From positions 124,001-188,000 of the forward strand of contig NZ_JASCQG010000002.1 of NCBI RefSeq assembly GCF_030005555.1: a stretch of DNA of 64,000 nt, given 5' to 3'. The translations under genes and the position numbers were made by a program. Source of the stretch: Empedobacter sedimenti. Lineage in GTDB: Bacteria > Bacteroidota > Bacteroidia > Flavobacteriales > Weeksellaceae. Position 1 is the stretch's first letter. Each line of letters opens with the position of its first letter. Shown here one piece after another: positions 1 through 64,000 of this stretch. A model generated the notes under the pieces. The model worked only from the letters and a program-made list of their open reading frames with translations, did no database searches and had not been told where the DNA came from.

Positions 1-534
1 TTTAGAGGGTAAAATATAGATTTGAGATATTGGAAGTTAGATTTGAGATAATTTAACTCTTAAAAATTAAATAGAAAATGTCATTCCGAGCTTGTAGAGG
101 AATCTAAAAAGATTCTTCATTACGCTAAAGCTTCATTCAGAATGATAATTGAAAATAAAGTTTGAGTCATCCTGAACTTGTTTCAGGAACTCATCCTAAA
201 AGAGTAAGAAGCTGAACTAAATTCAGCTTGACATTGAATAAAAATAAGGAATTTTGAAGTTAGAAAGTCTAAATACTTATATCTAACATCTAAATACTAA
301 AAAGAAACAAACAACAAACAAATATCAATTTCGATCCTGAACCAATCGAAATTAATTTCGAAAGTTAACCTTGAACAAGTTAATTTTCAAAAACAAACAA
401 ACGAAGTGGACTTTTTCATTTCAAACAAAACAAAAAAAACGATGTAATGAAGTTAGAAACTAGAAAGTAGAAGTTAGATAAATTTTAACTTCGAATTTCG
501 AAAATCGAGCTTCGAAAAAAACAAACAAACAACG
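1..534. other. Repeat-rich intergenic leader upstream of purC
   Basis: I see no gene in these 534 bases. The word GAAGTTAGA occurs at about 33, 255, 449 and 470. A palindromic intergenic repeat lies at 80-233. There are four A/C-rich CAAACAAAC-like tracts (about 303-322, 388-402, 424-439 and 519-533). The stretch about 493-515 is built of TTCGAA words. An ATG at 447 opens only a 7-codon frame. No clear TAnnTTTG box was found. A leader with regulatory function is possible but not shown. Confidence 0.6.
80..233. repeat. Dispersed palindromic intergenic repeat, copy 1
   Basis: This copy contains CCTGAACTTGTTTCAGG (171-187) and a perfect 8-bp inverted repeat, AAGCTGAA (209-216) with TTCAGCTT (222-229). 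A GTCATTCCGAGCTTGT module precedes them at 80. The same modules recur near 34.65-34.8 kb and 57.5-57.7 kb, always between genes. Confidence 0.7.
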
Positions 535-1257
535 ATGAGCTTAACAAAAAAAGACTTCATTTACGAAGGAAAAGCAAAACAAGTTTACTCTACTGAGGAA
601 GCTGACAAAGTAATTGTTTACTACAAAGATGATGCAACAGCATTCAACGCTCAAAAACGTGGAACTGTTGAGGACAAAGGAGAAATGAACAATAAAATTT
701 CGACTTTAATTTTCAACTATTTGATTGAAAAAGGAGTTAAAACTCACTTTATCGAGCAGTTGAATGATCGCGAGCAATTGGTGAAGAGAGTATCTATTAT
801 TCCAATTGAGATGGTTGTACGTAACTATGTTGCCGGTTCTATGGCTCAACGTTTAGGATTAGAAGAAGGAGCGAAGTCTCCAGTTACAATTTTCGATATC
901 TGTTACAAAAAAGATGAATTAGGAGATCCATTAATCAATGATCATCACGCAGTTTTATTAGGAGCTGCAACGTATGATGAGCTAGATGAAATGTACACTC
1001 AAACTGAAGTGATTAACGAAGCGTTGAAAGAATTATTCATAAAAGCTGGATTAATTTTAGCTGATTTCAAAATCGAGTTTGGTAAAGATGTTGATGGTAA
1101 TATCATTTTAGCTGACGAAATTTCTCCAGATACATGTCGTTTATGGGATGTTGAAACAGGTAAAAAATTAGATAAAGACCGTTTTCGTCGTGATTTAGGT
1201 GATGTTTCAGAAGCTTATCACGAAGTATTTAATCGTTTGACAGAAGTTTTAAAATAA
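535..1257 (+). CDS. purC: Phosphoribosylaminoimidazole-succinocarboxamide synthase (SAICAR synthetase)
   Basis: This cytosolic enzyme joins aspartate to CAIR using ATP to form SAICAR in IMP synthesis. The 240-residue length is that of the standard single-domain bacterial enzyme. Family blocks are visible in order: the ATP-binding [11 protein letters not shown] (8-18), [11 protein letters not shown] (92-102), LADFKIEFG (175-183) and [14 protein letters not shown] (192-205). The ATG at 535 follows an ACAAACAAAC tract and puts the conserved N-terminal strand at the usual distance. It is the first gene of purC-purF-purM, with 19 bp to purF. Confidence 0.97.
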
Positions 1258-1276
1258 ACATTTTTTTCTTTCTATA

Positions 1277-2782
1277 ATGATTGATAAAAAATTACATAAG
1301 AGCCAATTAAAAGCTGAGTATTTAACGAATTTCTACGAAAGAAATTTATTGAAAAAATATGCAGCTGATACTGTAGATAGTGTAAACGAAGAATGTGGTA
1401 TTTTTGGGGTTTATTCTCCAAATAATATTAACACGTATTCTATTGCGCAGTTTGGTTTATTTGCGCTTCAACACCGTGGACAGGAAGCGTGTGGTGTTTC
1501 TTTCTTGAAAGATGGAAACATCAAAACGGTGAAAAAAACAGGTTTGGTATTGGACGTTTTCAAAACAATGGAAGCTGAAATTGAAGAATACCAAGGAAAT
1601 GCTGCGATTGGACATACACGCTACACAACTGCTGGTGGAGGAAGTCGTCGTAACATTCAGCCACTTTACACGTACAATATTTACGGAAAACCTCATTTCT
1701 CTATTGCACACAACGGAAATTTAATTGAAGTTGAAGCATTGAGAGCAGAATTAGAAGCTGAAGGTCTACCATTTTTAGCGACTTCGGATACAGAGGTTTT
1801 ATTACGTTCGATTCAAAAATACTCACATTTAGACATTGTAGAAGCTATTCAGAAAGGAACAGAAAAGGTGAAAGGTGCTTATTCGGTTTTATTATTAGCG
1901 AATAATCAAATGGCAGCTTTTCGCGATCCAAATGGTATTCGTCCTTTATGTTTAGGTAAATTGGATGATGCCTATGTTTTCTGTTCAGAAACATGTGCAT
2001 TAGACGCTGTAGGAGCTGAATTTATCCGCGATGTAGAACCAGGAGAGTTAATTGTAGTAAATGAAGAAGGTTTAAAATCTTACTCATTAAATCAACCAAC
2101 GCAACGCAATATTTGTGCTTTTGAGTACATTTATTTTGCACGTCCTGACTCGAATATAGAAGGAAATGAAATCTACGATTTACGTGTAGAATCTGGTCGA
2201 AAATTATACGAACAATCTCCTGTTGATGCCGATATTGTGATTGGTGTTCCAGATTCTGGAATTCCGTCTGCAATTGGTTATTCAGAAGCTTCGGGTATTC
2301 CTTACGAACCAATTTTGATTAAGAATCGTTATATGTCTCGTTCGTTTATCGTGCCTTCGCAAGAAATGCGTGAGCGAGTGGTAAATTTAAAATTGAATCC
2401 CATCAAAAATAAAATCAAAGGAAAACGTTTGGTTGTTTTAGATGATTCGATTGTACGTGGAACAACTTCGAAATTATTAATCAAAATCTTAAAAGAAGCG
2501 GGAGCTAAAGAAATTCATTTCCGTTCTGCTTCGCCTCCAATTATTGCGCCTTGTTATTTAGGAATTGATATGCCTTCTAAAGCAGATTTAATTTCAGGAA
2601 ATAAGTCAATTAAAGAGGTTGAGGAGTATTTGAATGTCGATTCGTTGGATTTCTTAACAGTTGATAATCTGATTGATTTGTTAGGAAGTAAAGAACATTG
2701 TTTTGGATGTTTTACAGAAAAATATCCCGTAAATTATACTGATGAAGAATGTAAAGAGGTAAAAACTTTGCATATAGATTAG
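1277..2782 (+). CDS. purF: Amidophosphoribosyltransferase
   Basis: This enzyme catalyses the first committed step of purine synthesis, PRPP plus glutamine to phosphoribosylamine. It has an N-terminal Ntn glutaminase domain whose nucleophile is Cys40 in EECGIFGVY, so about 39 residues should be cleaved off as a propeptide, longer than the 11 in Bacillus. No other ATG lies between 1277 and Cys40. QHRGQEACGVS follows at about 66-76. The PRPP loop VVLDDSIVRGTTS is near 386-398. Cys280, Cys426, Cys475 and Cys478 match the pattern that binds a 4Fe-4S cluster in the Bacillus-type enzyme, so an oxygen-sensitive cluster is likely. It is co-transcribed with purC and purM. Confidence 0.97.
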   Translation: MIDKKLHKSQLKAEYLTNFYERNLLKKYAADTVDSVNEECGIFGVYSPNNINTYSIAQFGLFALQHRGQEACGVSFLKDGNIKTVKKTGLVLDVFKTMEAEIEEYQGNAAIGHTRYTTAGGGSRRNIQPLYTYNIYGKPHFSIAHNGNLIEVEALRAELEAEGLPFLATSDTEVLLRSIQKYSHLDIVEAIQKGTEKVKGAYSVLLLANNQMAAFRDPNGIRPLCLGKLDDAYVFCSETCALDAVGAEFIRDVEPGELIVVNEEGLKSYSLNQPTQRNICAFEYIYFARPDSNIEGNEIYDLRVESGRKLYEQSPVDADIVIGVPDSGIPSAIGYSEASGIPYEPILIKNRYMSRSFIVPSQEMRERVVNLKLNPIKNKIKGKRLVVLDDSIVRGTTSKLLIKILKEAGAKEIHFRSASPPIIAPCYLGIDMPSKADLISGNKSIKEVEEYLNVDSLDFLTVDNLIDLLGSKEHCFGCFTEKYPVNYTDEECKEVKTLHID

Positions 2783-2867
2783 GATAGAATTATAATTGTA
2801 AATTGTAAAAAGTCTAATGTAAAATGTACTTAATACTTGTTACATTTTACACTAATACAACAAAAAA
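2783..2867 (+). repeat. Inverted repeat in the purF-purM gap
   Basis: TGTAAAATGTA (2818-2828) and TACATTTTACA (2841-2851) form a perfect 11-bp stem around a 12-nt loop. No T-run follows, so it does not look like an intrinsic terminator. It may process or stabilise the operon mRNA, or be a decayed short repeat. Confidence 0.5.
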
Positions 2868-3860
2868 ATGAGCAATACATATAAACAAGCCGGAGTAGAT
2901 AAGGAAGAAGGTTATCAAACGGTATCGAAAATTAAAGACGCAGTTGCAGCAACACACAATGCAAACGTGTTGAATGGAATTGGAAGTTTTGGTGCATTTT
3001 ACCAATTAGGAGGTTACAAAAATCCTGTTTTGGTATCTGGAACCGATGGTGTAGGTACTAAACTACGTGTGGCTTTAGATTCTAAAGTTTACGATACAGT
3101 TGGGATTGATTGTTTCGCGATGTGTGCAAATGATATTTTGTGTCATGGCGCAAAACCGTTATTTTTCTTAGATTATTTAGCTTGTGGAAAATTAGATTCT
3201 GATATCGCAGCAGAAATTGTAGGTGGAATTGCACAAGCGTGTAAAGAAACTGGAACAGCATTAATTGGTGGAGAAACAGCAGAAATGCCAGGAATGTACC
3301 AAGTTGGTGATTATGATGTTGCAGGATTTTGTGTTGGAGTTGTAGAGCGTGATGAAATTATCGATGGTTCTAAAATAAAAGCTGGACAAGTAATTATTGC
3401 ATTACCATCAAGTGGTTTTCATTCGAATGGATTCTCTTTGGTTCGTAAAGTTTTTCCAGATTTTAACGAAGAATTTGAAGGTAAACCTTTGTTTGAAACA
3501 TTATTAGTTCCAACAAAATTATATCAAAATGATATTTTCAAAATCAAAGATGCAGGAATCGAAATGTCTGGAATTGCTCATATTACAGGAGGTGGATTAA
3601 TCGAGAATGTTCCTCGTATTATAAATGACGGTTTGACGGCTGTAATAGAAAAAGCAAAAATAAATGTACCAACAGTGATGCAAGAATTAGCAAAACGCGG
3701 AGGAATTGCAGAAAACGAAATGTTTGGAACATTTAATATGGGTGTCGGAATGGTTGTCATCGTTGACCAAACTGACGCTGAAAAAGTATTGAATATTATT
3801 GATGGAAGTGCTGTAATTGGAGAAATTCAAGAAAGTGCTGACAAAATTATATTGAAATAG
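2868..3860 (+). CDS. purM: Phosphoribosylformylglycinamidine cyclo-ligase (AIR synthetase)
   Basis: It closes the imidazole ring, converting FGAM and ATP to AIR. At 330 residues it has the normal length. The PurM signatures are present: VSGTDGVGTKLRVA (about 57-70), the DCFAMCANDILCHGAKPLFFLDY block (about 81-103) and GGETAEMPGMY (about 134-144). Third gene of purC-F-M. A strong terminator lies 22 bp after the stop, so the unit ends here. purL, purQ, purK, purE and purB are not in the window. Confidence 0.97.
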   Translation: MSNTYKQAGVDKEEGYQTVSKIKDAVAATHNANVLNGIGSFGAFYQLGGYKNPVLVSGTDGVGTKLRVALDSKVYDTVGIDCFAMCANDILCHGAKPLFFLDYLACGKLDSDIAAEIVGGIAQACKETGTALIGGETAEMPGMYQVGDYDVAGFCVGVVERDEIIDGSKIKAGQVIIALPSSGFHSNGFSLVRKVFPDFNEEFEGKPLFETLLVPTKLYQNDIFKIKDAGIEMSGIAHITGGGLIENVPRIINDGLTAVIEKAKINVPTVMQELAKRGGIAENEMFGTFNMGVGMVVIVDQTDAEKVLNIIDGSAVIGEIQESADKIILK

Positions 3861-3882
3861 TAGATTAAATAGTTTAAAAAAG

Positions 3883-3911
3883 CCGGATAAGATTTCTTAT
3901 CCGGTTTTTTT
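3883..3911 (+). terminator. Intrinsic terminator after purM
   Basis: CCGGATAAGA (3883-3892) pairs perfectly with TCTTATCCGG (3895-3904) and is followed by seven T. It separates purM from the convergent cassette on the minus strand. Confidence 0.9.
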
Positions 3912-3926
3912 GTTTTAGGTAGAATA

Positions 3927-5072
3927 TTAAAACTCAATATCATCAGCGATAGTTCCGCCCATTTCGTTTTGAAATTTCTTTAAGTATTCGTCTTTCTTCT
4001 CGAATTGGTATGTAATCATCGTCGAATAATTTCCTGATCGTGTCCAATCTATAGCTTGAGCTTGGAAATCAACAATCCCAATTCCGTATTTATCCAGAAT
4101 ATATTGCGCGCCATCTTTTCCAACTTCTATTGCAGCATCTCTTTCGGCAGCTAAATCATAGAAGAAATGTTCGTCTGTTTTCAAACGTTCTAAGTTTGGA
4201 TTTGAAGCTGTATCAGCAGCAAAATTTCCGTTACTTCCTAATGTTGGGTGCTCGTCAATTTTTGTAAAATATTGGCTGTACAACGTCATCACAGTCATTT
4301 CTGTATCTTGTTCCATACGTTGATTCCAAATTAATCCAGCTTCGTCCCATTGCGGTTTATCAACTCCCAAAGCTTTCAAAACCTCAGTTTCAGGTACATT
4401 AGAACCAATTTTCACAACTCCTGCAGCATAATCGTACAAAGAAATTCCATGAATCGGCTCTAACAAAGGATTGTCTTTTGAATCTTCAAGCACTTTTGCA
4501 TCATGTTGTTGATACATTTGTTCTATTCCAATGTCCGAATTTTTATCTTCATATTTCTGAACAAATTTTTCTAATTGATCATTAATACGATCATACAAAG
4601 CCATTTTATTGTTTTCAGCTCTGTCATATAACTCTTGTTGATTTGGGGCATCCGTTAAAAAGGCTTCTGCATATTTCTCAAAATCATTTTCGATGTTTTT
4701 TATTTTATCATCAAAATATGCAATAGCATGTTGTTGTAAAGAATCATCGCCTTCGTAAGGTCCCATTTTACGCACTTGCTCTTTATATTTTTCAAGATCG
4801 CTTTTCCAAATTGAAATTGCTTTTTCTACTTTTTGACGATTATTAGAATTCAAAGCATTGTAAAAATTCTTATAATTGTCTACATAATGCTCATCAATTT
4901 CTGGAATGATGTTACTATAATCGATGTAATCTTCAAAATAAATCGGTTCTGCTTGATAAGAACTTTGAACAGGTTCTTCTCCTGAATTTGATGATTGATT
5001 TGTATTACTTTCTTGTAAATTTTCAATTGCTTCTTCTGCTTTATTGAAAATGTTTTTTAATTTTCCGAACAT
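3927..5072 (-). CDS. Helical protein of unknown function, last gene of SPFH/zinc-ribbon cassette
   Basis: I do not recognise a named domain. The 381 residues have no signal peptide or membrane helix. The N-terminus (MFGKLKNIFNKAEEAIENL) is amphipathic. A polar linker rich in N, S, Q and E (about 20-45) follows. The rest is charged, predicted mostly helical, with several YxxY and W residues. It is the last of six same-strand genes, 27 bp downstream of the 334-residue zinc-ribbon protein. The amphipathic start followed by a helical body loosely recalls membrane-surface proteins such as PspA, but I see no clear homology. Confidence 0.75.
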   Translation of the reverse strand: MFGKLKNIFNKAEEAIENLQESNTNQSSNSGEEPVQSSYQAEPIYFEDYIDYSNIIPEIDEHYVDNYKNFYNALNSNNRQKVEKAISIWKSDLEKYKEQVRKMGPYEGDDSLQQHAIAYFDDKIKNIENDFEKYAEAFLTDAPNQQELYDRAENNKMALYDRINDQLEKFVQKYEDKNSDIGIEQMYQQHDAKVLEDSKDNPLLEPIHGISLYDYAAGVVKIGSNVPETEVLKALGVDKPQWDEAGLIWNQRMEQDTEMTVMTLYSQYFTKIDEHPTLGSNGNFAADTASNPNLERLKTDEHFFYDLAAERDAAIEVGKDGAQYILDKYGIGIVDFQAQAIDWTRSGNYSTMITYQFEKKDEYLKKFQNEMGGTIADDIEF

Positions 5073-5099
5073 AGTTTTGAGTTTTTTGTTATTGATTTT

Positions 5100-6104
5100 T
5101 TATTGTTTTAATGCTTGATAATAGGTTTCTAAATCAGTCAGAATTGTAGTTTTTTCTACAGCTTCTTTCATGAAATTCATACTGAGTAATTCTTTGTTTA
5201 AAAGTGTTTCAAAAGCAAGTTGATCTATTTTTTCTAAATCATTTATAGTCGAATTTTGATTGATAAATTTTGTTCCAAATTGATCGATAATGTTTTGATG
5301 AAATGCTGATTCTGTTTCCGTTTCATGCTGAAAAGTTTGTACAAAATCACTGATTTCCCTTTTATAAACTTCTTTGTAAGAATCGCTTAATTCTGGAATT
5401 AGATTCTTTTTGATAAAGAATTGTTGTCTTGCATGTTTTTCATTGTTCAAAAATTTTTCGAAAACTGAATTTCCTGGAATTGGATAATCTAAAATCCCCG
5501 TTTTTTCTGTTGCTATTGCTCTTACCAAATCAGGTAAAAGTGACATTCTTGTTGATGGAACAAATGTATTTTGTGTTTGACAAAACTCACATGTGATATA
5601 AGCAGAAACAAAATAGACTTTCTCGATTTTTAAATTTGCACCACATTGTGTACAACAGAAATTGTTCTTCGTGATTTCGTATTCGTCTAATAATTTCTTG
5701 AGTTTATCTTCTGAACTTTCAACTTTTACTTGACTAAAAATATTCCCCAAAATTGAATCAATTTTATCATCAAAAACATCTAATAAATGCGAAGCTTCGT
5801 ATATTTTTGCATCGTGCGCATACATATAATCATGTGCTCTTACATCTTCATCAGAATAATGATACGAATATGATTTTTTCTCGATTTGCTCTTTAAAAAC
5901 CTCTTTGGCTTTAACTTTTAAGGTGTCGTATTGCCCTGTAATTCCTGCTTTGAAATGAATAAATCGAATTTCATCTTGATCATTTATTTGTTGACCAGCT
6001 TCTATCGTTTCAGTTTCTAATTCTAAAGCACGTTGTTCCAATTTCAATAAAAAGTTCTTGAAACGGAGAATTAAGTTCTCTAATTCTACAAAATTATAGT
6101 CCAT
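5100..6104 (-). CDS. Helical protein with one internal zinc ribbon
   Basis: This 334-residue protein has an N-terminal helical, probably coiled-coil half (about 1-145). One zinc ribbon follows with the ligand pattern CTQCGAN...CEFC (about 150-175), then a helical C-terminal region. No signal peptide or membrane helix is seen. Its ATG overlaps the stop of the upstream 82-residue gene in TAATG, which indicates translational coupling. The substrate or partner is unknown. The context points to a membrane-stress or protein-quality complex with the SPFH protein. Confidence 0.8.
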   Translation of the reverse strand: MDYNFVELENLILRFKNFLLKLEQRALELETETIEAGQQINDQDEIRFIHFKAGITGQYDTLKVKAKEVFKEQIEKKSYSYHYSDEDVRAHDYMYAHDAKIYEASHLLDVFDDKIDSILGNIFSQVKVESSEDKLKKLLDEYEITKNNFCCTQCGANLKIEKVYFVSAYITCEFCQTQNTFVPSTRMSLLPDLVRAIATEKTGILDYPIPGNSVFEKFLNNEKHARQQFFIKKNLIPELSDSYKEVYKREISDFVQTFQHETETESAFHQNIIDQFGTKFINQNSTINDLEKIDQLAFETLLNKELLSMNFMKEAVEKTTILTDLETYYQALKQ

Positions 6105-6352
6105 TATTTACCAGAATTATCAGTGGTTTTAAGATGTATTCCGTCGTCCAATTTTGTACTAATAAATTGGTGATTACAATACGCACATTTGGTAACGCCA
6201 TCTTGTTTTGCACGACCAGCACCGCAATTCGGACAATTTATAGTAGCAAGTTTAGATTGATTGTTGAGGAAGTCGCCTCCAAGATTTGTTTGACTTTCTG
6301 CCTGAATTTTCAGTTTTTCAATCAATGATAATTTTGGCTTTTCATCGTTCAT
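6104..6352 (-). CDS. Small zinc-ribbon protein
   Basis: This 82-residue protein has a short helical lead (about 1-35) and a zinc ribbon CPNCGAGRAKQDGVTKCAYC (about 40-59), the CxxC-CxxC type seen in rubredoxin-like and TFIIB-like ribbons. It overlaps the downstream gene start by TAATG. It follows the 66-residue membrane protein with 6 bp between. Function unknown; probably an assembly or interaction module of the cassette. Confidence 0.75.
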   Translation of the reverse strand: MNDEKPKLSLIEKLKIQAESQTNLGGDFLNNQSKLATINCPNCGAGRAKQDGVTKCAYCNHQFISTKLDDGIHLKTTDNSGK

Positions 6353-6358
6353 ATCATT

Positions 6359-6559
6359 TTAGTTTGATACTTTTTCTTGCTGATTTTTTCCAATGAAATA
6401 TAAAGCAGCACCAATAACAACGAACACAATCTTGATTCCCCACGCAACACCTTCGCCCCAATTGTAAATCCAAGCTAAAAGACGAGGAACGGCATTGAAA
6501 AAGTTTAATACGATTGCCAAAATTCCAAAAATAGCCATGTAAGTTCCGATAGTTTTCAT
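6359..6559 (-). CDS. Small two-helix membrane protein
   Basis: This 66-residue protein has two hydrophobic segments (about 5-28 and 40-58) and a polar C-terminus (GKNQQEKVSN). No catalytic motif is visible. It lies in the middle of the SPFH/zinc-ribbon cassette, 118 bp after the upstream zinc-ribbon gene, a gap that holds a large hairpin. It could anchor the soluble members at the membrane; this is inference from position only. Confidence 0.7.
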   Translation of the reverse strand: MKTIGTYMAIFGILAIVLNFFNAVPRLLAWIYNWGEGVAWGIKIVFVVIGAALYFIGKNQQEKVSN

Positions 6560-6602
6560 AATATTTAGTTTTTAGTGGTTATAGTTTATGTATTACTTTT
6601 TA

Positions 6603-6636
6603 AGTGATTGTTTCACAAAGTTGTGAAATAATCACT
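6603..6636. other. Large hairpin inside the cassette
   Basis: AGTGATT (6603-6609) plus TTTCACAA (6611-6618) pair with TTGTGAAA (6621-6628) plus AATCACT (6630-6636), about 16 bp with one G-T pair and a 2-nt tip. No T-run follows on the minus strand, so it is probably not a terminator of the operon. It may be an mRNA processing or stability element. Confidence 0.6.
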
Positions 6637-6677
6637 CAAAAAAACTCACTATTTTTAGCTAAATATTGTTGATTTTG

Positions 6678-7760
6678 TCATCGCATAATCATTAGTATCA
6701 ATACCACAATGATAAATGCTGCAAGTACTGCAAATACTATTTTTGTAGTGCTATAAGGTCTATCACCCGAAATGCTACCTGTCATTCCGTTGATGTAGAA
6801 CGTGTAGTTTTTGTTATTGTATAAGAAAGAGCTGACATAAATTGGGACTAAAATATGTTTGAACGTTATTCGATCAAAATCAGTGTACATATCAGTAATT
6901 CGTTGTTCATCGCCTCCTATATGTCTTTTTACACTTTCTCCTTCGTAATTAATAAATATAGTTTTAGCTTGTTCGAAGCTATCTTTTAGATCAACTTGAT
7001 ATTTTTCGGTAATAAAACCTTCTAAATATTTGTCGTCTATTTTTACAATAGCTTTTGTATTCCAACCATGTTGTATATTGCTTAGAATATCGCGTCGAAG
7101 AGTCTTGTTACCAGAAACTAAAACGTCATCATAAAAGTTTTCAATATTACCTTGTGCAAAAGACCAATCAATTCGTCTTTCTCTTCTTCTTTTATCTCCA
7201 CTACCAACTGTAACGTAATAAGCATCGCCACGTTCTCCTTTATAATTTGTGTGTGTTAAGGTATCAAAAGTCCAAAAAGGTAAATAAATTCCGTTTATGT
7301 TATCAGATTCTAAAATTGCTTTTTTGATGTTATCTGGTGCAAACCAAAAACCATTTACCCAATTTTTTAGAATATCATTTATTTTTGAATGATCAACTTT
7401 AAATGGTAATACGTAGCCAGGTTTTATGTAACGTTCTTCATGTATATTTTCTTCAACTAATGGCGATCCACAATATGGGCACATCATTGACCGAAGGTTT
7501 TCATCTACAGTTGGCGTAGCTTTACAATTATCACAAGTAATGACTTTTGTTGTATTAAATTCTTCTTTTTCGTAGGTTTTGATAAAGCTTTCAAAATCAA
7601 TTTCATTTAATACAAAATCTTCTTGTGTAATCTCTTGCGTGCTGTTGCAATAGGTACATACAAGCAAATTCGTACCCGCTTTGTAAACCATTGGAGCTCC
7701 GCAGGATTTACAAGAAGTTGAAGCGGTATTATTTGCTTTATAATTTTCTTCGGTAGCCAA
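6678..7760 (-). CDS. Double zinc-ribbon, C-terminal membrane-anchored protein (YdjG-like)
   Basis: Two zinc ribbons open the protein: CKSCGAPMVY...CTYC and CDNCKATPTV...CPYCGSP. A globular region of about 200 residues with IYLPFWTFD follows, then one membrane helix near the C-terminus (VFAVLAAFIIVVLILMI). The order matches Bacillus YdjG-type proteins that neighbour SPFH and PspA-like genes. The start is uncertain. The longest frame opens with TTG at 7817 and overlaps the upstream gene by 35 bp, with an odd sequence MVKLLLHYHKHN. There is no ATG before the first ribbon. I prefer the TTG at 7760, 22 bp after the upstream stop. Confidence 0.8.
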   Translation of the reverse strand: MATEENYKANNTASTSCKSCGAPMVYKAGTNLLVCTYCNSTQEITQEDFVLNEIDFESFIKTYEKEEFNTTKVITCDNCKATPTVDENLRSMMCPYCGSPLVEENIHEERYIKPGYVLPFKVDHSKINDILKNWVNGFWFAPDNIKKAILESDNINGIYLPFWTFDTLTHTNYKGERGDAYYVTVGSGDKRRRERRIDWSFAQGNIENFYDDVLVSGNKTLRRDILSNIQHGWNTKAIVKIDDKYLEGFITEKYQVDLKDSFEQAKTIFINYEGESVKRHIGGDEQRITDMYTDFDRITFKHILVPIYVSSFLYNNKNYTFYINGMTGSISGDRPYSTTKIVFAVLAAFIIVVLILMIMR

Positions 7761-7782
7761 GTTTTCTTGTTTTAGTTGAGAA

Positions 7783-8892
7783 TTATGCTTGTGGTAATGG
7801 AGGAGGAGTTTGACCAAATAATGAGGTTAATTCGCTCTGATTAGCAGCGTTTTCCCAATTTGCCATTCCTGCTTTCCACACTAATGTATCTTTTGTCAAT
7901 TGTCCGTTAGCAATCATTTGCTTTAAAGTCATTAAGTCAAACGGACCAGTTTGTTGACCATTATTTGCAACAAAAAATGAAACCGAAGTTGGTGTAATTG
8001 GAGGAGGAGTTTGATTTTGGCTTGATTGATTATTATTTTGAGCAAAACCTTGCGAAAACTGATTTACCATTGCAAAACCTGCACCCATTCCAACGCCAGC
8101 GCCAGCCAATCCAGATGGATTATTTGCAGCAGCTTCCATTGCTTTTGCAGCTTTTAATTGAGCAAATTTGTTCAAATCTATTTTATCCAAACGACTTAAT
8201 TCGAAGATTTCCTTCTTAATTTCTTCTGGCATTGATACATTTTCGATCAAAAATTTTGTTACATCAATTCCATATGCACCAAAATCATCTTTCATATAAT
8301 TGAAAATTGCTTCGGATAATTCATTCAAATTCGCAGCATAATTTTCAATTGGTAGATTTGCTTCTCCAATAGAATCTGTAAATCGAGTAACAATCACGCT
8401 TCGCAATTGCTCATTGATTTGATCTGTTGTAAAAGAACCTGTTGTACCAACAATTTCTTTGATAAATTTCCCCGCATCCGAAACTTTAAAAGTATATGTT
8501 CCAAAAGATCTAACTTCAATCATTCCAAATCGTGGATCGTTTAGAATAATCGGATTTTTTGTTCCCCAACGTTGATCCAGAAAAGTTTTTGTACTAACAA
8601 AATAAACTTCAGCTTTAAAAGGACTATCAAAACCATATTTCCAACCTTGTAAAGTCGATAAAATAGGAAGATTTTGAGTGTTTAAGGTATAAGTTCCAGG
8701 TGAAAAAACGTCTGCCAATTGTCCTTCGTTAATAAAAACAGCTAATTGCCCTTCGCGAACAACCAATTTTGCATTATTTTTTATTTCGTTTTGATAACGT
8801 TCAAAACGATGAACGATTGTATTTTGATTATTATCTAAAAACTCGATAATATCGATAAATTCACCTTTTATTTTTTTGAAAAAATCCATCAT
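7783..8892 (-). CDS. SPFH-domain (virion core protein-like) protein with C-terminal GYF-like domain
   Basis: Residues about 35-250 form an SPFH/band-7 type domain of the YdjI/virion-core family (LVVREGQLAVFINEGQLADVFSPGTYTL, quoted in pieces: VREGQLAVF and FSPGTYTLNT). A Gly/Ala-rich helix (GLAGAGVGMGAGFAMVNQ) follows, then a GYF_2/DUF4339-like domain near 305-350 (NNGQQTGPF...DTLVWKAGMANW), and a proline tail PPPLPQ. There is no signal peptide. Proteins of this family form membrane-associated oligomers. It is the first gene of the six-gene cassette and is divergent from the helicase at 9053. No convincing promoter box was seen in the 160-bp gap. Confidence 0.9.
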   Translation of the reverse strand: MMDFFKKIKGEFIDIIEFLDNNQNTIVHRFERYQNEIKNNAKLVVREGQLAVFINEGQLADVFSPGTYTLNTQNLPILSTLQGWKYGFDSPFKAEVYFVSTKTFLDQRWGTKNPIILNDPRFGMIEVRSFGTYTFKVSDAGKFIKEIVGTTGSFTTDQINEQLRSVIVTRFTDSIGEANLPIENYAANLNELSEAIFNYMKDDFGAYGIDVTKFLIENVSMPEEIKKEIFELSRLDKIDLNKFAQLKAAKAMEAAANNPSGLAGAGVGMGAGFAMVNQFSQGFAQNNNQSSQNQTPPPITPTSVSFFVANNGQQTGPFDLMTLKQMIANGQLTKDTLVWKAGMANWENAANQSELTSLFGQTPPPLPQA

Positions 8893-9008
8893 TTGTATTG
8901 ATTTAGCTTGATTAAGTTGAGAATCTAAAGTATAAAAAAATAATTAATATTTACATCATTTTTTTAATGACTCAAAATATATCATTTCCTTACTTCATTC
9001 AATCTTTG

Positions 9009-9016
9009 TATCTTTG
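9009..9016 (+). promoter_or_regulatory. -7 promoter box (TATCTTTG) for the PIF1-like helicase
   Basis: TATCTTTG matches the Bacteroidota TAnnTTTG consensus and lies 36 nt before the ATG at 9053. No good -33 TTTG was found at the right distance. Confidence 0.6.
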
Positions 9017-9052
9017 CATTTCATTCAAAAACTCCAAATTCACTCATAAGTT

Positions 9053-10732
9053 ATGCAACAATCTAAGGCTTTGGCAATTCTAAAATCTGGTCGAAATGTA
9101 TTTTTAACAGGTTCTGCGGGTGCCGGAAAAACTTATGTGTTAAATCAATACATTCAGTATCTTAAACAACACGGCATTCCTGTTGCTATAACAGCTTCTA
9201 CGGGAATTGCAGCCACGCATATGAATGGTCAAACGATACATTCTTGGGCTGGAATTGGAATAAAAGATTATGTTTCAGATCGATACTTAGCTTCGCTTCG
9301 GGACAAGAAATATTTCAGAGATAAGATGGACAAAGTTAAAGTCTTGATTATTGATGAAATCTCGATGTTGCACAGAAATCAGTTGGATGCAGTTGATTAT
9401 GTATTGAAATTTTTCAAACAAAATGATGAACCTTTTGGAGGTGTTCAAGTCATTTTTTCGGGAGATTTTTTTCAGTTGCCACCAATTGGTGAAGAATGGG
9501 AAGAATCGAAAGATAAATTTTGTTTTATGTCAGATGCTTGGGTGCAATCAAAAGTGCATATTTGCTATTTGACAGAGCAATATCGTCAACAAAATAATGC
9601 GTTGAATGATATTTTGAATGAAATTCGTTCGGGAAATATTTCGCAAAAAACGGTTGATTTATTAGAATCTCGAATCGAATATTTTCCAGATGAAATAGAT
9701 TCGCAAACTCGTTTGTACACGCATAATATGGATGTGGATCGTATCAATAAAGGTCAATTGATTAATATTGATTCTTCTTCCAAAACTTTTGAAGCAAAAG
9801 TTGCGGGAAATCCAGCTTTGGTTGAGGTTCTTAAAAAATCTGTTTTAGCAGAAGAAATTTTAGAACTGAAAATTGGAGCGAAAGTAATGTTTGTTCGTAA
9901 CAATTTCGAAGTTGGTTTTGTAAATGGAACGCTTGGAAATGTATCAGGTTATACCGAAAAAGATGAGCCAATTATCAAAACTTTGGATGGAGAATTTTAT
10001 GTTGCAAAACCAGAAACTTGGGCGATAGAAGACGAAAGCGGAAAAGCGTTGGCTTCATTCACACAAGTTCCGTTGCGTTTGGCTTGGGCGATTACAATTC
10101 ACAAATCACAAGGAATGACGTTAGATTCTGCGTTTATAGATTTGTCGAAAGCATTCGAAAAAGGACAAGGGTATGTTGCGCTTTCGCGTTTGCGAGATTT
10201 AAATTCGTTGATGTTACATGGTCTTAATCAAACTGCTTTAGAAATCGATTCGCTGGCGATGAAGGCTGATAGACGTTTTCAGGTTTTATCGAATGAGGTG
10301 GATGATTTTTTAGACGAAAAAGAATTGCAAGATTCTTGGGCGGCTTTCATCAGATATTCTGGCGGAACATTGGATAAAAAGCAAATTGCGAAGAATATAG
10401 AAAAGAATAAAACCAAAGAAAAAGGTCAAAAAAAATCGACTTACGAAATCACATTAGAATATGTAAAAGAAGGGTTGACTTTGGATCAAATCGCAGAAAA
10501 AAGAGGTTTAACTACTTCAGCAATTGTCGATCATATTGGTAAAATCAAAGAAAGTGAGCCTGATTTGGATTATTCAAAATTTAAACCTTCTGATAAAATT
10601 ATTGGTAAAGTTCGATTGGCTTATAGCGAAATCGAATTTGAAGAGAATAAAGTTTTAAAACCAATTTATGATTATTTCAATGGTGAAATCGGTTATGAAG
10701 ACATCAAAAAAGCATTACTTTTTATTGATTAA
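9053..10732 (+). CDS. PIF1/RecD-like superfamily 1 DNA helicase with C-terminal HTH
   Basis: ATP-dependent 5'-3' helicase of the PIF1-like group by motif. The Walker A FLTGSAGAGKTYVLNQY is at about 17-33. Walker B IIDEISML (about 101-108) and the SGDFFQLPP motif III (about 142-150) follow. LTEQYRQ (about 176-182) and the C-terminal AITIHKSQGMTLD with YVALSRLR complete the core. The last 130 residues carry a helix-turn-helix like that attached to RecQ/PIF1 helicases (YEITLEYVKEGLTLDQIAEKRG, in two pieces). The length of 559 fits. It stands alone between the SPFH cassette and the SlyD-like gene. Confidence 0.93.
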   Translation: MQQSKALAILKSGRNVFLTGSAGAGKTYVLNQYIQYLKQHGIPVAITASTGIAATHMNGQTIHSWAGIGIKDYVSDRYLASLRDKKYFRDKMDKVKVLIIDEISMLHRNQLDAVDYVLKFFKQNDEPFGGVQVIFSGDFFQLPPIGEEWEESKDKFCFMSDAWVQSKVHICYLTEQYRQQNNALNDILNEIRSGNISQKTVDLLESRIEYFPDEIDSQTRLYTHNMDVDRINKGQLINIDSSSKTFEAKVAGNPALVEVLKKSVLAEEILELKIGAKVMFVRNNFEVGFVNGTLGNVSGYTEKDEPIIKTLDGEFYVAKPETWAIEDESGKALASFTQVPLRLAWAITIHKSQGMTLDSAFIDLSKAFEKGQGYVALSRLRDLNSLMLHGLNQTALEIDSLAMKADRRFQVLSNEVDDFLDEKELQDSWAAFIRYSGGTLDKKQIAKNIEKNKTKEKGQKKSTYEITLEYVKEGLTLDQIAEKRGLTTSAIVDHIGKIKESEPDLDYSKFKPSDKIIGKVRLAYSEIEFEENKVLKPIYDYFNGEIGYEDIKKALLFID

Positions 10733-10860
10733 ATAAAAATTGTCAGTCCGAAAATTTAAATAACTGCCAAAATTGGTCAAATTATTCGAAAGGAATAATT
10801 GTTGTTAAAACATAAGTATTAAAAATGAACGCTTTTTTAAGCATCCATAACTTACAATTT

Positions 10861-11361
10861 ATGTCAATAGAAAACAACAATGTAGTTGCAGTAAACTACT
10901 CATTACATACCATCGAAGCGAATGGTGAAAAAGTATTTGTAGAACAATCAAATGCAGAAGAGCCATTAACTTTTTTATTCGGAGCTGGAATGATGATTCC
11001 AAAATTTGAAGAAGAATTAAAAGGATTAACAGTTGGTGATAAAAAATCATTCGTAATTACTCCAGCAGAAGGATATGGTGAAAGAGTAGAAGAAGCTGTT
11101 GCTCAATTGCCTTTAGATATGTTCAAAGAATCTGGATTACCACCAGTTGGAGCGCTTTTACCTTTGACTGATGATGCAGGAAATCAATTCCGTGCTTCAG
11201 TTGTAGAGGTAACAGAAGAAGCTGTAATTGCAGATTTGAATCCTCCAATGGCAGGAAAAACATTAGAATTTGAAGTTGAAGTTTTAAATGTTCGTCCAGC
11301 AACTGAGGAAGAATTATCTCACGGACACGCACATGGAGTTGACGGAACACAAGGTCACTAA
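10861..11361 (+). CDS. FKBP-type peptidyl-prolyl cis-trans isomerase, SlyD-like
   Basis: Cytosolic proline isomerase and folding helper. The FKBP core is interrupted by an insert-in-flap domain as in SlyD: EPLTFLFGAGMMIPKFEEEL, then TPAEGYGERVEEAV, then a C-terminal ELSHGHAHGVDGTQGH tail with few histidines compared with E. coli SlyD. An in-frame ATG at 10825 would add 12 residues (MNAFLSIHNLQF) that do not resemble the family. The frame from MSIENNNVVAVNYSL places the first FKBP strand normally, so I use 10861. The 10825 start cannot be excluded. A terminator follows. Confidence 0.88.
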   Translation: MSIENNNVVAVNYSLHTIEANGEKVFVEQSNAEEPLTFLFGAGMMIPKFEEELKGLTVGDKKSFVITPAEGYGERVEEAVAQLPLDMFKESGLPPVGALLPLTDDAGNQFRASVVEVTEEAVIADLNPPMAGKTLEFEVEVLNVRPATEEELSHGHAHGVDGTQGH

Positions 11362-11372
11362 AAAATATTTTC

Positions 11373-11406
11373 AAAAGGCTATTTCGATAAGAGATAGCCT
11401 TTTTTG
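11373..11406 (+). terminator. Terminator after the SlyD-like gene
   Basis: AAAAGGCTAT (11373-11382) pairs with ATAGCCTTTT (from 11394) over a short loop, followed by a T-run. Confidence 0.8.
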
Positions 11407-11482
11407 TTTTTGATTGTGAATAAATCATTAATAAATAGATTAAATCCAAGTTATATTTTTCGGCTTGCTTCAACTAAAATCT

Positions 11483-11490
11483 TATCTTTG
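11483..11490 (+). promoter_or_regulatory. -7 promoter box (TATCTTTG) for purN
   Basis: It matches TAnnTTTG and lies 30 nt before the purN ATG. The deduced leader ends in the A/C-rich ACAAACAAAC (11511-11520) directly next to the start codon. Confidence 0.6.
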
Positions 11491-11520
11491 TAAAACAAAC
11501 AAGATTACTTACAAACAAAC

Positions 11521-12081
11521 ATGAAAATAGCTGTATTTGTTTCCGGTGGCGGAACAAATCTTCAAAATATTATTGATGCAGTTGAAGACGGAACGTTACC
11601 AAATGTCGAGATTTCGATGGTAATGGCAGACCGCGACTGTTATGCAATAGAACGATCGTTGGATAAAGATATCCGAACGTATGTCTTAGACCGAAAAACT
11701 TTTTCGGAAGATGCCGAACATAATTTAGAAGGAGAAGAAATCGACTTAATTGTTTTGGCAGGTTTTTTAACCATATTATCTCCAGAATTTACCTCGAAAT
11801 GGGGCTCGAAAATGATTAATATTCATCCTGCATTATTACCAAAATTTGGTGGAAAAGGAATGTATGGAGCAAAGGTTCACAAAGCGGTTTTAGAAGCTGG
11901 TGAAAAAACATCAGGAGCAACCGTACATTTTGTGACGGCTGGTGTAGATGAAGGACAAATTATTTGTCAAGGGACTTTTGAAATCGAAGAAGGTGATGAA
12001 GTAGCAGATTTACAACGAAAAGTTGCTGAGGTAGAAAGTGAAATCTACATCAAGGCAATTAAGCAAATCAGCGAAGCATAA
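11521..12081 (+). CDS. purN: Phosphoribosylglycinamide formyltransferase
   Basis: It transfers the formyl group of 10-formyl-THF to GAR, the third step of IMP synthesis. The N-terminal VFVSGGGTNLQNIID binds the phosphate. The catalytic triad is readable as Asn100 and His102 in NIHPALLPKFGG and Asp143 in GVDEGQII. The 186-residue length is slightly below E. coli PurN. It has its own promoter box and its own terminator, so it is transcribed separately from purH, although the two are adjacent. Confidence 0.96.
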   Translation: MKIAVFVSGGGTNLQNIIDAVEDGTLPNVEISMVMADRDCYAIERSLDKDIRTYVLDRKTFSEDAEHNLEGEEIDLIVLAGFLTILSPEFTSKWGSKMINIHPALLPKFGGKGMYGAKVHKAVLEAGEKTSGATVHFVTAGVDEGQIICQGTFEIEEGDEVADLQRKVAEVESEIYIKAIKQISEA

Positions 12082-12091
12082 ATATAAAATG

Positions 12092-12119
12092 CCTCAATGT
12101 CGTGTACATTGAGGTTTTT
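12092..12119 (+). terminator. Terminator after purN
   Basis: CCTCAATGT (12092-12100) and ACATTGAGG (12106-12114) form a perfect 9-bp stem followed by five T. It lies 10 bp after the purN stop. Confidence 0.88.
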
Positions 12120-12169
12120 CATTTCCAATAAAATAGTAAACAAACAATAAACTTTAAAAACTAAACACA

Positions 12170-13681
12170 ATGCAAAAACAAGCGCTAATCAGTGTTTCGG
12201 ACAAGTCGAACTTGTTAGAATTTGCAAAATTCTTGGTTGAACAAGATTACAAAATCTTATCAACTGGAGGAACTTACAAACATTTACAAGACAATGGAAT
12301 CGAAGTTACAGAAGTAAAAGATGTAACTGGTTTTCCTGAAATCTTAGATGGTCGCGTAAAATCTTTACATCCTGCAATTCATGGTGGTATCATGGCGCGT
12401 CGTTCGGACGAAAACCATATGGCAACGATTGCAGAACACGGAATTAACCCAATCGATATCGTTATTGTAAATCTTTATCCATTTTTCGAAAAGATGAATA
12501 CAGGTCTTTCTGAAGCAGAAATGATTGAATTTATTGATATTGGAGGACCATCAATGTTACGTTCTTCTGCAAAGAATTTTTATGATGTAACGGTTGTAAC
12601 GGATGTGAATGATTATGAAGTGGTGATGAATGAAATTCGTGAGAATGGTTCAACTTCTATCGAAACACGTAAATTATGTGCTGGTAAAGTGTTCAACTTA
12701 ACTTCTGCTTACGATGCCGCGATTTCTACTTACATTTTAGGAGAAGATTTTCCTCAATTTTTAGAGTCTTCTTACGAGAAAGTGATGGATTTACGTTACG
12801 GAGAAAATCCACATCAAAAAGCGGCTTATTACGTTGATAAAACGAAAAATGGCGCAATGAAAGATTTCGAATATTTGCAAGGAAAAGAACTTTCTTTCAA
12901 TAATATTCGTGATATGGATTTGGCTTATAAAGTAGTTTCAGAATTCGAAGAAACAACGTGTTGTGCTGTGAAACATTCAACGCCTTGTGGAGTGGCAATC
13001 GGAGATTCAACATTAATTGCTTATGAAAAAGCATACGAATGTGACCCAATGTCAATTTTTGGTGGAATTATCGCTTTCAATAGAGAAGTTGATGGAAAAA
13101 CAGCGGTTGAATTAAATAAAATTTTCTTAGAAATTGTCATCGCGCCTTCATTTACAGAAGAAGCGTTAGAAATTTTCAAACAAAAGAAAAACTTACGTAT
13201 CATCAAAGTGAAAAATCCTGTTTCGGATAAAGTAACTTATGTAAAAGTTGATGGTGGATTAATTGTTCAGTCTACAGATAATCAGTTTTCAACAGATCTT
13301 AAAGTTGTAACTGAAGCTCAACCAACAGATCGTCAAATGACAGATTTAGTTTTTGCTCAAAAAATTGTTAAATGGGTAAAATCTAACGCGATTGTTGTAG
13401 CGACGAATGGTCAAGCTTACGGAATCGGAGGTGGCCAAACAAACCGTATTTGGGCTGCTCAACAAGCGATTGCACGTGCAAAAGAAAAAGTGGAAGAAGA
13501 TTTAGTTTTAGCTTCAGATGCATTTTTCCCTTTCCGTGATGTAGCAGATTTTGCTGCTGAAAATGGAATTAAAGCAATTATTCAACCAGGTGGATCAATT
13601 AAAGATCAAGAATCTATTGATGCGTGTAACGAACGCGAAATTCCGATGGTTTTCACAGGAATGAGACATTTTATGCACTAA
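12170..13681 (+). CDS. purH: Bifunctional AICAR formyltransferase / IMP cyclohydrolase
   Basis: It carries out the last two steps to IMP. The N-terminal MGS-like domain holds [14 protein letters not shown] and STGGTYKHL, with [14 protein letters not shown] (about 64-77) of the cyclohydrolase. The C-terminal AICARFT domain has [24 protein letters not shown] with the catalytic Lys-His, and the end block [15 protein letters not shown]. At 503 residues it is the usual size. The leader has CAAACAATAA at 12141-12150, like other purine genes here. 57 bp of repeat-like sequence follow before the four-helix-bundle gene. Confidence 0.97.
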
Positions 13682-13683
13682 AA

Positions 13684-13710
13684 TTCGATATGCGATATTC
13701 GTTTTGCGAT
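13684..13710. repeat. Left copy of an inverted repeat flanking the four-helix-bundle gene
   Basis: TGCGATATTCGTTTTGCGAT (13691-13710), read on the opposite strand, matches 14126-14145 at 16 of 20 positions. It lies between the purH stop and the small gene. Confidence 0.55.
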
Positions 13711-13738
13711 GTTGGAATTTAAGATTAACTTAATGTAA

Positions 13739-14110
13739 ATGAGAAGTTATAGAAATTTAGACATATGGCAAAAAAGTTTGGAAATTTTAAGACTGGTTTA
13801 TAATCTTTCTAATAAATTTCCAGAATCAGAAAAGTATGGATTAACTGTTCAAATAAAAAGAGCAGTTGTTTCAATTCTTTCAAATATCGCAGAAGGTTCT
13901 GGAAGAAATTCAAATCAGCAAATGATTAATTTTCTATCTATTTCAAAAGGTTCTGCTTTTGAAGTTGAAGCTCAATTAATAATAGCTTTTGAGTTGAATT
14001 ATATAACAGAATCAGAATTAAATGAAGCTTTAGAATTAATTGATCATTATTGTAGAATGAATCAAAATTTTCAAAACTATTTAACAAAGAAAAACAATGG
14101 AACAAAATAA
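13739..14110 (+). CDS. Four-helix-bundle protein (S23 / 23S rRNA intervening-sequence protein family)
   Basis: This 123-residue, all-helical protein has the TIGR02436-type pattern: YRNLDIWQKSLEILRLVY, then FPESEKYGLTVQIKRAVVSI, LSNIAEGSGRNS, and FLSISKGSAFEVEAQLIIA. The family was first found in insertions of 23S rRNA and includes Avd-like accessory proteins of retroelements; free-standing members have no proven role. It sits between purH and purD, flanked by related inverted repeats, and overlaps the purD start by 14 nt. No reverse transcriptase or rRNA is near. Purine function is unlikely; an inserted gene is more plausible. Confidence 0.88.
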   Translation: MRSYRNLDIWQKSLEILRLVYNLSNKFPESEKYGLTVQIKRAVVSILSNIAEGSGRNSNQQMINFLSISKGSAFEVEAQLIIAFELNYITESELNEALELIDHYCRMNQNFQNYLTKKNNGTK

Positions 14111-15389
14111 TAGCGCAAACCGCGAATCGCAAACCGCGAATCGCATCTTAGTAATCGGTTCAGGTGGTCGCGAACACGCAATCGGATGGAAATTTGCTGA
14201 GGACTTCAAACAAAAAGGTCAAGAAGCAGAATTATTCTTTATTCCAGGAAATGCAGGAACAGCGCAAATTGGAACTAATGTTTCGGTTTCTTCGATTGAA
14301 GAAATGAAAAATTACGCGAAAGAAAATCAAATCGATTTAACTTTTGTTGGACCAGAAGCTGAGTTATCAGAAGGTATCGTTGATATTTTTCAGAAAGAGA
14401 ATTTAAACGTTTTCGGACCTCATAAAGCTGCTGCGCAATTGGAAGCTTCTAAAGCTTTTGCGAAGGATTTTATGGATAAATACGGTGTGAAAACAGCAAA
14501 ATATAAGAATTTTCAAGGACCAATGTTGGCGATTGATTATTTGAAAACACAAGAGTATCCAATTGTAGTGAAAGCCTCTGGTTTAGCGGCTGGAAAAGGA
14601 GTGATTATCTGCCAAGATTTCGAAGAAGCGAAGCAAGCTGTTTTGGATATCATGGAAGATAAAACCTTTGGAGATGCAGGAAACGAAGTGGTTATCGAAG
14701 AATATTTAGAAGGTTTTGAAGCTTCTATTTTGTCTTTCTTTAACGGGAAAAAAATCGTTCCATTTGTTTCGGCAAAAGATCACAAGAAAATTGGAGAAGG
14801 AGAAACTGGTTTAAATACTGGTGGAATGGGCGTTATCGCTCCAAATCCATTGTTTACAGACGAGCATTTCAAAATGTTCGAAGAAGAGATTATGGAGCCA
14901 ACAAAATGTGGTTTAATCAAGGAAGGATTAGAATTTGCAGGTGTTATTTTCTTTGGATTAATGATTACGACAAAAGGAGTTTATTTGTTGGAATATAACC
15001 TAAGAATGGGCGATCCAGAAACGCAAACAACTTTACCTTTGTTAGAAAATGATTTGGCTGAGGTTGTAAATAAAGCAATCAAAGGAGAAGATTTTGATTT
15101 GACTTTCAAAAATCAACATGCGTGTTGTGTGGTTATGGTTTCGGGAGGATATCCAGGAAATTACGACAAAGGTTTTGAGATTCGTGGTTTAGAAAATGTA
15201 ACTTGTCCTAATTTTATTGCAGGTGCAAAATTATCAGGAGAACAAATTTTGACTTCTGGTGGACGTGTAATCAACATAGTTGGATTAGGAAATACATTAG
15301 AAGAAGCGCGTGAAACAGCTTACGAAAACATCAAGAAAGTACATTTTGATTACGAATATTATCGAAATGATATTGGAGTAATTCAATAA
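14097..15389 (+). CDS. purD: Phosphoribosylamine-glycine ligase (GAR synthetase)
   Basis: ATP-grasp enzyme that couples glycine to phosphoribosylamine. The N-terminal ILVIGSGGREHAIGWKF, the ATP-grasp strands YPIVVKASGLAAGKGV and EEYLEGFEASILSF, and the metal site NLRMGDPETQTTLPLL are all present. The 430-residue length is normal apart from a 16-residue lead (MEQNNSANRESQTANR) that homologues lack. That lead is encoded by a tandem 14-bp repeat and overlaps the upstream gene by 14 nt. No other ATG exists before the core, so the native start appears to have been replaced. A bidirectional terminator follows. Confidence 0.96.
   Translation: MEQNNSANRESQTANRILVIGSGGREHAIGWKFAEDFKQKGQEAELFFIPGNAGTAQIGTNVSVSSIEEMKNYAKENQIDLTFVGPEAELSEGIVDIFQKENLNVFGPHKAAAQLEASKAFAKDFMDKYGVKTAKYKNFQGPMLAIDYLKTQEYPIVVKASGLAAGKGVIICQDFEEAKQAVLDIMEDKTFGDAGNEVVIEEYLEGFEASILSFFNGKKIVPFVSAKDHKKIGEGETGLNTGGMGVIAPNPLFTDEHFKMFEEEIMEPTKCGLIKEGLEFAGVIFFGLMITTKGVYLLEYNLRMGDPETQTTLPLLENDLAEVVNKAIKGEDFDLTFKNQHACCVVMVSGGYPGNYDKGFEIRGLENVTCPNFIAGAKLSGEQILTSGGRVINIVGLGNTLEEARETAYENIKKVHFDYEYYRNDIGVIQ
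14114..14145. repeat. Tandem 14-bp repeat inside the purD N-terminus; right flank of the inserted gene
   Basis: CGCAAACCGCGAAT occurs at 14114-14127 and again at 14128-14141, followed by CGCA. Because 14 is not a multiple of three, the two copies are read in different frames of PurD. Confidence 0.8.
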
Positions 15390-15410
15390 AAAATACAGTT
15401 TATATTATTA

Positions 15411-15443
15411 AAAAATGCGTTTCATTTGAAACGCATTTTTTTT
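15411..15443. terminator. Bidirectional terminator between purD and the 15447 gene
   Basis: AAAAATGCGTTTCA (15411-15424) pairs with the complementary arm from 15427, with A-runs on the left and a T-run on the right. It can end both the convergent purD transcript and the minus-strand gene. Confidence 0.88.
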
Positions 15444-15446
15444 AAT

Positions 15447-15833
15447 TTATTCTGAAAATTCGACGTGATAAACATCGCTTTTATTTCGATTTATTTTTCG
15501 GTATTCAAAGCCTCCAGCTTGCGGAATAATTTCGACCAAATCAAATGATTGACAACTTTTTGGCAAACCATTGAAAATTAATGTGAAATGAAGAGACGAA
15601 CCTTCTTCGATATACGTCCAATTTGGATACATCGTAATTCCGTCTGCAAAAACCAATTGACAACGTTTTCCTGATTGATTATCAATAATAAAAGTAGAAG
15701 GCCAAATACGTGCAGCATTTGCATATTCGTCGGCTGTCATACAACAATGTATAATAACTTGACTTTCTTCTTCGATATTGGTTAAAAGCTCAGAATCAAT
15801 AAAAATCTTTTCTTCAAGAATGGTTGCACTCAT
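15447..15833 (-). CDS. Hypothetical protein coupled to a VF530 family gene
   Basis: I do not recognise the family. The 128 residues have no signal or membrane segment. They are rich in beta-type sequence, with CCMTADEYANAARIWPSTFI in the middle and several Cys. A longer frame starts at 15884, but the ATG at 15833 overlaps the upstream VF530 stop in TAATG, so I choose it. Translational coupling suggests the two products are used together. The function is unknown. Confidence 0.75.
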   Translation of the reverse strand: MSATILEEKIFIDSELLTNIEEESQVIIHCCMTADEYANAARIWPSTFIIDNQSGKRCQLVFADGITMYPNWTYIEEGSSLHFTLIFNGLPKSCQSFDLVEIIPQAGGFEYRKINRNKSDVYHVEFSE

Positions 15834-16054
15834 TATTTTGCAATTTTTTTGATGTACAATTCTTCTACTTTTGTACGCGCCCAATCTGTTTTTCGAAGAA
15901 ATTTTAGCGACGATTTCAAACTTGGATTATCATTAAAACATTTGATGTTAATTTGATTTCCTAAACCTTCCCAACCGCCATAATAAATCACTAATTCTTC
16001 GATAATATCGTCTAAACGTTTTCCGTGTAATGGATTATTTTTTTGACTTTCCAT
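15833..16054 (-). CDS. VF530 family (DUF2132) small protein
   Basis: This 73-residue protein carries the family pattern [20 protein letters not shown], then [19 protein letters not shown] and [14 protein letters not shown], over its full length. VF530 members are small helical proteins described as possibly DNA-binding; no reaction is known. A -7 box TAAATTTG lies only 4 nt before the ATG, so the mRNA is probably leaderless. It is the first gene of a two-gene unit. Confidence 0.9.
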
Positions 16055-16058
16055 TCAG

Positions 16059-16066
16059 CAAATTTA
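16059..16066 (-). promoter_or_regulatory. -7 box (TAAATTTG) 4 nt before the VF530 start
   Basis: The box reads TAAATTTG on the minus strand in the 28-bp gap between the 294-residue gene and the VF530 gene. The spacing places the transcription start at or very near the A of the ATG. Confidence 0.6.
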
Positions 16067-16082
16067 CGAAAATGTTCAATTA

Positions 16083-16967
16083 CTATTTTAAAATAAATTC
16101 TTTTATTACACTCTTAGATGTACCATCTACATCAACAACTTTTGTGTTTTTTGAGTACAAGAGAATGCCAGAATTGTGTAAAACTTGTTCTAAAGAAACC
16201 CAAACATTCATATCTTTTAGTGTATCATCTTTTTTCTTTGTTATGATTTTTTTGATATCATTTAAAAATTTTTCTTCATCAACATATTGATCCATTCTTA
16301 GCGAATAGGTTTCATCTTCTTCGTCATATTGATTTAGTTTATACGTTTGTTTTAACTGAATAGGTGTATTTGTAAATGGATTCGTATACTCTATTTCATT
16401 TATTATAGGCGTTGTTGTAAATTGATAACTATAGAATTGATGAAATTGATTTAAATCTTGCAACAAAAATGTATTAAAATATTCATCATTATCAATGAAT
16501 TGGAAAAAAAGTTTTTTTTCATTTTCACTTAAATTTAAATCCTTTGTTGCAATATTCATTAGTCTTGTATAGTACTTTTTTACTTCATCCTGGTTAGTGA
16601 TTTCCTGAATTGCTCCTAACTCATTTGTTTTATACAAGATTTTATAGTCGCCGAGATCTTTAAAATGTTCTTCAATAATTTTTATTATTTCAGGATTCTC
16701 AGTTGGCATATTAATTTTAGTTTTCCATTCCACTGTATAAGAATTTTCAGTAGAATCAATAATAGTTAATTTTAAATCATAACTAGTTGTTTTCCGATTG
16801 ATAGTATCATATCTTTTAAAATCGTATTTAGTTTCAGTAACCTCATATTCATATACAGCACCTTTATTCCAATATGGTATAACGTTTACAAGATTCTCGC
16901 CTTTGTTATATTGTGCTTTAGAAAAAGAAGAGATTAAAAGTAAAGTATAAAGTAAAAAATGTTTCAT
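16083..16967 (-). CDS. Secreted protein of unknown function
   Basis: This 294-residue protein has a clear signal peptide (MKHFLLYTLLLISSFSKAQ). The mature part is charged and rich in Lys, Tyr, Asn and Thr. It starts with a segment repeating YEYEVTETKYDF and SYTVEWKTKI, typical of beta-sheet periplasmic or surface proteins in this phylum. No enzyme motif is visible. It is transcribed alone from a box at 16985-16992. A product tied to the cell envelope is the most that can be said. Confidence 0.75.
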   Translation of the reverse strand: MKHFLLYTLLLISSFSKAQYNKGENLVNVIPYWNKGAVYEYEVTETKYDFKRYDTINRKTTSYDLKLTIIDSTENSYTVEWKTKINMPTENPEIIKIIEEHFKDLGDYKILYKTNELGAIQEITNQDEVKKYYTRLMNIATKDLNLSENEKKLFFQFIDNDEYFNTFLLQDLNQFHQFYSYQFTTTPIINEIEYTNPFTNTPIQLKQTYKLNQYDEEDETYSLRMDQYVDEEKFLNDIKKIITKKKDDTLKDMNVWVSLEQVLHNSGILLYSKNTKVVDVDGTSKSVIKEFILK

Positions 16968-16984
16968 TAAGTAGTGTTATTTTA

Positions 16985-16992
16985 CAAAAATA
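16985..16992 (-). promoter_or_regulatory. -7 box (TATTTTTG) for the 16083 gene
   Basis: TATTTTTG on the minus strand, 17 nt before the ATG at 16967. Confidence 0.5.
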
Positions 16993-17007
16993 TAGGATAA
17001 TTATAAA

Positions 17008-17040
17008 ACAAAAAAGAATTGATTACTCAATTCTCTTTTT
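17008..17040 (-). terminator. Terminator overlapping the 3' end of the ADP-ribosylglycohydrolase gene
   Basis: TCAATTC (17027-17033) pairs with GAATTGA (17016-17022), extended by A/T flanks, with a T-run on the minus strand. The stem includes the stop codon. Confidence 0.65.
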
Positions 17041-17977
17041 CATATTTTTCATTCAATCTATTCGCTAAATTTAAAATATCTTCTTTCCTTGCCAATTGAT
17101 TTATCCAATGTTCTGGAATAGTTTTTACGTCATAAAAAATACCCGCAATTCCACCTGCTATACATGCAATTGTATCCGTGTCTTCGCCAAGGTTTACAGC
17201 TTTTAGAATACATTCTTCGTATGTATTTGAGTGTAGTAAACACCAAATTGCAGCTTCTAAAGAATCAATAACATAACCAGAAGATTTGATTTCGTTTTCA
17301 GACAAGTCAAGTAGACTTCCGTTTAAAATTCTTTCAAAAAAGATTGATTCTGTTTGATATTCAGTATTTTCTTCTAAATATATTTTTAACCAAAAATTGG
17401 TATTTAAGTAGGCTTCTTCAATAGTTTCAGCTTCCAAAATATTCAATGCAAACTCAATATAATAGATACATGCTAATACCGAACGGCTGTGTGCATGCGT
17501 AATTGAAGAAACTTGTTTTACAATTTCGCAACGATCTTCAATCGATAAATCTTTTGCGTATACAGCCAATGGTAAAATACGCATTAACGATCCGTTACCA
17601 TTATCTCTTTCAGCTGTAGAACCCGCTTCTGTAGGATGTTTAACAACTCGTAAACGATTAATTGCTTTTCTAGTTGCAATTCCTACATCAAAAACTTCTC
17701 CGTCCGCAGTCCAATAACCTTCGTGCATCCATTTCTGAAAATTTTCAGCAATATCATTTACATCATATCCCTCTACCAACGATTCTGCTAAACAAAACAT
17801 CATCGAACTATCATCAGAAAAAGTACCAGCAGGTTTATCATAAGTTCCGAAACCCATAATATCTGTTACTGGATTTGTTTTTAAATGTTGCCTACTTTTA
17901 AACTCAACAGGGACTCCTAATGCATCACCAACAGAAGCACCAATCAGTATGTTTTTTGAAAAATTTTTACTACTCAT
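17027..17977 (-). CDS. ADP-ribosylglycohydrolase family protein (DraG/ARH type)
   Basis: Predicted to remove ADP-ribose from proteins or related conjugates using two divalent metal ions. The family blocks run in order: GASVGDALGVPVEFKSR (about 12-28), GTFSDDSSMMFCLAESL (about 51-67) with metal-binding Asp residues, GNGSLMRILPLAVYA (about 127-141), SITHAHSRSVLAC (about 157-169) and NLGEDTDTIACIAGGIAG with the second Asp pair. The 316-residue length is normal and there is no signal peptide. No ADP-ribosyltransferase gene is nearby, so the substrate is open. Confidence 0.92.
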   Translation of the reverse strand: MSSKNFSKNILIGASVGDALGVPVEFKSRQHLKTNPVTDIMGFGTYDKPAGTFSDDSSMMFCLAESLVEGYDVNDIAENFQKWMHEGYWTADGEVFDVGIATRKAINRLRVVKHPTEAGSTAERDNGNGSLMRILPLAVYAKDLSIEDRCEIVKQVSSITHAHSRSVLACIYYIEFALNILEAETIEEAYLNTNFWLKIYLEENTEYQTESIFFERILNGSLLDLSENEIKSSGYVIDSLEAAIWCLLHSNTYEECILKAVNLGEDTDTIACIAGGIAGIFYDVKTIPEHWINQLARKEDILNLANRLNEKYEKEN

Positions 17978-18189
17978 TAACCAATTTTTATGAGTTGAAA
18001 ATAATGTATTTGTTTGAATTATTTTATTTTATGTTTAAAAATTTTGGATAGATTGTCAGATTTTTTATTCATTTTGGAAAGAATTATGAAAAAATGTCAG
18101 CTTCAGATAAAAAACGAATATTTTACGTTAATGTATTATAGAATGGTCTTGATTTTGATTAAATTAGAATGAAAAATTTATAAATTATT

Positions 18190-19080
18190 ATGGCTTTTAT
18201 AGATTACTATACAATATTAGGTTTGCCAAAAACGGCAACACAAGAAGAAATAAAGAAAGCTTACCGAAAGTTAGCACGAAAATATCATCCTGATCTTAAT
18301 CCAAATAACGAAGAAGCTGCGCAAAAGTTCAAAGAATTGAACGAAGCGAACGAAGTTTTGAGCGATACTGAAAAACGTAAAAAATACGATAAGTATGGTG
18401 AAAACTGGCAACATGGTGAAGAGTACGAGAAAGCTCGTCAAAATCAGCAACAACAACATTCGTATTCAGATTTTGATGGAGCACAAGGTTTCGGAGATTT
18501 TGATGGTTATTCAGACTTTTTTGGATCTATGTTTGGACGAGAAGGGCGTAGTAGATCAACTGGTTATAAAGGACAAGATGTTAATGCAAGTTTAACGCTT
18601 AATTTGACTGATGTTTTAGTTGATCAAAAACAGACGTTAACTGTAAATGGTAAAAACATCAGAATAACAATTCCTGCCGGTGTAGAAGATGGACAAACGA
18701 TCAAAATAAAAGGGCATGGTGGTCAAGGTTACAACAATGGTCCTAATGGAGATTTATACATTACGTTTCATATCAATAATAACACAAAATTTGAGATAAA
18801 TGGAGCGGATTTATCTACAACAGTTGAAGTGGATTTGTACGATGCAATTCTAGGAGGAGAAGTTACAATTGAAACGCTTTCTGGTAAAGTAAAAGTTCCG
18901 ATTAAAGAAGGAACAGAGAATAATAAAAAGGTAAAATTGAAAGGAAAAGGTTTACCAATTTATAAAAAAGCAGAGCAGTTTGGAGATTTTTATGTCACAT
19001 TTTTAATTAAAGTTCCAACCAACTTATCTGCCGAAGAAAAAGAATTGTTTGAAAAATTACGTTCAATTAAAAAAGCTTAA
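18190..19080 (+). CDS. CbpA-type DnaJ co-chaperone
   Basis: Hsp70 co-chaperone without the zinc-finger domain of true DnaJ. The J domain (1-70) has the HPD motif in [10 protein letters not shown] (about 33-42). A Gly/Phe/Asp-rich linker (about 85-115) and two C-terminal substrate-binding domains follow ([20 protein letters not shown] and [19 protein letters not shown], with KGHGGQGYN). The 296-residue length fits CbpA. The cbpM-like gene begins 3 bp after its stop, the classic CbpA-CbpM pairing. No heat-shock or CIRCE element was seen upstream. Confidence 0.93.
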
Positions 19081-19083
19081 ACC

Positions 19084-19341
19084 ATGAAAAATATAACGAT
19101 ATCAGTTGTTCAGTTTAGTCAATATCATCAGATTGAACCTCAGTTTGTACTAGATTTATATCAAAACGGATTAGTTGTTTTACACGAACGTAATCAAGAA
19201 TTTTTCATCGAAGAAGATGATTTAACAAATGTAGAACGTTACATCAAATTTCATTACGAATTAGGTGTAAACCTTGAAGGATTAGAAGTGATTAGTCATC
19301 TTTTGAAACAGATTGAAGTATTACAAAAACAAATTAAATAA
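19084..19341 (+). CDS. CbpM-like chaperone modulator (MerR-type HTH fold)
   Basis: This 85-residue protein follows the DnaJ-like gene by 3 bp. ISVVQFSQYHQIEPQFVLDL and the FFIEEDDLTNVERYIKFHYE segment match the MerR-like winged-helix of CbpM, which binds the J domain of CbpA and dampens its activity. No DNA-binding role is expected. The C-terminal helix (VISHLLKQIEVLQKQIK) is coiled-coil-like. A strong hairpin follows at 19354-19381. Confidence 0.85.
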   Translation: MKNITISVVQFSQYHQIEPQFVLDLYQNGLVVLHERNQEFFIEEDDLTNVERYIKFHYELGVNLEGLEVISHLLKQIEVLQKQIK

Positions 19342-19353
19342 TCAAAACCAAAA

Positions 19354-19390
19354 CAACCTTTGCACTAAACTGCAAAGGTTGTCTTATTTT
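19354..19390 (+). terminator. Terminator after cbpM-like gene, overlapping the rlmF promoter
   Basis: CAACCTTTGCA (19354-19364) pairs perfectly with TGCAAAGGTTG (19371-19381) over a 6-nt loop, followed by TCTTATTTTT. That T-rich tail is also the -7 box TATTTTTG of rlmF. Confidence 0.8.
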
Positions 19391-19392
19391 TG
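19385..19392 (+). promoter_or_regulatory. -7 box (TATTTTTG) for rlmF
   Basis: It lies 16 nt before the ATG at 19409. A TTTG at 19359-19362 is 22 nt upstream and could serve as the -33 element. It supports the start at 19409 over any further upstream. Confidence 0.6.
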
Positions 19393-19408
19393 CACAAATA
19401 TTTTTCCA

Positions 19409-20323
19409 ATGAGTACTCCTGAAAAGAAGACCAATATCAAAAAATTACATTCGCGTAATCGTCATTTGGCGCCCTATAATTTCGAAAAATTGTGTGCGAT
19501 TTATCCACCACTTTCTAAATATATTAAACCAAATAGAGAGAACGAACCAACGATCACTTTTTCTGATCGCGAAGCTGTAAAAGCTTTAAACAAAGCTTTA
19601 TTAAAAACCTATTATGATATTGATTATTGGGAGTTGCCAAAGGATAATTTATGTCCTCCGATTCCTGGTCGTGCTGATTATATCCATTATGCTGCTGATT
19701 TGTTAGGCGAAAAATTTGATGGTGTAATTCCTCGTGGAAAAGATGTAAAAGTCTTAGACATTGGCGTTGGAGCAAATTGTATTTATCCAATTGTAGGAAA
19801 TTATGAATACGATTGGAATTTCGTTGGAGCTGAGTTAGATTATGAATCGCACAAAAATGCAGAAGAAATTGTGCGTAAAAATGCGAGATTACGTAATAAA
19901 GTAGAGATCAGAATGCAGTTTAATCCAAATAATATTTTCAAAAATATCATTAAACAAGGAGAAAAATTTGACATCACGATTTGTAATCCACCATTCTTTA
20001 AATCGAATCAAGAAGTGATGGAACAAACGATGCGTAAATTAAGAAATCTGGGTCAAAAATCGGATCAAAAACCGATTCAGAATTTTGGTGGAAATAATTC
20101 AGAGCTTTGGTGTAGAGGTGGAGAACGTTTGTTTATCACAAAAATGATCAAAGAAAGTGTTGAATTTAAACATCAAGTAAAATGGTTTACAACATTAGTT
20201 TCTCGTAAAGAAAATCTTCGCATTCTTGAAAGCGTTTTGAAACGTGAAAAAGTAAGAGAATACAAAATAATAAATATGCAACAAGGAAACAAAGTTTCAC
20301 GTTTGCTAGTATGGCGTTTTTAA
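19409..20323 (+). CDS. rlmF: 23S rRNA (adenine(1618)-N(6))-methyltransferase
   Basis: SAM-dependent methylation of A1618 in 23S rRNA. Signatures are NIKKLHSRNRHLAPYNFEKL at the N-terminus, the SAM loop VKVLDIGVGANCIYPIVG (about 113-130), and the catalytic NPPFF (about 193-197). It is 304 residues long from this ATG, matching the family. A longer frame from 19313 would read through the terminator and promoter, so it is rejected. It is the first and only gene of its unit. Confidence 0.95.
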   Translation: MSTPEKKTNIKKLHSRNRHLAPYNFEKLCAIYPPLSKYIKPNRENEPTITFSDREAVKALNKALLKTYYDIDYWELPKDNLCPPIPGRADYIHYAADLLGEKFDGVIPRGKDVKVLDIGVGANCIYPIVGNYEYDWNFVGAELDYESHKNAEEIVRKNARLRNKVEIRMQFNPNNIFKNIIKQGEKFDITICNPPFFKSNQEVMEQTMRKLRNLGQKSDQKPIQNFGGNNSELWCRGGERLFITKMIKESVEFKHQVKWFTTLVSRKENLRILESVLKREKVREYKIINMQQGNKVSRLLVWRF

Positions 20324-20437
20324 ACGATTGTAAGTAAGATTTGTAAATGAGTTATTTAAAATTATTCCAAATTTTTAAGGAGTAATTTTTGGGATTAATT
20401 ATTGTTTTACCTTGGGTATAATAAAAAAAGACTCAAT

Positions 20438-20953
20438 ATGAAATCGAAAAGAATTATAGCATCGTTAGGTGTAGTTGCATTATTATTTAGCATTTTTTCA
20501 TTTACAACTTCTCATAAAATTGATTTGGGAAAAGAAGTTTCTGCATCTGAATGGAAAAATTTAAAAGTTTTACCGCAAAATATCTCGGAAGATAGTCTGA
20601 AAGGTTTGATGAGAGGATATAATGATGCATTAGGAGTGAAATGTAATTTCTGTCACGCAAATAATCCTGAAACAAAGAAGATGGATTTTGCAAGTGATGC
20701 AAAAAAAGAGAAAGAATTTGCACGACACATGATTGTAATGACACGTGATATAAATGCGAAAAATTTCAACTGGGAAAATGCCAAAAATCCTGAACAAATA
20801 AATGTTGTAACATGTGTTATGTGTCACAGAGGAAACGAAAGTCCAACAAAATCTTTGGTTAAACCTGTTGATGTAGAATTGAAAAGTGTAAAAGACGTTG
20901 CAAAAGATAAATTAGTTCCAGCGACTGGTTCGGCGATAGTTGAGAAAAAATAA
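20438..20953 (+). CDS. Secreted c-type cytochrome with two haem sites
   Basis: An N-terminal signal/anchor (MKSKRIIASLGVVALLFSIFS) precedes a mature domain with two CxxCH haem sites, CNFCH (about 68-72) and CVMCH (about 128-132), spaced by a helical region. The layout matches the small cytochromes of the photosynthetic-reaction-centre cytochrome c family that occur in non-phototrophic Bacteroidota. The role may be electron transfer at the outer face of the inner membrane. The partner is not in the window. The ATG at 20438 starts the signal peptide directly; an upstream in-frame start at 20402 is less likely. Confidence 0.88.
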   Translation: MKSKRIIASLGVVALLFSIFSFTTSHKIDLGKEVSASEWKNLKVLPQNISEDSLKGLMRGYNDALGVKCNFCHANNPETKKMDFASDAKKEKEFARHMIVMTRDINAKNFNWENAKNPEQINVVTCVMCHRGNESPTKSLVKPVDVELKSVKDVAKDKLVPATGSAIVEKK

Positions 20954-20964
20954 AGATTACAAAT

Positions 20965-20998
20965 AAAACCTCTATTGTAAAATGGAGGTTTTATTTTA
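20965..20998 (+). terminator. Terminator after the cytochrome gene
   Basis: AAAACCTC (20965-20972) and GAGGTTTT (20985-20992), extended inward by two pairs, followed by a T-rich tail. Confidence 0.75.
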
Positions 20999-21108
20999 AG
21001 AAATATATTCAACACATTTGATTTTTCTTGAAGAAGTTTTATTTTAGTGCGAGTATATAGTTATTTCTTAGAAATCTATATTGTACAAAAATCCATTAGA
21101 ATACAAGA

Positions 21109-21669
21109 ATGAAAGAAAAAATTGTAAGTTATAGTTTGAAATTTATCAAAGATATAATTCCTGTAATTGCGGGAATTTTAATCGCACTTTTTATTGATAA
21201 TTGGAATTCTTCACGAAAAGATAAAATGTATATTGATCAAGTGTTTATAACAATCAATAATGAATTAAAAGATACTAAAACGGCGATTGATGAAAATATT
21301 CCGAAACAAGAAGCTTTGATTGATGCATTTGAAAAAGAATCGGATAATCCAAATATGAAAGTTATGAATGTTGTAATGAATTCTAAAGGAATATTTATGC
21401 CTCAAATAAAGCTTAATGCATGGAAATCGGTTTCCAATACCAAAATTGATTTAATAGAGTATAAAAAAATAAATGCACTTTCTAATATTGAAGATTTAAA
21501 AACAATATTGAATAATAAAGTTGATTTTTTGATGAGTTTTTTATATAACAATATAAATGCAACAGATAGAAATACGAAACAAACATTTAAAATGATTCTT
21601 CAAGATATTCTTCAAACCGAAATTACATTGCAAAAATATATAGACTCGTATCAAAAGAGTTTAAGATAA
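21109..21669 (+). CDS. Membrane-anchored protein of unknown function
   Basis: These 186 residues have one membrane segment near the N-terminus (IKDIIPVIAGILIALFIDNW, about 14-33). A long charged helical part follows, probably facing the periplasm. The IGILIALxIDNWN-type motif recurs in small Bacteroidota membrane proteins of unknown role. No catalytic residues are evident. It is transcribed alone, with its own terminator. Confidence 0.65.
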   Translation: MKEKIVSYSLKFIKDIIPVIAGILIALFIDNWNSSRKDKMYIDQVFITINNELKDTKTAIDENIPKQEALIDAFEKESDNPNMKVMNVVMNSKGIFMPQIKLNAWKSVSNTKIDLIEYKKINALSNIEDLKTILNNKVDFLMSFLYNNINATDRNTKQTFKMILQDILQTEITLQKYIDSYQKSLR

Positions 21670-21680
21670 ATTAAAGAATA

Positions 21681-21711
21681 AAAAAACTCCAATGTAAAAT
21701 GGAGTTTTTTT
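21681..21711 (+). terminator. Terminator after the 21109 gene
   Basis: AAAAAACTCC (21681-21690) pairs with GGAGTTTTTT (21701-21710), a 10-bp stem with a T-tail. Confidence 0.85.
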
Positions 21712-21735
21712 ATTTCCAAAATTCAATAAATCGTA

Positions 21736-21743
21736 TAACTTTG
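21736..21743 (+). promoter_or_regulatory. -7 box (TAACTTTG) for mtgA
   Basis: It lies 23 nt before the ATG at 21767. No clear -33 TTTG was found. Confidence 0.5.
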
Positions 21744-21766
21744 CTTTCATAATTTAAAGAAATAAG

Positions 21767-22438
21767 ATGTTTAAATCTATTCGTAAGGTTCTACTTTATC
21801 TTTTTGTAGCTCATCTAGTATACATTGTTGCATTAAAATGGATTAATCCTCCATTTACAATAACACAAGTTCAACAAGGGTTTGAACAAGGAAAATTTAA
21901 ACGAGATTATATTGCCTATGATGAAATGGGACGAAATATAAAATTGGCTGTAATTGGTTCCGAAGATCAAAAATTTCCTGTTCATAACGGATTTGATATG
22001 GACGGAATACAAGAAGCAATCGAAAAAAATAAAGAAGGTAAAAAACTTCGTGGAGGTTCTACGATTTCTCAACAAGTAGCAAAAAATGTGTTTTTGTGGC
22101 AAGGTAGATCTTGGTTGAGAAAAGGATTAGAAGTTTATTTTACGTTTATGATCGAAAAAATTTGGGGTAAAGAGCGAATTTTAGAAATGTACTTGAATAC
22201 ATCAGAAATGGGAATTGGTGTTTTTGGTGTTGAAGCAGCGTCAGAATATTATTTTAATAAACCTGCTAAAGATTTAACCAAAAATGAAGCGGCTCGAATT
22301 GCAGCAGCTTTGCCATTACCACGAAAATATAATGTAAATCCGCCTTCATCTTTTATCAGCAGACGTGCCAGTCATATCGAGCGACAAATGCGAAATATAC
22401 AAGGAAGGGCTGATTTGGAAAAAGTTTTAGGGAAATAA
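21767..22438 (+). CDS. mtgA: Monofunctional biosynthetic peptidoglycan transglycosylase
   Basis: It polymerises lipid II into glycan strands at the inner membrane, without a transpeptidase domain. One N-terminal membrane helix (about 4-26) precedes the GT51 fold. Motifs are VIGSEDQKFPVHNGFD with the catalytic Glu, KKLRGGSTISQQVAKN, RSWLRKGLEVYFTFMIEKIW and RILEMYLNTSEMG. The length of 223 is typical. It has its own promoter box. Confidence 0.96.
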   Translation: MFKSIRKVLLYLFVAHLVYIVALKWINPPFTITQVQQGFEQGKFKRDYIAYDEMGRNIKLAVIGSEDQKFPVHNGFDMDGIQEAIEKNKEGKKLRGGSTISQQVAKNVFLWQGRSWLRKGLEVYFTFMIEKIWGKERILEMYLNTSEMGIGVFGVEAASEYYFNKPAKDLTKNEAARIAAALPLPRKYNVNPPSSFISRRASHIERQMRNIQGRADLEKVLGK

Positions 22439-22474
22439 AATAGAAAAGAGAAGTTAATAAGCTTTTTTATTTTA

Positions 22475-22957
22475 TCATTCTCTCCAATTAATTTTAACCG
22501 CAGAAATTTTATCCAATTCCAATCGAGTTTCAGGAAGTAAACTGAAATCGTTTTTCATATAAAAAGACAATGGAGAACGATAAGGCTCTCCATTCGCTTT
22601 TGTATCTTTATCGTGGTCGATTACCCAACCATTTAGTTCTGTCGAAAATGTTTTCAATCGATTAAGAATTTTACGTCCCAAACCAATTTGATGTAATTCC
22701 CTATCAACAATTATTGCAAACCATTTTTCATAATCTCTTTCAAAAATCACCGCCCAAGCTTGCATTTGATTGTTTTCATCTACAGCAAAAAAATGTTTCG
22801 CGTCAATCAAACTATTCAGGTAATTTTCGGCATCATTCAAACTCTCAAAAGCCAAATTAATAGGATATTCATTGTTCCAAATTTTAAAAATATAATCTTT
22901 ATGAATTTGGTTTAATGTTGTAAACGAATAGATTTCGAATGAGTTAAGTTTAGACAT
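22475..22957 (-). CDS. GNAT family N-acetyltransferase
   Basis: This 160-residue single-domain protein has acetyl-CoA loop DRELHQIGLGRKILNRL (about 106-122), preceded by a beta strand AWAVIFERDYEKWFAIIVDR. The acceptor cannot be deduced. There is no signal peptide. The 35-bp gap to the upstream GDPD gene on the same strand could allow co-transcription. Confidence 0.85.
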   Translation of the reverse strand: MSKLNSFEIYSFTTLNQIHKDYIFKIWNNEYPINLAFESLNDAENYLNSLIDAKHFFAVDENNQMQAWAVIFERDYEKWFAIIVDRELHQIGLGRKILNRLKTFSTELNGWVIDHDKDTKANGEPYRSPLSFYMKNDFSLLPETRLELDKISAVKINWRE

Positions 22958-22991
22958 GAAATGATTTCTTATTCCGCTAAATATACTAAAA

Positions 22992-23747
22992 TTATTTAGT
23001 CAAAATTTCTTTTAAAATCAAAGGTTTGTCGGTTGTAATATAATCTACTTTTAAGTCTATCATTTCTTGCATTACTTTAGGTTCGTTAACTGTCCAAACA
23101 TTAACCAATAAACCCAAATCTTTTGCTTCTTTTACCCAAGTTGGGTTTTTCTGAAAAACTTTATAATTATAGTCAATTCCATTCCAATTTTTCGCTTTTA
23201 CTTCTTTAGGAGACAAATCACCGTTCAAATAAGAAACATGTAATTTTGGTGATAATTTTTTAAATTCATCACAAATATTTTGGCTAAAAGAAATGATTTC
23301 TACTTGTTTTTCAACTTTATGTTTTTTGATGATTTCGATTGCTTTTTTTACTGCACGATCTTCGTTTGCTTTTGATGAATGAGGTTTTAATTCGAAAATT
23401 AATTTGAAATTTTTATTCTTTTTTCCTTGTTCAAAATATTCTTCCAAAGTTGGCATATTTTCGTTGTTTGCCAATTTTAAGGTTTTCAAAAGAGAAGAAT
23501 TTGTCGTTTCAATAGTATGACCTTGGTAATGATCATCATGATTTACCATCAAAACATCGTCAGCGCTAATCAAAACATCAAATTCAGAACCATAAGCATT
23601 AATATCTTGAGCAGATTTTAAAGATTTGACCGAGTTTTTCGCATTATTTTCGGTGTCCCAATAACCGCGATGAGCAATAATTTTTTGAGCATTTGCCATA
23701 TTTGTAAGCATAAAGGTTGTTAAGGCAGTAAATATAAATTTTTTCAT
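22992..23747 (-). CDS. Glycerophosphodiester phosphodiesterase
   Basis: Secreted enzyme that splits glycerophosphodiesters into sn-glycerol-3-phosphate and an alcohol. A signal peptide (MKKFIFTALTTFMLTNMANA) is followed by IIAHRGYWDTENNAKNS (about 23-39) with the catalytic His. The metal-binding SEFDVLISADD and MVNHDDHYQ, and the C-terminal VNVWTVNEPKVMQEM and YITTDKP, complete the TIM-barrel family pattern. The length of 251 is typical. Probably periplasmic or lipid-remodelling. Confidence 0.94.
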   Translation of the reverse strand: MKKFIFTALTTFMLTNMANAQKIIAHRGYWDTENNAKNSVKSLKSAQDINAYGSEFDVLISADDVLMVNHDDHYQGHTIETTNSSLLKTLKLANNENMPTLEEYFEQGKKNKNFKLIFELKPHSSKANEDRAVKKAIEIIKKHKVEKQVEIISFSQNICDEFKKLSPKLHVSYLNGDLSPKEVKAKNWNGIDYNYKVFQKNPTWVKEAKDLGLLVNVWTVNEPKVMQEMIDLKVDYITTDKPLILKEILTK

Positions 23748-23893
23748 GATGAATTATTTTTTTCGGAGTAAAATTATTTTGTTTAGAGGATTTGGAGGTT
23801 ACCTAAAGATTAAGAAGTCAAAAAATCATCAAAATCTGTCGAAAAGCAGTAAATTTTGGATCGAATAAAATTGCGATTCAGACGAATTTCCCT

Positions 23894-23901
23894 TAATTTT
23901 G
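23894..23901 (+). promoter_or_regulatory. -7 box (TAATTTTG) for guaA
   Basis: It lies 16 nt before the guaA ATG at 23918. The short leader contains GACAAACAC, similar to the CAAAC-rich leaders of other purine genes. Confidence 0.6.
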
Positions 23902-23917
23902 CACAAAGACAAACACA

Positions 23918-25450
23918 ATGACGCAAGGAATTATTATTTTAGATTTTGGCTCGCAATACAATCAGTTAATCGCGCGCCGAATTCGAGAATTTGGAGTTTA
24001 TACAGAAATTATTCCCTACAACACTTCAATCGAAGAAATCAAAAAACACAATCCAAAAGGAATTATTTTATCAGGAGGACCTTCTTCAGTTTTTGGAGAT
24101 GAAGCTGCTTTGGTAGAAAAAGAATTATTCGAAATGGGCGTTCCTGTTTTTGGAATTTGCTACGGAATGCAATTGATTTCGCACTTATTAGGAGGAGAAG
24201 TAAAAAAAGGTGAAAAAGGAGAATATGGAAAATCGGAATTAACAGTTTTAGCACAAAACAGTTTATTCGCAGGTGTTCCAGAACAATCTACAGTTTGGAT
24301 GAGCCACTTTGACGAAGTGATGACAGCGCCAACAGGATTTACAATTTCAGGAAAATCAAACATAGATATTGCGGCAATCGCAAACGAAGATAAAAAGATT
24401 TTTGCAGTACAATTTCACCCAGAAGTAACGCATTCAGAATATGGTTCAACAATGTTAGAGAACTTTGTTTTTAATATTTGTCAGGCTGAAAAGAATTGGG
24501 TTTTAAAAGATTTTATCGAAACAGAAATTGCTCGTATAAAAGAAGTAGTTGGTGATAAAAAAGTAATTTTAGGACTTTCTGGAGGTGTAGATTCTTCTGT
24601 TGCTGCGGTTTTGATTCATCGTGCAATTGGCGATCAATTAACTTGTATTTTTGTTGATACTGGTTTATTGAGAAAAGATGAAGGGAAAAAAGTAATGGAA
24701 AATTACGGAAAACACTTCAACATGAACATCAAAATGGTGGATGCTTCAGAACGTTTCTTAACAAACTTGAAAGGTATCGACGAACCAGAGGCAAAACGTA
24801 AATCAATTGGTAAAGATTTCGTAGCTGTTTTTGATGAAGAATCAAATAAATTTGAAGATGCAGCATTCTTAGCGCAAGGAACTATTTATCCTGATGTAAT
24901 CGAATCGCAATCTGTAAAAGGACCTTCTGCAACTATTAAATCTCACCACAATGTTGGTGGATTACCAGAAGATATGAAACTTCAATTGTTAGAACCATTA
25001 CGCGAATTATTCAAAGATGAAGTGCGTAAAGTTGGAGTAGAATTAGGTATTCCTCGCGAATTAGTTTACCGTCATCCATTTCCAGGACCAGGTTTAGGAA
25101 TTCGTGTTTTAGGAGAAGTTGACGAAGAAAAAGTACGTATTTTACAAGAAGCTGATCAAATTTTTATTGATGAGCTTTATGCACATAATTTATACGACGA
25201 AGTTTCTCAAGCTTTCGTGGTGTTATTACCTGTAAAATCTGTTGGAGTAATGGGAGATGAGCGTACGTACGAATATACAGCGGTTGTTCGTTCAGCAAAT
25301 ACGATTGATTTTATGACAGCAACTTGGTCTAAATTACCTTATGAATTCTTAGAATTAGTTTCGAACAGAATTATCAATGAGGTAAAAGGAATCAACCGTG
25401 TAGCCTATGATATCAGCTCAAAACCACCAGCAACTATCGAGTGGGAATAA
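23918..25450 (+). CDS. guaA: GMP synthase (glutamine-hydrolysing)
   Basis: It converts XMP to GMP. The N-terminal class I glutaminase has nucleophile Cys81 in FGICYGMQL and the His/Glu pair in VQFHPEVTHS (about 168-177). The ATP pyrophosphatase P-loop LGLSGGVDSSVAAV is near 218-231, followed by the dimerisation domain ending in PPATIEWE. The 510 residues are standard. It stands with xpt 73 bp downstream after a terminator, so guanine synthesis and salvage genes are adjacent. Confidence 0.98.
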   Translation: MTQGIIILDFGSQYNQLIARRIREFGVYTEIIPYNTSIEEIKKHNPKGIILSGGPSSVFGDEAALVEKELFEMGVPVFGICYGMQLISHLLGGEVKKGEKGEYGKSELTVLAQNSLFAGVPEQSTVWMSHFDEVMTAPTGFTISGKSNIDIAAIANEDKKIFAVQFHPEVTHSEYGSTMLENFVFNICQAEKNWVLKDFIETEIARIKEVVGDKKVILGLSGGVDSSVAAVLIHRAIGDQLTCIFVDTGLLRKDEGKKVMENYGKHFNMNIKMVDASERFLTNLKGIDEPEAKRKSIGKDFVAVFDEESNKFEDAAFLAQGTIYPDVIESQSVKGPSATIKSHHNVGGLPEDMKLQLLEPLRELFKDEVRKVGVELGIPRELVYRHPFPGPGLGIRVLGEVDEEKVRILQEADQIFIDELYAHNLYDEVSQAFVVLLPVKSVGVMGDERTYEYTAVVRSANTIDFMTATWSKLPYEFLELVSNRIINEVKGINRVAYDISSKPPATIEWE

Positions 25451-25465
25451 GCTAAAAAATATATC

Positions 25466-25493
25466 AAAGCCAGCCAATGTGCTGGCTTTTTTT
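25466..25493 (+). terminator. Terminator after guaA
   Basis: AAAGCCAGC (25466-25474) and GCTGGCTTT (25481-25489) form a 9-bp stem over a 6-nt loop, followed by a T-run. No guanine riboswitch fold is present before xpt. Confidence 0.88.
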
Positions 25494-25523
25494 CTATGTA
25501 AACTTTAAAAAACTAAATATTAA

Positions 25524-26093
25524 ATGGAACTTTTAAAAGAAAGAATTCTGAAGGATGGAAAAAGTTTCGATGGTGGAATTCTAAAAGTTGATAGTTTTAT
25601 CAATCACCAAATGGACCCTGTTCTGATGAAAGCAATTGCTTCCGAATTTGTTCAACGATTTTCGGATTTAAATATTAATAAAATTATTACAATCGAAGCG
25701 AGTGGTATTGCACCAGCTATTATGGTTGGACTAGAATTGAATTTGCCTGTTGTTTTCGTAAAAAAAGCTAAGCCTAAAACTATGGCTGATTTTTATGCAT
25801 CACAAGTATATTCATTCACAAAAGACAGAACATATGATGTTTGTGTAAGCAGTCAATTTCTGAATGAAAAGGATAATGTTATTTTTATTGATGATTTCTT
25901 AGCGAACGGAAATGCAGCTTTGGGTGTTGAGGATTTGATTAAACAAGCAGGAGCAAACCTTTTGGGAATGGGATTTATCATCGAAAAATCTTTTCAAGAA
26001 GGTCGCGATCGTTTATTGAATGAAAACATCAGAGTTGAATCTTTAGTAAGACTAAAATCTTTAGGAGATAATTCAGTCATTTTTGAAGAATAA
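25524..26093 (+). CDS. xpt: Xanthine phosphoribosyltransferase
   Basis: Salvages xanthine (and possibly guanine) with PRPP. It is 189 residues long. The features are [18 protein letters not shown] at the start, the [13 protein letters not shown] region and the PRPP-binding [15 protein letters not shown] (about 122-136). They agree with Bacillus-type Xpt. Cytosolic. It is separated from guaA by a terminator and has its own terminator. The upstream gap is only about 30 bp after the guaA terminator. Confidence 0.94.
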
Positions 26094-26105
26094 TATATAA
26101 GTAAT

Positions 26106-26134
26106 AAAGCCAATTTGTTTTGGCTTTCTTTTTG
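26106..26134 (+). terminator. Terminator after xpt
   Basis: AAAGCCAA (26106-26113) and TTGGCTTT (26120-26127) flank a short loop, followed by C and T5. Confidence 0.75.
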
Positions 26135-26161
26135 CTTAAGAAAAACCATATTTAGACGCAT

Positions 26162-27334
26162 ATGAAAATAAAATTACTTGCTTTAACACTTACAATCTTA
26201 CTATTTACAGCTTGCAATTCGTACAAATCTGCTAATACAGCATTAGTTTCTGGTAACTTTCAGCAAGCTTTTGAGCAATCTACACAAGCTTATTTCAAAA
26301 ATCCATCGGAGAAAAATGGAATCAAATATGTTCCATTAATTTTTGAAGCTTATCATAAAGGACAGCAAGCTGATGAAAATCGCTTGAAAGAGATTGAAAC
26401 TTTGACAAATCCATCAAAATATCAAGAAGCTTATCAGGTAATCAATAGGTTACAAGACAGACAAAAGACTATTTCGGGTATTAATGGGCGAATGGTAAAT
26501 GGAAAGAATTATAATTTCAAAATCAAAGATTATTCAGCAGCTTATAAAACGATTCAAGAAAAATATGCTCAATTTTTATACGATGATGGAAAATCTTTTC
26601 TTAATCAAGGTGGAAAATTGAATGCGCAAACTGCTTTTCAAAAGTTTGAAGTTTTAGAAACTGTTTATTCTAACTTTAAGGATACAAGAAGTTTGATGAA
26701 TACTGCACGAGCAAATGGAATGTACAAGGTTTTGGTACAATTAATTAATAATACAGAAGTTGTAATTCCTAAAATGTTAGAGAAAGATTTATTAGATTTT
26801 AACTCGTATGGATTAGACTCAAGATGGACCGAATTTTATTCAGGAAAATTAAATAGTTCGTACGATTATGTGATTCAGCTAAGTTTTGAAACTATTAATG
26901 TTTCGCCAGAACGAGAAAAAATTGAAGTGCACAACTTTGAGAAACGAATTGTAGACGGAAAAGAAGAGTTGGTACAGAATGGAGAAGTGGTAAAAGACAA
27001 AGACGGAAAACCAGTAATGGTGGATCGTTATATCACTGTGAAAAGCCGTTTCGAAGAAATGCAGCGAATCAAAGAAGCAGCAATAACAGCGCGATATTTT
27101 TTAGTAGATAATCAGAGAGAGCAAACGTTAGAATCTAAAAATTTGGTGAGTCAATTTATTTTTACAGATTCTTACGGAACTTATAAAGGTGATCGACGTT
27201 CTTTGGATCGGGATTATTTGAATATGATTGGTAGAAGACCAGTTCCATTTCCGTCAAATGAACAAATGATCTTTGATTGTGGACAAGATTTGAAACGTAA
27301 ATTTAAGAGCGAAATAGCTAGAATGAAGCTTTGA
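26162..27334 (+). CDS. Lipoprotein of unknown function
   Basis: A lipoprotein signal with lipobox LLFTACNS (Cys at about 19) begins the 390-residue protein. The mature half is helical with repeated FKNP and AYKTIQEKY segments that look TPR-like. The second half is mixed, with DKDGKPVMVDRYITV and a charged C-terminus. No enzyme motif is seen. Probably a periplasmic-facing envelope protein. It is followed by 145 bp before the tRNA-Gln cluster. Confidence 0.8.
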   Translation: MKIKLLALTLTILLFTACNSYKSANTALVSGNFQQAFEQSTQAYFKNPSEKNGIKYVPLIFEAYHKGQQADENRLKEIETLTNPSKYQEAYQVINRLQDRQKTISGINGRMVNGKNYNFKIKDYSAAYKTIQEKYAQFLYDDGKSFLNQGGKLNAQTAFQKFEVLETVYSNFKDTRSLMNTARANGMYKVLVQLINNTEVVIPKMLEKDLLDFNSYGLDSRWTEFYSGKLNSSYDYVIQLSFETINVSPEREKIEVHNFEKRIVDGKEELVQNGEVVKDKDGKPVMVDRYITVKSRFEEMQRIKEAAITARYFLVDNQREQTLESKNLVSQFIFTDSYGTYKGDRRSLDRDYLNMIGRRPVPFPSNEQMIFDCGQDLKRKFKSEIARMKL

Positions 27335-27431
27335 TAAAAATAATTTGAAAAATTTAATCATTTTTTAAAATTCATTTTCAATACATTATCAAAACAAACG
27401 TCTGTTTTAGCTAAAAACTTGTAAAATTAGT

Positions 27432-27462
27432 TTTGGAGAATTAAAAAACCTTTCTATATTTG
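27432..27462 (+). promoter_or_regulatory. Complete promoter for the tRNA-Gln cluster
   Basis: TTTG at 27432-27435, a 19-nt spacer and TATATTTG at 27455-27462 match the full Bacteroidota -33/-7 consensus. It starts 17 nt before the first tRNA gene and is the clearest promoter in the window. Confidence 0.8.
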
Positions 27463-27479
27463 CACAGCAATTAAGACAT

Positions 27480-27550
27480 AGACCCATGGTGTAACGGTAG
27501 CACATCGGTTTTTGGTGCCGCTAGTTGGGGTTCGAATCCCTGTGGGTCTA
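27480..27550 (+). tRNA. tRNA-Gln (TTG), copy 1
   Basis: Acceptor AGACCCA pairs with TGGGTCT. The D arm is GTGT...GCAC and the anticodon loop TTTTGGT gives anticodon TTG. The T loop is TTCGAAT. CCA is not encoded; the discriminator is A. A terminator-like hairpin follows at 27561-27593, before copy 2. Confidence 0.93.
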
Positions 27551-27560
27551 CAAAAGTCTT

Positions 27561-27593
27561 ATGCCTCGATAAGCAATTGTTGAGGCATTTTTA
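27561..27593 (+). terminator. Terminator between tRNA-Gln copies 1 and 2
   Basis: ATGCCTC (27561-27567) pairs with GAGGCAT (27582-27588), followed by T5. Confidence 0.75.
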
Positions 27594-27641
27594 TCTAACT
27601 TAGTTAATAAATAATTGCAAAAATTGAAATAAAATTTAGTC

Positions 27642-27712
27642 AGACCCATGGTGTAACGGTAGCACATCGGTTTTTGGTGCCGCTAGTTGGGGTTCGAATC
27701 CCTGTGGGTCTA
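27642..27712 (+). tRNA. tRNA-Gln (TTG), copy 2
   Basis: Identical to copy 1 in all 71 positions and two or three bases beyond. It lies 91 bp after copy 1 and 37 bp before copy 3. No separate TAnnTTTG box is evident before it. Confidence 0.93.
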
Positions 27713-27749
27713 CAATTTTTCTTTTCAATTTTATATAATAATCATGGAC

Positions 27750-27820
27750 AGACCCATGGTGTAACGGTAGCACATCGGTTTTTGGTGCCGCTAGTTGGGG
27801 TTCGAATCCCTGTGGGTCTA
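27750..27820 (+). tRNA. tRNA-Gln (TTG), copy 3
   Basis: Identical to copies 1 and 2. It ends 9 bp before a hairpin with T-run that closes the cluster. Confidence 0.93.
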
Positions 27821-27829
27821 CAGATTTCT

Positions 27830-27860
27830 AAGCTTCAATAGTATTATTGAAGCTTTTTTT
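27830..27860 (+). terminator. Terminator after the tRNA-Gln cluster
   Basis: AAGCTTCAATA (27830-27840) and TATTGAAGCTT (27845-27855) form an 11-bp stem with a 4-nt loop, then T-run to 27860. Confidence 0.9.
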
Positions 27861-27901
27861 ATTCGTACAATTTTGCTATATTTATAATAGTTGAATTTAA
27901 A

Positions 27902-28444
27902 ATGACTTTAGAAAATATAATTTTAGAAGCTAAAAAAGGTAAACGTAACGCTCAGAATGCAGTGATTGAACTTTTGTGGAATAAAGTGTACAATTATGTT
28001 TTTGGGAAAATCAGAAATGAAGAAGAGGCAGAAGATATCGCTATTGAAACGTTTACGAAGGTTTTTACTAAACTAAAATTGTATAACGAAGATTTTGATT
28101 TCACGACTTGGGTTATTTCTATTGCGCATAATACGATGATAGATCATATCCGAAAATCGCCTAAGTTGAATATCTCTTTAGATGATGACACAAATTTTCT
28201 AGAAATACTAGAAGATCAACCTTCTCCTGAAGAATACTTAATTTTGAAACAAGATAACGATAAACTAATTACAGCAATTGCTCAACTTAGAGAGCCTTAT
28301 CAACGAATTATAGAGTTACGTTATTTGGAAGATAAAACTTACAAAGAGATTGCAGAAGAACTCAATTTATCTTTAGCAAATGTTAAAGTCCGACTTTTAC
28401 GTGCCAAACAATTGTTAATGGAGGTGATGCAAAATAATAATTAA
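27902..28444 (+). CDS. RNA polymerase sigma factor, sigma-70 family (ECF-like)
   Basis: 180 residues with only regions 2 and 4. Region 2 (about 20-85) carries EEAEDIAIETFTKVFTKLKL and FTTWVISIAHNTMIDHIRK. Region 4 (about 120-175) ends in YKEIAEELNLSLANVKVRLL RAKQ, a clear helix-turn-helix (quoted across its break). Two-region layout and size fit an ECF sigma. No anti-sigma gene is adjacent; the next genes are an NlpC/P60 lipoprotein and a BamA-like barrel, so an envelope regulon is possible. Confidence 0.9.
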   Translation: MTLENIILEAKKGKRNAQNAVIELLWNKVYNYVFGKIRNEEEAEDIAIETFTKVFTKLKLYNEDFDFTTWVISIAHNTMIDHIRKSPKLNISLDDDTNFLEILEDQPSPEEYLILKQDNDKLITAIAQLREPYQRIIELRYLEDKTYKEIAEELNLSLANVKVRLLRAKQLLMEVMQNNN

Positions 28445-28488
28445 CTACTTTAAACGTTTAATTAGAAGTTACTCAAATTTGATGAACG

Positions 28489-29055
28489 ATGGAGAAAAGA
28501 GTTTACATAGTGATGATATTATTAGGAAGTTTAATTTTAACTTCTTGTGGTAGTAGTAAAGTAACTTCATATAAAAAAGTAGGCTCAAAAAAAGTTTACA
28601 CTTCATCTAAAAGTTCAAAGAAAGAAAATTCTTCAAGTGTTTTTCGATCAGTTAATGCTGATGATTCTGCTCCACGAGGAATTAGTAAAATATTAAAAAC
28701 AGCAAAATCTTATATAGGAACTCCATATAAATATGGTGGAACGACGTCTTCTGGTTTTGATTGTTCTGGTTTAGTTTACATCAGTTTCAAAGAAATGGAT
28801 ATAGAACTTCCTCGCAGATCAAGCGATCAAGCTGGTTATGGAAAAGAAATAAATGTCGAAAATGTTAAAATTGGAGACTTAATATTTTTTAACACTTCAG
28901 GAAATTCAATCTCTCATGTAGGGATTGTAGAAAGCATAAGTCACGATGGATCAATTAGTTTTGTTCATTCTTCCACTTCAAAAGGTGTCATGATTTCTTC
29001 ATTAGACGAAAATTATTGGAAAACTAGATTTGTAAAAGCCGTCAGACTTTTATAA
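28489..29055 (+). CDS. NlpC/P60 family lipoprotein (cell-wall endopeptidase)
   Basis: Lipobox LTSCGSS (Cys at about 20) then a Ser/Lys-rich linker. The NlpC/P60 domain of about 120 residues has the catalytic Cys in FDCSGLVYISF, the His in ISHVGIVESI and a third polar residue in SFVHSSTSKG. It probably cleaves peptidoglycan peptides at the inner face of the outer membrane. It lies 44 bp after the sigma gene and 9 bp before the BamA-like gene, so the three may form one unit. Confidence 0.94.
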   Translation: MEKRVYIVMILLGSLILTSCGSSKVTSYKKVGSKKVYTSSKSSKKENSSSVFRSVNADDSAPRGISKILKTAKSYIGTPYKYGGTTSSGFDCSGLVYISFKEMDIELPRRSSDQAGYGKEINVENVKIGDLIFFNTSGNSISHVGIVESISHDGSISFVHSSTSKGVMISSLDENYWKTRFVKAVRLL

Positions 29056-29063
29056 ATTGAAAC

Positions 29064-30884
29064 GTGATAAAATTTCGACCTTCTATATTATTCCTTTTTG
29101 GTATATTTTTTTTCGTATCATTTCTTGCAAAAGCTCAAGTAGATAGTGTAAGGATAGATACTGTTCAAATTGAAAATAAAGAGCATTCGAAGTTCAGAAA
29201 ATTCTACGAACGAATACTATTCAAGAAGAAAAAAACAAGTTTCCCGATTCAGCCAAATTATCGTGACGAAGATCTTTATGAAGGAAAAATTATTCGTAAT
29301 ATTTACTACAAAACGCAAGATCCTTTTGGTTATTCGTTAAATGATACCACAAAGCGCCCTACAAAATGGTTAGAGCGTGCTGGAAATACGTTACATGGAA
29401 AATCAAAGAACTTTGTTTTACGGCAAAATTTACTTTTTAAGAAAGGCGAAAAATATGATTCGATTAAAGTTTCAGAATCAGAACGTTTAATTCGTACCAA
29501 TCGTTCTATTCGTAGAGTAGAAATAAAAGGGAATTTAGTAGGGAATGATTCAGTTGATATTTATGTTAATTCGATTGATTCTTGGAGCATGTTTATTACC
29601 GGTTCGTTATCAAGTTCTAAAGTAGGAATTCGTGTCAGAGAGCGTAATTTTTTAGGAATAGGACATATTTTGGATAATCGTTATCGACACAATTATAAAA
29701 CAGGTAATTCACTATATCAATTCAATTATACTGTTCCCAATATTGCGCAAACCCGAATTATAGGAAATATTCGATATTTTAAAAACGAAGACAATCATTA
29801 TACAAAATCGTTAAGTTTTGTTCGTCCATTTTATTCACCATTAGCTCATTACGCAGGAGGAGTTTCCGTAGGGCAAGTCTTTTTTAGAGATTCTTTAGAT
29901 TACAACAAACCTGTGTTGGAGATGAATAGTTTTAAATATAATTATCAAGATTATTGGTTAGCAAGAGCATTTAAGATCAATAATTTTGCTTCAGATAAAA
30001 TTACAAACTTTATTGTTTCTGCTCGATTTTATGATCGCACTTTTAAAGAAACGCCATCATTAGAAAATGATCCAGCACAATATTTTTCTGATCAGACCAA
30101 TTATATGGTAGGACTTGGTATTTCTTCTCGCCGATATGAGAAAACACGATTCATTTTTAATTATGATATTGACGAAGATATTGCGATAGGTAAATCTGCA
30201 GGATTGATTTTTGGTCAGCAAAATATACGTCATACAAATCGTTATTATCTTGGAGGAAAAGCTTCTATTGGTGGTTTTATTAATTCAGGATTTTGGGGGA
30301 TAAGTGCCGAATATGGTGGTTTTTTTAATAGAGGTAAATTTGAACAGAAAACACTTTCGTTAGAATTGCAATATATGTCAAAATTATCTTCATGGGGAAG
30401 ATGGCGTTTCAGAAATTTTGCGAAAACAAATTATTTATATGGTGATAGCCGTCTTGATTCGCCTGCAGACCAGCTAACTTTACACGAGCATGATTATTTG
30501 GGAATGGCAGGTTTTAAATCAGATAGAGGGCTTATGGGACAACAAAAGCTGATGTTTGAATATCAATTGCAATCTTATCCACCTTATCAATTTTTAGGAT
30601 TCCGTATTTCACCTTTTTTCAATGCGATGGCAGCTGCAATAGGAGATAATAAGAAATTTATTTTTAATAGTAATCCTATTTATACGCGGTTTAGCTTGGG
30701 CGTAATGTTGACGAATGACTATTTTGTGTTTAACAATATTCGTTTTTCGTTATCGTATTATCCAAATATTCCTGGTCAGGGAGAAAATCTAATCAAAACA
30801 AATTTGATTGACAACCGAGATTACCAAATGATGGATTTTGATTTCTCTAAACCAAATTACATTCGTTGGAATCGTTGGGATTAA
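29064..30884 (+). CDS. BamA/Omp85-like outer membrane protein
   Basis: The 606 residues start with a signal peptide (SILFLFGIFFFVSFLAKAQ). A POTRA-like region (about 90-170: KGEKYDSIKVSESERLIR...VRRVEIKG) leads to a beta-barrel rich in alternating aromatic and polar residues with YGGFFNRGKF and similar strands. The start codon is GTG at 29064; no ATG fits the signal peptide. Neighbouring NlpC/P60 supports a role in envelope assembly. It ends near the terminator at 30889. A lipid or surface-layer specific porin remains possible. Confidence 0.8.
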   Translation: MIKFRPSILFLFGIFFFVSFLAKAQVDSVRIDTVQIENKEHSKFRKFYERILFKKKKTSFPIQPNYRDEDLYEGKIIRNIYYKTQDPFGYSLNDTTKRPTKWLERAGNTLHGKSKNFVLRQNLLFKKGEKYDSIKVSESERLIRTNRSIRRVEIKGNLVGNDSVDIYVNSIDSWSMFITGSLSSSKVGIRVRERNFLGIGHILDNRYRHNYKTGNSLYQFNYTVPNIAQTRIIGNIRYFKNEDNHYTKSLSFVRPFYSPLAHYAGGVSVGQVFFRDSLDYNKPVLEMNSFKYNYQDYWLARAFKINNFASDKITNFIVSARFYDRTFKETPSLENDPAQYFSDQTNYMVGLGISSRRYEKTRFIFNYDIDEDIAIGKSAGLIFGQQNIRHTNRYYLGGKASIGGFINSGFWGISAEYGGFFNRGKFEQKTLSLELQYMSKLSSWGRWRFRNFAKTNYLYGDSRLDSPADQLTLHEHDYLGMAGFKSDRGLMGQQKLMFEYQLQSYPPYQFLGFRISPFFNAMAAAIGDNKKFIFNSNPIYTRFSLGVMLTNDYFVFNNIRFSLSYYPNIPGQGENLIKTNLIDNRDYQMMDFDFSKPNYIRWNRWD

Positions 30885-30888
30885 ATAT

Positions 30889-30918
30889 AAAAAGCTCGAA
30901 GATTTCTTCGAGCTTTTT
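30889..30918. terminator. Bidirectional terminator between the barrel gene and the permease gene
   Basis: AAAAAGCTCGAAGA (30889-30902) pairs with TCTTCGAGCTTTTT (30905-30918). It can end both convergent units. Confidence 0.88.
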
Positions 30919-30939
30919 GATTGAATTTTATTGATGATT

Positions 30940-32124
30940 TTACTTCACTTGTCGTGATACAACCCACGAAACTAAACTTCCTAATCCTAAAACTGTCACA
31001 ATTACAGCGATAAAATTCTGTATCGAGAATAAGAAAGGAAATGGAATAGTAGGAGATGCCATTACTAAACCAAAATTAATTTGTAATAAACCAATTACAG
31101 ATGCAATCAGTAATCCAGTTATCATGGCAATTGATGTAATAATAAACCCTGTAAAAAAGAAGATGTTTCTAATTTTTTTACGAGAAAGACCAAAACTATA
31201 CATGGTTTGTATTTCCTTGGTTTTATCTAAAATCAAAATAATAATTGTTCCGGCAAGATTAAAACAAGCAATAATTATCACCAAAGTAAAGATGAGGTAA
31301 CTGATTAGGTTTTCCATGTTCATTACTTTCAGAAAGGCTGAATCTAAATCTTGTCTTGTCTCAATTTTATATTGATTTCCAAGTGATTTTTGTAACTCAG
31401 CTTTTACTTCATTAAGCGATTTTTTACCCGTTGTTTTTACTTCAATCCCATAATATTGATTCTCTTTTAATTGTAATAATTCTTGAGCTAAACCTAATGT
31501 TGTGAAAATATGTTTGTCATATTGTTCGTTCAACATAAAAACACCAGAGCTATACGCTTCTTTCTGTGTAAAAGCATCACTTTCTTGCTTTATAAGTCCA
31601 GTTCCTGCTTTAGGCATCATCAAATCTGCTGGTGTTATAGGATCTACATAAAGCTGAAGACGTTCTGCAATACCGGCAGAAACGATAAAATTATCATTTC
31701 GATTAAAATCTAAATATTGTCCACCATAAACAACAGTATCTAAACGAGTAACTTTGGTAAAGTTTTCGTCAATACCTTTCAAATAAGCAATATCTTGCTT
31801 CCCTCGATAATCGATGTATACTTTTTCTTCAATTATTTTCGAAAAAGCTTTGACATCTTTTTGTTGTTTTAGTTGATTGACTACAAAGTTTGTACTGTCT
31901 AAAATTTTACCTTTGGCTGGAGAAATTTTGATTTCAGGATTTACATTACTATAATATTTCAGATTCATTTTTTCTAAACCCGAAAACACTGACAAAATAA
32001 TAAATAAAGCAGATGTCGCTACCAAAATAGCACCAACTGCAATCGATGTAATAATGTTTACAGCGTTTGTATTCGTTTTTGAGAAAATGTAGCGTTTCGC
32101 AATGTAAAGTGAAATGTTTTTCAT
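30940..32124 (-). CDS. LolC/E-like ABC transporter permease (FtsX family)
   Basis: This 394-residue protein has one N-terminal membrane helix (about 20-48), a large periplasmic domain (about 50-270) and three C-terminal helices, the FtsX/MacB permease layout. The start MKNISLYIAKRYIFSKTNTNAVNIIT resembles lipoprotein-release permeases. No ATPase gene is adjacent. Its ATG overlaps the rbfA stop, so the two are translationally coupled. Confidence 0.88.
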   Translation of the reverse strand: MKNISLYIAKRYIFSKTNTNAVNIITSIAVGAILVATSALFIILSVFSGLEKMNLKYYSNVNPEIKISPAKGKILDSTNFVVNQLKQQKDVKAFSKIIEEKVYIDYRGKQDIAYLKGIDENFTKVTRLDTVVYGGQYLDFNRNDNFIVSAGIAERLQLYVDPITPADLMMPKAGTGLIKQESDAFTQKEAYSSGVFMLNEQYDKHIFTTLGLAQELLQLKENQYYGIEVKTTGKKSLNEVKAELQKSLGNQYKIETRQDLDSAFLKVMNMENLISYLIFTLVIIIACFNLAGTIIILILDKTKEIQTMYSFGLSRKKIRNIFFFTGFIITSIAMITGLLIASVIGLLQINFGLVMASPTIPFPFLFSIQNFIAVIVTVLGLGSLVSWVVSRQVK

Positions 32125-32483
32125 TACAAGATTGGATTATTTCCTTCTCCTTTTAAAGCTTTGTCTATTTTATCAATTTCGTCTAACGAATTATCCAAAA
32201 TAAAGATTAATTCTGGTGTAATACGCATTTGTTTTGAAGCTCCATTTGATAAAACTCCTCTAAAGAAGGGAATATTTTCTTTGATTGCTTTAAAAATTTC
32301 GTCTTTCTGCGTATTAGGAAAAATGCTTACATAGATTTTTGAAACTCCTAAATCTGGTGTTACTTTCACTTCTGTTACACTTATTAAATTACCAGGAAAT
32401 TCTTCTACAGTCCATTTTCTGAACGCTTCTGCTAAATCTTCTTGAAATAATTTACTTACTTTTTGTTGTCTATTGCTATCCAA
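32124..32483 (-). CDS. rbfA: 30S ribosome-binding factor A
   Basis: Assembly factor for the 30S subunit, needed for 16S 5'-end processing and cold adaptation. The 119 residues show the RbfA KH-like fold: RQQKVSKLFQEDLAEAFRKW, ISVTEVKVTPDLGVSKIYVS and NGASKQMRITPELIFILDNS. Its stop overlaps the permease ATG in TAATG. The head of the gene is 94 bp from the divergent globin start. Confidence 0.95.
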   Translation of the reverse strand: MDSNRQQKVSKLFQEDLAEAFRKWTVEEFPGNLISVTEVKVTPDLGVSKIYVSIFPNTQKDEIFKAIKENIPFFRGVLSNGASKQMRITPELIFILDNSLDEIDKIDKALKGEGNNPIL

Positions 32484-32564
32484 TTCTATTCATTTTTATG
32501 AGACCGTAAAATTACTGCATTTTTTCGTGATTAAAAACATTGAGGTTACAATTCAACTTCTTTG

Positions 32565-32572
32565 TAAATTTG
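32565..32572 (+). promoter_or_regulatory. -7 box (TAAATTTG) 5 nt before the globin start
   Basis: With TTG at 32540-32542 it gives a plausible -33/-7 pair (22-nt spacer). Only 5 nt separate the box from the ATG at 32578, implying a leaderless mRNA. It also rules out the longer upstream frame. Confidence 0.6.
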
Positions 32573-32577
32573 TTTCT

Positions 32578-32976
32578 ATGAAAAAAGATATCGAAACTTC
32601 AAAAGATGTTGCTTTATTGGTAAATATGTTTTACGATAAAGTGCAAAAAGATGATGTCATTGGTTACTTTTTTTCAGAAGTTGCAAAGGTAAATTGGGAC
32701 GAACATTTGCCACATATGATTCAGTTTTGGGAAACTGTTTTGTTAGGCAAAGCAACTTTTGAAGGTTGGCCAATGCGTACACATTTGGTTTTGAGTCAGA
32801 AAGAAAAATTAAAACCACACCATTTCGAACGTTGGATTGAATTGTGGTACGGAATAATTGACGAAAAATTTAAAGGAGAAATAGCAAATGAAGCTAAAAA
32901 TAGAGCTAAAATTATGCGTGATTTAATTCTTTTCAAAATTGACCAAATGGAACAAAAACAAGGATTTATTCAATAA
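32578..32976 (+). CDS. Group III truncated haemoglobin
   Basis: 132 residues in the 2-on-2 globin pattern of group III: FYDKVQKDDVIGYFF, WDEHLPHMIQFWETVL, GWPMRTHLVL and the proximal region LKPHHFERWIELW. It likely binds oxygen or nitric oxide in the cytoplasm. A frame extending upstream to 32473 overlaps the rbfA head and the promoter, so the ATG at 32578 is chosen. It stands alone, with a bidirectional terminator after it. Confidence 0.92.
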   Translation: MKKDIETSKDVALLVNMFYDKVQKDDVIGYFFSEVAKVNWDEHLPHMIQFWETVLLGKATFEGWPMRTHLVLSQKEKLKPHHFERWIELWYGIIDEKFKGEIANEAKNRAKIMRDLILFKIDQMEQKQGFIQ

Positions 32977-33009
32977 AAAAATGCAACTTTTATGAAGTTG
33001 CATTTTTTG
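32975..33009. terminator. Bidirectional terminator between the globin and the semialdehyde dehydrogenase
   Basis: ATGCAACTT (32981-32989) pairs with AAGTTGCAT (32995-33003), with A- and T-runs outside. Confidence 0.85.
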
Positions 33010-33034
33010 TATTATTTTAGATATGATTGAAAAA

Positions 33035-34408
33035 TTATTTCGCAATCATAATTAATTTTTTATTGATAAACTCCATAATTCCAGCTTTAGAAAGTTCGCG
33101 TCCGTAACCCGAATGTTTTACTCCACCAAAAGGTAAATCTGGACTTGAAGAAACCTGTTTGTTCACGTAAACCATTCCCGAATCTATTCTACGAGCTATT
33201 TTCTCTGCATTTGGAACATCTTCTGTGTAAATAGAAGCACCTAAACCATAAGGTGTATCATTCGCAATTTTGATTGCTTCTTCTACATCTTTCACTTTCC
33301 AAATACAAACCACAGGACCAAAAACTTCTTCGTCATAAGCTTTCATTCCAGGTTTTAAATCTGTTAAAATTGTTGGTTGCAAAAAGAAACCATCACGATC
33401 GATACGTTTTCCTCCTGATACAATTGTTGCTCCTTTATCTGCTGAATCATTAATTTGTTCAACTAATTTTTCTAATGCACTTTCCGAGCTTACAGGTCCC
33501 ATATTGGTATCTGCCTGTGTAGGATCACCAACTTTCATTCCATTTACATAATCCGTAATTTTTTTCAAATATTCGTCGTAAATACCTTCTTGTACAATAA
33601 TACGTTTCGAAGAAGTACAGGCTTGTCCAGCATTACGTAAACGCCCATTAATTGTTCCGTTCATTACTTTTTCGATATCCGCATCATTCAAAACAATCAT
33701 TGGATCAGATCCTCCAAGTTCTAAAACAGAAGGTTTGATTAATTGACCCGCTAAACTAGCAACTTGAGATCCAGCGGCTTCGGAACCAGTTAAAGAAACA
33801 CCAACAATTTTTGGATTATTGATAATTGCATCTGTATCTTTTCCTGACATCAACAAGTTTTTGTACAAACCTTTTGGAGCACCAGAAGCTGTAAACATTT
33901 CTTCGAAAGCGATTCCACATTGTGGAATATTAGAAGCTGTTTTCAAAACGACAGTGTTACCAGCCATAATATGAGGACCAGCAAAACGTGCAATTTGAGA
34001 AAAAGGAAAATTCCAAGGCATAACACCTAACAGTACACCAATAGGTTCTGAAACCACATAAGCGTCGCCTTTTTCTGTTTGTAAAGGAACATTTGCCAAG
34101 AATTCTTCTGCATTATCAGCATAATATTCGATAATATTAGCACTATAATCAATTTCGATTTCACTTTCATACAATGGTTTTCCCATTTCTGTTGTAATCA
34201 AAGCAGCTAAACGAGCTTTTTGTTTACGCATTTCGTTCGCAACACGTTTCATTACAGCTTTTCTTTCTTCGAAAGATTCGAATCGCCATGTTTGATATAA
34301 TTCGTTTGCGTCGTCTATATATTGATTGATTTCTTCGCTTGTGTAGGCTTGAAATTCTTTTTCGATTTTACCTGTAGCAGGATTTAATGTTCTGATTGAA
34401 CTTGCCAT
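33035..34408 (-). CDS. NAD(P)-dependent succinate-semialdehyde dehydrogenase
   Basis: 457-residue aldehyde dehydrogenase of the GabD/Sad group. The Rossmann part includes GVMPWNFPFSQIARF (about 127-141), the catalytic Glu in VLELGGSDPMIV (about 229-240) and the catalytic Cys in NAGQACTSSKRI (about 258-269). Ends with SGYGRELSKAGIMEF. Oxidation of succinic semialdehyde or a similar short aldehyde to the acid is likely; the substrate is inferred from family match. There is no metabolic neighbour. Confidence 0.88.
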   Translation of the reverse strand: MASSIRTLNPATGKIEKEFQAYTSEEINQYIDDANELYQTWRFESFEERKAVMKRVANEMRKQKARLAALITTEMGKPLYESEIEIDYSANIIEYYADNAEEFLANVPLQTEKGDAYVVSEPIGVLLGVMPWNFPFSQIARFAGPHIMAGNTVVLKTASNIPQCGIAFEEMFTASGAPKGLYKNLLMSGKDTDAIINNPKIVGVSLTGSEAAGSQVASLAGQLIKPSVLELGGSDPMIVLNDADIEKVMNGTINGRLRNAGQACTSSKRIIVQEGIYDEYLKKITDYVNGMKVGDPTQADTNMGPVSSESALEKLVEQINDSADKGATIVSGGKRIDRDGFFLQPTILTDLKPGMKAYDEEVFGPVVCIWKVKDVEEAIKIANDTPYGLGASIYTEDVPNAEKIARRIDSGMVYVNKQVSSSPDLPFGGVKHSGYGRELSKAGIMEFINKKLIMIAK

Positions 34409-34832
34409 TTCACTCTTTATTTAATGTATACAAAGTTGTAGCAATTCTCGTTCCTAACAAAACTTTTAGGATAAATAAAACTGATAGTTTGTTGAATAAA
34501 ACTAAATGTAGTTGATTGTTTAGTTTTTATATTAATTTGAGTTAGATAATTTGTTTACTCAATTAAGAAATTTTTCTTTTTCGAAATGTTCAAAGATTTA
34601 GATTTCTTGATAGGTTTGATAAGATAATGAATTAAAGAAAGCGTCATTCTGAACTTGATTCAGAATTACATGATCAATAAATGCATTAATAAAATAAATT
34701 AAAAGCCATAACGAGTTGTCATACCGATTTTGTCGAGATATCTTTTAAGTTATTAATTATAATAGAGTTTACAATGATGAGAAGCTGAAATAAACACAGC
34801 TTGACGTAATATTAATTAATGAAAATTATTTT
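34409..34832. other. 424-bp gap with a repeat copy and no gene
   Basis: No coding frame is credible here. The left half is plain AT-rich. The right half holds copy 2 of the dispersed palindromic repeat (34643-34806). No promoter matching TAnnTTTG for the minus-strand dehydrogenase was found, only a one-mismatch form. Confidence 0.6.
34643..34806. repeat. Dispersed palindromic intergenic repeat, copy 2
   Basis: ATTCTGAA (34646-34653) pairs with TTCAGAAT (34659-34666). A second module from about 34711 to 34806 reads TTGTCATACCGA...GAAGCTGAAATAAAC...AGCTTGAC and is closely similar to 57505-57592. Confidence 0.75.
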
Positions 34833-36392
34833 CTAAAATGGTAAATTATCGTCATCGTTGTTCATAGAACTTGTGAATTCTCCACCGAAATCTCCAAAAG
34901 CATCAGAAGGATCAATGGCAGATAAATTCATAGCGCTATTCATTTCTTGAGAACCATCGTTCATCGAACTTTGAATTTCGAAATCGCTTCCATATGAAGT
35001 TTCCAAATCAGTAAATTTAGCTTGCTCATTAATGAATCGTAAACGTACATTTTCTAACGCACCATTACGGTGTTTTGCAATGATAAACTCGGCTTGACCA
35101 GCACAAGGCTCACTTTCATCATCCCAATATTCCAATTTATAATATTCAGGACGGTAAATAAACGAAACGATATCAGCATCTTGCTCAATCGCTCCAGATT
35201 CACGTAAATCCGAAAGTAAGGGACGTTTACTTCCTCCACGAGTTTCTACCGAACGAGATAGCTGTGATAAAGCAATTACAGGAATACTTAACTCTTTTGC
35301 AATTGCTTTAAGGGAACGTGAAATCATCGAAATCTCTTGCTCACGGTTTCCATTTGCTTTTCCTCCAGCAGTCATCAACTGCAAGTAGTCAATCAAAATC
35401 ATTTTTACACCATGTTGAGAAACTAAACGACGCGCTTTTGCTCTTAAATCGAAGATAGAAAGGGCAGGCGTATCGTCAATGTAAAGCGGTGCATTTTCAA
35501 GACCTTTTACTTTTGTATATAATTGTTTCCATTCGTGATCAGCTAATTTTGCTTTACGCAATTTTTCACCCGATATTCCAGTTTCACCCGAAATCATACG
35601 CGTAATCAACTGAACAGAAGACATCTCTAATGAGAAAACCGCAACCGGAATATTTTTATCAACCGTCATATTTTTCGCCATAGAAAGGATAAAAGCGGTT
35701 TTTCCCATACCAGGACGAGCGGCTAATATAATCAAATCCGATTCTTGCCAACCCGAAGTAATTTTGTCAATTTCTGTAAATCCAGAAGATAAACCAGACA
35801 TTCCTTCTTTGGTAGATTGAGCTTTAATTTTGTCAATCGCTTCGGTTACCAAATCTCTTGCTTCCGAATAACTACGTTTGATTCCACCTTCTGTGATTTC
35901 GAATAATTTCGATTCTGAATAATCCAATAAATCAAATACATCGGCAGTGTCATCGTATGATTTTTCGATTACTTGATTCGAAATTTCGATTAAACGACGA
36001 AGAATGTATTTTTCTTGAATAACACGCGCATAATACTCCACGTGTGCAGAAGAAGAAACTTTTTGCGTTAATTGAATCAAATAATAATCACCTCCAACAC
36101 GATCTAATTTTCCATCACTTTTCAACTCATTCGAAACCGTTAATAAATCAATTGGTTCTGAATCGTTAAATAATTTTTGAATGACAGCATAAATCGCTTG
36201 ATGCTCTGGACGATAGAAAACTTGAGGGGTTAAGATGTCAATTACTTCATCTAAACCTTTCTTATCAATCATCATCGCACCAAGTACAGCTTGCTCTAAA
36301 TCAACGGCTTGAGGAGGAAGTTTTCCTTTCTCTAAACCAATGGTATTGCGCTGGTTAGCTGTATGTTCTTGATTATAATTTGCTTGTTCCAT
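34833..36392 (-). CDS. dnaB: Replicative DNA helicase
   Basis: 519 residues, no intein. The N-terminal DnaB domain has PPQAVDLEQAVLGAMMIDK (about 26-44). The RecA-like domain has Walker A ARPGMGKTAFILS (about 219-231), Walker B ILIDYLQLM (about 329-337), the R-finger/DnaB box IPVIALSQLSRSVETR and SGAIEQDADIVSFIYRPEYY. The acidic tail DDDNLPF resembles other bacterial DnaB/SSB-interacting ends. Ring-shaped fork helicase, cytosolic. Downstream of accA on the same strand but separated by a terminator. Confidence 0.97.
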   Translation of the reverse strand: MEQANYNQEHTANQRNTIGLEKGKLPPQAVDLEQAVLGAMMIDKKGLDEVIDILTPQVFYRPEHQAIYAVIQKLFNDSEPIDLLTVSNELKSDGKLDRVGGDYYLIQLTQKVSSSAHVEYYARVIQEKYILRRLIEISNQVIEKSYDDTADVFDLLDYSESKLFEITEGGIKRSYSEARDLVTEAIDKIKAQSTKEGMSGLSSGFTEIDKITSGWQESDLIILAARPGMGKTAFILSMAKNMTVDKNIPVAVFSLEMSSVQLITRMISGETGISGEKLRKAKLADHEWKQLYTKVKGLENAPLYIDDTPALSIFDLRAKARRLVSQHGVKMILIDYLQLMTAGGKANGNREQEISMISRSLKAIAKELSIPVIALSQLSRSVETRGGSKRPLLSDLRESGAIEQDADIVSFIYRPEYYKLEYWDDESEPCAGQAEFIIAKHRNGALENVRLRFINEQAKFTDLETSYGSDFEIQSSMNDGSQEMNSAMNLSAIDPSDAFGDFGGEFTSSMNNDDDNLPF

Positions 36393-36414
36393 AAGAGGTT
36401 CAAAATTAAAGAAA

Positions 36415-36448
36415 AAAACGAGATATAACTAATTTTATATCTCGTTTT
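36415..36448 (-). terminator. Terminator between accA and dnaB
   Basis: AAAACGAGATATAA (36415-36428) pairs with TTATATCTCGTTTT (36435-36448), a 14-bp stem. It ends the accA transcript just before dnaB; T residues follow on the minus strand. Confidence 0.8.
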
Positions 36449-36489
36449 TATTTGTTATATTCTACAATAACTAGTATTGTAAAAGTGTG

Positions 36490-37443
36490 TTATCCTGAAA
36501 ATTCTCCGAATTTTATGAAACGTTCTTGACGTTGTGTTTGTAATTCTTTTGGAGAAAGTTTTTTCAATTCATTGTATGTTTCTAAAACTTTATTTTTCAA
36601 GTTTGTGTATGCAACTTCTGGTTTGTAATGTGCTCCACCAAGAGGTTCTTGAATAATATCTTCAATTAATCCTAATTCTAACATATCAGGACCAGTTAAT
36701 TTCATTTGCGAAGCGGCTTGCTCTTTGTAATCCCAACTTCTCCATAAAATTGTCGAACAGTTTTCTGGTGAAATTACAGAATACCAAGTGTTTTCTAACA
36801 TGAAAACTTTGTTTCCAACTCCAATCCCTAATGCTCCACCTGAAGCTCCTTCACCAATTACAATTGTAATGATAGGAACAGTTAGTTTCAACATTTCGTA
36901 GATGTTTTTCGCAATAGCTTCTCCTTGACCTCTTTCTTCAGCTTCTAAACCAGGATATGCACCAGGAGTGTCGACTAATGTAATAACAGGAATATTAAAT
37001 TTTTCTGCTAATTTCATTAAACGTAAAGCTTTGCGGTAACCATCAGGATTAGACATTCCGAAACGACGATATTGTCTTTCCTTTGTGTTTTTACCTTTTT
37101 GTTGCCCAATAATCATAAAAGACTGACCATTGATTTTTCCAATTCCACCAACCATTGCTTTATCATCAGCAAAAGTTCTATCTCCGTGAATTTCGATAAA
37201 TGTATTATCAGTAATTGCGTATGCGTAATCTAAAGTATAAGGGCGAGAAGGGTGACGAGATAATTGTACACGTTGCCATGGAGTTAAATTACCATAGATT
37301 TCCTTCTTTTTATTTTCAATTGCAATTTCAATTTCAACACAAGCTTGTTTGATATTAACACCGCTTCCTTCTCCGACGATTTGACAGCTTTTTAACTGTT
37401 CTTCTAAATCTTTGATAGGTTGTTCAAATTCTAAATATTCCAT
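36490..37443 (-). CDS. accA: Acetyl-CoA carboxylase carboxyltransferase subunit alpha
   Basis: Transfers CO2 from biotin to acetyl-CoA, making malonyl-CoA for fatty acid synthesis together with AccD (not in window). 317 residues from this ATG. Blocks: [76 protein letters not shown] and [20 protein letters not shown]. The in-frame ATG at 37461 lies before the -7 box TATATTTG (37467-37474), so translation should start at 37443. Confidence 0.95.
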
Positions 37444-37466
37444 ACAAAAGTGTTTGTTCAATTCAA

Positions 37467-37474
37467 CAAATATA
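37467..37474 (-). promoter_or_regulatory. -7 box (TATATTTG) for accA
   Basis: It reads TATATTTG on the minus strand, 23 nt before the ATG at 37443. It fixes that start over the upstream ATG. Confidence 0.6.
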
Positions 37475-37551
37475 GAAAAGGTTTTTTAGCCAATTATAAA
37501 TAAATGTAGAATGTTTTAGATATTTTTTTCAATTCATTCAATTTCAAAAGA

Positions 37552-37584
37552 TAAAAGCGCCTGCTAAAGTAGTAGACGCTTTTA
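37552..37584 (-). terminator. Terminator after the thiolase gene
   Basis: AAAAGCG (37553-37559) pairs with CGCTTTT (37577-37583) with an imperfect middle; T-run on the minus strand. Confidence 0.65.
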
Positions 37585-37601
37585 CTTCTATATTTTGAAT
37601 A

Positions 37602-38780
37602 TTACATTTTTTCAATAATCATTGCAGATGCTCCACCGCCACCATTACAGATAGCTGCACCTCCTATTTTTCCTCCGTTTTGCTCTAAAACGTTTAATAA
37701 TGTAACTAAAATTCTTGATCCAGAATTTCCAAGTGGGTGACCAATAGAAACCGCACCTCCATTTACATTAACTTTAGAAGCATCCAAGTTTAATAATTTA
37801 GTATTTGCAATTCCAACAACTGAAAACGCTTCGTTGAATTCCCAGAAATCAACATCAGTAGCTGTCATATTAGCTTTTTTCAATAATTTTTCAACCGCTT
37901 TAGCTGGCGCAGTTGTAAATTTAGAAGGTTCTTGAGAAGCATCAGCATAAGCGATAACTTTTGCAAGAGGCTTTAATCCTAATTCGTTTGCTTTATCCAA
38001 AGACATTAATACTAAAGCAGAAGCTCCATCATTGATTGTTGAAGCATTTGCAGCAGTTACAGTTCCGTCTTTAGAGAAAACTGCACGTAAACCTGGAACT
38101 TTATCAAAGTTTACATTTTTATATTCTTCGTCTTCTTTAAAAATAACTGGTTCTCCTTTGCGTTGAGGAATTTCTACAGGAACAACTTCGTTGTCAAATT
38201 TTCCAGCAGCCCAAGCTGCAGAAGATTTTTTGTAAGAATTGATCGCAAATTCATCTTGTTCTTCACGAGAAATATTGAACTCAGTTGCACAAGTATCTCC
38301 AAAAAGTCCCATCATTTCTTTGCTGTAGTAATCTTGCAAACCATCGTTCACAATTCCATCTAACAAAACAGTATTTCCGTATTTATTTCCAGTTCTTGCA
38401 TTTGGCGAATAAAAAGGAACCATAGACATGTTTTCCATTCCTCCAGCAACTACAACATCTGCATCACCCAAACGAATCGCTTGCGTAGCAAACATTACAG
38501 CTTTCATACCAGAAGCACAAACTTTGTTTACCGTTGTTGCAGGAATCGTATTTGGTAAACCTGCTTTTATCATTGCTTGCTTAGCAGGCGCTTGTCCTTC
38601 ACCAGCTTGCAATACATTTCCCATATATACTTCATCAACTAGATTTCCGTCTAAGTTGATTTTATCTAAAGCTCCTTTAATAGCTGTAGCGCCTAAATCT
38701 GTAGCAGGAACGTTAGATAAACTTCCTAAAAAAGATCCCATTGCTGTACGAACAGCTGAAACTATTACGACTTCTTTCAT
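37602..38780 (-). CDS. Acetyl-CoA C-acetyltransferase (thiolase)
   Basis: 392-residue type I/II thiolase. The acyl-carrying Cys is in NKVCASGMKAVMFA (about 85-98), the base His in SIGHPLGNSGSR (about 346-357) and the second Cys in AAICNGGGGASAM (about 376-388). Biosynthetic thiolases join two acetyl-CoA; degradative ones split 3-ketoacyl-CoA. Length and the absence of fad genes suggest the first. Monocistronic, with terminator; no exact promoter box seen upstream. Confidence 0.94.
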   Translation of the reverse strand: MKEVVIVSAVRTAMGSFLGSLSNVPATDLGATAIKGALDKINLDGNLVDEVYMGNVLQAGEGQAPAKQAMIKAGLPNTIPATTVNKVCASGMKAVMFATQAIRLGDADVVVAGGMENMSMVPFYSPNARTGNKYGNTVLLDGIVNDGLQDYYSKEMMGLFGDTCATEFNISREEQDEFAINSYKKSSAAWAAGKFDNEVVPVEIPQRKGEPVIFKEDEEYKNVNFDKVPGLRAVFSKDGTVTAANASTINDGASALVLMSLDKANELGLKPLAKVIAYADASQEPSKFTTAPAKAVEKLLKKANMTATDVDFWEFNEAFSVVGIANTKLLNLDASKVNVNGGAVSIGHPLGNSGSRILVTLLNVLEQNGGKIGGAAICNGGGGASAMIIEKM

Positions 38781-38962
38781 TTAATTGTGATTTTGTTTTT
38801 TATTATGATAACTTAATAATGCAAGATATAAAATTTATAGTAGTATTAATTTGATTTACTTTTTAAAGATTTTTTAAATTTGTTATTGACTTAATACAGA
38901 TAATTGATTTTTTTTGTTAAAATGATAATTATCTTAGAATAGAATATTTTTTGGATGATAAA

Positions 38963-40276
38963 ATGATTAAAATGCTGAAGATAAAAATGATATTATTTGG
39001 TTTGATTTCATGTTTTGCAATTGCAATCGGAAATGCGCAAACCTTTGATCAAAAATATTTTAAAACAATTTTAGATTCACTTACATCAAATTCGTTTGCT
39101 GGGAGAGGTTATGTAGATAATGGAATGACAAATGCAGGGAGTTATTTACAAACTGAATTCAAAAAAAATGGCTTGAGCTCTTTTTCCTCTAATTATAAAC
39201 AGACTTTTACTTTTCCGATTAATGTAATCAAAGATGCAAAACTGAAAATTAATGGAAAAGAATTGAAATATGGAATTGATTTTATTATAAAACCAAGTTC
39301 TAAATCAGTTTTCGAGTCTAAGCTCGCATTTTATACTTTAAATACTAAAGAATATGTAGAATCTTTTCAATCGAATGATAAAACGAGACATTTTATTGTA
39401 AAAGATAATGAATTACAAAAAAGGAAAAATGTTATTTTGCCGCCTTTAATGACTTCTGTCGATTCTATTCAGAAATATTACAAACAATGGGCGAATATTT
39501 ATGAGAAAGATGATAATCAAGATCGTGCAATTTTTCGATTTACTTCAGATAAATTAACATCGAGCCTTAGTCAGAGACAATCTTCGATTTCTGAGTTTAT
39601 TATTTCGGATAAATTTTATTCGAAAAACATGAATATCAATGATTTTTCTATAAAAACTGAATTAAATAATTCATTCGAAGCAAATAATATAATTGGTTAC
39701 ATTGACGGAAAGAATAATGATAGCGTAATTGTGATTTCTGCACATTACGATCATTTAGGGAAAGTTGGAAAAACTATTTTTCCTGGAGCGAGTGATAATG
39801 CAAGCGGAACGGCGATGATGATGACGTTGATGACGTATTATTCGAAGCATCAACCTAATTATAAAATGGTTTTTATGGCTTTTGCAGGTGAAGAAGCCGG
39901 AATTATAGGTTCAGATTATTTTGTAACCAATCCTTTATTTAATTTGAAGCAAATCAAATTTTTAGTCAATTTAGACATTATGGGAGCGGGCGATCAAGGA
40001 ATTCAAGTCGTAAATGGTAAAGTTTTCCCGGCAAAATTTAATAAACTCGTTGCGATAAATTCAAAAAATAATTATCTTAGAGAAGTTAAAAATAGGGGAG
40101 AATCGTGTAATTCTGACCACTGTCCTTTTTATTTAAAAGGTGTTCCGTCTTTTTTTATTTATACATTAGGAGGAAAAGGTTTTTATCATGATCCTAATGA
40201 TACCGCAGTAAATTTAGATTTAAGCTATTCAGAAAAAGTCTTTTATTTACTAAGAGATTTCATAGATGTATTATAA
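38963..40276 (+). CDS. Secreted M28-family metallopeptidase
   Basis: Predicted zinc aminopeptidase. Signal peptide MIKMLKIKMILFGLISCFAIAIGNAQ starts at the ATG at 38963; an upstream TTG at 38951 and later ATGs are other candidates. The catalytic domain (about 230-430) shows the zinc ligands and base in order: SAHYDHLG (His, Asp), GASDNASGTAMM (Asp), AFAGEEAGIIGS (Glu-Glu), NLDIMGAG (Asp) and YHDPNDT (His). Two-zinc site complete. The N-terminal ~200 residues carry no known domain. Followed by the candidate minus-strand RNA. Confidence 0.92.
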   Translation: MIKMLKIKMILFGLISCFAIAIGNAQTFDQKYFKTILDSLTSNSFAGRGYVDNGMTNAGSYLQTEFKKNGLSSFSSNYKQTFTFPINVIKDAKLKINGKELKYGIDFIIKPSSKSVFESKLAFYTLNTKEYVESFQSNDKTRHFIVKDNELQKRKNVILPPLMTSVDSIQKYYKQWANIYEKDDNQDRAIFRFTSDKLTSSLSQRQSSISEFIISDKFYSKNMNINDFSIKTELNNSFEANNIIGYIDGKNNDSVIVISAHYDHLGKVGKTIFPGASDNASGTAMMMTLMTYYSKHQPNYKMVFMAFAGEEAGIIGSDYFVTNPLFNLKQIKFLVNLDIMGAGDQGIQVVNGKVFPAKFNKLVAINSKNNYLREVKNRGESCNSDHCPFYLKGVPSFFIYTLGGKGFYHDPNDTAVNLDLSYSEKVFYLLRDFIDVL

Positions 40277-40746
40277 AAAAAAAATAATCCGTTCTGAAAG
40301 AACGGATTACTAACCAACCTAAACTACTATAAAAAACTCTAAAAAGTAAAAAAGAGTTGCGAGTAAGTTCAACTTCATGATTCCATTTCATTTTACTCGT
40401 TTAATACTCTCTGTATTACTATCTATGAATAAATTATTTGACTCTGCAAATGTCTAATTTTTTTGTCTGATTTGAAACAATATGAAAAGATTTTATCTAT
40501 GATAGTAATAGTTTAAATTTATAACAATTGATTAAAATCGGTTATAAACTTGTATTGAAAAGGTTTTGAGTAAAGACAATAAGAGTATGAAGAATAATCT
40601 AAAAGTTATATTTTAACATAATATTAACTTTTAAAATTCTTAGCTAGTAGAGTATTTGTAAATTAATTCTTTAAACTAAATTTGAAAAAATAATTAAAGT
40701 TTAAAAATGCTTTGATCGTTACAAATTCTAAACCAAATTTAGTTAA
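40277..40746. other. 470-bp gap after the M28 gene
   Basis: No long coding frame. The left 170 bp hold a set of stem-loops described separately as a candidate small RNA. The right 300 bp are AT-rich and I see nothing more in them; no TAnnTTTG box for the 40747 gene was found. Confidence 0.5.
40283..40445 (-). ncRNA. Candidate minus-strand small RNA with three stem-loops
   Basis: Read on the minus strand, CGAGTAA/TTACTCG (40393-40399 with 40360-40366), AACTCT/AGAGTT (40353-40358 with 40335-40340) and a 10-bp hairpin (40300-40309 with 40285-40294) occur in series. The last is followed by a run of at least eight T, an intrinsic terminator. A one-mismatch -7 box (GACATTTG, 40446-40453) lies at the 5' end. 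No gene on that strand otherwise explains the terminator. A 34-codon frame from an ATG at about 40390 is possible but weak. Confidence 0.35.
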
Positions 40747-41319
40747 ATGAAAAATATTTTTTTAATTCTATTGTTTAATTTATCATTAAGTATTCATGCA
40801 CAGAATGTTAATCCGGATCAAGTTCGTGTTAAAATTTATGATACGATTGTAAATGATATCAATAAACATAGATTAGCTTCGATAAACAAACAAATTGTTA
40901 TAGATCCTACTATTAATAAGTTTGGTGATTATAAATTAGATGAATTTGGCGTAAAATTAGATTCAGTTAAATATGATCAGAATTTAAAGTTTTGTACAAA
41001 AACTTCTGTATATAAATGTGTTACAAAATTTGAGATAGATCAATATAAAATAGTGAATGTATTTAAAGATCAAAAAGATGCAATTCATCAAGATTTTTAT
41101 GGAATATATGCGCCCTTAGATAGTTGGTATAATTTGATTTATTTTTCGATGGTAAAACATTTTGAGAAAGATAGAGCTTTCCAGTTTGATGTAGTAATTC
41201 CGGTAAGAAATGTTTGGATAAGTGAGAAGGAGATGAAAGAGCAAATTTATTTTTATCAGTTGAAGTTTGATGAACGCTTTAAGATTCTGAAATTTGAAAA
41301 ATTATTTCTAAAACATTAA
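40747..41319 (+). CDS. Secreted protein of unknown function
   Basis: 190 residues with signal peptide MKNIFLILLFNLSLSIHAQ. The mature part is a mixed alpha/beta sequence with many Lys, Asp and Tyr (for example YKLDEFGVKLDSVKYDQNLK). No motif recognised. It lies 55 bp before the next unknown gene on the same strand, so the two may be co-transcribed. Function unknown. Confidence 0.7.
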   Translation: MKNIFLILLFNLSLSIHAQNVNPDQVRVKIYDTIVNDINKHRLASINKQIVIDPTINKFGDYKLDEFGVKLDSVKYDQNLKFCTKTSVYKCVTKFEIDQYKIVNVFKDQKDAIHQDFYGIYAPLDSWYNLIYFSMVKHFEKDRAFQFDVVIPVRNVWISEKEMKEQIYFYQLKFDERFKILKFEKLFLKH

Positions 41320-41373
41320 TATTCAGTCCTAAAAAATCGTAAATTAGCAATAATGTAAATCAAATAAAAACCA

Positions 41374-41889
41374 ATGTTAAATGTAAGTTCGTATATTGAT
41401 GAGTTGTTACAACTTTCAAAAGGTAATCTTAGAATTTGCCGAATGAATTGGTGGCTTTTGAAGTATGAGGACGAGTTTAAGAATGCAATTGACGAAACTT
41501 CTTGTAAAAAATGGCAACGTTGGTTTTATAATGACGAACATCCTTATCCGTGTGTTTGTCCGAAGCGAGAAAAATTATGTGTTTTCATCGATTTGTACCG
41601 AGAATTAGATCGTTTGACACAAGTACAACGTTTGGAAAAGTTTTTTGAAGACTCTTTTCAGCGATTTGAGTTGATAAAAGATTCAACAGACTTAATAAGA
41701 GGTTGGATGAGTGAAATAAGACCTGTTATTTCATCAATTTATTTGTTATTAGATAAGAACGATAATCTCAAAATTAGGTTTTATAATTCTGATCCTGTTT
41801 TGGAAGTGAATATCAATAAAAACGATTACAAATACACTTTACTTTGTTTAGATATTTTTAATTATAATATGTACGTAAAAGGTATGTAA
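41374..41889 (+). CDS. Hypothetical cytosolic protein
   Basis: 171 residues, not recognised. No signal or membrane segment. It contains Trp-rich stretches (CRMNWWLLKYEDEFKNAI, KWQRWFYNDEHPYPCVC) and five Cys in the first 70 residues, some in C-x-C spacing. The C-terminal third is beta-type. A terminator follows at 41894-41925. Confidence 0.65.
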   Translation: MLNVSSYIDELLQLSKGNLRICRMNWWLLKYEDEFKNAIDETSCKKWQRWFYNDEHPYPCVCPKREKLCVFIDLYRELDRLTQVQRLEKFFEDSFQRFELIKDSTDLIRGWMSEIRPVISSIYLLLDKNDNLKIRFYNSDPVLEVNINKNDYKYTLLCLDIFNYNMYVKGM

Positions 41890-41893
41890 AAAA

Positions 41894-41925
41894 GAAAAGA
41901 GAGTTGAATAATCAGCTCTCTTTTC
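41894..41925 (+). terminator. Terminator after the 41374 gene (bidirectional)
   Basis: GAAAAGAGAG (41894-41903) pairs with CTCTCTTTTC (41916-41925). It also lies 28 bp beyond the stop of the convergent oxygenase gene. Confidence 0.7.
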
Positions 41926-41952
41926 ATGTGAAATAAATAGATTAAATATGGT

Positions 41953-42906
41953 TTATTTTATTAAACCAATTTCTCTTAAACGCTGTGTTAAAAAATCTCC
42001 AGCTGTAATATCTTCAAATTGTTTTGGATTTTCTTCCGTAATACAATTCTCTAAAACAGATAAATCCATTTCAGAAACTGGATGCATAAAGAATGGAATA
42101 GAAAAACGAGACGTTCCCCATAATTCTTTTTCAGGATTAACTACTTGGTGAATAGTCGATTTTAAACGATTGTTTGTATGTCTTGATAACATATCACCAA
42201 CGTTAATTACTAATTCGTCATCAGCTGCAATTGCATCAACCCAAGTTCCGTCATGTTTTTGTACTTGTAATCCACGACCTTGCGCTCCCATTAATAAAGT
42301 AATCAAGTTAATGTCACCATGAGCACCTGCGCGTACAGCACCTTTAGGTTCTTCTGTGATAGGAGGGTAGTGAATAGCTCTTAAAATAGAATTTCCGTTT
42401 TGTACTTTATTATCAAAATAAAATTCGTCTAATCCTAAGAAAATTGCTAATGCACGAAGTACATAAATACCCGTTTTTTCTAATTGTTTATATGTTTCTT
42501 CTCCGTATTTATTGAATTCTGCAACTTCTTTTACATCAACGTTTTCAGGATAATTGTATTTTGCTTTATCTTCTTCGTTTACATATTGTCCAAAGTGCCA
42601 AAATTCTTTCAAATCACCTTCAGGTTTATCTTTTGCATGTTCTTGACCAAAAGCTGTGTATCCTCTTTGTCCACCAATTCCTTCAACAATATAACTACGT
42701 TTAGTTTCTGTTGGTAATGCGTAAAATTCGCGAACGTTTTTATATAAATTCTCTACCAAATCGTCAGATAAAAAATGTCCTTTTAAAGCTACAAATCCAA
42801 TTTCTTCGTATGCTTTACCAATTTCATTGACAAATTTTTGTTTTCTTGATGAATCTTCAGATAAAAAATCGGCAAGATTAACTGATGGTATTCCGTTTTG
42901 TGACAT
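41953..42906 (-). CDS. 2-oxoglutarate/Fe(II)-dependent oxygenase (isopenicillin N synthase-like)
   Basis: 317 residues from the chosen ATG. The N-terminal domain (IPSVNLADFLSED...) and the jelly-roll carry the ferrous iron ligands His-x-Asp in AGAHGDINLITLL (about 209-221) and the distal His in STIHQVVNP, with the oxoglutarate/substrate Arg in SRFSIPFFMHP. Most similar by pattern to the plant-like isopenicillin N synthase group; substrate unknown. The upstream ATG at 42939 lies in front of the -7 box TACATTTG, so 42906 is used. Confidence 0.9.
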   Translation of the reverse strand: MSQNGIPSVNLADFLSEDSSRKQKFVNEIGKAYEEIGFVALKGHFLSDDLVENLYKNVREFYALPTETKRSYIVEGIGGQRGYTAFGQEHAKDKPEGDLKEFWHFGQYVNEEDKAKYNYPENVDVKEVAEFNKYGEETYKQLEKTGIYVLRALAIFLGLDEFYFDNKVQNGNSILRAIHYPPITEEPKGAVRAGAHGDINLITLLMGAQGRGLQVQKHDGTWVDAIAADDELVINVGDMLSRHTNNRLKSTIHQVVNPEKELWGTSRFSIPFFMHPVSEMDLSVLENCITEENPKQFEDITAGDFLTQRLREIGLIK

Positions 42907-42936
42907 CTGTGTGTACTTTTTTGTATAATTCTTTTG

Positions 42937-42944
42937 CAAATGTA
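42937..42944 (-). promoter_or_regulatory. -7 box (TACATTTG) for the 2OG oxygenase
   Basis: It lies 30 nt before the ATG at 42906 and downstream of which the alternative ATG at 42939 would fall, excluding it. Confidence 0.6.
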
Positions 42945-43206
42945 TGTAAACATTTTTATTGTGGATAATTTTGTTAATAACTTTTTTGATTGTCTATTGT
43001 TTTATGTGTTATTGAAAAGGTTAAATCAATTATTATCGAATAAAATATTGATTATTATTGTTTTGATATTTTATTTTAGGATTTGTTGCTTGAGATTGAT
43101 TATAGATTTATTTGATTTGTATTAATATTTAGATAAATGTTTTTTATAATAATTTTTTGTTAAGAAAGAAATGAGTGCATCAAATTATTTATCGGACAAT
43201 AATTAG

Positions 43207-43214
43207 TAGTTTTG
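43207..43214 (+). promoter_or_regulatory. -7 box (TAGTTTTG) for the GT9 gene
   Basis: It lies 17 nt before the ATG at 43232. Confidence 0.5.
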
Positions 43215-43231
43215 TTGTATAACTAAGTTTT

Positions 43232-44296
43232 ATGAAGATTTTGATTATACAACACAAAATGATAGGAGACGTTTTAATAACTTCTTTGTTGTGTGAGAAT
43301 ATCAAAAAAGCATTTCCTGATGCTACAGTTGACTATTTAATTAATAGTAATACTTTACCAATTTTAGAAAATAATCCATTTATTGATCAGAAAATAGTTT
43401 TTAATGAAAACGAAAATAAAGGATTAATGAAATTAATTCAGTTTTCTAAAAAAGTTAACCAAAATAAATATGATGTAGTAATTGATGCTTATTCTAAAAT
43501 TCAGAGTTGGGTTGATGTTTGGATAAATAACGCGCCCAAAAAAATATCATACAAAAAATCTGGTCGTACTTTTTTGTATACAGATAATGTCGTAAAACAT
43601 AATGAGCCTAATTCATTTTTAGGTTTGGCGATAGAGCATCGTTTAGCTTTATTGAAACCTTTGGGAATAGAAGTGCCTTTGGCTACTGAACCAAAGTTGT
43701 ATTTGAGTGATGATGAAATTAGTTTTGCGAATAAAGTATTTACAGATCATCATGTTGATGAATCTCGTAAAACAGTTATGGTGAGCTTACTTGGTTCGGA
43801 CCCTTCTAAAACTTATCCCTTAGATGAAATGGCAAAAATGATCAATTTTATTGGTCAACATTATAATGTCAATATTTTGTTTAATTATTTTCCGAACCAA
43901 ATAGCTCAGGCTAAAGAAGTATATAATCAATTATCAAAAGAAGCTCAATCTAAAGTTTACTTTGAATTATTAGGAGGAGATTTACGTCAATTTATCGCCA
44001 TAGCAAATAAATGTGATTTGATTGTAGGAAATGATGGTGGAGCGATTAATATGACAAAGGCTGTAGGGAAGAAATCTTTTATTATTTTTTCGCCTTGGAT
44101 TGATAAAAATGTTTGGGCAACTTTTGAGGACGGAATTAACCATACGAGTGTTCATTTAAAAGATTATTATCCAGCAAAATTTGAAGGATTAAATAATCGA
44201 GCAATAAAAAAACAAGTAGATGATTTCTATTCTATGTTCAAATTTGAATTATTTAAAGATAAATTAGAAAAATTTCTATCAACTTTTTTAAAATAA
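43232..44296 (+). CDS. Glycosyltransferase family 9 (heptosyltransferase-like)
   Basis: 354 residues. N-terminal ILIIQHKMIGDVLITSLL (Rossmann, GDV motif) and C-terminal CDLIVGNDGGAINMTKAVGK, the donor-binding signature of GT9. It probably adds a heptose or similar sugar to a lipopolysaccharide core. Next gene is a GT2 transferase 44 bp on; both likely act on the same core. Cytosolic, membrane-associated. Confidence 0.9.
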   Translation: MKILIIQHKMIGDVLITSLLCENIKKAFPDATVDYLINSNTLPILENNPFIDQKIVFNENENKGLMKLIQFSKKVNQNKYDVVIDAYSKIQSWVDVWINNAPKKISYKKSGRTFLYTDNVVKHNEPNSFLGLAIEHRLALLKPLGIEVPLATEPKLYLSDDEISFANKVFTDHHVDESRKTVMVSLLGSDPSKTYPLDEMAKMINFIGQHYNVNILFNYFPNQIAQAKEVYNQLSKEAQSKVYFELLGGDLRQFIAIANKCDLIVGNDGGAINMTKAVGKKSFIIFSPWIDKNVWATFEDGINHTSVHLKDYYPAKFEGLNNRAIKKQVDDFYSMFKFELFKDKLEKFLSTFLK

Positions 44297-44340
44297 ATTC
44301 AGAAAATTTTAGTTCTTATAATTATAGTTTATAATAAATA

Positions 44341-45132
44341 ATGCCCAACAAAATCTCTGCTCTACTGATTACTTATAATGAAGAAAATAATATACAACGT
44401 TATTTAGATAATGTTGAATTATTTGCTGATGAAATTATTATTGTAGACTCGTATAGCACAGATAAAACGGAGTTAATAGCAACTAAACATCCAAAAGTTA
44501 AATTTATAAAAAGAGCGTTTGATAATTTTACAAACCAAAAAAATTATACTTTAAGTCTTGCTCAACACGATTGGGTTACTTTTTTTGATGCAGATGAAGA
44601 ACTTTCTTCGAGCTTGATAGAGGAAATGCAAAACAAAGTGAATTCAACATCAAATAATGTAGCTTATATGGCTTATCATTATTTTTACTTTAAGAACAAA
44701 AAGATTCATTTTTCTGGACAACAAAATGTAAGAGCTGTACGCCTTTTCAAGAAATCAAAATGTCGTTACAAGGAAGGTTTGATGGTTCATGAGCTACTTG
44801 ATTGTGATGGAGAAATAGGCGTTTTAAATCAAAAAGTAAAACATCATACTTTTGTTGACGAAGAATATTATTTAGATAAATTAAATAATTACTCTAAACT
44901 GAGAGCAAAAGAATTACAATTGAAAAATTTAGTTCCGACATTTTTTCATCATAAAATAAAACCTGCTTATCGTTTCTTCAATTATTTTATATTAAGATTT
45001 GGCTTTTTAGATGGAAAAGAAGGATTTACGATAGCAAAACTTCACGCAATATCCGTAGCAAACCGATACAAATATTTAGACGAAATTTATCAAGAAGAAA
45101 ATCTAAAAACGTCGTTAAATAAGGAAGTTTAA
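44341..45132 (+). CDS. Glycosyltransferase family 2 (WaaE/KdtX-like)
   Basis: 263 residues with the GT-A start ISALLITYNEENNIQRYLDN, DEIIIVDSYSTDKTELIA and the DxD-type WVTFFDADEELSSSL (about 80-94). C-terminal LDKLNNYSKLRAKELQ fits the WaaE/KdtX group that adds a glucose to LPS inner core. No membrane helix. Follows the GT9 gene; fabD starts 39 bp after it with its own box. Confidence 0.9.
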   Translation: MPNKISALLITYNEENNIQRYLDNVELFADEIIIVDSYSTDKTELIATKHPKVKFIKRAFDNFTNQKNYTLSLAQHDWVTFFDADEELSSSLIEEMQNKVNSTSNNVAYMAYHYFYFKNKKIHFSGQQNVRAVRLFKKSKCRYKEGLMVHELLDCDGEIGVLNQKVKHHTFVDEEYYLDKLNNYSKLRAKELQLKNLVPTFFHHKIKPAYRFFNYFILRFGFLDGKEGFTIAKLHAISVANRYKYLDEIYQEENLKTSLNKEV

Positions 45133-45142
45133 GATTTTGTTA

Positions 45143-45150
45143 TACATTTG
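45143..45150 (+). promoter_or_regulatory. -7 box (TACATTTG) for fabD
   Basis: It lies 21 nt before the ATG at 45172. Confidence 0.5.
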
Positions 45151-45171
45151 TGTTAGATAAAAAATAATAGC

Positions 45172-46050
45172 ATGAAAGCATATGTTTTTCCAGGACAAGG
45201 CGCTCAATTCTCAGGAATGGGAAAAGACTTGTACGAAAATTCTACAATAGCAAAAGAATTATTTGATAAAGCAAACGAAATTTTAGGTTTCGATATTACT
45301 TCAATCATGTTCGAAGGATCTGCGGAAGATCTAAAACAAACAAAAGTTACTCAACCAGCTGTTTTCTTACATTCAGTTATTTTAGCTAAAACTTTACCAG
45401 ATTTTAAACCAGAAATGGTTGCGGGACACTCTTTAGGAGAAATTTCTGCTTTAGTTGCTAACGAAACGTTAGATTTTGAAGCTGGATTGAAATTAGTTTA
45501 CAAACGTGCATTAGCAATGCAAGCTGCTTGCGAAGCTAATCCATCTACAATGGCTGCAATCTTAGGTTTAGACGACAAAATTGTCGAAGATGCTTGTGCA
45601 GAAATTGATGGAGTTGTAGTTGCTGCAAATTATAATTGTCCAGGTCAATTAGTAATTTCTGGAGAAATTGAAGCTGTTAATTTAGCTTGCGAAAAGTTGA
45701 AAGAATTAGGTGCAAAGCGTGCTTTAGTTTTACCAGTTGGTGGAGCTTTTCACTCACCTTTAATGAAACCAGCTGAAGAAGAATTAGCAAAAGCAATTGA
45801 AGAAACAACTTTCAATACCCCAGTTTGTCCAGTTTATCAAAACGTAACAACTACTGCAGTTACAGATCCAGCTGAAATCAAGAAAAATTTGATTGCTCAG
45901 TTAACAGCTCCTGTAAAATGGACGCAATCTGTACAAAATATGATTGCTGATGGTGCAACCGAATTTATTGAGGTTGGCCCAGGTAATACTTTACAAGGTT
46001 TAGTGAAAAAAATAAATAGAGAAGTTTCTACTTCTTCTGCAGGCGCATAA
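45172..46050 (+). CDS. fabD: Malonyl-CoA:ACP transacylase
   Basis: Loads malonate onto acyl carrier protein. 292 residues, standard. YVFPGQGAQFSGMGKDLY, the catalytic Ser in AGHSLGEISALVA (about 82-94) and the His in GGAFHSPLMKPAEEE (about 191-205) are present. The GYDIA kinase gene starts 1 bp after the stop, so the two are one unit. AccA elsewhere in the window feeds this step. Confidence 0.97.
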   Translation: MKAYVFPGQGAQFSGMGKDLYENSTIAKELFDKANEILGFDITSIMFEGSAEDLKQTKVTQPAVFLHSVILAKTLPDFKPEMVAGHSLGEISALVANETLDFEAGLKLVYKRALAMQAACEANPSTMAAILGLDDKIVEDACAEIDGVVVAANYNCPGQLVISGEIEAVNLACEKLKELGAKRALVLPVGGAFHSPLMKPAEEELAKAIEETTFNTPVCPVYQNVTTTAVTDPAEIKKNLIAQLTAPVKWTQSVQNMIADGATEFIEVGPGNTLQGLVKKINREVSTSSAGA

Positions 46051-46051
46051 C

Positions 46052-46960
46052 ATGAAAAAATTCCGTTCCAATGGTAAATTATTCCTTATCGGGGAATATG
46101 TTGTAATGGATGGCGCAAAAGCATTTGCACTGCCCACAAAATATGGGCAGTGTCTTTTTGTAGAGCGAAATCTAACACAAAGTAATACAGTTAATTGGAA
46201 AGCAAAAAAACACGATGATTCGCTTTGGTTTGAGGCTCAATTTGAGTTAAATTCTCTCAAGATTATTTCTTCAACCAATCAAAAGTTGAGCGAATCGCTG
46301 CAAAATATTTTATTTCTGGCAAGGTCTTTAAATCCTATTTTTTTCGAATCTAATTTAGGTTATAACTGTGAAACAAAGTTAGAATATCCGCAAGAGTGGG
46401 GACTTGGAAGTAGTTCTACGTTAATTGATTTGATAAGTCAATGGATAGATATTAATCCGTTTGAATTAAATAAATTAACTTTTAACACAAGCGGTTATGA
46501 TATTGCTTGTGCGCATCATAATCAACCAATTTTATATTCAAATAATCCAATTGAAGTTAAAGAATTAGCGTTGAATTGGAATTTTATTGATGATTTATAT
46601 TTTGTTTATCTTAATCAAAAGCAGGATACACAGGCAGTTGTAGGGAATCATTATAAAAACAAAACAAAAGATTGGAATCTAGTTCATCATCTTTCTGATT
46701 TAGTTATTGAAACAACTAAAGTGAATTCAATTACAGACTTTGAGAGTATAATGAATGAATATCAAGATCAATTAGCCGATTTTATGCAGCAACCTAAAGC
46801 AAAAGATTTGTATTTTCCGGATTATAATGGAATTGTAAAAAGTCTTGGTGCTTGGGGTGGAGATTTTGTATTGATTACAAAAAGAGAAGGTTTCGAAGAG
46901 TATTTTAAACAAAAAGGATACAATATTATTGTACCCTTTCGTGAGATGATTTTATTGTAA
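46052..46960 (+). CDS. GYDIA family GHMP kinase
   Basis: 302 residues of the GHMP superfamily. The nucleotide loop lies at EWGLGSSSTLIDLISQW and the name-giving GYDIACAHHNQPIL follows. N-terminal FRSNGKLFLIGEYVVMDGAKAF is typical. The substrate of this Bacteroidota group is not firmly known; a mevalonate-type kinase is possible. It is translated directly after fabD. Its stop is 1 bp from the stop of the convergent Kdo-kinase-like gene. Confidence 0.9.
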   Translation: MKKFRSNGKLFLIGEYVVMDGAKAFALPTKYGQCLFVERNLTQSNTVNWKAKKHDDSLWFEAQFELNSLKIISSTNQKLSESLQNILFLARSLNPIFFESNLGYNCETKLEYPQEWGLGSSSTLIDLISQWIDINPFELNKLTFNTSGYDIACAHHNQPILYSNNPIEVKELALNWNFIDDLYFVYLNQKQDTQAVVGNHYKNKTKDWNLVHHLSDLVIETTKVNSITDFESIMNEYQDQLADFMQQPKAKDLYFPDYNGIVKSLGAWGGDFVLITKREGFEEYFKQKGYNIIVPFREMILL

Positions 46961-46961
46961 A

Positions 46962-47741
46962 TTATTTTTTTCCAATTAAGGCTTTTAATTTCTTTTTACG
47001 CGCTTGTTTTAAATGAAATTTTTGCTGGAATTCTTCCGTATAAAACCACATTTTATCAATAGTTTCTTGCTCATTTTTATGATTTAATTTGGCATATTCT
47101 TTTGCCATAATTTCTACCATATTTTTTTGTGGAGATAAACGAGAGAAATTTTTCATTCGTTGATCAAAATTCATTGAATCATGAAAATTCATACGATTAA
47201 GATCTACTAAATAAAACTCGTATTGATTTTCTCCAACTTGTTTTATTAGTGTATTTCCAGGAGAATGGTCTAAAAATTCAATTCCAGCTTCATGCAAATC
47301 AAAAGTGAATTTGGTGAATTGTTTCAAGATTTCTTCACGATTTGGATAATTGATATCTTGAACTAATTCTCTGAATGTAATTTCGCTCGAAACCAATTCG
47401 CAAAAGTAATAGCTTTTCAAAAATGATAATGAAGAAGTGTTTTCAACATAAGCAATCGGTGTAGGCGTTTTGAAACCTAAATCAATTAATTTTAGAGCGT
47501 ATCTATAAGATCGTTCAGCTTTTGATTTTCTGAAAAATTTGTACACAAATTTATTGACAACATTCGGAATTTTAAATGATTTTATAGTTGCAGTCTTTTT
47601 ATTCTCTAAAACTACCTTTTTGATCGAGTTTCGTGTCCCTTTCGCTAAATAATCATTTATTGAATCAAAGTTTTCAATAATTGATTTGATTTCGGTTTCG
47701 GTAGTCTTATAATTATTATTTACGACAATTTTTTGCATCAT
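46962..47741 (-). CDS. Kdo/WaaP-type lipopolysaccharide kinase-like protein
   Basis: 259 residues of the protein-kinase-like LPS kinase fold. The catalytic loop FLDHSPGNTLIK (about 171-182) and the metal-binding DLNRMNFHD (about 195-203) are present, with ATIKSFKIPNVVNKF as the N-lobe. Cytosolic face of the inner membrane; phosphorylates a core sugar such as Kdo. Starts ATG-ATG at 47741/47738. Transcripts of this gene and the GYDIA gene must overlap because only 1 bp separates the stops. Confidence 0.88.
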   Translation of the reverse strand: MMQKIVVNNNYKTTETEIKSIIENFDSINDYLAKGTRNSIKKVVLENKKTATIKSFKIPNVVNKFVYKFFRKSKAERSYRYALKLIDLGFKTPTPIAYVENTSSLSFLKSYYFCELVSSEITFRELVQDINYPNREEILKQFTKFTFDLHEAGIEFLDHSPGNTLIKQVGENQYEFYLVDLNRMNFHDSMNFDQRMKNFSRLSPQKNMVEIMAKEYAKLNHKNEQETIDKMWFYTEEFQQKFHLKQARKKKLKALIGKK

Positions 47742-47808
47742 TTTTATTAAATCTTATGATTATAATAGAATTAATCTATTATTCACTTTGATGTGTCAAA
47801 GATATGTT

Positions 47809-47816
47809 TATTTTTG
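47809..47816 (+). promoter_or_regulatory. -7 box (TATTTTTG) for the DUF5672 gene
   Basis: TTTG at 47787-47790 is 18 nt upstream, giving a near-consensus pair. It lies 22 nt before the ATG at 47839. Confidence 0.6.
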
Positions 47817-47838
47817 CTTTAAATTGTAGACATTTTTA

Positions 47839-48630
47839 ATGAATAATTCTACCGACATAGCTATTGTAATTCCAATTTACAGAGATTTTTTGGACAAATA
47901 TGAGCAAGAATCGATTAATAGCATAATTCGACATTTTAATGATTTTGAAATAGTTTTTGCAGCTCCAGAGAACCTTACTTTCAAGAGTTACCAATCGTAT
48001 TTTTCGCAGTTAAATAATTATAGAGTTGTTAATTTTAATCAAGATTGCTTCAAATCAATTGATGCGTATAATCAACTTTTATTAGATTTTAATTTTTATT
48101 CTATTTTTTCTAATTATAAATATATATTAATTTGTCAATTAGATGTATATGTGTTTAGGAATGATTTATTAGATTGGATAAACAAAGGATACGACTACGT
48201 TGGTGCTCCTTGGACTGGTAGCAAGCGTAATTTTATTAACTTAACTTTTGAACGAATTAATAAAGTTACTAGAAAACTGAAAGGTAAAACGCCGCAGAAT
48301 ATTGAGCGACTTTTTAAAGTAGGTAATGGAGGTTTTTCTCTTAGGAATGTTGAAAAGTTTATTGAAATAACTAAGGATATGGAGGTTCCTATCAAAAATT
48401 ATTTGGCTGTTAAACCTGCATCAGAGTATCATATCGAAGATGTTTTTTGGTCACTTTGTGTACCTAAAAACTATCCTGATTATAAAATTCCTGATTGGAA
48501 AGAAGCGCTGAATTTTTGTATTGATAGGAAGCCAGAATTATCACTTAAATTCAACAACAATCAACTACCAATGGCTTGTCATCGATTTAATCAACCCAAA
48601 GCTTATAAATTTTGGAGTAAATATTTTTAA
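47839..48630 (+). CDS. DUF5672 family protein, probable glycosyltransferase
   Basis: 263 residues. Pattern DYVGAPWTGSKRNFINLTF (about 117-135), the VGNGGFSLRNVEKFIE and EYHIEDVFWSLCVPKN blocks are those of DUF5672, a GT-A like family often beside sugar-transfer genes. ICQLDVYVFRNDLLDW carries a DxD-like motif. The acceptor is unknown; an LPS or surface-polysaccharide role is inferred from neighbours. Confidence 0.85.
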   Translation: MNNSTDIAIVIPIYRDFLDKYEQESINSIIRHFNDFEIVFAAPENLTFKSYQSYFSQLNNYRVVNFNQDCFKSIDAYNQLLLDFNFYSIFSNYKYILICQLDVYVFRNDLLDWINKGYDYVGAPWTGSKRNFINLTFERINKVTRKLKGKTPQNIERLFKVGNGGFSLRNVEKFIEITKDMEVPIKNYLAVKPASEYHIEDVFWSLCVPKNYPDYKIPDWKEALNFCIDRKPELSLKFNNNQLPMACHRFNQPKAYKFWSKYF

Positions 48631-48647
48631 TGTAGATTTTCCTACAA

Positions 48648-48655
48648 TACCTTTG
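48648..48655 (+). promoter_or_regulatory. -7 box (TACCTTTG) for the YrdC-type gene
   Basis: It lies 28 nt before the ATG at 48684. Confidence 0.55.
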
Positions 48656-48683
48656 CACTCAAATACATTAAAATAAATTTAAA

Positions 48684-49241
48684 ATGTCAGATATAAACGA
48701 GATTGTAGCAAAACTAAAACAAGGCGAAACGATGCTTTATCCAACAGATACAATCTTAGGATTGGGCTGCGATGCAAAGAACGAAGCTGCAATTGAGAAA
48801 ATTTATCAGATAAAGAATCGACCATCTTCAAAATCGTTGATTATTTTGGTTGATTCGCCTCGTATGTTACAAGATATTGTAGAGGTACCAGAATTAGCTT
48901 GGGATTTAATAGAATTTAACGAAAAACCTATTACAATTATTTATGATAATCCAAAAGGTTTACCAAAATCATTAGTAGCAGGAGATAATACAATTGCTAT
49001 TCGGTTGACAGATGATTTATTCTGTAAAAAAATCATCGGAAAATTAGGTGGTCCTATTGTTTCTACATCTGCTAATTTATCAGGAGAACCTTCGCCAAAA
49101 GTATTTTCGGAGGTAAATAAAACTGTGATTGAGGGAGTTGATTTTATTCCAGAAGAAACTAAAACATTTGTACCTCAGTTCACTGCATCTACCATAATTA
49201 AATTAGGTCTAGATAACGAAGTAAAAGTTATTAGAGAGTAG
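48684..49241 (+). CDS. L-threonylcarbamoyladenylate synthase (YrdC/TsaC type)
   Basis: Makes threonylcarbamoyl-AMP for the t6A37 modification of tRNAs. 185 residues, without the Sua5 C-terminal domain. Seen: ETMLYPTDTILGLGCDAKNE (about 14-33), KIYQIKNRPSSKSLIIL and the GPIVSTSANLSGEPSP block. ATP, bicarbonate and threonine are the substrates. A tRNA-CCA enzyme gene follows 31 bp later, so tRNA maturation functions are adjacent. Confidence 0.94.
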   Translation: MSDINEIVAKLKQGETMLYPTDTILGLGCDAKNEAAIEKIYQIKNRPSSKSLIILVDSPRMLQDIVEVPELAWDLIEFNEKPITIIYDNPKGLPKSLVAGDNTIAIRLTDDLFCKKIIGKLGGPIVSTSANLSGEPSPKVFSEVNKTVIEGVDFIPEETKTFVPQFTASTIIKLGLDNEVKVIRE

Positions 49242-49260
49242 TTTTTTTCATCAAATCGTT

Positions 49261-49268
49261 TACTTTTG
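49261..49268 (+). promoter_or_regulatory. -7 box (TACTTTTG) 4 nt before the CCA-adding enzyme start
   Basis: Only 4 nt separate the box from the ATG at 49273. MKILEAVSNPIF is the expected N-terminus, so a leaderless mRNA is likely. Confidence 0.55.
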
Positions 49269-49272
49269 CAGA

Positions 49273-50694
49273 ATGAAAATCTTAGAAGCCGTATCAAATC
49301 CAATTTTTAATCATGTAGCAGAAGTTGCTGATAATATCAATCAGGAAACTTATGTAGTTGGAGGATTTGTACGCGATTATTTATTAAATCGTGGTCAAAA
49401 AAAAGACATCGATTTTGTAACCGTTGGCAACGGAATCTTATTAGCCAAAGAATTATCAAATAAATTAGGAAACACATCGCAGGTTTCTGTTTTTAAGCGT
49501 TTTGGTACAGCAATGTTCAAATACGAACAAACAGAATTAGAGTTTGTAGGAGCTCGCAAAGAGAGTTATTCTGAAGATAGTCGAAAACCACATGTAGAAG
49601 ACGGAACATTAGAAGATGATCAAAAACGTCGTGATTTTACAATCAATACATTGGCGATATCAATGAACAAAGAAAATTTTGGCGAATTAATCGACCCTTT
49701 TAATGGAGTGGAAGATTTGAATAATAAAATCATCAAAACGCCATTAGAGCCAAATGTTACCTATTCTGATGATCCTTTGCGCATGATGCGCGCTATTCGT
49801 TTTGCTGCACAATTAAATTTTGAGATCGAAAAAGATTCATTTCAAGCAATTATTGATAATGCGGATCGTATAAATATTGTATCTTTTGAACGTGTAATGG
49901 ACGAGTTTCAAAAGATTATGATGACAGATAAACCTTCGGTAGGATTATTGTTGTTAGAGCAATCAGGATTGTTACAACATATTTTACCAGAGTTAATTGC
50001 ATTAAAAGGAATTGAAGAAGTAGAAGGTCAAAAACACAAGGACAATTTTTATCATACGTTAGAAGTTGTGGATAATATTTCTGAAAATACAGACAATGTT
50101 TGGTTGCGTTGGGCTGCACTTTTACACGATATAGGAAAAGCTGTAACAAAGCGTTTTGATAAAAAAGTAGGCTGGACGTTCCATTCGCACGAGTTTGTTG
50201 GGTCTAAAATGACAGTTAAGTTGTTTAGACGACTTAAATTACCATTAGGTAATCAAATGAAATATGTGCAGAAGTTGGTTATGATGAGCTCTCGCCCAAT
50301 AGCTGTAGTAACAGATGATGCTACAGATTCTGCATTGCGTCGTTTATTATTTGATGCTGGCGAAGATTTTGACGATTTAATAACGCTTTGTAAAGCAGAT
50401 ATTACAACCAAAAATGAAAAGAAACAAAGACGTTTCAAGCAAAATTTTGAAGTTGTAGAACAAAAAATAAAAGATGTTGAAGAACGCGATAAAGTTCGTA
50501 ATTTTCAACCACCAATTTCAGGTGAACAAATTATGGAAATATTTGGTATTCAACCTGGAAAAGAAATTGGAATTCTAAAAAATGCCATAAAAGAAGCAAT
50601 TCTTGAAGGCGAAGTAGAAAATAATTATAATTCTGCCTTAGAATTTGTAATTAATATGGGAAAAGATTTAAATTTGGAACCGAAAAATATTTAG
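49273..50694 (+). CDS. CCA tRNA nucleotidyltransferase with HD domain
   Basis: Adds and repairs the 3'-CCA of tRNA, needed here because CCA is not encoded in the tRNA-Gln genes. 473 residues. YVVGGFVRDYLLNRG and the DID metal-binding motif in KKDIDFVTVG (about 42-51), RRDFTINTLAISM and the RMMRAIRFAAQL head. The C-terminal HD domain has HTLEVVDNI and LLHDIGKAVT (phosphohydrolase), ending about residue 330. tRNA nucleotidyltransferase poly(A)-polymerase family. Confidence 0.95.
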   Translation: MKILEAVSNPIFNHVAEVADNINQETYVVGGFVRDYLLNRGQKKDIDFVTVGNGILLAKELSNKLGNTSQVSVFKRFGTAMFKYEQTELEFVGARKESYSEDSRKPHVEDGTLEDDQKRRDFTINTLAISMNKENFGELIDPFNGVEDLNNKIIKTPLEPNVTYSDDPLRMMRAIRFAAQLNFEIEKDSFQAIIDNADRINIVSFERVMDEFQKIMMTDKPSVGLLLLEQSGLLQHILPELIALKGIEEVEGQKHKDNFYHTLEVVDNISENTDNVWLRWAALLHDIGKAVTKRFDKKVGWTFHSHEFVGSKMTVKLFRRLKLPLGNQMKYVQKLVMMSSRPIAVVTDDATDSALRRLLFDAGEDFDDLITLCKADITTKNEKKQRRFKQNFEVVEQKIKDVEERDKVRNFQPPISGEQIMEIFGIQPGKEIGILKNAIKEAILEGEVENNYNSALEFVINMGKDLNLEPKNI

Positions 50695-50697
50695 AAA

Positions 50698-51210
50698 GTG
50701 ATATATAAAATTCGTGTATTCCTTGATGCAAAAGAGGATGTATTTAGAGACATAGAAATTAAAGAGAAGCAAACTTTATTCACATTATACAAAGGTATCA
50801 TTAGTGCTTTTAGTTTACAAGGTGAAGAGTTAGCATCATTCTATGAATTAGATGAAGATGGAAACCAAACAAAAGAAATTCCTTTAGAGGATATGTCCGA
50901 TGATGGTACAGATGAGACAATGGCAGATTTTTATATCAAAGAAGCTTTTGTTAATCAAGGAGATCGTATGGCTTTTGTATATGATTTTATGGAAATGTGG
51001 ACGTTTGTTGCAGAATTAATTTCTGTAGAAGACAAACCAGCAGTTCTTAACTATCCTTTGACTGTTTATCGTTTTGGATCAATGCCTCTTAAAGCACCGA
51101 AGAAAGACTTAATGGTAGATTTAGAAGAAGACGAGGATATAGATTTTGCAGAAGACGCAGAATTAAATGATCTTCAAATTGATGAAGATTTAGACGTAGA
51201 CGATTTATAG
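50698..51210 (+). CDS. IS1096 passenger TnpR / pRiA4b Orf3-like protein
   Basis: 170 residues starting at GTG, 3 bp after the CCA-adding enzyme stop. IYKIRVFLDAKEDVFRDIEI and LQGEELASFYELDEDGN recall the plasmid pRiA4b Orf3-like family, which is frequent on chromosomes and not tied to transposition here. The C-terminal 40 residues are very acidic (EEDEDIDFAEDAELNDLQI). No transposase is adjacent. The family match is from pattern only; function unknown. Confidence 0.6.
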   Translation: MIYKIRVFLDAKEDVFRDIEIKEKQTLFTLYKGIISAFSLQGEELASFYELDEDGNQTKEIPLEDMSDDGTDETMADFYIKEAFVNQGDRMAFVYDFMEMWTFVAELISVEDKPAVLNYPLTVYRFGSMPLKAPKKDLMVDLEEDEDIDFAEDAELNDLQIDEDLDVDDL

Positions 51211-51230
51211 AAATCAACACTTATATATCA

Positions 51231-51261
51231 AAAATCTGGATGGCAACATTCAGATTTTTTT
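51231..51261 (+). terminator. Terminator after the 50698 gene
   Basis: AAAATCTG (51231-51238) pairs with CAGATTTT (51251-51258) around a short loop with ATG/CAT, followed by T-run. Confidence 0.8.
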
Positions 51262-51349
51262 ATGCCTAATAATCAGGTATTTGATGTTTTTTTCATTTTC
51301 CCAAACAACCTTTTTTCCGTAACTTGCATCTACTCATAAAAGAACATCT

Positions 51350-54300
51350 ATGAAACAATTCTTGTTTTTATTAACCATCTTAACCAATACACTGCTTATG
51401 GCTCAATCACCAACGATTGATCAAAAGTGGAGAGAGATTGACAAAGAAATTCAAAATGGTCAATTTAAATCCATACAACCAAAAATTGACGAAATCAAAG
51501 AGCTTTCGCGTAAAGATAATGATCATCAAAGTCTTGTAAAAGCACTTTTTTATGATGCAAAAGTAAAAGTTGCAACGTCTGATGAAACAGATGATGTTAA
51601 TTTTGTATTTGATAATTTTAAGAAAGAGCTGAGTGGAAAGTCTGCGATAAATGATGCGATTGTTAACTCGTATTTAGCGCAATTGTACCAAGTTTATTAC
51701 AACGAAAACCGTTACAAAATTAATAGTCGTACAAATGTAGAAAGTCAATCATCTAGTGATGTACGATTTTGGACAGAAGAAACATTTAAGAAAACGATTA
51801 ACGATTATTTTGTTAAATCGATTCAACCAAAGAATGAATTAATAAATGCGAAACCAACTGATTTCAAGAAAATATTGACGTTTAGCGAAGACCTTAAATC
51901 AATACAACAGCAAACTGATTTGTCGCCAACAATTTATGATGTTTTAGTGACAGAATATATTGCTTTTTTAAGTCAGAATGACGAAAAAAATAAAGCTGAT
52001 CAGTTACGAAACGATTTGATTCAGCTTAATAAACAAAAGCAAATTGAGAATGCTGTTTTGTACAATGAATTGATTTTGTTAGAAGGTAAACGCGAAGAAC
52101 TTCAAAATTCTGAATTCATTAAACAAAAAGAAGCTTTAACAACAAAATATTCTAAAGCATGGTATTCTGCATACGTTTATGCAACTTTAGCAACGGATTT
52201 GTACAATTTGCAAGAAGATAAATTAGCAAACACAAACAAGATTTTTGACATTCAGCAAAAAGTATCAAAACTCTATCCAACTTCTGAAGAAAGAAAGACA
52301 ATTGATTCTTTGGTTTCAAAAATAAAATCGCAAGAAATTATTATTGAAGGAGAAAAGTATATTAATGAAAATCAGAATACACCAATCAAACTTTCGCATA
52401 AGAATTTGAACAAAGTTTTTGTAAAAGTATTGGCTTATAATGCAGGTTTTGATGATGACGACAAGAAACAAGTACTTAATGTTTACAATGACGAAAGAAT
52501 TGTAGATGCGCAAAATTTCTTGAATAGCTTAAAAGTTGTTGAGCAATATACACTTGATGTAAAATCGTTTGATGATTACCAGTTTCATTCAACAATTGTG
52601 AAATTAAATCCTTTAAAAAGTGGTCGTTACATTGTCTTATTTTCAAATTCGTCAGAATTTAAAATCAACAAAAAAGATGAAATTGATTATTTAGATATAA
52701 TGGTTTCTAAATATGCAATTAATCCACTTAATGAAAAGGTTTCTGTTGTAAATCGCGAATCAGGAAAACCAGAAGCTAATGTTTCGGTAGAGTTTATTGA
52801 TCGCTCATATTATGAAAAGAATACTTTAAAAACTTTTGTTTCAGATAAAAATGGGATGATTCAATTTCCTCTTGGTTGGCGAAATTTTGAGTATCGTGTA
52901 AAAGATGAGCATACCATTTATTCATCTTATTATTATGAAGGTGGAAGATATTCGGAAACAAGAACATCATCAGTCAAGATTTTCACAGATCGTGCAATTT
53001 ATCGTCCAGGACAAACGGTTTATTTCAAAGGAATTTTATACAGTTCTAATAAAAAAGAGCGAAAAGTAGTTCCGAATTCAAAATTGACAATTGGTTTGTA
53101 TGATGTAAATAGTAAAGAAATTTCGAAAATTGATTTAACTACAAACGAATTTGGATCAATAAACGGAAGTTTTGTTTTACCAAACTCTGGACTAACAGGT
53201 AATTTTACAATAAGACCAATAAATAATGAAGGTTATTATTCATTTAAAGTTGAAGAATATAAACGTCCAAAATTTGAAGTCGAAATTGAGAAAAATAAAG
53301 GTGTTTATAGCTTAAATGATAAAGTAAAAGTTGACGGAAAAGCTGTAGCTTTTTCTGGTGCAAATATCGATAATGCAAATGTAACTTATCGTGTTTATCG
53401 TCAAGAGATTTTTACATTTTGGCCTTGGTATCGTTCAATTCCAGCAGGTCGTGGCGAGCGCGAAGAAATTACTTTCGGAGAAACACTAACGGATGCTGAA
53501 GGTAAATTTACATTTGATTTTGTTGCAAAACCAGCTTCTGAGAAGAAGAAAGATGAGATAAGAACTTACAATTATTTTATTGAGGCTAAAGTAACAGATG
53601 TAAATGGAGAAACTCAAGTGACATCGTCTTCTGTAAAAGTTGGTGATACACGAATGGTATTAACTGTTGGAATATCTGATAAAGCGAAAGCAGAAGATTT
53701 GAAAACATTTAAAGTTGATGTAAAAAATCTGAATGATGAAAAATTAGATGGCAAAGGTCATCTTGAAATTTATACGTTAAATGCGCCAAAAGAAATTGTT
53801 CGTCGTCAAAAATTTACAACAGATTACAATTTTTACACAAAAGAAGAGTTCAAGAAATTGTTTCCAAATGAACCTTTTGGAGATGAAATGAATCCAAAAA
53901 CTTGGACAACAAATAAGAAAGTTTTCGAAGCTGATTTTGATACAAAAATTTCAAATGAAATTAAATTTAATCAAGTAACAGATTTAGCAGAAGGTTATTA
54001 TGTTGTAAAAGGTTATGTTTTGGATGGAACACAAAAAGTAGAAGTTGATCGTTTGATTTATATCTCGAATGAGAAAAAAGCAGAAAGTATCAAAACACTT
54101 TTGAATGTTACGGCAAATAAAAATCAATTCGAACCAAATGAAATTGCGAAGATTAATTTTAAATCTGGTGCTAAAGATGCATCAGTTTACTATGAAATTG
54201 AGGCAAACGAGAAAGTGATCGAAAAAGGTTTCTTGGATTTGAACAAAAAATCGTCAATCGAAATTCCGATCAAAGAGGAATACCGTGGCGGAATTTATGT

Positions 54301-57300
54301 GAATTATGTGATGACGAAATTTAATGATTCACAAACCGGAACACTTAATTTGATGGTTCCTTTTAGTAACAAAAACTTGAAAGTTACAGCGGAGGTTCTA
54401 CGTGATAAATTGACGCCTGGCGCAAAAGAAAAATGGCAATTAAAAATTGAAGGACCAAACAAAGACAAATTTTCTGCTGAGGTTTTGGCAAGTATGTATG
54501 ATGCTTCTTTAGATCAGTTTGCGTCAAATTCGTTAGATTTTAATGTCTATAATATTACGAATCGTCGTGTTAATCGTTCATTCAATTTATACCAATTTTA
54601 TTTGGTAAATGGCTCAAGTGCTATTTATAATAATCGTTATTATGATTTTTATTCAGGAGGATATGCAGGTTTAAGTTTTGATCTTTTTGATTTTGGATTT
54701 AATCAATATCGCATGAATCGTAGAATGATGAAAGTTGCTGCACCTACTGCAAATGTATCGAATGAGTTAGCAGGTAGTGTTGCTGGCGTTCAGGTTGAAG
54801 CAGATAATGTCGATTTAGAAGGAGGAGTTGTAACGGCAATGGGAATTACCAGAGATAAAAAAGAGCTTGGGTATGCTTCTCAAGAGATAACAATTCGAGG
54901 ATTATCAAATTTAGCTGCAGATAATAATCCGTTATTTGTAGTAGATGGAGTGGTGTATGATAAAATGCCAAGTGATTTAAAAGAAGATGATATTCAATCA
55001 ATTAATGTATTGAAAGATGGCGCAGCAACAGCGGTATATGGATCTAGAGGTGCAAATGGAGTAGTAATTATAATTACCAAAAAAGCTGCTAATGCAACTT
55101 TAGATAATGTAAAAGCACGTACAAATCTAAATGAAACAGCGTTCTTTTATCCAAACTTAAAAACTGATGCAAACGGAAACGTAATTATAGAATTTACAAC
55201 GCCAGAAAGTTTAACAGAGTGGAAATTTATGGCGATTGCGCATACGCCAGACCTTAAAACAGGTTATTTAGAACAAAATGTTCGCACCCAAAAAGACTTG
55301 ATGGTTGTACCAAATATGCCACGTTTTTTACGCGAAGGCGATCAGATTTCGGTTTCGTCTAAGATTAATAATTTATCAGATAAAGTATTAAATGGATCTG
55401 CGAAGTTGATGTTCTTTGATGCGTTTACCAATCAACCAATTGATGCGCAATTTAAGTTGACAAATGCAATTCAGAAGTTCAATGTAGCAAAAGGAAGCTC
55501 AGATCAAGTAACATGGACAATTGATGTTCCGAAAAATGTACAAGCGGTTGTTTATCGTGTCGTGGCTTCGGCTGGAGATTTTTCTGATGGAGAGGAATCG
55601 GCTTTACCAATTCTGTCAAATCGTATGATGGTGACAGAAACGTTGCCTATTTACGTGAAAGAAGGTCAAAAGAAATCGTTCCAATTTGAGAATATGATTA
55701 ACAATAAATCGACTTCTTTGGATAATTTCAAATTAACGTTTGAGATGACAACGAATCCAATTTGGTACGCGATTTTCTCGTTGCCTTATTTGCGCGAATA
55801 TCCTTACGAATGCGCTGAGCAAGTGTTCTCGCGTTTATATGGAAATATGATTTCGGAAAAAGTGATTAATTCGAATCCAAAAATTAAAACTGTTTTTGAT
55901 GATTGGAACAAAAAAGGTGAATTGAAATCGAAATTACAATTGAACCAAGAATTGAAAAATATCATTTTAGAAGAAACACCTTGGGTGAAAAATGCGGAAA
56001 GTGAAGAAGAGCAAATGAAGCAAATTGCGGTTTTATTCCAATTGAATCAAATGCAAACGGAAATGAAATCAGCTTTCCAAAAATTGTCTGATAAACAACA
56101 ATCAAATGGTGGTTTTGCTTGGTTTGATGGCGGTCGCCCAAACGAATATATCACAACGCATATCGTTGCTGGTTTCGGAAATATGAAGAAAATGGATGTT
56201 AATTTCAAAGCATTTGAAATTGATGTAAATCCTTTAATTAAGAAAGCAATTCAGTTTATTGATGATGAGAATTTAAAACGTTTCAAAGAGTTCAAAATAG
56301 ATCAGAAATCATTCAAGGATGTTACGTATTCAGACGGTTTACATTATTTATATGCGCGTTCTTTCTTCTTAGAAGATTATCCAATGTCGAAAGAGTTGGA
56401 AGAAATGAAAACAGCGATGATAAAGAATTTGAATGATACAAAATTAGAGTTGTCGTTGCAACAAAAGGCAATGGCTGCAATTGTGATGAATCGTTTCCAA
56501 ATGCAATCTGCTGCTAAAATTGTTGTGAATTCGATCAAAGAAAAAGCAGTAGAATCAGACGAAATGGGTATGTATTGGAAAGAAAATCAACCGGGTTGGT
56601 TTTGGTATCAAGCGCCTGTTGAAACACAATCGTTGTTAATTGAAGCGTTTGATGAAGTGACAAAAGACGAAAAATCTGTAGAAGAAATGAAAGTTTGGTT
56701 ATTGAAAAATCGTCAAACAAATCAGTGGAATTCAACAAAAGCAACGACGAAAGCGGTTTATGCTTTAATGAATTTTGGGAAATCTTGGATAGATGCTGAC
56801 AAAGGAATTGATGTAAAGATCGGAAATCAAAAGTTTGATTTAGATAAAAATTCGCAAGCTGGTTCGGGTTATGTAAAAACTTCTTGGAACAAGGAAGAAA
56901 TAAAACCAAATATGGGTAAAGTTGAGGTTTCAAAAACTTCTCCAGGTGTTGCTTGGGGAGCAATGTATTGGCAATATTTTGAAGATTTGGATAAAATAAA
57001 ATCTGCTGAAACAGGAATCAAGTTCAACAAGAAATTATTCATCAAACAAAATTCAACAAATGGTCCAATTCTGAAAGAAATTACAACGTCAACACCGATA
57101 AAAGTTGGTGATATTGTAACGGTTCGATTAGAGATTTCTATTGATCGTAACATGCAATTTGTACATATTAAAGATATGCGAGCAAGTGGTTTCGAGCCTG
57201 TGAATGTACTTTCTGGTTACAAATGGAAAGGAGAATTTGGGTATTACGAAAGCACGCGCGATGCAGCTACGAATTTCTTTTCGGATTATATGAGAAAAGG

Positions 57301-57433
57301 AACGTACGTTTTCGAATATGATTTGAAAGCGAATAATGCAGGTAATTTCTCGAACGGAATTACATCTATGCAAAATATGTATGCACCAGAATTGAGTGCG
57401 CAAAGCGAAGGAATTCGTGTTGAGATTAAATAA
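51350..57433 (+). CDS. Alpha-2-macroglobulin family protein with inserted TonB-receptor plug-like domain
   Basis: Signal peptide MKQFLFLLTILTNTLLMAQ. 2,027 residues. A helical repeat lead (about 25-330) and beta domains are followed by the MG2-type domain (FTDRAIYRPGQTVYFKG, about 545-561) and further macroglobulin domains. At about 1126-1250 lies a plug/SusC-signature segment: ITIRGLSNLAADNNPLFVVD, DGVVYDKMPSD, IQSINVLKDGAATAVYGSRG and NGVVIIITKK. Beyond it, the TED domain carries a thioester-like Cys1488-Ala-Glu-Gln1491 (CAEQ), the bacterial counterpart of CGEQ. Likely periplasmic protease trap with a receptor-derived graft. Monocistronic. Confidence 0.92.
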   Translation: MKQFLFLLTILTNTLLMAQSPTIDQKWREIDKEIQNGQFKSIQPKIDEIKELSRKDNDHQSLVKALFYDAKVKVATSDETDDVNFVFDNFKKELSGKSAINDAIVNSYLAQLYQVYYNENRYKINSRTNVESQSSSDVRFWTEETFKKTINDYFVKSIQPKNELINAKPTDFKKILTFSEDLKSIQQQTDLSPTIYDVLVTEYIAFLSQNDEKNKADQLRNDLIQLNKQKQIENAVLYNELILLEGKREELQNSEFIKQKEALTTKYSKAWYSAYVYATLATDLYNLQEDKLANTNKIFDIQQKVSKLYPTSEERKTIDSLVSKIKSQEIIIEGEKYINENQNTPIKLSHKNLNKVFVKVLAYNAGFDDDDKKQVLNVYNDERIVDAQNFLNSLKVVEQYTLDVKSFDDYQFHSTIVKLNPLKSGRYIVLFSNSSEFKINKKDEIDYLDIMVSKYAINPLNEKVSVVNRESGKPEANVSVEFIDRSYYEKNTLKTFVSDKNGMIQFPLGWRNFEYRVKDEHTIYSSYYYEGGRYSETRTSSVKIFTDRAIYRPGQTVYFKGILYSSNKKERKVVPNSKLTIGLYDVNSKEISKIDLTTNEFGSINGSFVLPNSGLTGNFTIRPINNEGYYSFKVEEYKRPKFEVEIEKNKGVYSLNDKVKVDGKAVAFSGANIDNANVTYRVYRQEIFTFWPWYRSIPAGRGEREEITFGETLTDAEGKFTFDFVAKPASEKKKDEIRTYNYFIEAKVTDVNGETQVTSSSVKVGDTRMVLTVGISDKAKAEDLKTFKVDVKNLNDEKLDGKGHLEIYTLNAPKEIVRRQKFTTDYNFYTKEEFKKLFPNEPFGDEMNPKTWTTNKKVFEADFDTKISNEIKFNQVTDLAEGYYVVKGYVLDGTQKVEVDRLIYISNEKKAESIKTLLNVTANKNQFEPNEIAKINFKSGAKDASVYYEIEANEKVIEKGFLDLNKKSSIEIPIKEEYRGGIYVNYVMTKFNDSQTGTLNLMVPFSNKNLKVTAEVLRDKLTPGAKEKWQLKIEGPNKDKFSAEVLASMYDASLDQFASNSLDFNVYNITNRRVNRSFNLYQFYLVNGSSAIYNNRYYDFYSGGYAGLSFDLFDFGFNQYRMNRRMMKVAAPTANVSNELAGSVAGVQVEADNVDLEGGVVTAMGITRDKKELGYASQEITIRGLSNLAADNNPLFVVDGVVYDKMPSDLKEDDIQSINVLKDGAATAVYGSRGANGVVIIITKKAANATLDNVKARTNLNETAFFYPNLKTDANGNVIIEFTTPESLTEWKFMAIAHTPDLKTGYLEQNVRTQKDLMVVPNMPRFLREGDQISVSSKINNLSDKVLNGSAKLMFFDAFTNQPIDAQFKLTNAIQKFNVAKGSSDQVTWTIDVPKNVQAVVYRVVASAGDFSDGEESALPILSNRMMVTETLPIYVKEGQKKSFQFENMINNKSTSLDNFKLTFEMTTNPIWYAIFSLPYLREYPYECAEQVFSRLYGNMISEKVINSNPKIKTVFDDWNKKGELKSKLQLNQELKNIILEETPWVKNAESEEEQMKQIAVLFQLNQMQTEMKSAFQKLSDKQQSNGGFAWFDGGRPNEYITTHIVAGFGNMKKMDVNFKAFEIDVNPLIKKAIQFIDDENLKRFKEFKIDQKSFKDVTYSDGLHYLYARSFFLEDYPMSKELEEMKTAMIKNLNDTKLELSLQQKAMAAIVMNRFQMQSAAKIVVNSIKEKAVESDEMGMYWKENQPGWFWYQAPVETQSLLIEAFDEVTKDEKSVEEMKVWLLKNRQTNQWNSTKATTKAVYALMNFGKSWIDADKGIDVKIGNQKFDLDKNSQAGSGYVKTSWNKEEIKPNMGKVEVSKTSPGVAWGAMYWQYFEDLDKIKSAETGIKFNKKLFIKQNSTNGPILKEITTSTPIKVGDIVTVRLEISIDRNMQFVHIKDMRASGFEPVNVLSGYKWKGEFGYYESTRDAATNFFSDYMRKGTYVFEYDLKANNAGNFSNGITSMQNMYAPELSAQSEGIRVEIK

Positions 57434-57454
57434 TCAATTCAAATTAATAAATCT

Positions 57455-57489
57455 AAAAAGAGCTGAGAATTACCTCAGCTCTTTTTTTT
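57455..57489 (+). terminator. Terminator after the alpha-2-macroglobulin gene
   Basis: AAAAAGAGCTGAG (57455-57467) pairs with CTCAGCTCTTTTT (57474-57486), a 13-bp stem with T-run. Confidence 0.9.
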
Positions 57490-57504
57490 GTCTATATAAT
57501 TGTA

Positions 57505-57678
57505 ACGACTTGTCATACCGAACTTATCGAGGTATCTTTTAATTATAATAAAGTTTATAAGGATGCGAAGCTGAAATAAATTCAGCTTGACAGACCGTAG
57601 TATTTTAGAGGAGAGTCATCCTGAACTCGTTTCAGGATCACATTATAATTGTCATGTTGAACTTGTTTCAACATCTCA
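57505..57678. repeat. Dispersed palindromic intergenic repeat, copy 3
   Basis: Module one (57505-57592) is very similar to 34711-34806 and ends in AAGCTGAAATAAATTCAGCTT. Module two is ATCCTGAACTCGTTTCAGGAT (57619-57639, one base over 20, arms ATCCTGAA and TTCAGGAT). Module three is GTTGAACTTGTTTCAAC (57656-57672). It matches copy 1 at 166-233 in reversed order of modules. Confidence 0.8.
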
Positions 57679-57718
57679 TATCAAGATTTTATTTATCTTT
57701 AAATCAAAATAACACTAA

Positions 57719-58819
57719 ATGAAGAAAACACTTCTACTCAATATTATACTCATTCCTTTTATCGGAGTTGCGCAATTGCAAACCATTTTTCAATCTAAAA
57801 TAGATTCGATTTACGAGAAAAATAAAGATGCTGTGGGAATTATTGTTCACGTTGAAGCACCAAAACAAAACATTTCGTGGAGTTATGCAAAAGGCGTTTC
57901 GGATATTAAAACGAATGAAGTTTTAAGTAACCAACAACCGGTTTTGATTGCAAGTAATACCAAACCTTATGTAGCTGCTGCAATTTTGCGTTTGGTAGAA
58001 AAAGGTCAAGTTACAATCAATCAGTCAATCAAGAATTTATTGTCTAACAAGACTCGTCAATTGCTCGAAAAAGATGGTTATGATTTGAATACGATAACAG
58101 TCAAACATTTATTGTCTCACACTTCTGGAATACAGGATTATGTAGATGACGCGTATTTTGAGTTAGTGAATACGCGTCCGAAATATAAATGGACGAAGAC
58201 GGAACAGATCAAACGTGCAATGGAAATTGGAAGTCCACAAAAAGTTGGAGAAAAATTTAGTTATGGCGATATCAATTATTTGCTTTTAGCAGAAATTATT
58301 GAGCAAAAAACGCATCAACCATTTTACAAAGCAATGCGAGATTTGTTAAAATACAAAGAATTAGGTTTGACAAAAACGTGGTTTATCGATTTGGAGAAAT
58401 ATCCGCAACAAACACTTCCACTTGCACATCAATATGCTGATAAATATAAGTGGGATTCGTATGATTTGAATCCATCTTGGGATTTGTATGGGGGTGGAGG
58501 AATTGCTTCGACTGCTAAAGAATCAGCTTTGTTTTTTCAGTATTTGTTTGAAGGAAAAATTATTCAGAATAAACAAATTTTGGATTCGATGTCGACTTAT
58601 GTTTTACCTTCAGACCAATCTAAATATTGTTTAGGAATTTTTCATTTTGATTTAGGATTTAACGCCTATTATCACGGAGGTTGGTGGGGAACAGATGTGA
58701 TTTATTCGCCAGAATCTGATGCGACGATTACGGTTTTTACATTACAAAAAGGTTTTCAGCATATTGTCAATCCATTTATCGGAAAAGAATTTCAGAAGTT
58801 ATTGATAAAAAAGAGTTAG
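57719..58819 (+). CDS. Secreted serine hydrolase (beta-lactamase / D-Ala-D-Ala carboxypeptidase fold)
   Basis: 366 residues with signal peptide MKKTLLLNIILIPFIGVAQ. The class C-like fold has the SxxK nucleophile in IASNTKPYVAAA (Ser-Asn-Thr-Lys), a YxN-like SYGDINYLLLAE and the third-motif YYHGGWWGT. It may be a penicillin-binding-like peptidase or esterase; true beta-lactamase activity cannot be read from sequence. The upstream gap holds repeat copy 3 and no TAnnTTTG box. Confidence 0.88.
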   Translation: MKKTLLLNIILIPFIGVAQLQTIFQSKIDSIYEKNKDAVGIIVHVEAPKQNISWSYAKGVSDIKTNEVLSNQQPVLIASNTKPYVAAAILRLVEKGQVTINQSIKNLLSNKTRQLLEKDGYDLNTITVKHLLSHTSGIQDYVDDAYFELVNTRPKYKWTKTEQIKRAMEIGSPQKVGEKFSYGDINYLLLAEIIEQKTHQPFYKAMRDLLKYKELGLTKTWFIDLEKYPQQTLPLAHQYADKYKWDSYDLNPSWDLYGGGGIASTAKESALFFQYLFEGKIIQNKQILDSMSTYVLPSDQSKYCLGIFHFDLGFNAYYHGGWWGTDVIYSPESDATITVFTLQKGFQHIVNPFIGKEFQKLLIKKS

Positions 58820-58883
58820 AATTTAGAATAATTATCTCTCAAGATTTGATATTTTTTTAATTCATTCTAAGCGTAAAACTTTC

Positions 58884-58891
58884 TAAATTTG
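58884..58891 (+). promoter_or_regulatory. -7 box (TAAATTTG) 4 nt before the phosphodiesterase start
   Basis: Box to ATG at 58896 leaves 4 nt (AGGC). The downstream signal peptide fixes the start, so the mRNA should be leaderless. Confidence 0.6.
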
Positions 58892-58895
58892 AGGC

Positions 58896-60164
58896 ATGAA
58901 AAAATCAATACTTAGTATATTTTCTGCAGTTGTTTTAACGTTCTCAGTTTCAGCAAATGCACAAGGAATCGAAGAACAAATTGTAGTAGAAAATCGTGTG
59001 AATGATGTTCAACAACAAGATAAACCTTATGTTATCTTGATTTCGGCAGATGGTTTTCGTTATGATTATGCTCAAAAACATGATGCTAAAAATTTATTAG
59101 AACTTTCTAAAAACGGCGTAAAAGCAGATGCAATGTATCCGTCTTTTCCATCGGTTACGTTCCCAAATCACTATACAATTGTAACAGGATTAACACCAAT
59201 TCATCACGGTTTGGTAGGGAATAACATGTATGATAGAGAAGTAGGTGATCGTTATTCATTAGGAAATCGTAATGCAGTCATTAATCCGAAATGGTACGGA
59301 GGAACGCCAATTTGGAATCTTGCTGAACAAAATAAAATGTTGTCAGCGTGTTATTATTGGCCAGGATCGGAAGCGCCTATTAATGGTATGTTTCCAACGT
59401 ATTCGTACAAATACTCGGAGAAATCACCAATAGATTATCGTATTCAGCAAGTGGTAAATTGGTTAGAATTACCTGCAGAGAAACGTCCGCATTTGATTAC
59501 GTTCTATTTTCCGGAAGTAGATCATGCGGGGCATTCTTTTGGACCTGATGCGCCTGAAACAAAGGAAGCTGTGCAGTTTGTAGATCAATCAATCAAGAAA
59601 TTGAATGATGAGGTTGCAAAAACTGGTTTGAAAGTGAATTTTGTATTTGTTTCTGATCACGGAATGACAAGAATTGATGATGAAAATCCTTTGAAATTAC
59701 CTATCAAAATTGATGAATCGAAAGTTGATGTGGCTTCAAACGGATCTTATGTTAGTTTATTTGTAAAAGATAAAAAGGATATTGAAACTATTTATAAAGA
59801 GATAAAAGCGACTGAAAATAGTACGTTTGATGTTTATAAGACAACAAGTGTTCCGTCTAAATATCATTTTGATGCGAAGAATGATCGACACAATCGTATT
59901 GGAGATATTATTTTGATTGCGCATGCGCCAAATTATTTCTCTAACAAAAATGCACCAAAAGGTTCGCATGGTTTTTATGTAAAAGAAACGCCAGAAATGA
60001 AAGCGACTTTTATGGCTTGGGGACCAAATATTAAGTCTGGTAAAGAGATTAAAGTTTTTCCAAACACACAAATTTATCCAATGCTTGCGAAGTTATTAGG
60101 TTTGCCAATTCAAGAAAAAATTGATGGAACAAATCAATTAGCAAATAAAATTTTGGTGAAATAG
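58896..60164 (+). CDS. Ectonucleotide pyrophosphatase/phosphodiesterase family (alkaline phosphatase fold)
   Basis: 422 residues with signal peptide (MKKSILSIFSAVVLTFSVSANA). Two-zinc NPP-type enzyme: metal Asp in ISADGFRYDY (about 48-57), the nucleophile Thr in PSFPSVTFPNHYTIV (about 85-99), Asp/His in FPEVDHAGHSFGP and Asp-His in VSDHGMTR, last His in KGSHGFYV. Hydrolyses nucleotide pyrophosphates or phosphodiesters in the periplasm. The length fits bacterial NPP. Confidence 0.94.
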   Translation: MKKSILSIFSAVVLTFSVSANAQGIEEQIVVENRVNDVQQQDKPYVILISADGFRYDYAQKHDAKNLLELSKNGVKADAMYPSFPSVTFPNHYTIVTGLTPIHHGLVGNNMYDREVGDRYSLGNRNAVINPKWYGGTPIWNLAEQNKMLSACYYWPGSEAPINGMFPTYSYKYSEKSPIDYRIQQVVNWLELPAEKRPHLITFYFPEVDHAGHSFGPDAPETKEAVQFVDQSIKKLNDEVAKTGLKVNFVFVSDHGMTRIDDENPLKLPIKIDESKVDVASNGSYVSLFVKDKKDIETIYKEIKATENSTFDVYKTTSVPSKYHFDAKNDRHNRIGDIILIAHAPNYFSNKNAPKGSHGFYVKETPEMKATFMAWGPNIKSGKEIKVFPNTQIYPMLAKLLGLPIQEKIDGTNQLANKILVK

Positions 60165-60181
60165 TCTACATTTTATAGTAT

Positions 60182-60215
60182 AAAAGGCATCTTTCCTTGG
60201 TTAGATGCTTTTTTA
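60182..60215. terminator. Terminator after the phosphodiesterase gene (partly bidirectional)
   Basis: GCATCT (60187-60192) pairs with AGATGC (60203-60208), with A-run left and T-run right. Confidence 0.65.
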
Positions 60216-60596
60216 ATACTCAAAAGTTGGAATACCGTCTTTACAATTTATCTTTTTAGGTGGTTTAATAATTGAACAGTCACCTACAGATCCCCATTTT
60301 TTATTATAATCATCTTGAGCTTTTGTGTAATTTGCAACTTTTTTTAAGAACTGTGTTGTATCAATATTAATGGAATATGCAATAAAACCAGAAGGTCCTC
60401 CACATGATTTAGCTCCAATTTCAACGAAACGCCATTTTGAAGCATCAGTACATTGTTCACTTAAAGACAAAGTTGTAATTTCCTTTAGCATATTTTCTAA
60501 TTGATGTTTTTCATTGTTTTGTGTGTTATCATCGTCATTGTTGCATGAAAATAAAACACCAAAAAATGCAAAAGTGATAAGTAAGAATTTTCCCAT
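60213..60596 (-). CDS. Small lipoprotein of unknown function
   Basis: 127 residues. Lipoprotein signal MGKFLLITFAFFGVLFSCNN with lipid-bearing Cys at about 18, then an Asp/Asn linker. The mature part has four further Cys (for example QCTDASKW, KSCGGPSGF, DCSIIKP, INCKDG), which may form disulphides. The last three residues overlap the terminator area. No family recognised. Confidence 0.75.
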   Translation of the reverse strand: MGKFLLITFAFFGVLFSCNNDDDNTQNNEKHQLENMLKEITTLSLSEQCTDASKWRFVEIGAKSCGGPSGFIAYSINIDTTQFLKKVANYTKAQDDYNKKWGSVGDCSIIKPPKKINCKDGIPTFEY

Positions 60597-60652
60597 AGTT
60601 TAAATTGTATTGTTGAGTTGTCTTTTAAATGTACAAAAAAATCATTGATCCA

Positions 60653-60683
60653 AAAAAAATCCTCAACAAGTGTTGAGGATTTT
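60653..60683 (-). terminator. Terminator after the EamA transporter gene
   Basis: ATCCTCAACA (60659-60668) pairs with TGTTGAGGAT (60671-60680); a run of eight T follows on the minus strand. Confidence 0.88.
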
Positions 60684-60687
60684 GAAT

Positions 60688-61644
60688 TTATTTTTTCTTA
60701 AAATTCAGATTAGAAATGATGATTGCAAAAATTATCACTGCTATTCCGGTCCATTGTATGGCGAGAACTTGTTCTTGCAATACGATGAATGCCATGGTTA
60801 CAGAAACAGGTAACTCTATCGAAGAAACGATACTTCCTAAGCCTAAGCCTGTGTGTGGAAAACCTTTGTTTAGTAAGATAGGAGGTAACACTGTTCCAAA
60901 TAACGAAAGAATAATTCCCCAGGTATAAAAAATATGCATATTAAGCGGATGAATACCAGCTACATCATCAGAGAAAATTCTATAAAAACTCATTAATCCA
61001 TCAAAATAATATGGTCCTAATTGACTAAAAAAGACAAATAAGGCAACTATAATTCCACCACCATAAAGCATATATAAACTTTTTTGATAAGGTGGTAAAT
61101 AATTAGCCATACTATTTGAGGTAAACATGGTTGTAGTGAATGAACAAGCAGCCAAAAATCCCCAAAATAAACCTTTTGGATTAAGTTCTACATCTTGATT
61201 GATTAAGTTTGTAGCTAAAACAGTTCCTCCCAATACCAATATTGTTGCGATTAGTTTTTGAGCAGAAGGAAATTTTTTGTTCATTATACTTTCTACCAAA
61301 ATACTAATCCAAACGGTTTGCATTAGCAAGACAATCGCAATAGAAACATTGATGTATTGTACTGCCAAATAGTAAAACAAACTTGTGAATCCTAAAGATG
61401 TTCCTGCCAACATCAATTTTTTCTTATCTTTTGGTAAAACAGAAGTTAATTTCTTCTTTTTTCCCATGATAAAATTGATAATTAATAAAGTTATAATTCC
61501 TAAAACAAACTGCGAAGCTGTTACTTCGGCAGTTGTGTAACCTTGGTCGTATGCAACTTTAACAAAAGTAGCCAACATTCCGTAGAAGCTAGCTCCCATT
61601 GCAACAAACAAGACACCCTTCAACATATTATTTTTATTTTCCAT
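60688..61644 (-). CDS. EamA family (DMT superfamily) transporter
   Basis: 318 residues with ten predicted membrane helices in two EamA repeats. N-terminal MLKGVLFVAMGASFYGMLATF and AGTSLGFTSLFYYLAVQYIN are typical. Exports or takes up metabolites; substrate unknown. The upstream gene is deoxynucleoside kinase, separated by a terminator, so it is transcribed alone. Confidence 0.88.
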   Translation of the reverse strand: MENKNNMLKGVLFVAMGASFYGMLATFVKVAYDQGYTTAEVTASQFVLGIITLLIINFIMGKKKKLTSVLPKDKKKLMLAGTSLGFTSLFYYLAVQYINVSIAIVLLMQTVWISILVESIMNKKFPSAQKLIATILVLGGTVLATNLINQDVELNPKGLFWGFLAACSFTTTMFTSNSMANYLPPYQKSLYMLYGGGIIVALFVFFSQLGPYYFDGLMSFYRIFSDDVAGIHPLNMHIFYTWGIILSLFGTVLPPILLNKGFPHTGLGLGSIVSSIELPVSVTMAFIVLQEQVLAIQWTGIAVIIFAIIISNLNFKKK

Positions 61645-61654
61645 AATAATTCAG

Positions 61655-61690
61655 CACAAAAACGGCTTGATTCATTTAAAATCAAGCCGT
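61655..61690 (-). terminator. Terminator after the deoxynucleoside kinase gene
   Basis: ACGGCTTGATT (61662-61672) pairs with AATCAAGCCGT (61680-61690), an 11-bp stem with a 7-nt loop, and T-run on the minus strand. Confidence 0.9.
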
Positions 61691-61713
61691 GCAAGTTACT
61701 TTATTTTTTTCGA

Positions 61714-62328
61714 CTAAAAAAGTCCGTTTATTTCGCCTTCTATTTTGTTGAAAATGAATCCTAAATCTTCTTTATTTTCAACAAAATCTAAATTGTCCAC
61801 GTCGATTACTAATACTTTTCCTTCTTTGTAATTAGAAATCCATTTGTCATATTTTTCATTCAAACGACTCAAATAATCAATACTGATCGAGTTTTCGTAA
61901 TCACGACCACGTTTCTGAATTTGAGAAACCAATGTAGGGATAGAAGCTTTAAGATAGATTAATAAATCTGGCGCTTCGACAAAAGTTGTCATCAAATTAA
62001 AGACACGTAAATAATTATTGTAATCTCGTGTAGATAAAAGTCCCATATCATTTAAGTTGCTCGCAAAAATGTGCGCATCTTCATAAATTGTACGGTCTTG
62101 GATAATGTTTTGACCACTTTCTCTGATTTCTTTCACTTGATTGAAACGGCTTCCTAAGAAGTAAATCTGAAGATTGAAAGCCCATTTTTCCATATCATTG
62201 TAGAAATCATCTAAATATGGATTAGTTTCAACATCCTCAAACTGAGCTGTCCAATTGTATTGTTTTGCTAAAAGATTTGTTAGAGTAGTTTTACCTGCTC
62301 CAATATTTCCGGCGATGGCGATATGCAT
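61714..62328 (-). CDS. Deoxynucleoside kinase
   Basis: 204 residues from this ATG. Salvage kinase for deoxynucleosides: P-loop IAIAGNIGAGKTTLTNLL, the DRTIYEDAHIFA ERS/DRS-type block (about 79-90) and the LID with RGRDYE. Which nucleoside is used cannot be told. The ATG at 62382 would precede the -7 box TATATTTG at 62352-62359, so the internal ATG 23 nt after it is chosen. It complements the purine salvage in the window but is a separate unit. Confidence 0.9.
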   Translation of the reverse strand: MHIAIAGNIGAGKTTLTNLLAKQYNWTAQFEDVETNPYLDDFYNDMEKWAFNLQIYFLGSRFNQVKEIRESGQNIIQDRTIYEDAHIFASNLNDMGLLSTRDYNNYLRVFNLMTTFVEAPDLLIYLKASIPTLVSQIQKRGRDYENSISIDYLSRLNEKYDKWISNYKEGKVLVIDVDNLDFVENKEDLGFIFNKIEGEINGLF

Positions 62329-62351
62329 TTTTCCAATTATTTTAACGTCTG

Positions 62352-62359
62352 CAAATATA
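62352..62359 (-). promoter_or_regulatory. -7 box (TATATTTG) for the deoxynucleoside kinase
   Basis: It lies 23 nt before the ATG at 62328 on the minus strand and excludes the longer frame start. Confidence 0.6.
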
Positions 62360-62532
62360 CTAAACCTTAATTCTCTAAACAAAATTTGAAGTTGAGCTTC
62401 ATAGAAAAATCTTTTTTAGAAAAAAATTATTCAAAGATGATTTCTGAATCTTCTGGTAAAAAATAAATACTTAATCTGAGCTATGTCTAATAAAAAGAAT
62501 GATTTAATATTTTGTAAATCAGAAAATTATAA

Positions 62533-63315
62533 TTACTTAATAGAGTATATGTAAACTTTGTTATTATTGTATGAATAAAAAGTAGTTTCATTCATCGTAA
62601 TACTTTTCGAATCATTCAAATCAAGTAAAGATGAAATAATCTGATTTTCTAAATTTATAGAATATAGTTTATTGTTTTTTGAATAAAACAATGTGTTTTT
62701 ATAAAACTTGAATGGAGAATTTTCAATATCTATAGAGAAATTGGTTTTGAAATTTCCGTAATCGTCGTAAACATAAATTGTTTGCTCGCCTTTTAAATAA
62801 ACAAGGTTCTTGAAAACATGAATATTCTCTATCGCTTGATCATTATTTTTTAGATAAACTTGCTTAGAGTTGATGATTGTTTTTTGTAATTGATAATTGT
62901 AGTAAACAATTTTATTACCAATCAAATCATAAAACCAACAAAACTGATTGTCAACAACCTTTAATGCAGAAGGCATAAAATTGGTAGAGGAAATGGTAAT
63001 CGGATCTTGTATAGGGTTGAGATCTTCATCCAAAATTGATAATCGATTAAAATTTGAATAAAGATAAAATCTCAACGGATTATTAGAGTCTACGGAAGTT
63101 ATAATGTTTTTGAAATCAATACTTTTTGTTTTTTTTTGTTGAAAATGTTTTTCAACTTTAGAATCCGAAATCAAGTAAAGTGAATTATTAAGGTCAGTTT
63201 CAATTGTTGTAATCGCTTTATTTTCAATCTCAATAGAATCGACCAAAACAAACTGTTGCGCTTTGGTTAATTGACTGAAAATAGAAAGAAGAATTATTGA
63301 AAAAAATGGTTTCAT
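62533..63315 (-). CDS. Secreted protein of unknown function, possible beta-propeller
   Basis: 260 residues. Signal peptide MKPFFSIILLSIFSQLTKA. Repeating strand-type segments such as NSLYLISDSKVEKHF, NQFCWFYDLIGNKIVYYNYQ and NNKLYSINLENQIISSLLDL suggest a WD/propeller-like fold. No catalytic motif. It follows TauE on the minus strand; the start ATG abuts the TauE stop. Confidence 0.7.
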   Translation of the reverse strand: MKPFFSIILLSIFSQLTKAQQFVLVDSIEIENKAITTIETDLNNSLYLISDSKVEKHFQQKKTKSIDFKNIITSVDSNNPLRFYLYSNFNRLSILDEDLNPIQDPITISSTNFMPSALKVVDNQFCWFYDLIGNKIVYYNYQLQKTIINSKQVYLKNNDQAIENIHVFKNLVYLKGEQTIYVYDDYGNFKTNFSIDIENSPFKFYKNTLFYSKNNKLYSINLENQIISSLLDLNDSKSITMNETTFYSYNNNKVYIYSIK

Positions 63316-64000
63316 CTACTTGAAAATTACTTCGTAACCAAATCTACAAATTGAAATAAGGATTACCAAAATAAATATGTAACGAATAAATTTATTTCCT
63401 TTGTTTATGGCTAATTTCGCGCCAATAAAACCACCTAAAGCGTTACAAACAGCCATTGGTAGTGCAATTGACCAAATGATTTTGCCTTTGAGCAAAAACA
63501 AACAAATAGAACCAAAATTGGTTGCTAAATTAATCAGTTTTGCATTGGTGTTTGCTTTCAAAAAATCCATTCCAAGAAGTGTAACAAACCCTAAAATAAA
63601 AAAAGTACCTGTTGCCGGACCAATAAAACCATCGTAAAAACCAACTACAATACTTACAATACATCCGTTTATAATAGCGATGCGATAAGGAATTTTGCGT
63701 TCTTCTGCTTGACCAAAATCTTTTTTGAAAATAGTATAAATAGCCAGAATAATTAGGATGATTAGCAAAACGGGTTTCATAAAATCGTTGCTAACGACAG
63801 TCAATAATTGAGAGCCTAAAAATGCTGATATAAAAGCGCATATTGCCATGATTGCAAATAATTTCCAATCAATTTTTACTTTTTTTAGGTATTGCGAAGT
63901 TGCTAATAAAGTGCCACTAAATGCAGGTATTTTTAAGGTTCCGATAACTGTAGAAACTGGTAATTGTGGTAAAAAAGCTAATGATAAAGGCGTTTGTATA
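63316..64000 (-). CDS. TauE/SafE family sulfite exporter, 5' part beyond the window
   Basis: The frame stays open to the right edge, so the N-terminus is missing. The visible part translates to IQTPLSLAFLPQLPVSTVIG..., then MAICAFISAFLGSQLLTVVS and several membrane helices. It matches 4-TOPRIM-free TauE/SafE transporters (GFYDGFIGPATGTFFILG is the family core). Substrate sulfonate/sulfite or other anion unknown. An internal ATG at 63849 is not the true start. Confidence 0.9.
   Translation of the reverse strand, partial: IQTPLSLAFLPQLPVSTVIGTLKIPAFSGTLLATSQYLKKVKIDWKLFAIMAICAFISAFLGSQLLTVVSNDFMKPVLLIILIILAIYTIFKKDFGQAEERKIPYRIAIINGCIVSIVVGFYDGFIGPATGTFFILGFVTLLGMDFLKANTNAKLINLATNFGSICLFLLKGKIIWSIALPMAVCNALGGFIGAKLAINKGNKFIRYIFILVILISICRFGYEVIFK

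Follow-up and report, generated by a model that had tools for sequence, protein, structure and literature searches.

The window, the 64,000-nucleotide stretch of Empedobacter sedimenti DNA that was analysed (about 32% GC; host genome 3.24 Mb), carries six open reading frames on the minus strand at positions 3927-8892, between purM and a helicase gene (Table 1). Each of the six is under purifying selection, with dN/dS values of 0.045-0.17 against congeners, and therefore none is a chance reading frame and all six are genes. Coordinates and domains agree with an earlier note on this DNA, which had described six same-strand reading frames at this place and an SPFH protein with a GYF tail; the latter matches PF13421 (E 1.5e-96) and, at its C-terminal end, GYF_2 (PF14237, E 1.9e-19). 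Pfam names only this SPFH protein and the 381-residue protein (DUF6620), and the other four give generic zinc-ribbon matches. Elsewhere in the window, a small helical protein (MRSYRNLDIWQKS...) is encoded at 13739-14110, downstream of purH; we take it to resemble the ‘four helix bundle’ family linked to 23S rRNA intervening sequences.

Table 1. Genes and other features of the purM/helicase site in the window, in the direction of transcription.
Feature	Position	Strand	Description
SPFH-A, module A gene 1, 369 aa	7783-8892	(-)	YdjI-type Band_7_1 and C-terminal GYF_2
ZnR-TM, module A gene 2	6678-7760 (to 7817 with the longer start)	(-)	Two zinc ribbons, conserved domain, C-terminal TM helix; YdjG-like
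SPFH-B deletion scar	6560-6677	(-)	SPFH-B upstream region (~6597-6672) fused to the last bases of SPFH-B
TM66, module B, 66 aa	6359-6559	(-)	Two TM helices; likely membrane anchor
Zn82, module B, 82 aa	6104-6352	(-)	Helix and one CxxC..CxxC ribbon
Zn334, module B, 334 aa	5100-6104	(-)	Coiled-coil helical bundle, zinc ribbon 148-185, C-terminal helices
DUF6620 protein, module B, 381 aa	3927-5072	(-)	N-terminal helical bundle and helical core
DUF6620 C-terminal tail GGTIADDIEF	3930-3959	(-)	D378 and F381 are invariant columns

We are highly confident that two independent SPFH modules make up the cassette, which some Empedobacter carry as an insertion between purM and the helicase gene. Congener G304 has SPFH-A and ZnR-TM only (module A), and G307 (E. 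tilapiae; our locus L063 is on the same contig) has only SPFH-B, TM66, Zn82, Zn334 and DUF6620 (module B), at the same purM/helicase site as the window. Congener G300 has all seven genes, module A and a complete module B, at this site. By locus, A alone is seen in L015, B alone in L016 and both together in L014. The site is empty in six congeners, where purM and the helicase gene are 135-398 bp apart without a cassette between them; one of the six, G299, is 98% identical at the helicase. In five further congeners purM was not found within 1.5 kb of the helicase gene. Two genomes, G317 and G645, carry modules A and B on different contigs. The earlier note had read the six genes as one set, but A and B stand apart almost everywhere in other genomes: apart from the window, G300 is the sole surveyed genome in which A adjoins B and the six genes co-occur, and there SPFH-B is kept as a seventh gene. 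A single conserved six-gene cassette is ruled out by the neighbourhoods with A alone and B alone, and the two modules are separate, widely inherited gene sets that were joined in one Empedobacter lineage.

Module A is a widespread YdjI/YdjG-like pair. In the SPFH tree, SPFH-A of the window groups with SPFH proteins that adjoin double-zinc-ribbon TM genes, outside the clade of module-B SPFHs, and in the ZnR-TM protein a PF18319 ribbon scores over the cut-off. Ten full-length ZnR-TM homologues were sampled in Flavobacteriales; all ten have an SPFH gene directly upstream and none has module B adjoining. Plasmid-borne full-length homologues occur in Vibrio, Paracoccus, Comamonas, Tsukamurella and Enterococcus, and the SPFH gene is again directly upstream in all five plasmid loci read in these other phyla. 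A GYF-like end is also present on the Vibrio and Paracoccus SPFHs, and in Enterococcus a TPM-domain gene follows the ZnR-TM homologue. Since most homologues show a short gap after the SPFH gene and not an overlap, the ZnR-TM gene of the window probably starts at the TTG at 7760 (360 aa) rather than at the TTG at 7817 (379 aa).

The surroundings of module A vary. In four Flavobacteriales genomes (L165, L166, L167, L169) it is followed by a gene for a calcineurin-like phosphoesterase, with a stop-start overlap, and then by a fatty acid desaturase gene, neighbours hinting at lipid or stress coupling. In Paracoccus (L040:1536-4966), a toxic-anion-resistance (TelA) gene and a DUF2927 gene are located 5' of module A on the same strand.

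The SPFH gene seen in the window is that of module A and not module B's own, which has been cleanly deleted. By blastn against L014 and L016, the window corresponds to G300 minus SPFH-B, with about 0.97 kb missing at the scar (Table 1). SPFH-B is intact at L014 8946-9929 and L016 8594-9577. The 5' SPFH-SHOCT gene of module B is thus absent here; the order Zn82-Zn334-DUF6620 and the DD[IV]xF tail are present, and the promoter-like region of module B is kept upstream of TM66. In G300, the DUF6620 gene (L014:11437-12390) is interrupted after 317 residues by an in-frame premature stop, beyond which the frame is still readable; this is either a real loss or a sequencing error.

These observations bear on what became of module B in the window. 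It could be a decaying remnant that is nonfunctional after the loss of its SPFH gene, in line with the deletion itself and with the stop in the related G300 gene, which would mean that the locus tolerates loss. We find this improbable, however, as all four B genes that are left are intact (dN/dS 0.10-0.17), and an SPFH-free DUF6620/Zn trio is known in distant Bacteroidota. Somewhat less improbable, but still unlikely, is that the six genes form one functional complex here, in which SPFH-A replaced a redundant SPFH-B and the TM protein of module A anchors the joint assembly. SPFH-A and SPFH-B are co-directional, adjacent paralogues with 41% identity, pairwise comparisons involving the window show purifying selection on the module B genes, and a single PF13421 protein is left in the genome, all of which would suit a joint complex. 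Yet a promoter-like region of its own is still present upstream of module B, SPFH-A has a GYF domain where SPFH-B has SHOCT, and the only other genome with A beside B, G300, retains SPFH-B.

Module B is a conserved Bacteroidota operon that is undescribed and unnamed in the literature searched. The earlier note had called the smaller members of the set undescribed, and this stands insofar as no name for them was found in that literature. The 381-residue protein belongs to the existing family DUF6620, although it too is unnamed in the papers searched. A scan of 84,980 species genomes for Zn334, made with a narrower alignment since the broad Zn334 alignment has no conserved stretch, yielded 55 loci in Flavobacterium, Chitinophaga, Pedobacter, Mucilaginibacter, Sphingobacterium, Capnocytophaga, Riemerella and Empedobacter. 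The order SPFH-B, Zn82, Zn334, DUF6620 is intact on one strand in 44 of them, DUF6620 lies at most 1.5 kb 3' of Zn334 in 51 (median gap about 25 nt), and in most Zn82 immediately precedes Zn334; none of the 55 has module A's ZnR-TM gene next to module B. The module is scarce: 12 of 396 Flavobacteriales genomes have it, and DUF6620 was found in 10 of 395 genomes from the phylum. In the tree, the module-B SPFHs group in a single 100/100 clade (n=16) apart from the SPFH of the window, with one divergent G317 sequence falling outside. Their C-terminal end is a SHOCT domain, which scores over the cut-off in Flavobacterium, and the four Cys of the Zn334 ribbon are invariant in 29-30 homologues.

Several neighbours of module B are optional, among them small two-TM proteins (TM66, YcxB, DUF805 and DUF4870-like) and TPR proteins. 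TM66 has dN/dS of 0.15-0.17, and a homologue (E 1.4e-21) lies beside zinc-ribbon and DUF6620 genes in G645 (L058 6629-6829). The B operons of Flavobacterium have no adjacent TM gene, and therefore membrane anchoring of module B is not general. YcxB-like, DUF805 and other small membrane proteins are inserted in B operons at L057:6644-7144 and L055:9376-10735, and these may be interchangeable anchors like TM66. In many Flavobacterium loci, a DUF2314 and ankyrin protein of 248-249 aa is encoded about 100 nt after DUF6620 (L070:9986-10729).

A search of plasmids for module B returned one distant Zn334 homologue in Actinomyces only, and no relatives of Zn334 were found in viral contigs, nor of DUF6620 in phage records. 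The presence or absence of the genes at one site among congeners, and the caspase-like gene that adjoins the operon in one Flavobacterium, might be taken as signs of an anti-phage or conflict system in a variable locus. This is very unlikely: PADLOC gave no convincing model match (weak generic zinc-ribbon and coiled-coil matches only, E 4e-5 or worse), the operon contains no nuclease, NTPase or pore-forming toxin domain, relatives are absent from the viral contigs and the caspase context was seen once. The caspase-domain protein itself (PF00656; Flavobacterium limi, L020:5019-6428 and L094:4375-5784) ends in EESDDLPF and thereby resembles the C-terminal tip of SSB, an uncommon feature among caspases.

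The 381-residue protein matches PF20325 (DUF6620) with E 3.4e-27 and 95.5 bits against a gathering score of 27, and all 27 members of the DUF6620 alignment match this family. NCBIfam NF047958 (LIC11966 surface protein domain) also matches (E 2.9e-11), covering only the N-terminal helical bundle at 50-174; the label ‘surface protein’ is misleading because the window protein starts with a helix and not with a lipoprotein signal. In Capnocytophaga, the N-terminal bundle is a separate protein of 180-182 aa (L066:9095-9643, L068:9084-9632, L065:8258-8800), with full-length DUF6620 proteins encoded further downstream in L066 and L068.

Most of 57 DUF6620 proteins end in the consensus GGN[IV]ADD[IV]xF. 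Six columns are invariant in 27 diverse sequences; the Asp at -4 (D378) and the final Phe (F381) are among them and rank 1 of 184 occupied columns for conservation. As a DNA pattern that left out Leu codons and the TAG stop, DD[IV/M]xF-stop terminates reading frames of >50 residues in DUF6620 genes only, in 17 genomes. The likeliest reading is that the tail is a docking peptide with its receptor within module B, for which Zn334 would be the first candidate. Loci without SPFH (L021, L022, L062) keep the DUF6620 tail together with Zn334 and Zn82, and in Actinomyces the gene after the Zn334 homologue encodes an unrelated protein of low complexity whose last residues are DIASDIEF; this one Actinomyces locus and the few Bacteroidota loci point to Zn334 as the putative tail reader.

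With its acidic pair, aliphatic residue and C-terminal Phe, the tail resembles the bacterial SSB tip (the SSB of this genome ends in EEGEDDLPF), and zinc ribbons can bind nucleic acids. The tail could thus recruit genome-maintenance enzymes, with module B acting at DNA and not at the membrane. We consider this very improbable, since the penultimate residue is never Pro in the 57 DUF6620s, unlike in SSB, the DUF6620 model has no OB fold, the tail is limited to one gene family and its linkage to SPFH is fixed.

Structure prediction is consistent with helical proteins in both cases. The AlphaFold2 model of DUF6620 (pLDDT 74, pTM 0.45) is all-helical, and that of Zn334 (pLDDT 80, pTM 0.59) is helical with its ribbon. 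With these two models, Foldseek returned no match at E <= 0.001 and VIA-align only generic helical bundles; an ESCRT-III/PspA-like hairpin was sought for Zn334, and in this Foldseek-limited look generic helical bundles were ranked. A sequence search of solved structures gave only chance coiled-coil and generic ribbon matches.

As best explanation overall we propose two modules, the loss of SPFH-B and a scaffold with docked DUF6620, a combination for and against which the case is about evenly balanced. In both modules, SPFH ring or cage scaffolds would assemble at the inner face of the cytoplasmic membrane. The TM protein would be the anchor in module A. In module B, the SPFH would oligomerize through SHOCT (compare PMC3581485) and be anchored, where present, by the small two-TM protein, with Zn82 and Zn334 as adaptors. 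DUF6620, as client or effector, would be retained through its C-terminal DD[IV]xF peptide, for which Zn334 is the most likely docking partner. SPFH-A may substitute for the lost SPFH-B in the window. This SPFH scaffold and tail-docking mechanism of module B is a guess by analogy, to which we give rather less than even credence. More doubtful still is the wider proposal that Bacteroidota possess a second class of SPFH scaffold that does not depend on PspA, where a coiled-coil zinc-ribbon adaptor would recognize the invariant GGxxADD[IV]xF docking peptide at the C-terminus of DUF6620 and so load this protein, and that in the lineage of the window a foreign SPFH, that of module A, took over after deletion of the native one. 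The cargo of bacterial SPFH membrane scaffolds is mostly unknown, and module B is of interest here as a compact, conserved operon for which a short docking motif is predicted. The window, where SPFH-B was lost in nature and SPFH-A was kept next to it, also bears on whether SPFH scaffolds are interchangeable.

Among known systems, SPFH-SHOCT proteins (PF13421 and PF09851) share the architecture of SPFH-B, and PF13421 is the domain with which SHOCT is fused most frequently (PMC3581485). The fixed downstream Zn82-Zn334-DUF6620 genes and the tail distinguish module B, as these are not described in the papers found. Beyond the SPFH, module B is unrelated to pspA-ydjGHI of B. subtilis. Module A differs from the latter in that SPFH-A ends in GYF_2 and YdjI in a zinc ribbon, and the cassette has neither PspA nor a TPM protein (YdjH). 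A PspA or TPM protein hidden in the cassette was considered and gave no match among the six genes, so that the absence of PspA from the set, as claimed in the earlier note, holds, though one PspA is encoded elsewhere in the genome (G000:C10:34742-35413). The SPFH YdjI of B. subtilis is soluble and needs the membrane proteins YdjG/H (PMC8581546), and SPFH-A is likewise a PF13421 protein without a TM segment of its own. YdjG consists of two zinc ribbons, a YpeB-related domain and a TM segment (Ravi et al., PMC11237479), and the partner of SPFH-A has two zinc ribbons, a conserved domain and a C-terminal TM helix, a likeness that rests on this described architecture and on alignment with Enterococcus, Vibrio and other homologues, not on YdjG itself. 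In Enterococcus, the ZnR-TM homologue lies between the SPFH gene and a TPM-domain gene, as in ydjGHI. The resemblance to PspA/Ydj neighbourhoods that the earlier note had seen in the SPFH and zinc-ribbon proteins is thus upheld by module A, which has the architecture of YdjG (PMC11237479).

Follow-up and report, generated by a model that had tools for sequence, protein, structure and literature searches.

Free-standing genes of the S23 family lie, in bacteria of several phyla, between two arrays of a short word (usually 7 nt) in inverted orientation, and comparison of genomes showed that these cassettes evidently come, go and replace one another as whole units at preferred positions between cistrons, the flanking genes remaining unchanged. 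As judged from the same comparisons, the word follows the S23 protein, not the site, across genomes and phyla. We regard the element lying between purH and purD as a member of this widespread class of operon cassettes, in which S23 would recognise its own word and the spread would be homing-like, a reading that in our judgement has somewhat better than even chances; both the recognition of the word and the mechanism of movement are what we infer from the patterns described below.

The S23 gene between purH and purD

The window, that is the whole stretch of 64,000 nt analysed here, carries a four-helix-bundle S23/23S_rRNA_IVP gene between purH and purD within an imperfect inverted repeat (Table 1). 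The encoded protein belongs to the family according to both Pfam 23S_rRNA_IVP (PF05635; 125.3 bits, cut-off 33.8) and TIGR02436 (113.7 bits, cut-off 24), and its nearest solved structures are 2gsc and 2rld, with five chains per entry. An S23 protein 98% identical to it is present in Empedobacter tilapiae MRS2, and dN/dS was 0.05 relative to the orthologue in Empedobacter genome G008. The cassette starts directly after the purH stop codon. A sequence-only reading of this DNA had described a free S23 gene at this place with an inverted repeat of 16 in 20 positions and a 14-nt overlap with purD, and both features were confirmed: 13691-13710 matches the reverse complement of 14126-14145 at 16 of 20 positions (81% when lengthened to 21 nt, 13690-13710 / 14126-14146), and the open reading frames place the end of S23 at 14110 and the start of purD at 14097. 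The tandem 14-bp repeat that had been said to have turned coding does lie inside the purD frame, its copies at 14114-14127 and 14128-14141 being identical.

The right-arm 17-mer, made up of two related heptads (a shift of 7 matches with 2 mismatches), has two occurrences in the window where 0.04 would be expected, and chance does not account for the tandem repeat. Taken alone, the inverted repeat is marginal and not convincing by itself, since among 1223 virtual genes of equal length placed in the window 50 attained its score in the 150-nt flanks (11.0); the repeat gains its significance because the whole S23 class shows inverted arms. At a stricter array threshold (0.8) the window contained zero arrays, and the arms of the element have no further copies in the rest of its genome.

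Table 1. Features of the purH-purD element and of the arm-only purF-purM gap (window coordinates)
Feature	Position	Strand	Basis or remark
S23-less inverted heptad arms, purF-purM gap, aatgtaaaatgtac ... gttacattttacact	2783..2867	+	arrays at 2793, 2826
purH, upstream neighbour	12170..13681	+	ORF; TIGR00355 616 bits, cut-off 528
Left arm, degenerate heptads gatatgcgatattcgttttgcgatg, inverted relative to right arm	13682..13711	+	lag-7 array 13681-13708 (at least 0.7)
S23/23S_rRNA_IVP gene, 123 aa	13739..14110	+	ORF and family models
PurD N-terminal extension MEQNNSANRESQTAN, S23 tail plus right arm	14097..14141	+	no other in-frame start
purD, downstream neighbour	14097..15389	+	TIGR00877 474.6 bits, cut-off 288
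Right arm, 14-mer CGCAAACCGCGAAT twice, two heptads each; coding in PurD	14111..14146	+	

The PurD frame opens at 14085, and when ATG, GTG and TTG are considered the sole usable start before the conserved RILVIGSGG is 14097, so that the N-terminal extension is very probably translated, there being no alternative in-frame start ahead of that motif. The extension had been put at 16 residues; relative to PurD of Empedobacter G009, a near relative, the window protein is about 13 residues longer (15 codons before RILVIG versus 2 before KILVIG). Nor is the extension tied to the window S23 gene, as had been supposed. PurD extensions of heptad-like codons occur in 7 of 14 Empedobacter genomes, three of which, by reading of the site comparison, have no S23 gene there, and in G003 the extension stands beside a different S23 cassette, the coding right arm being of the first type and the cassette of the second. 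As the three S23-less genomes keep the extension, arms apparently can outlast the S23 gene. At this site the right arm would have overrun the purD start and then been retained as a coding extension. At the S23-less purD start of Empedobacter G002 (L041), a triple direct heptad (aaaactc) is coding in the PurD N-terminus and is accompanied by a left remnant of the gagttat type.

Five of 14 Empedobacter genomes have an S23 gene at purH-purD: G000, G008 and G001 share one subfamily (the G001 copy with a premature TAG), and G003 and G004 carry a divergent one. Between G000 and G003 the flanking genes are 97% identical, as are the last 63 nt of purH (97% alike), and the cassettes differ. The other 9 genomes have an S23-less gap, which supplies the empty sites in relatives that had been suggested as a check and excludes the case in which all relatives carry the gene without repeats. 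Together with the two subfamilies, this limited occurrence supports the view that the S23 gene is an addition to the operon, as far as genome comparison can tell.

Inverted heptad arms around S23 genes

Free-standing S23 genes above the family cut-off were found in 29 of the 40 genomes searched, and repeat-flanked S23 genes, a further search proposed by the sequence-only reading, turned up at many operon sites, other genera included. An inverted-repeat score of at least 12 was reached by 32 of 63 Empedobacter S23 genes versus 4.5% of mismatched pairs, by 48 of 62 S23 genes of other genera versus 18 of 876 virtual-gene controls, and by 44 of 59 loci of a wider, multi-phylum set versus 8 of 1350 virtual genes from the same loci. 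About a quarter of the S23 loci outside Empedobacter, and half of those within it, fall short of this threshold. Each gene's own flanks were also more similar in inverted orientation than flanks of different genes, with scores of 12.0 versus 8.5 in Empedobacter, 17.5 versus 8.4 in other genera and 16.2 versus 8.1 in the wider set.

The 63 Empedobacter genes derive from 64 matches, one gene being split by a frameshift. Outside Empedobacter there were 70 matches, of which 64 were taken and 62 had enough flank; the six omitted were two matches under the cut-off, both parts of a split gene and a further two. For the wider set, 45 of 61 named loci entered, 44 remained after L126 was dropped by a filter (32 of these 44 reached a score of 12), and 15 loci from other genera completed the 59, so that this set and the 62-gene set have 15 genes in common. 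Its record titles name Acidobacteria, Deltaproteobacteria, Betaproteobacteria, Nitrospirales, Anaerolineae, Caldilineales, Oscillospiraceae and CPR lineages.

The periodicity of the arms is pronounced. Match at lag 7 was 0.38-0.39 in S23 flanks versus about 0.255-0.26 farther out, with further peaks at lags 14 and 21 and a minor one at 8, and array density was 2.9-4.6 per kb beside S23 genes versus 0.07 per kb over 400 kb of control sequence, where a lax threshold yielded 27 solo arrays. Inverted periodic pairs numbered only 10 in 400 kb of one genome, and these were AT-rich. In the wider set the left arms and the reverse-complemented right arms, analysed independently, both give a degenerate consensus, (A)GTTcAA (information 3.36 versus a permuted maximum of 2.54, and 3.35 versus 2.73, respectively); in Empedobacter alone it is barely above the null.

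S23 genes mostly lie in the same sense as both neighbours (61 of 63 in Empedobacter, 56 of 64 in other genera and 31 of 44 in other lineages), counts left unchanged for the hisF-site gene of G000, whose downstream frame is doubtful and whose orientation is possibly an artefact. Between close relatives the protein is, to judge from substitution patterns, under purifying selection (dN/dS 0.02-0.19 in the eight closest pairs; median 0.36 across all 92 same-site pairs, distant and nearly saturated ones included), a pattern compatible with either a host function or a selfish one. As to the neighbouring genes, curated models confirm purH, purD, purF, purM and HisB, the argD- and fadA-like assignments being at family level only; those that we take to be argC, sufC, hisF, rluD, wecB, pglC, purC and purN are named from their sequences.

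Exchange at operon sites and the relation of word to protein

The clearest exchanges were found at argC-argD. Genomes G010 and G013 differ there by a single base at the end of argC (~330 nt compared) and by another at the start of argD (330 nt), and they hold different cassettes with different arms, the divergence starting directly after the argC stop codon. Conversely, the cassettes of G013 and G001 are 99.2% identical between flanks of 82 and 89% identity, so that the same element occupies the same site in diverged genomes without transfer of the flanks, the situation expected of homing-type elements. Among 22 same-site pairs with alike backgrounds, which share genomes and are not independent, 15 hold different cassettes; an automatic flag had given 16, one of which was set aside as a frameshifted copy of the same cassette. 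The mobility suggested by the sequence-only reading is upheld in that cassettes have been swapped between species with boundaries at the repeats, as at argC-argD, but nothing points to recent free transposition, as none of 170 same-genome S23 pairs exceeded 73% identity and within-genome copies of recent origin were not seen among them.

Gain and loss are visible as well, since clean, arm-only and full-cassette states coexist at one site in the argD and hisB comparisons. At argD a clean gap of 17-30 nt is found in G005, G006 and G007, and G008 has both arms without a gene; at hisB, G002, G003 and G006 have 2-nt gaps, and the upstream gap of G000 (L201) holds a 142-nt S23-less inverted heptad array, gacgatttacgatt / aatcgtaaatcgt. 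The purF-purM gap, which belongs to the same operon region as purH-purD, is arm-only in the window and contains an S23 gene in Empedobacter G001, G002 and G007. No conserved set of S23 sites exists across genomes.

Some further repeats and copies were observed at these and other gaps. The G000 hisB-gap array lies a few kb from the hisF-site S23 gene, which has a similar word, and the S23 gene at the argD site of the same genome (L066, contig C8) is a decaying copy that a frameshift has broken in two. In the 84-nt hisB upstream gap of G009 (L205) there is a different inverted repeat, gtcatttcgaatgaaacg ... atgacat, with no heptads, which looks like another short intergenic repeat family. Within the window, heptad-like arrays at 276, 448 and 479 (region 250-525), upstream of a purC-like gene, are seemingly mutually inverted, with no S23 between them.

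S23 lineages cluster by site, both within the genus (14 label changes versus a shuffled mean of 44.3) and across genera (26 versus 66.1); in the gap before a fadA-like thiolase gene, for example, S23 genes are found in five genera and mostly group together. This fidelity of S23 lineages to their sites has the look of exchange between corresponding sites, not of insertion at random.

The word, on the other hand, goes with the protein. In 30 disjoint pairs from different sites and genomes, with S23 identity of 0.50-0.90, word similarity was 0.612 versus a null of 0.512 ± 0.013 obtained by permuting positions with composition kept (largest of 500 permutations, 0.547), and in 35 pairs with S23 identity below 0.30 it was 0.503 versus 0.483. 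At the same site with S23 identity below 0.5 the words were unrelated (0.478, baseline 0.491). One S23 subfamily has words like AGTTCAA or AGTCCAA in records of Acidobacteria, Deltaproteobacteria, Nitrospirales, Anaerolineae and Bacteroidetes. Since unconstrained DNA is expected to be randomised at such protein distances, word and S23 protein are probably under joint constraint. This coupling, which is correlative, is the best evidence that S23 may read its arms.

Competing explanations and relation to known systems

According to the reading that we favour, the S23 protein, which probably forms a pentamer as its solved relatives do, would recognise its own word at both cassette ends, in DNA or in the transcript, and this recognition may help the cassette to enter or persist at the cognate gap of another genome, leading to a homing-like spread. 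Homing elements are characterised by site fidelity, horizontal transfer into the same site and presence or absence among close relatives. Unlike them, the window cassette has no nuclease gene, and domain models detected neither recombinase, nuclease nor reverse transcriptase in it; an activity that drives insertion may conceivably act in trans. The protein also resembles the accessory protein Avd of diversity-generating retroelements (DGR), a related family, with scores of 22.9 bits for bAvd and 26.3 bits for DivGenRetAVD that stay below the curated cut-offs (40 and 80), so that it is not an Avd by these models.

A serious rival is that S23 is a resident host regulator which binds heptad operators and tunes the operon, the swaps being gene conversion, by transformation or conjugation, via the conserved flanking ends. 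Cassettes could be swapped by ordinary homologous recombination between such ends, which do lie at the boundaries, the first 32 nt of argD being nearly invariant. The clustering of S23 lineages by site within the genus and across genera, which would also be expected from vertical descent, and the purifying selection on S23 agree with a regulator, and the coupling of word and protein would suit operator recognition equally. A regulator is harder to reconcile with the absence of the gene from many close relatives at each site (9 of 14 at purD, 5 of 14 at argD), with the 15 of 22 pairs on the same background that differ in cassette and not in flanks, with the coexistence of clean, arm-only and full states, and with a set of S23 sites that is not conserved across genomes; on balance we consider it rather unlikely.

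The closest known elements are the intervening sequences (IVSs) of 23S rRNA with an S23 ORF, which are excised by RNase III without ligation. The IVS of Coxiella burnetii, in the passages of the source that describe it, has an S23 ORF within terminal inverted repeats that form a 28-bp stem cleaved by RNase III, and the S23 protein is apparently not made (PMC4990558). The operon cassettes share with such IVSs, as far as those passages go, the protein family, the position of the ORF in mid-sequence, the terminal inverted repeats, the sense orientation in a transcribed unit, the patchy distribution and a suspected horizontal spread (PMC4990558). They differ in lying in gaps of protein-coding operons and not in rRNA (in the window, purH-purD), in having arms that are arrays of 7-nt words differing from element to element, with no RNA-stem signal found, and, relative to the Coxiella S23 as described there, in an S23 protein conserved by selection (PMC4990558).

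One might accordingly imagine an mRNA counterpart of the IVS, whose arms would pair in the transcript, whose stem RNase III would cut and which would spread through RNA. The same family within terminal inverted repeats as in the Coxiella IVS (PMC4990558, in the part describing it), the sense orientation of S23 genes in transcripts and the RNA z-score of the window element (-3.15) speak for it. Against this, mismatches between arms showed no G.U excess over A.C (48:42; Empedobacter 5:16), and the arms were unpaired in both the MFE and the centroid of the predicted fold of 13682-14150; selection for an RNA stem is thus unsupported by mismatch counts and by folding. Although arm families change together on both sides, matched arms within one arm family were no more complementary than arms of different genomes, so exact pairing is not the conserved feature, and with no pairing gain within families we do not claim compensatory base-pair change. 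The window element, moreover, lies outside any rRNA gene, and Rfam gave no match in 13400-14400, nor at six named S23 loci (five CPR, one Shewanella). We find this explanation improbable.

Still less probable is a miniature inverted-repeat element mobilised in trans by a conventional transposase. The terminal inverted repeats and the arm-only copies at argD (G008), hisB (G000) and purF-purM (window) are what such an element would leave, but the near-identical copies within one genome that mark MITEs and ISs are wanting: the arm word is not repeated, each cassette has arms of its own that lack multiple genomic copies, same-genome S23 pairs stay at or below 73% identity in all 170 comparisons, and the word changes with the protein. 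We give hardly any credence to coincidence, i.e. replication-slippage repeats in AT-rich gaps unrelated to S23, for which the marginal inverted repeat of the window (50 of 1223) and the low density of solo arrays elsewhere (27 in 400 kb at the lax threshold) could be cited, but which is refuted for the class by the matched versus control inverted-repeat scores (8 of 1350 and 18 of 876 in controls). The array density beside S23 relative to control DNA (2.9-4.6 versus 0.07 per kb) and the coupling of word and protein also speak against it.

Heptamer arrays as such have been described for the word TAACTGA in Beggiatoaceae, Cyanobacteria and some Bacteroidetes (PMC4679880). Like the arms, these are intergenic tandem 7-nt repeats near start codons; they differ in consisting of one fixed word in direct orientation, and no S23 gene is mentioned (PMC4679880). 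A survey of CPR rRNA insertions calls the S23 domain functionally uncharacterised (PMC11270868). In open-licence PubMed Central papers we found nothing linking S23 genes to heptad arrays or to operon exchange, and such a link may be in print elsewhere. The S23 protein family and rRNA IVSs with an S23 ORF are known; S23 operon cassettes with inverted heptad arrays are apparently undescribed.

Taken further, and held only tentatively, the favoured reading would make S23 lineages sequence readers of a private 7-nt word and the cassettes a nuclease-free homing-type element in operon gaps across phyla, of which the rRNA IVS may be a specialised offshoot. The fixed architecture, the exchange of cassettes and the co-varying word unite an unexplained gene family and heptad repeats in one testable system, and S23 cassettes bear on the long-standing question of the origin of rRNA intervening sequences.
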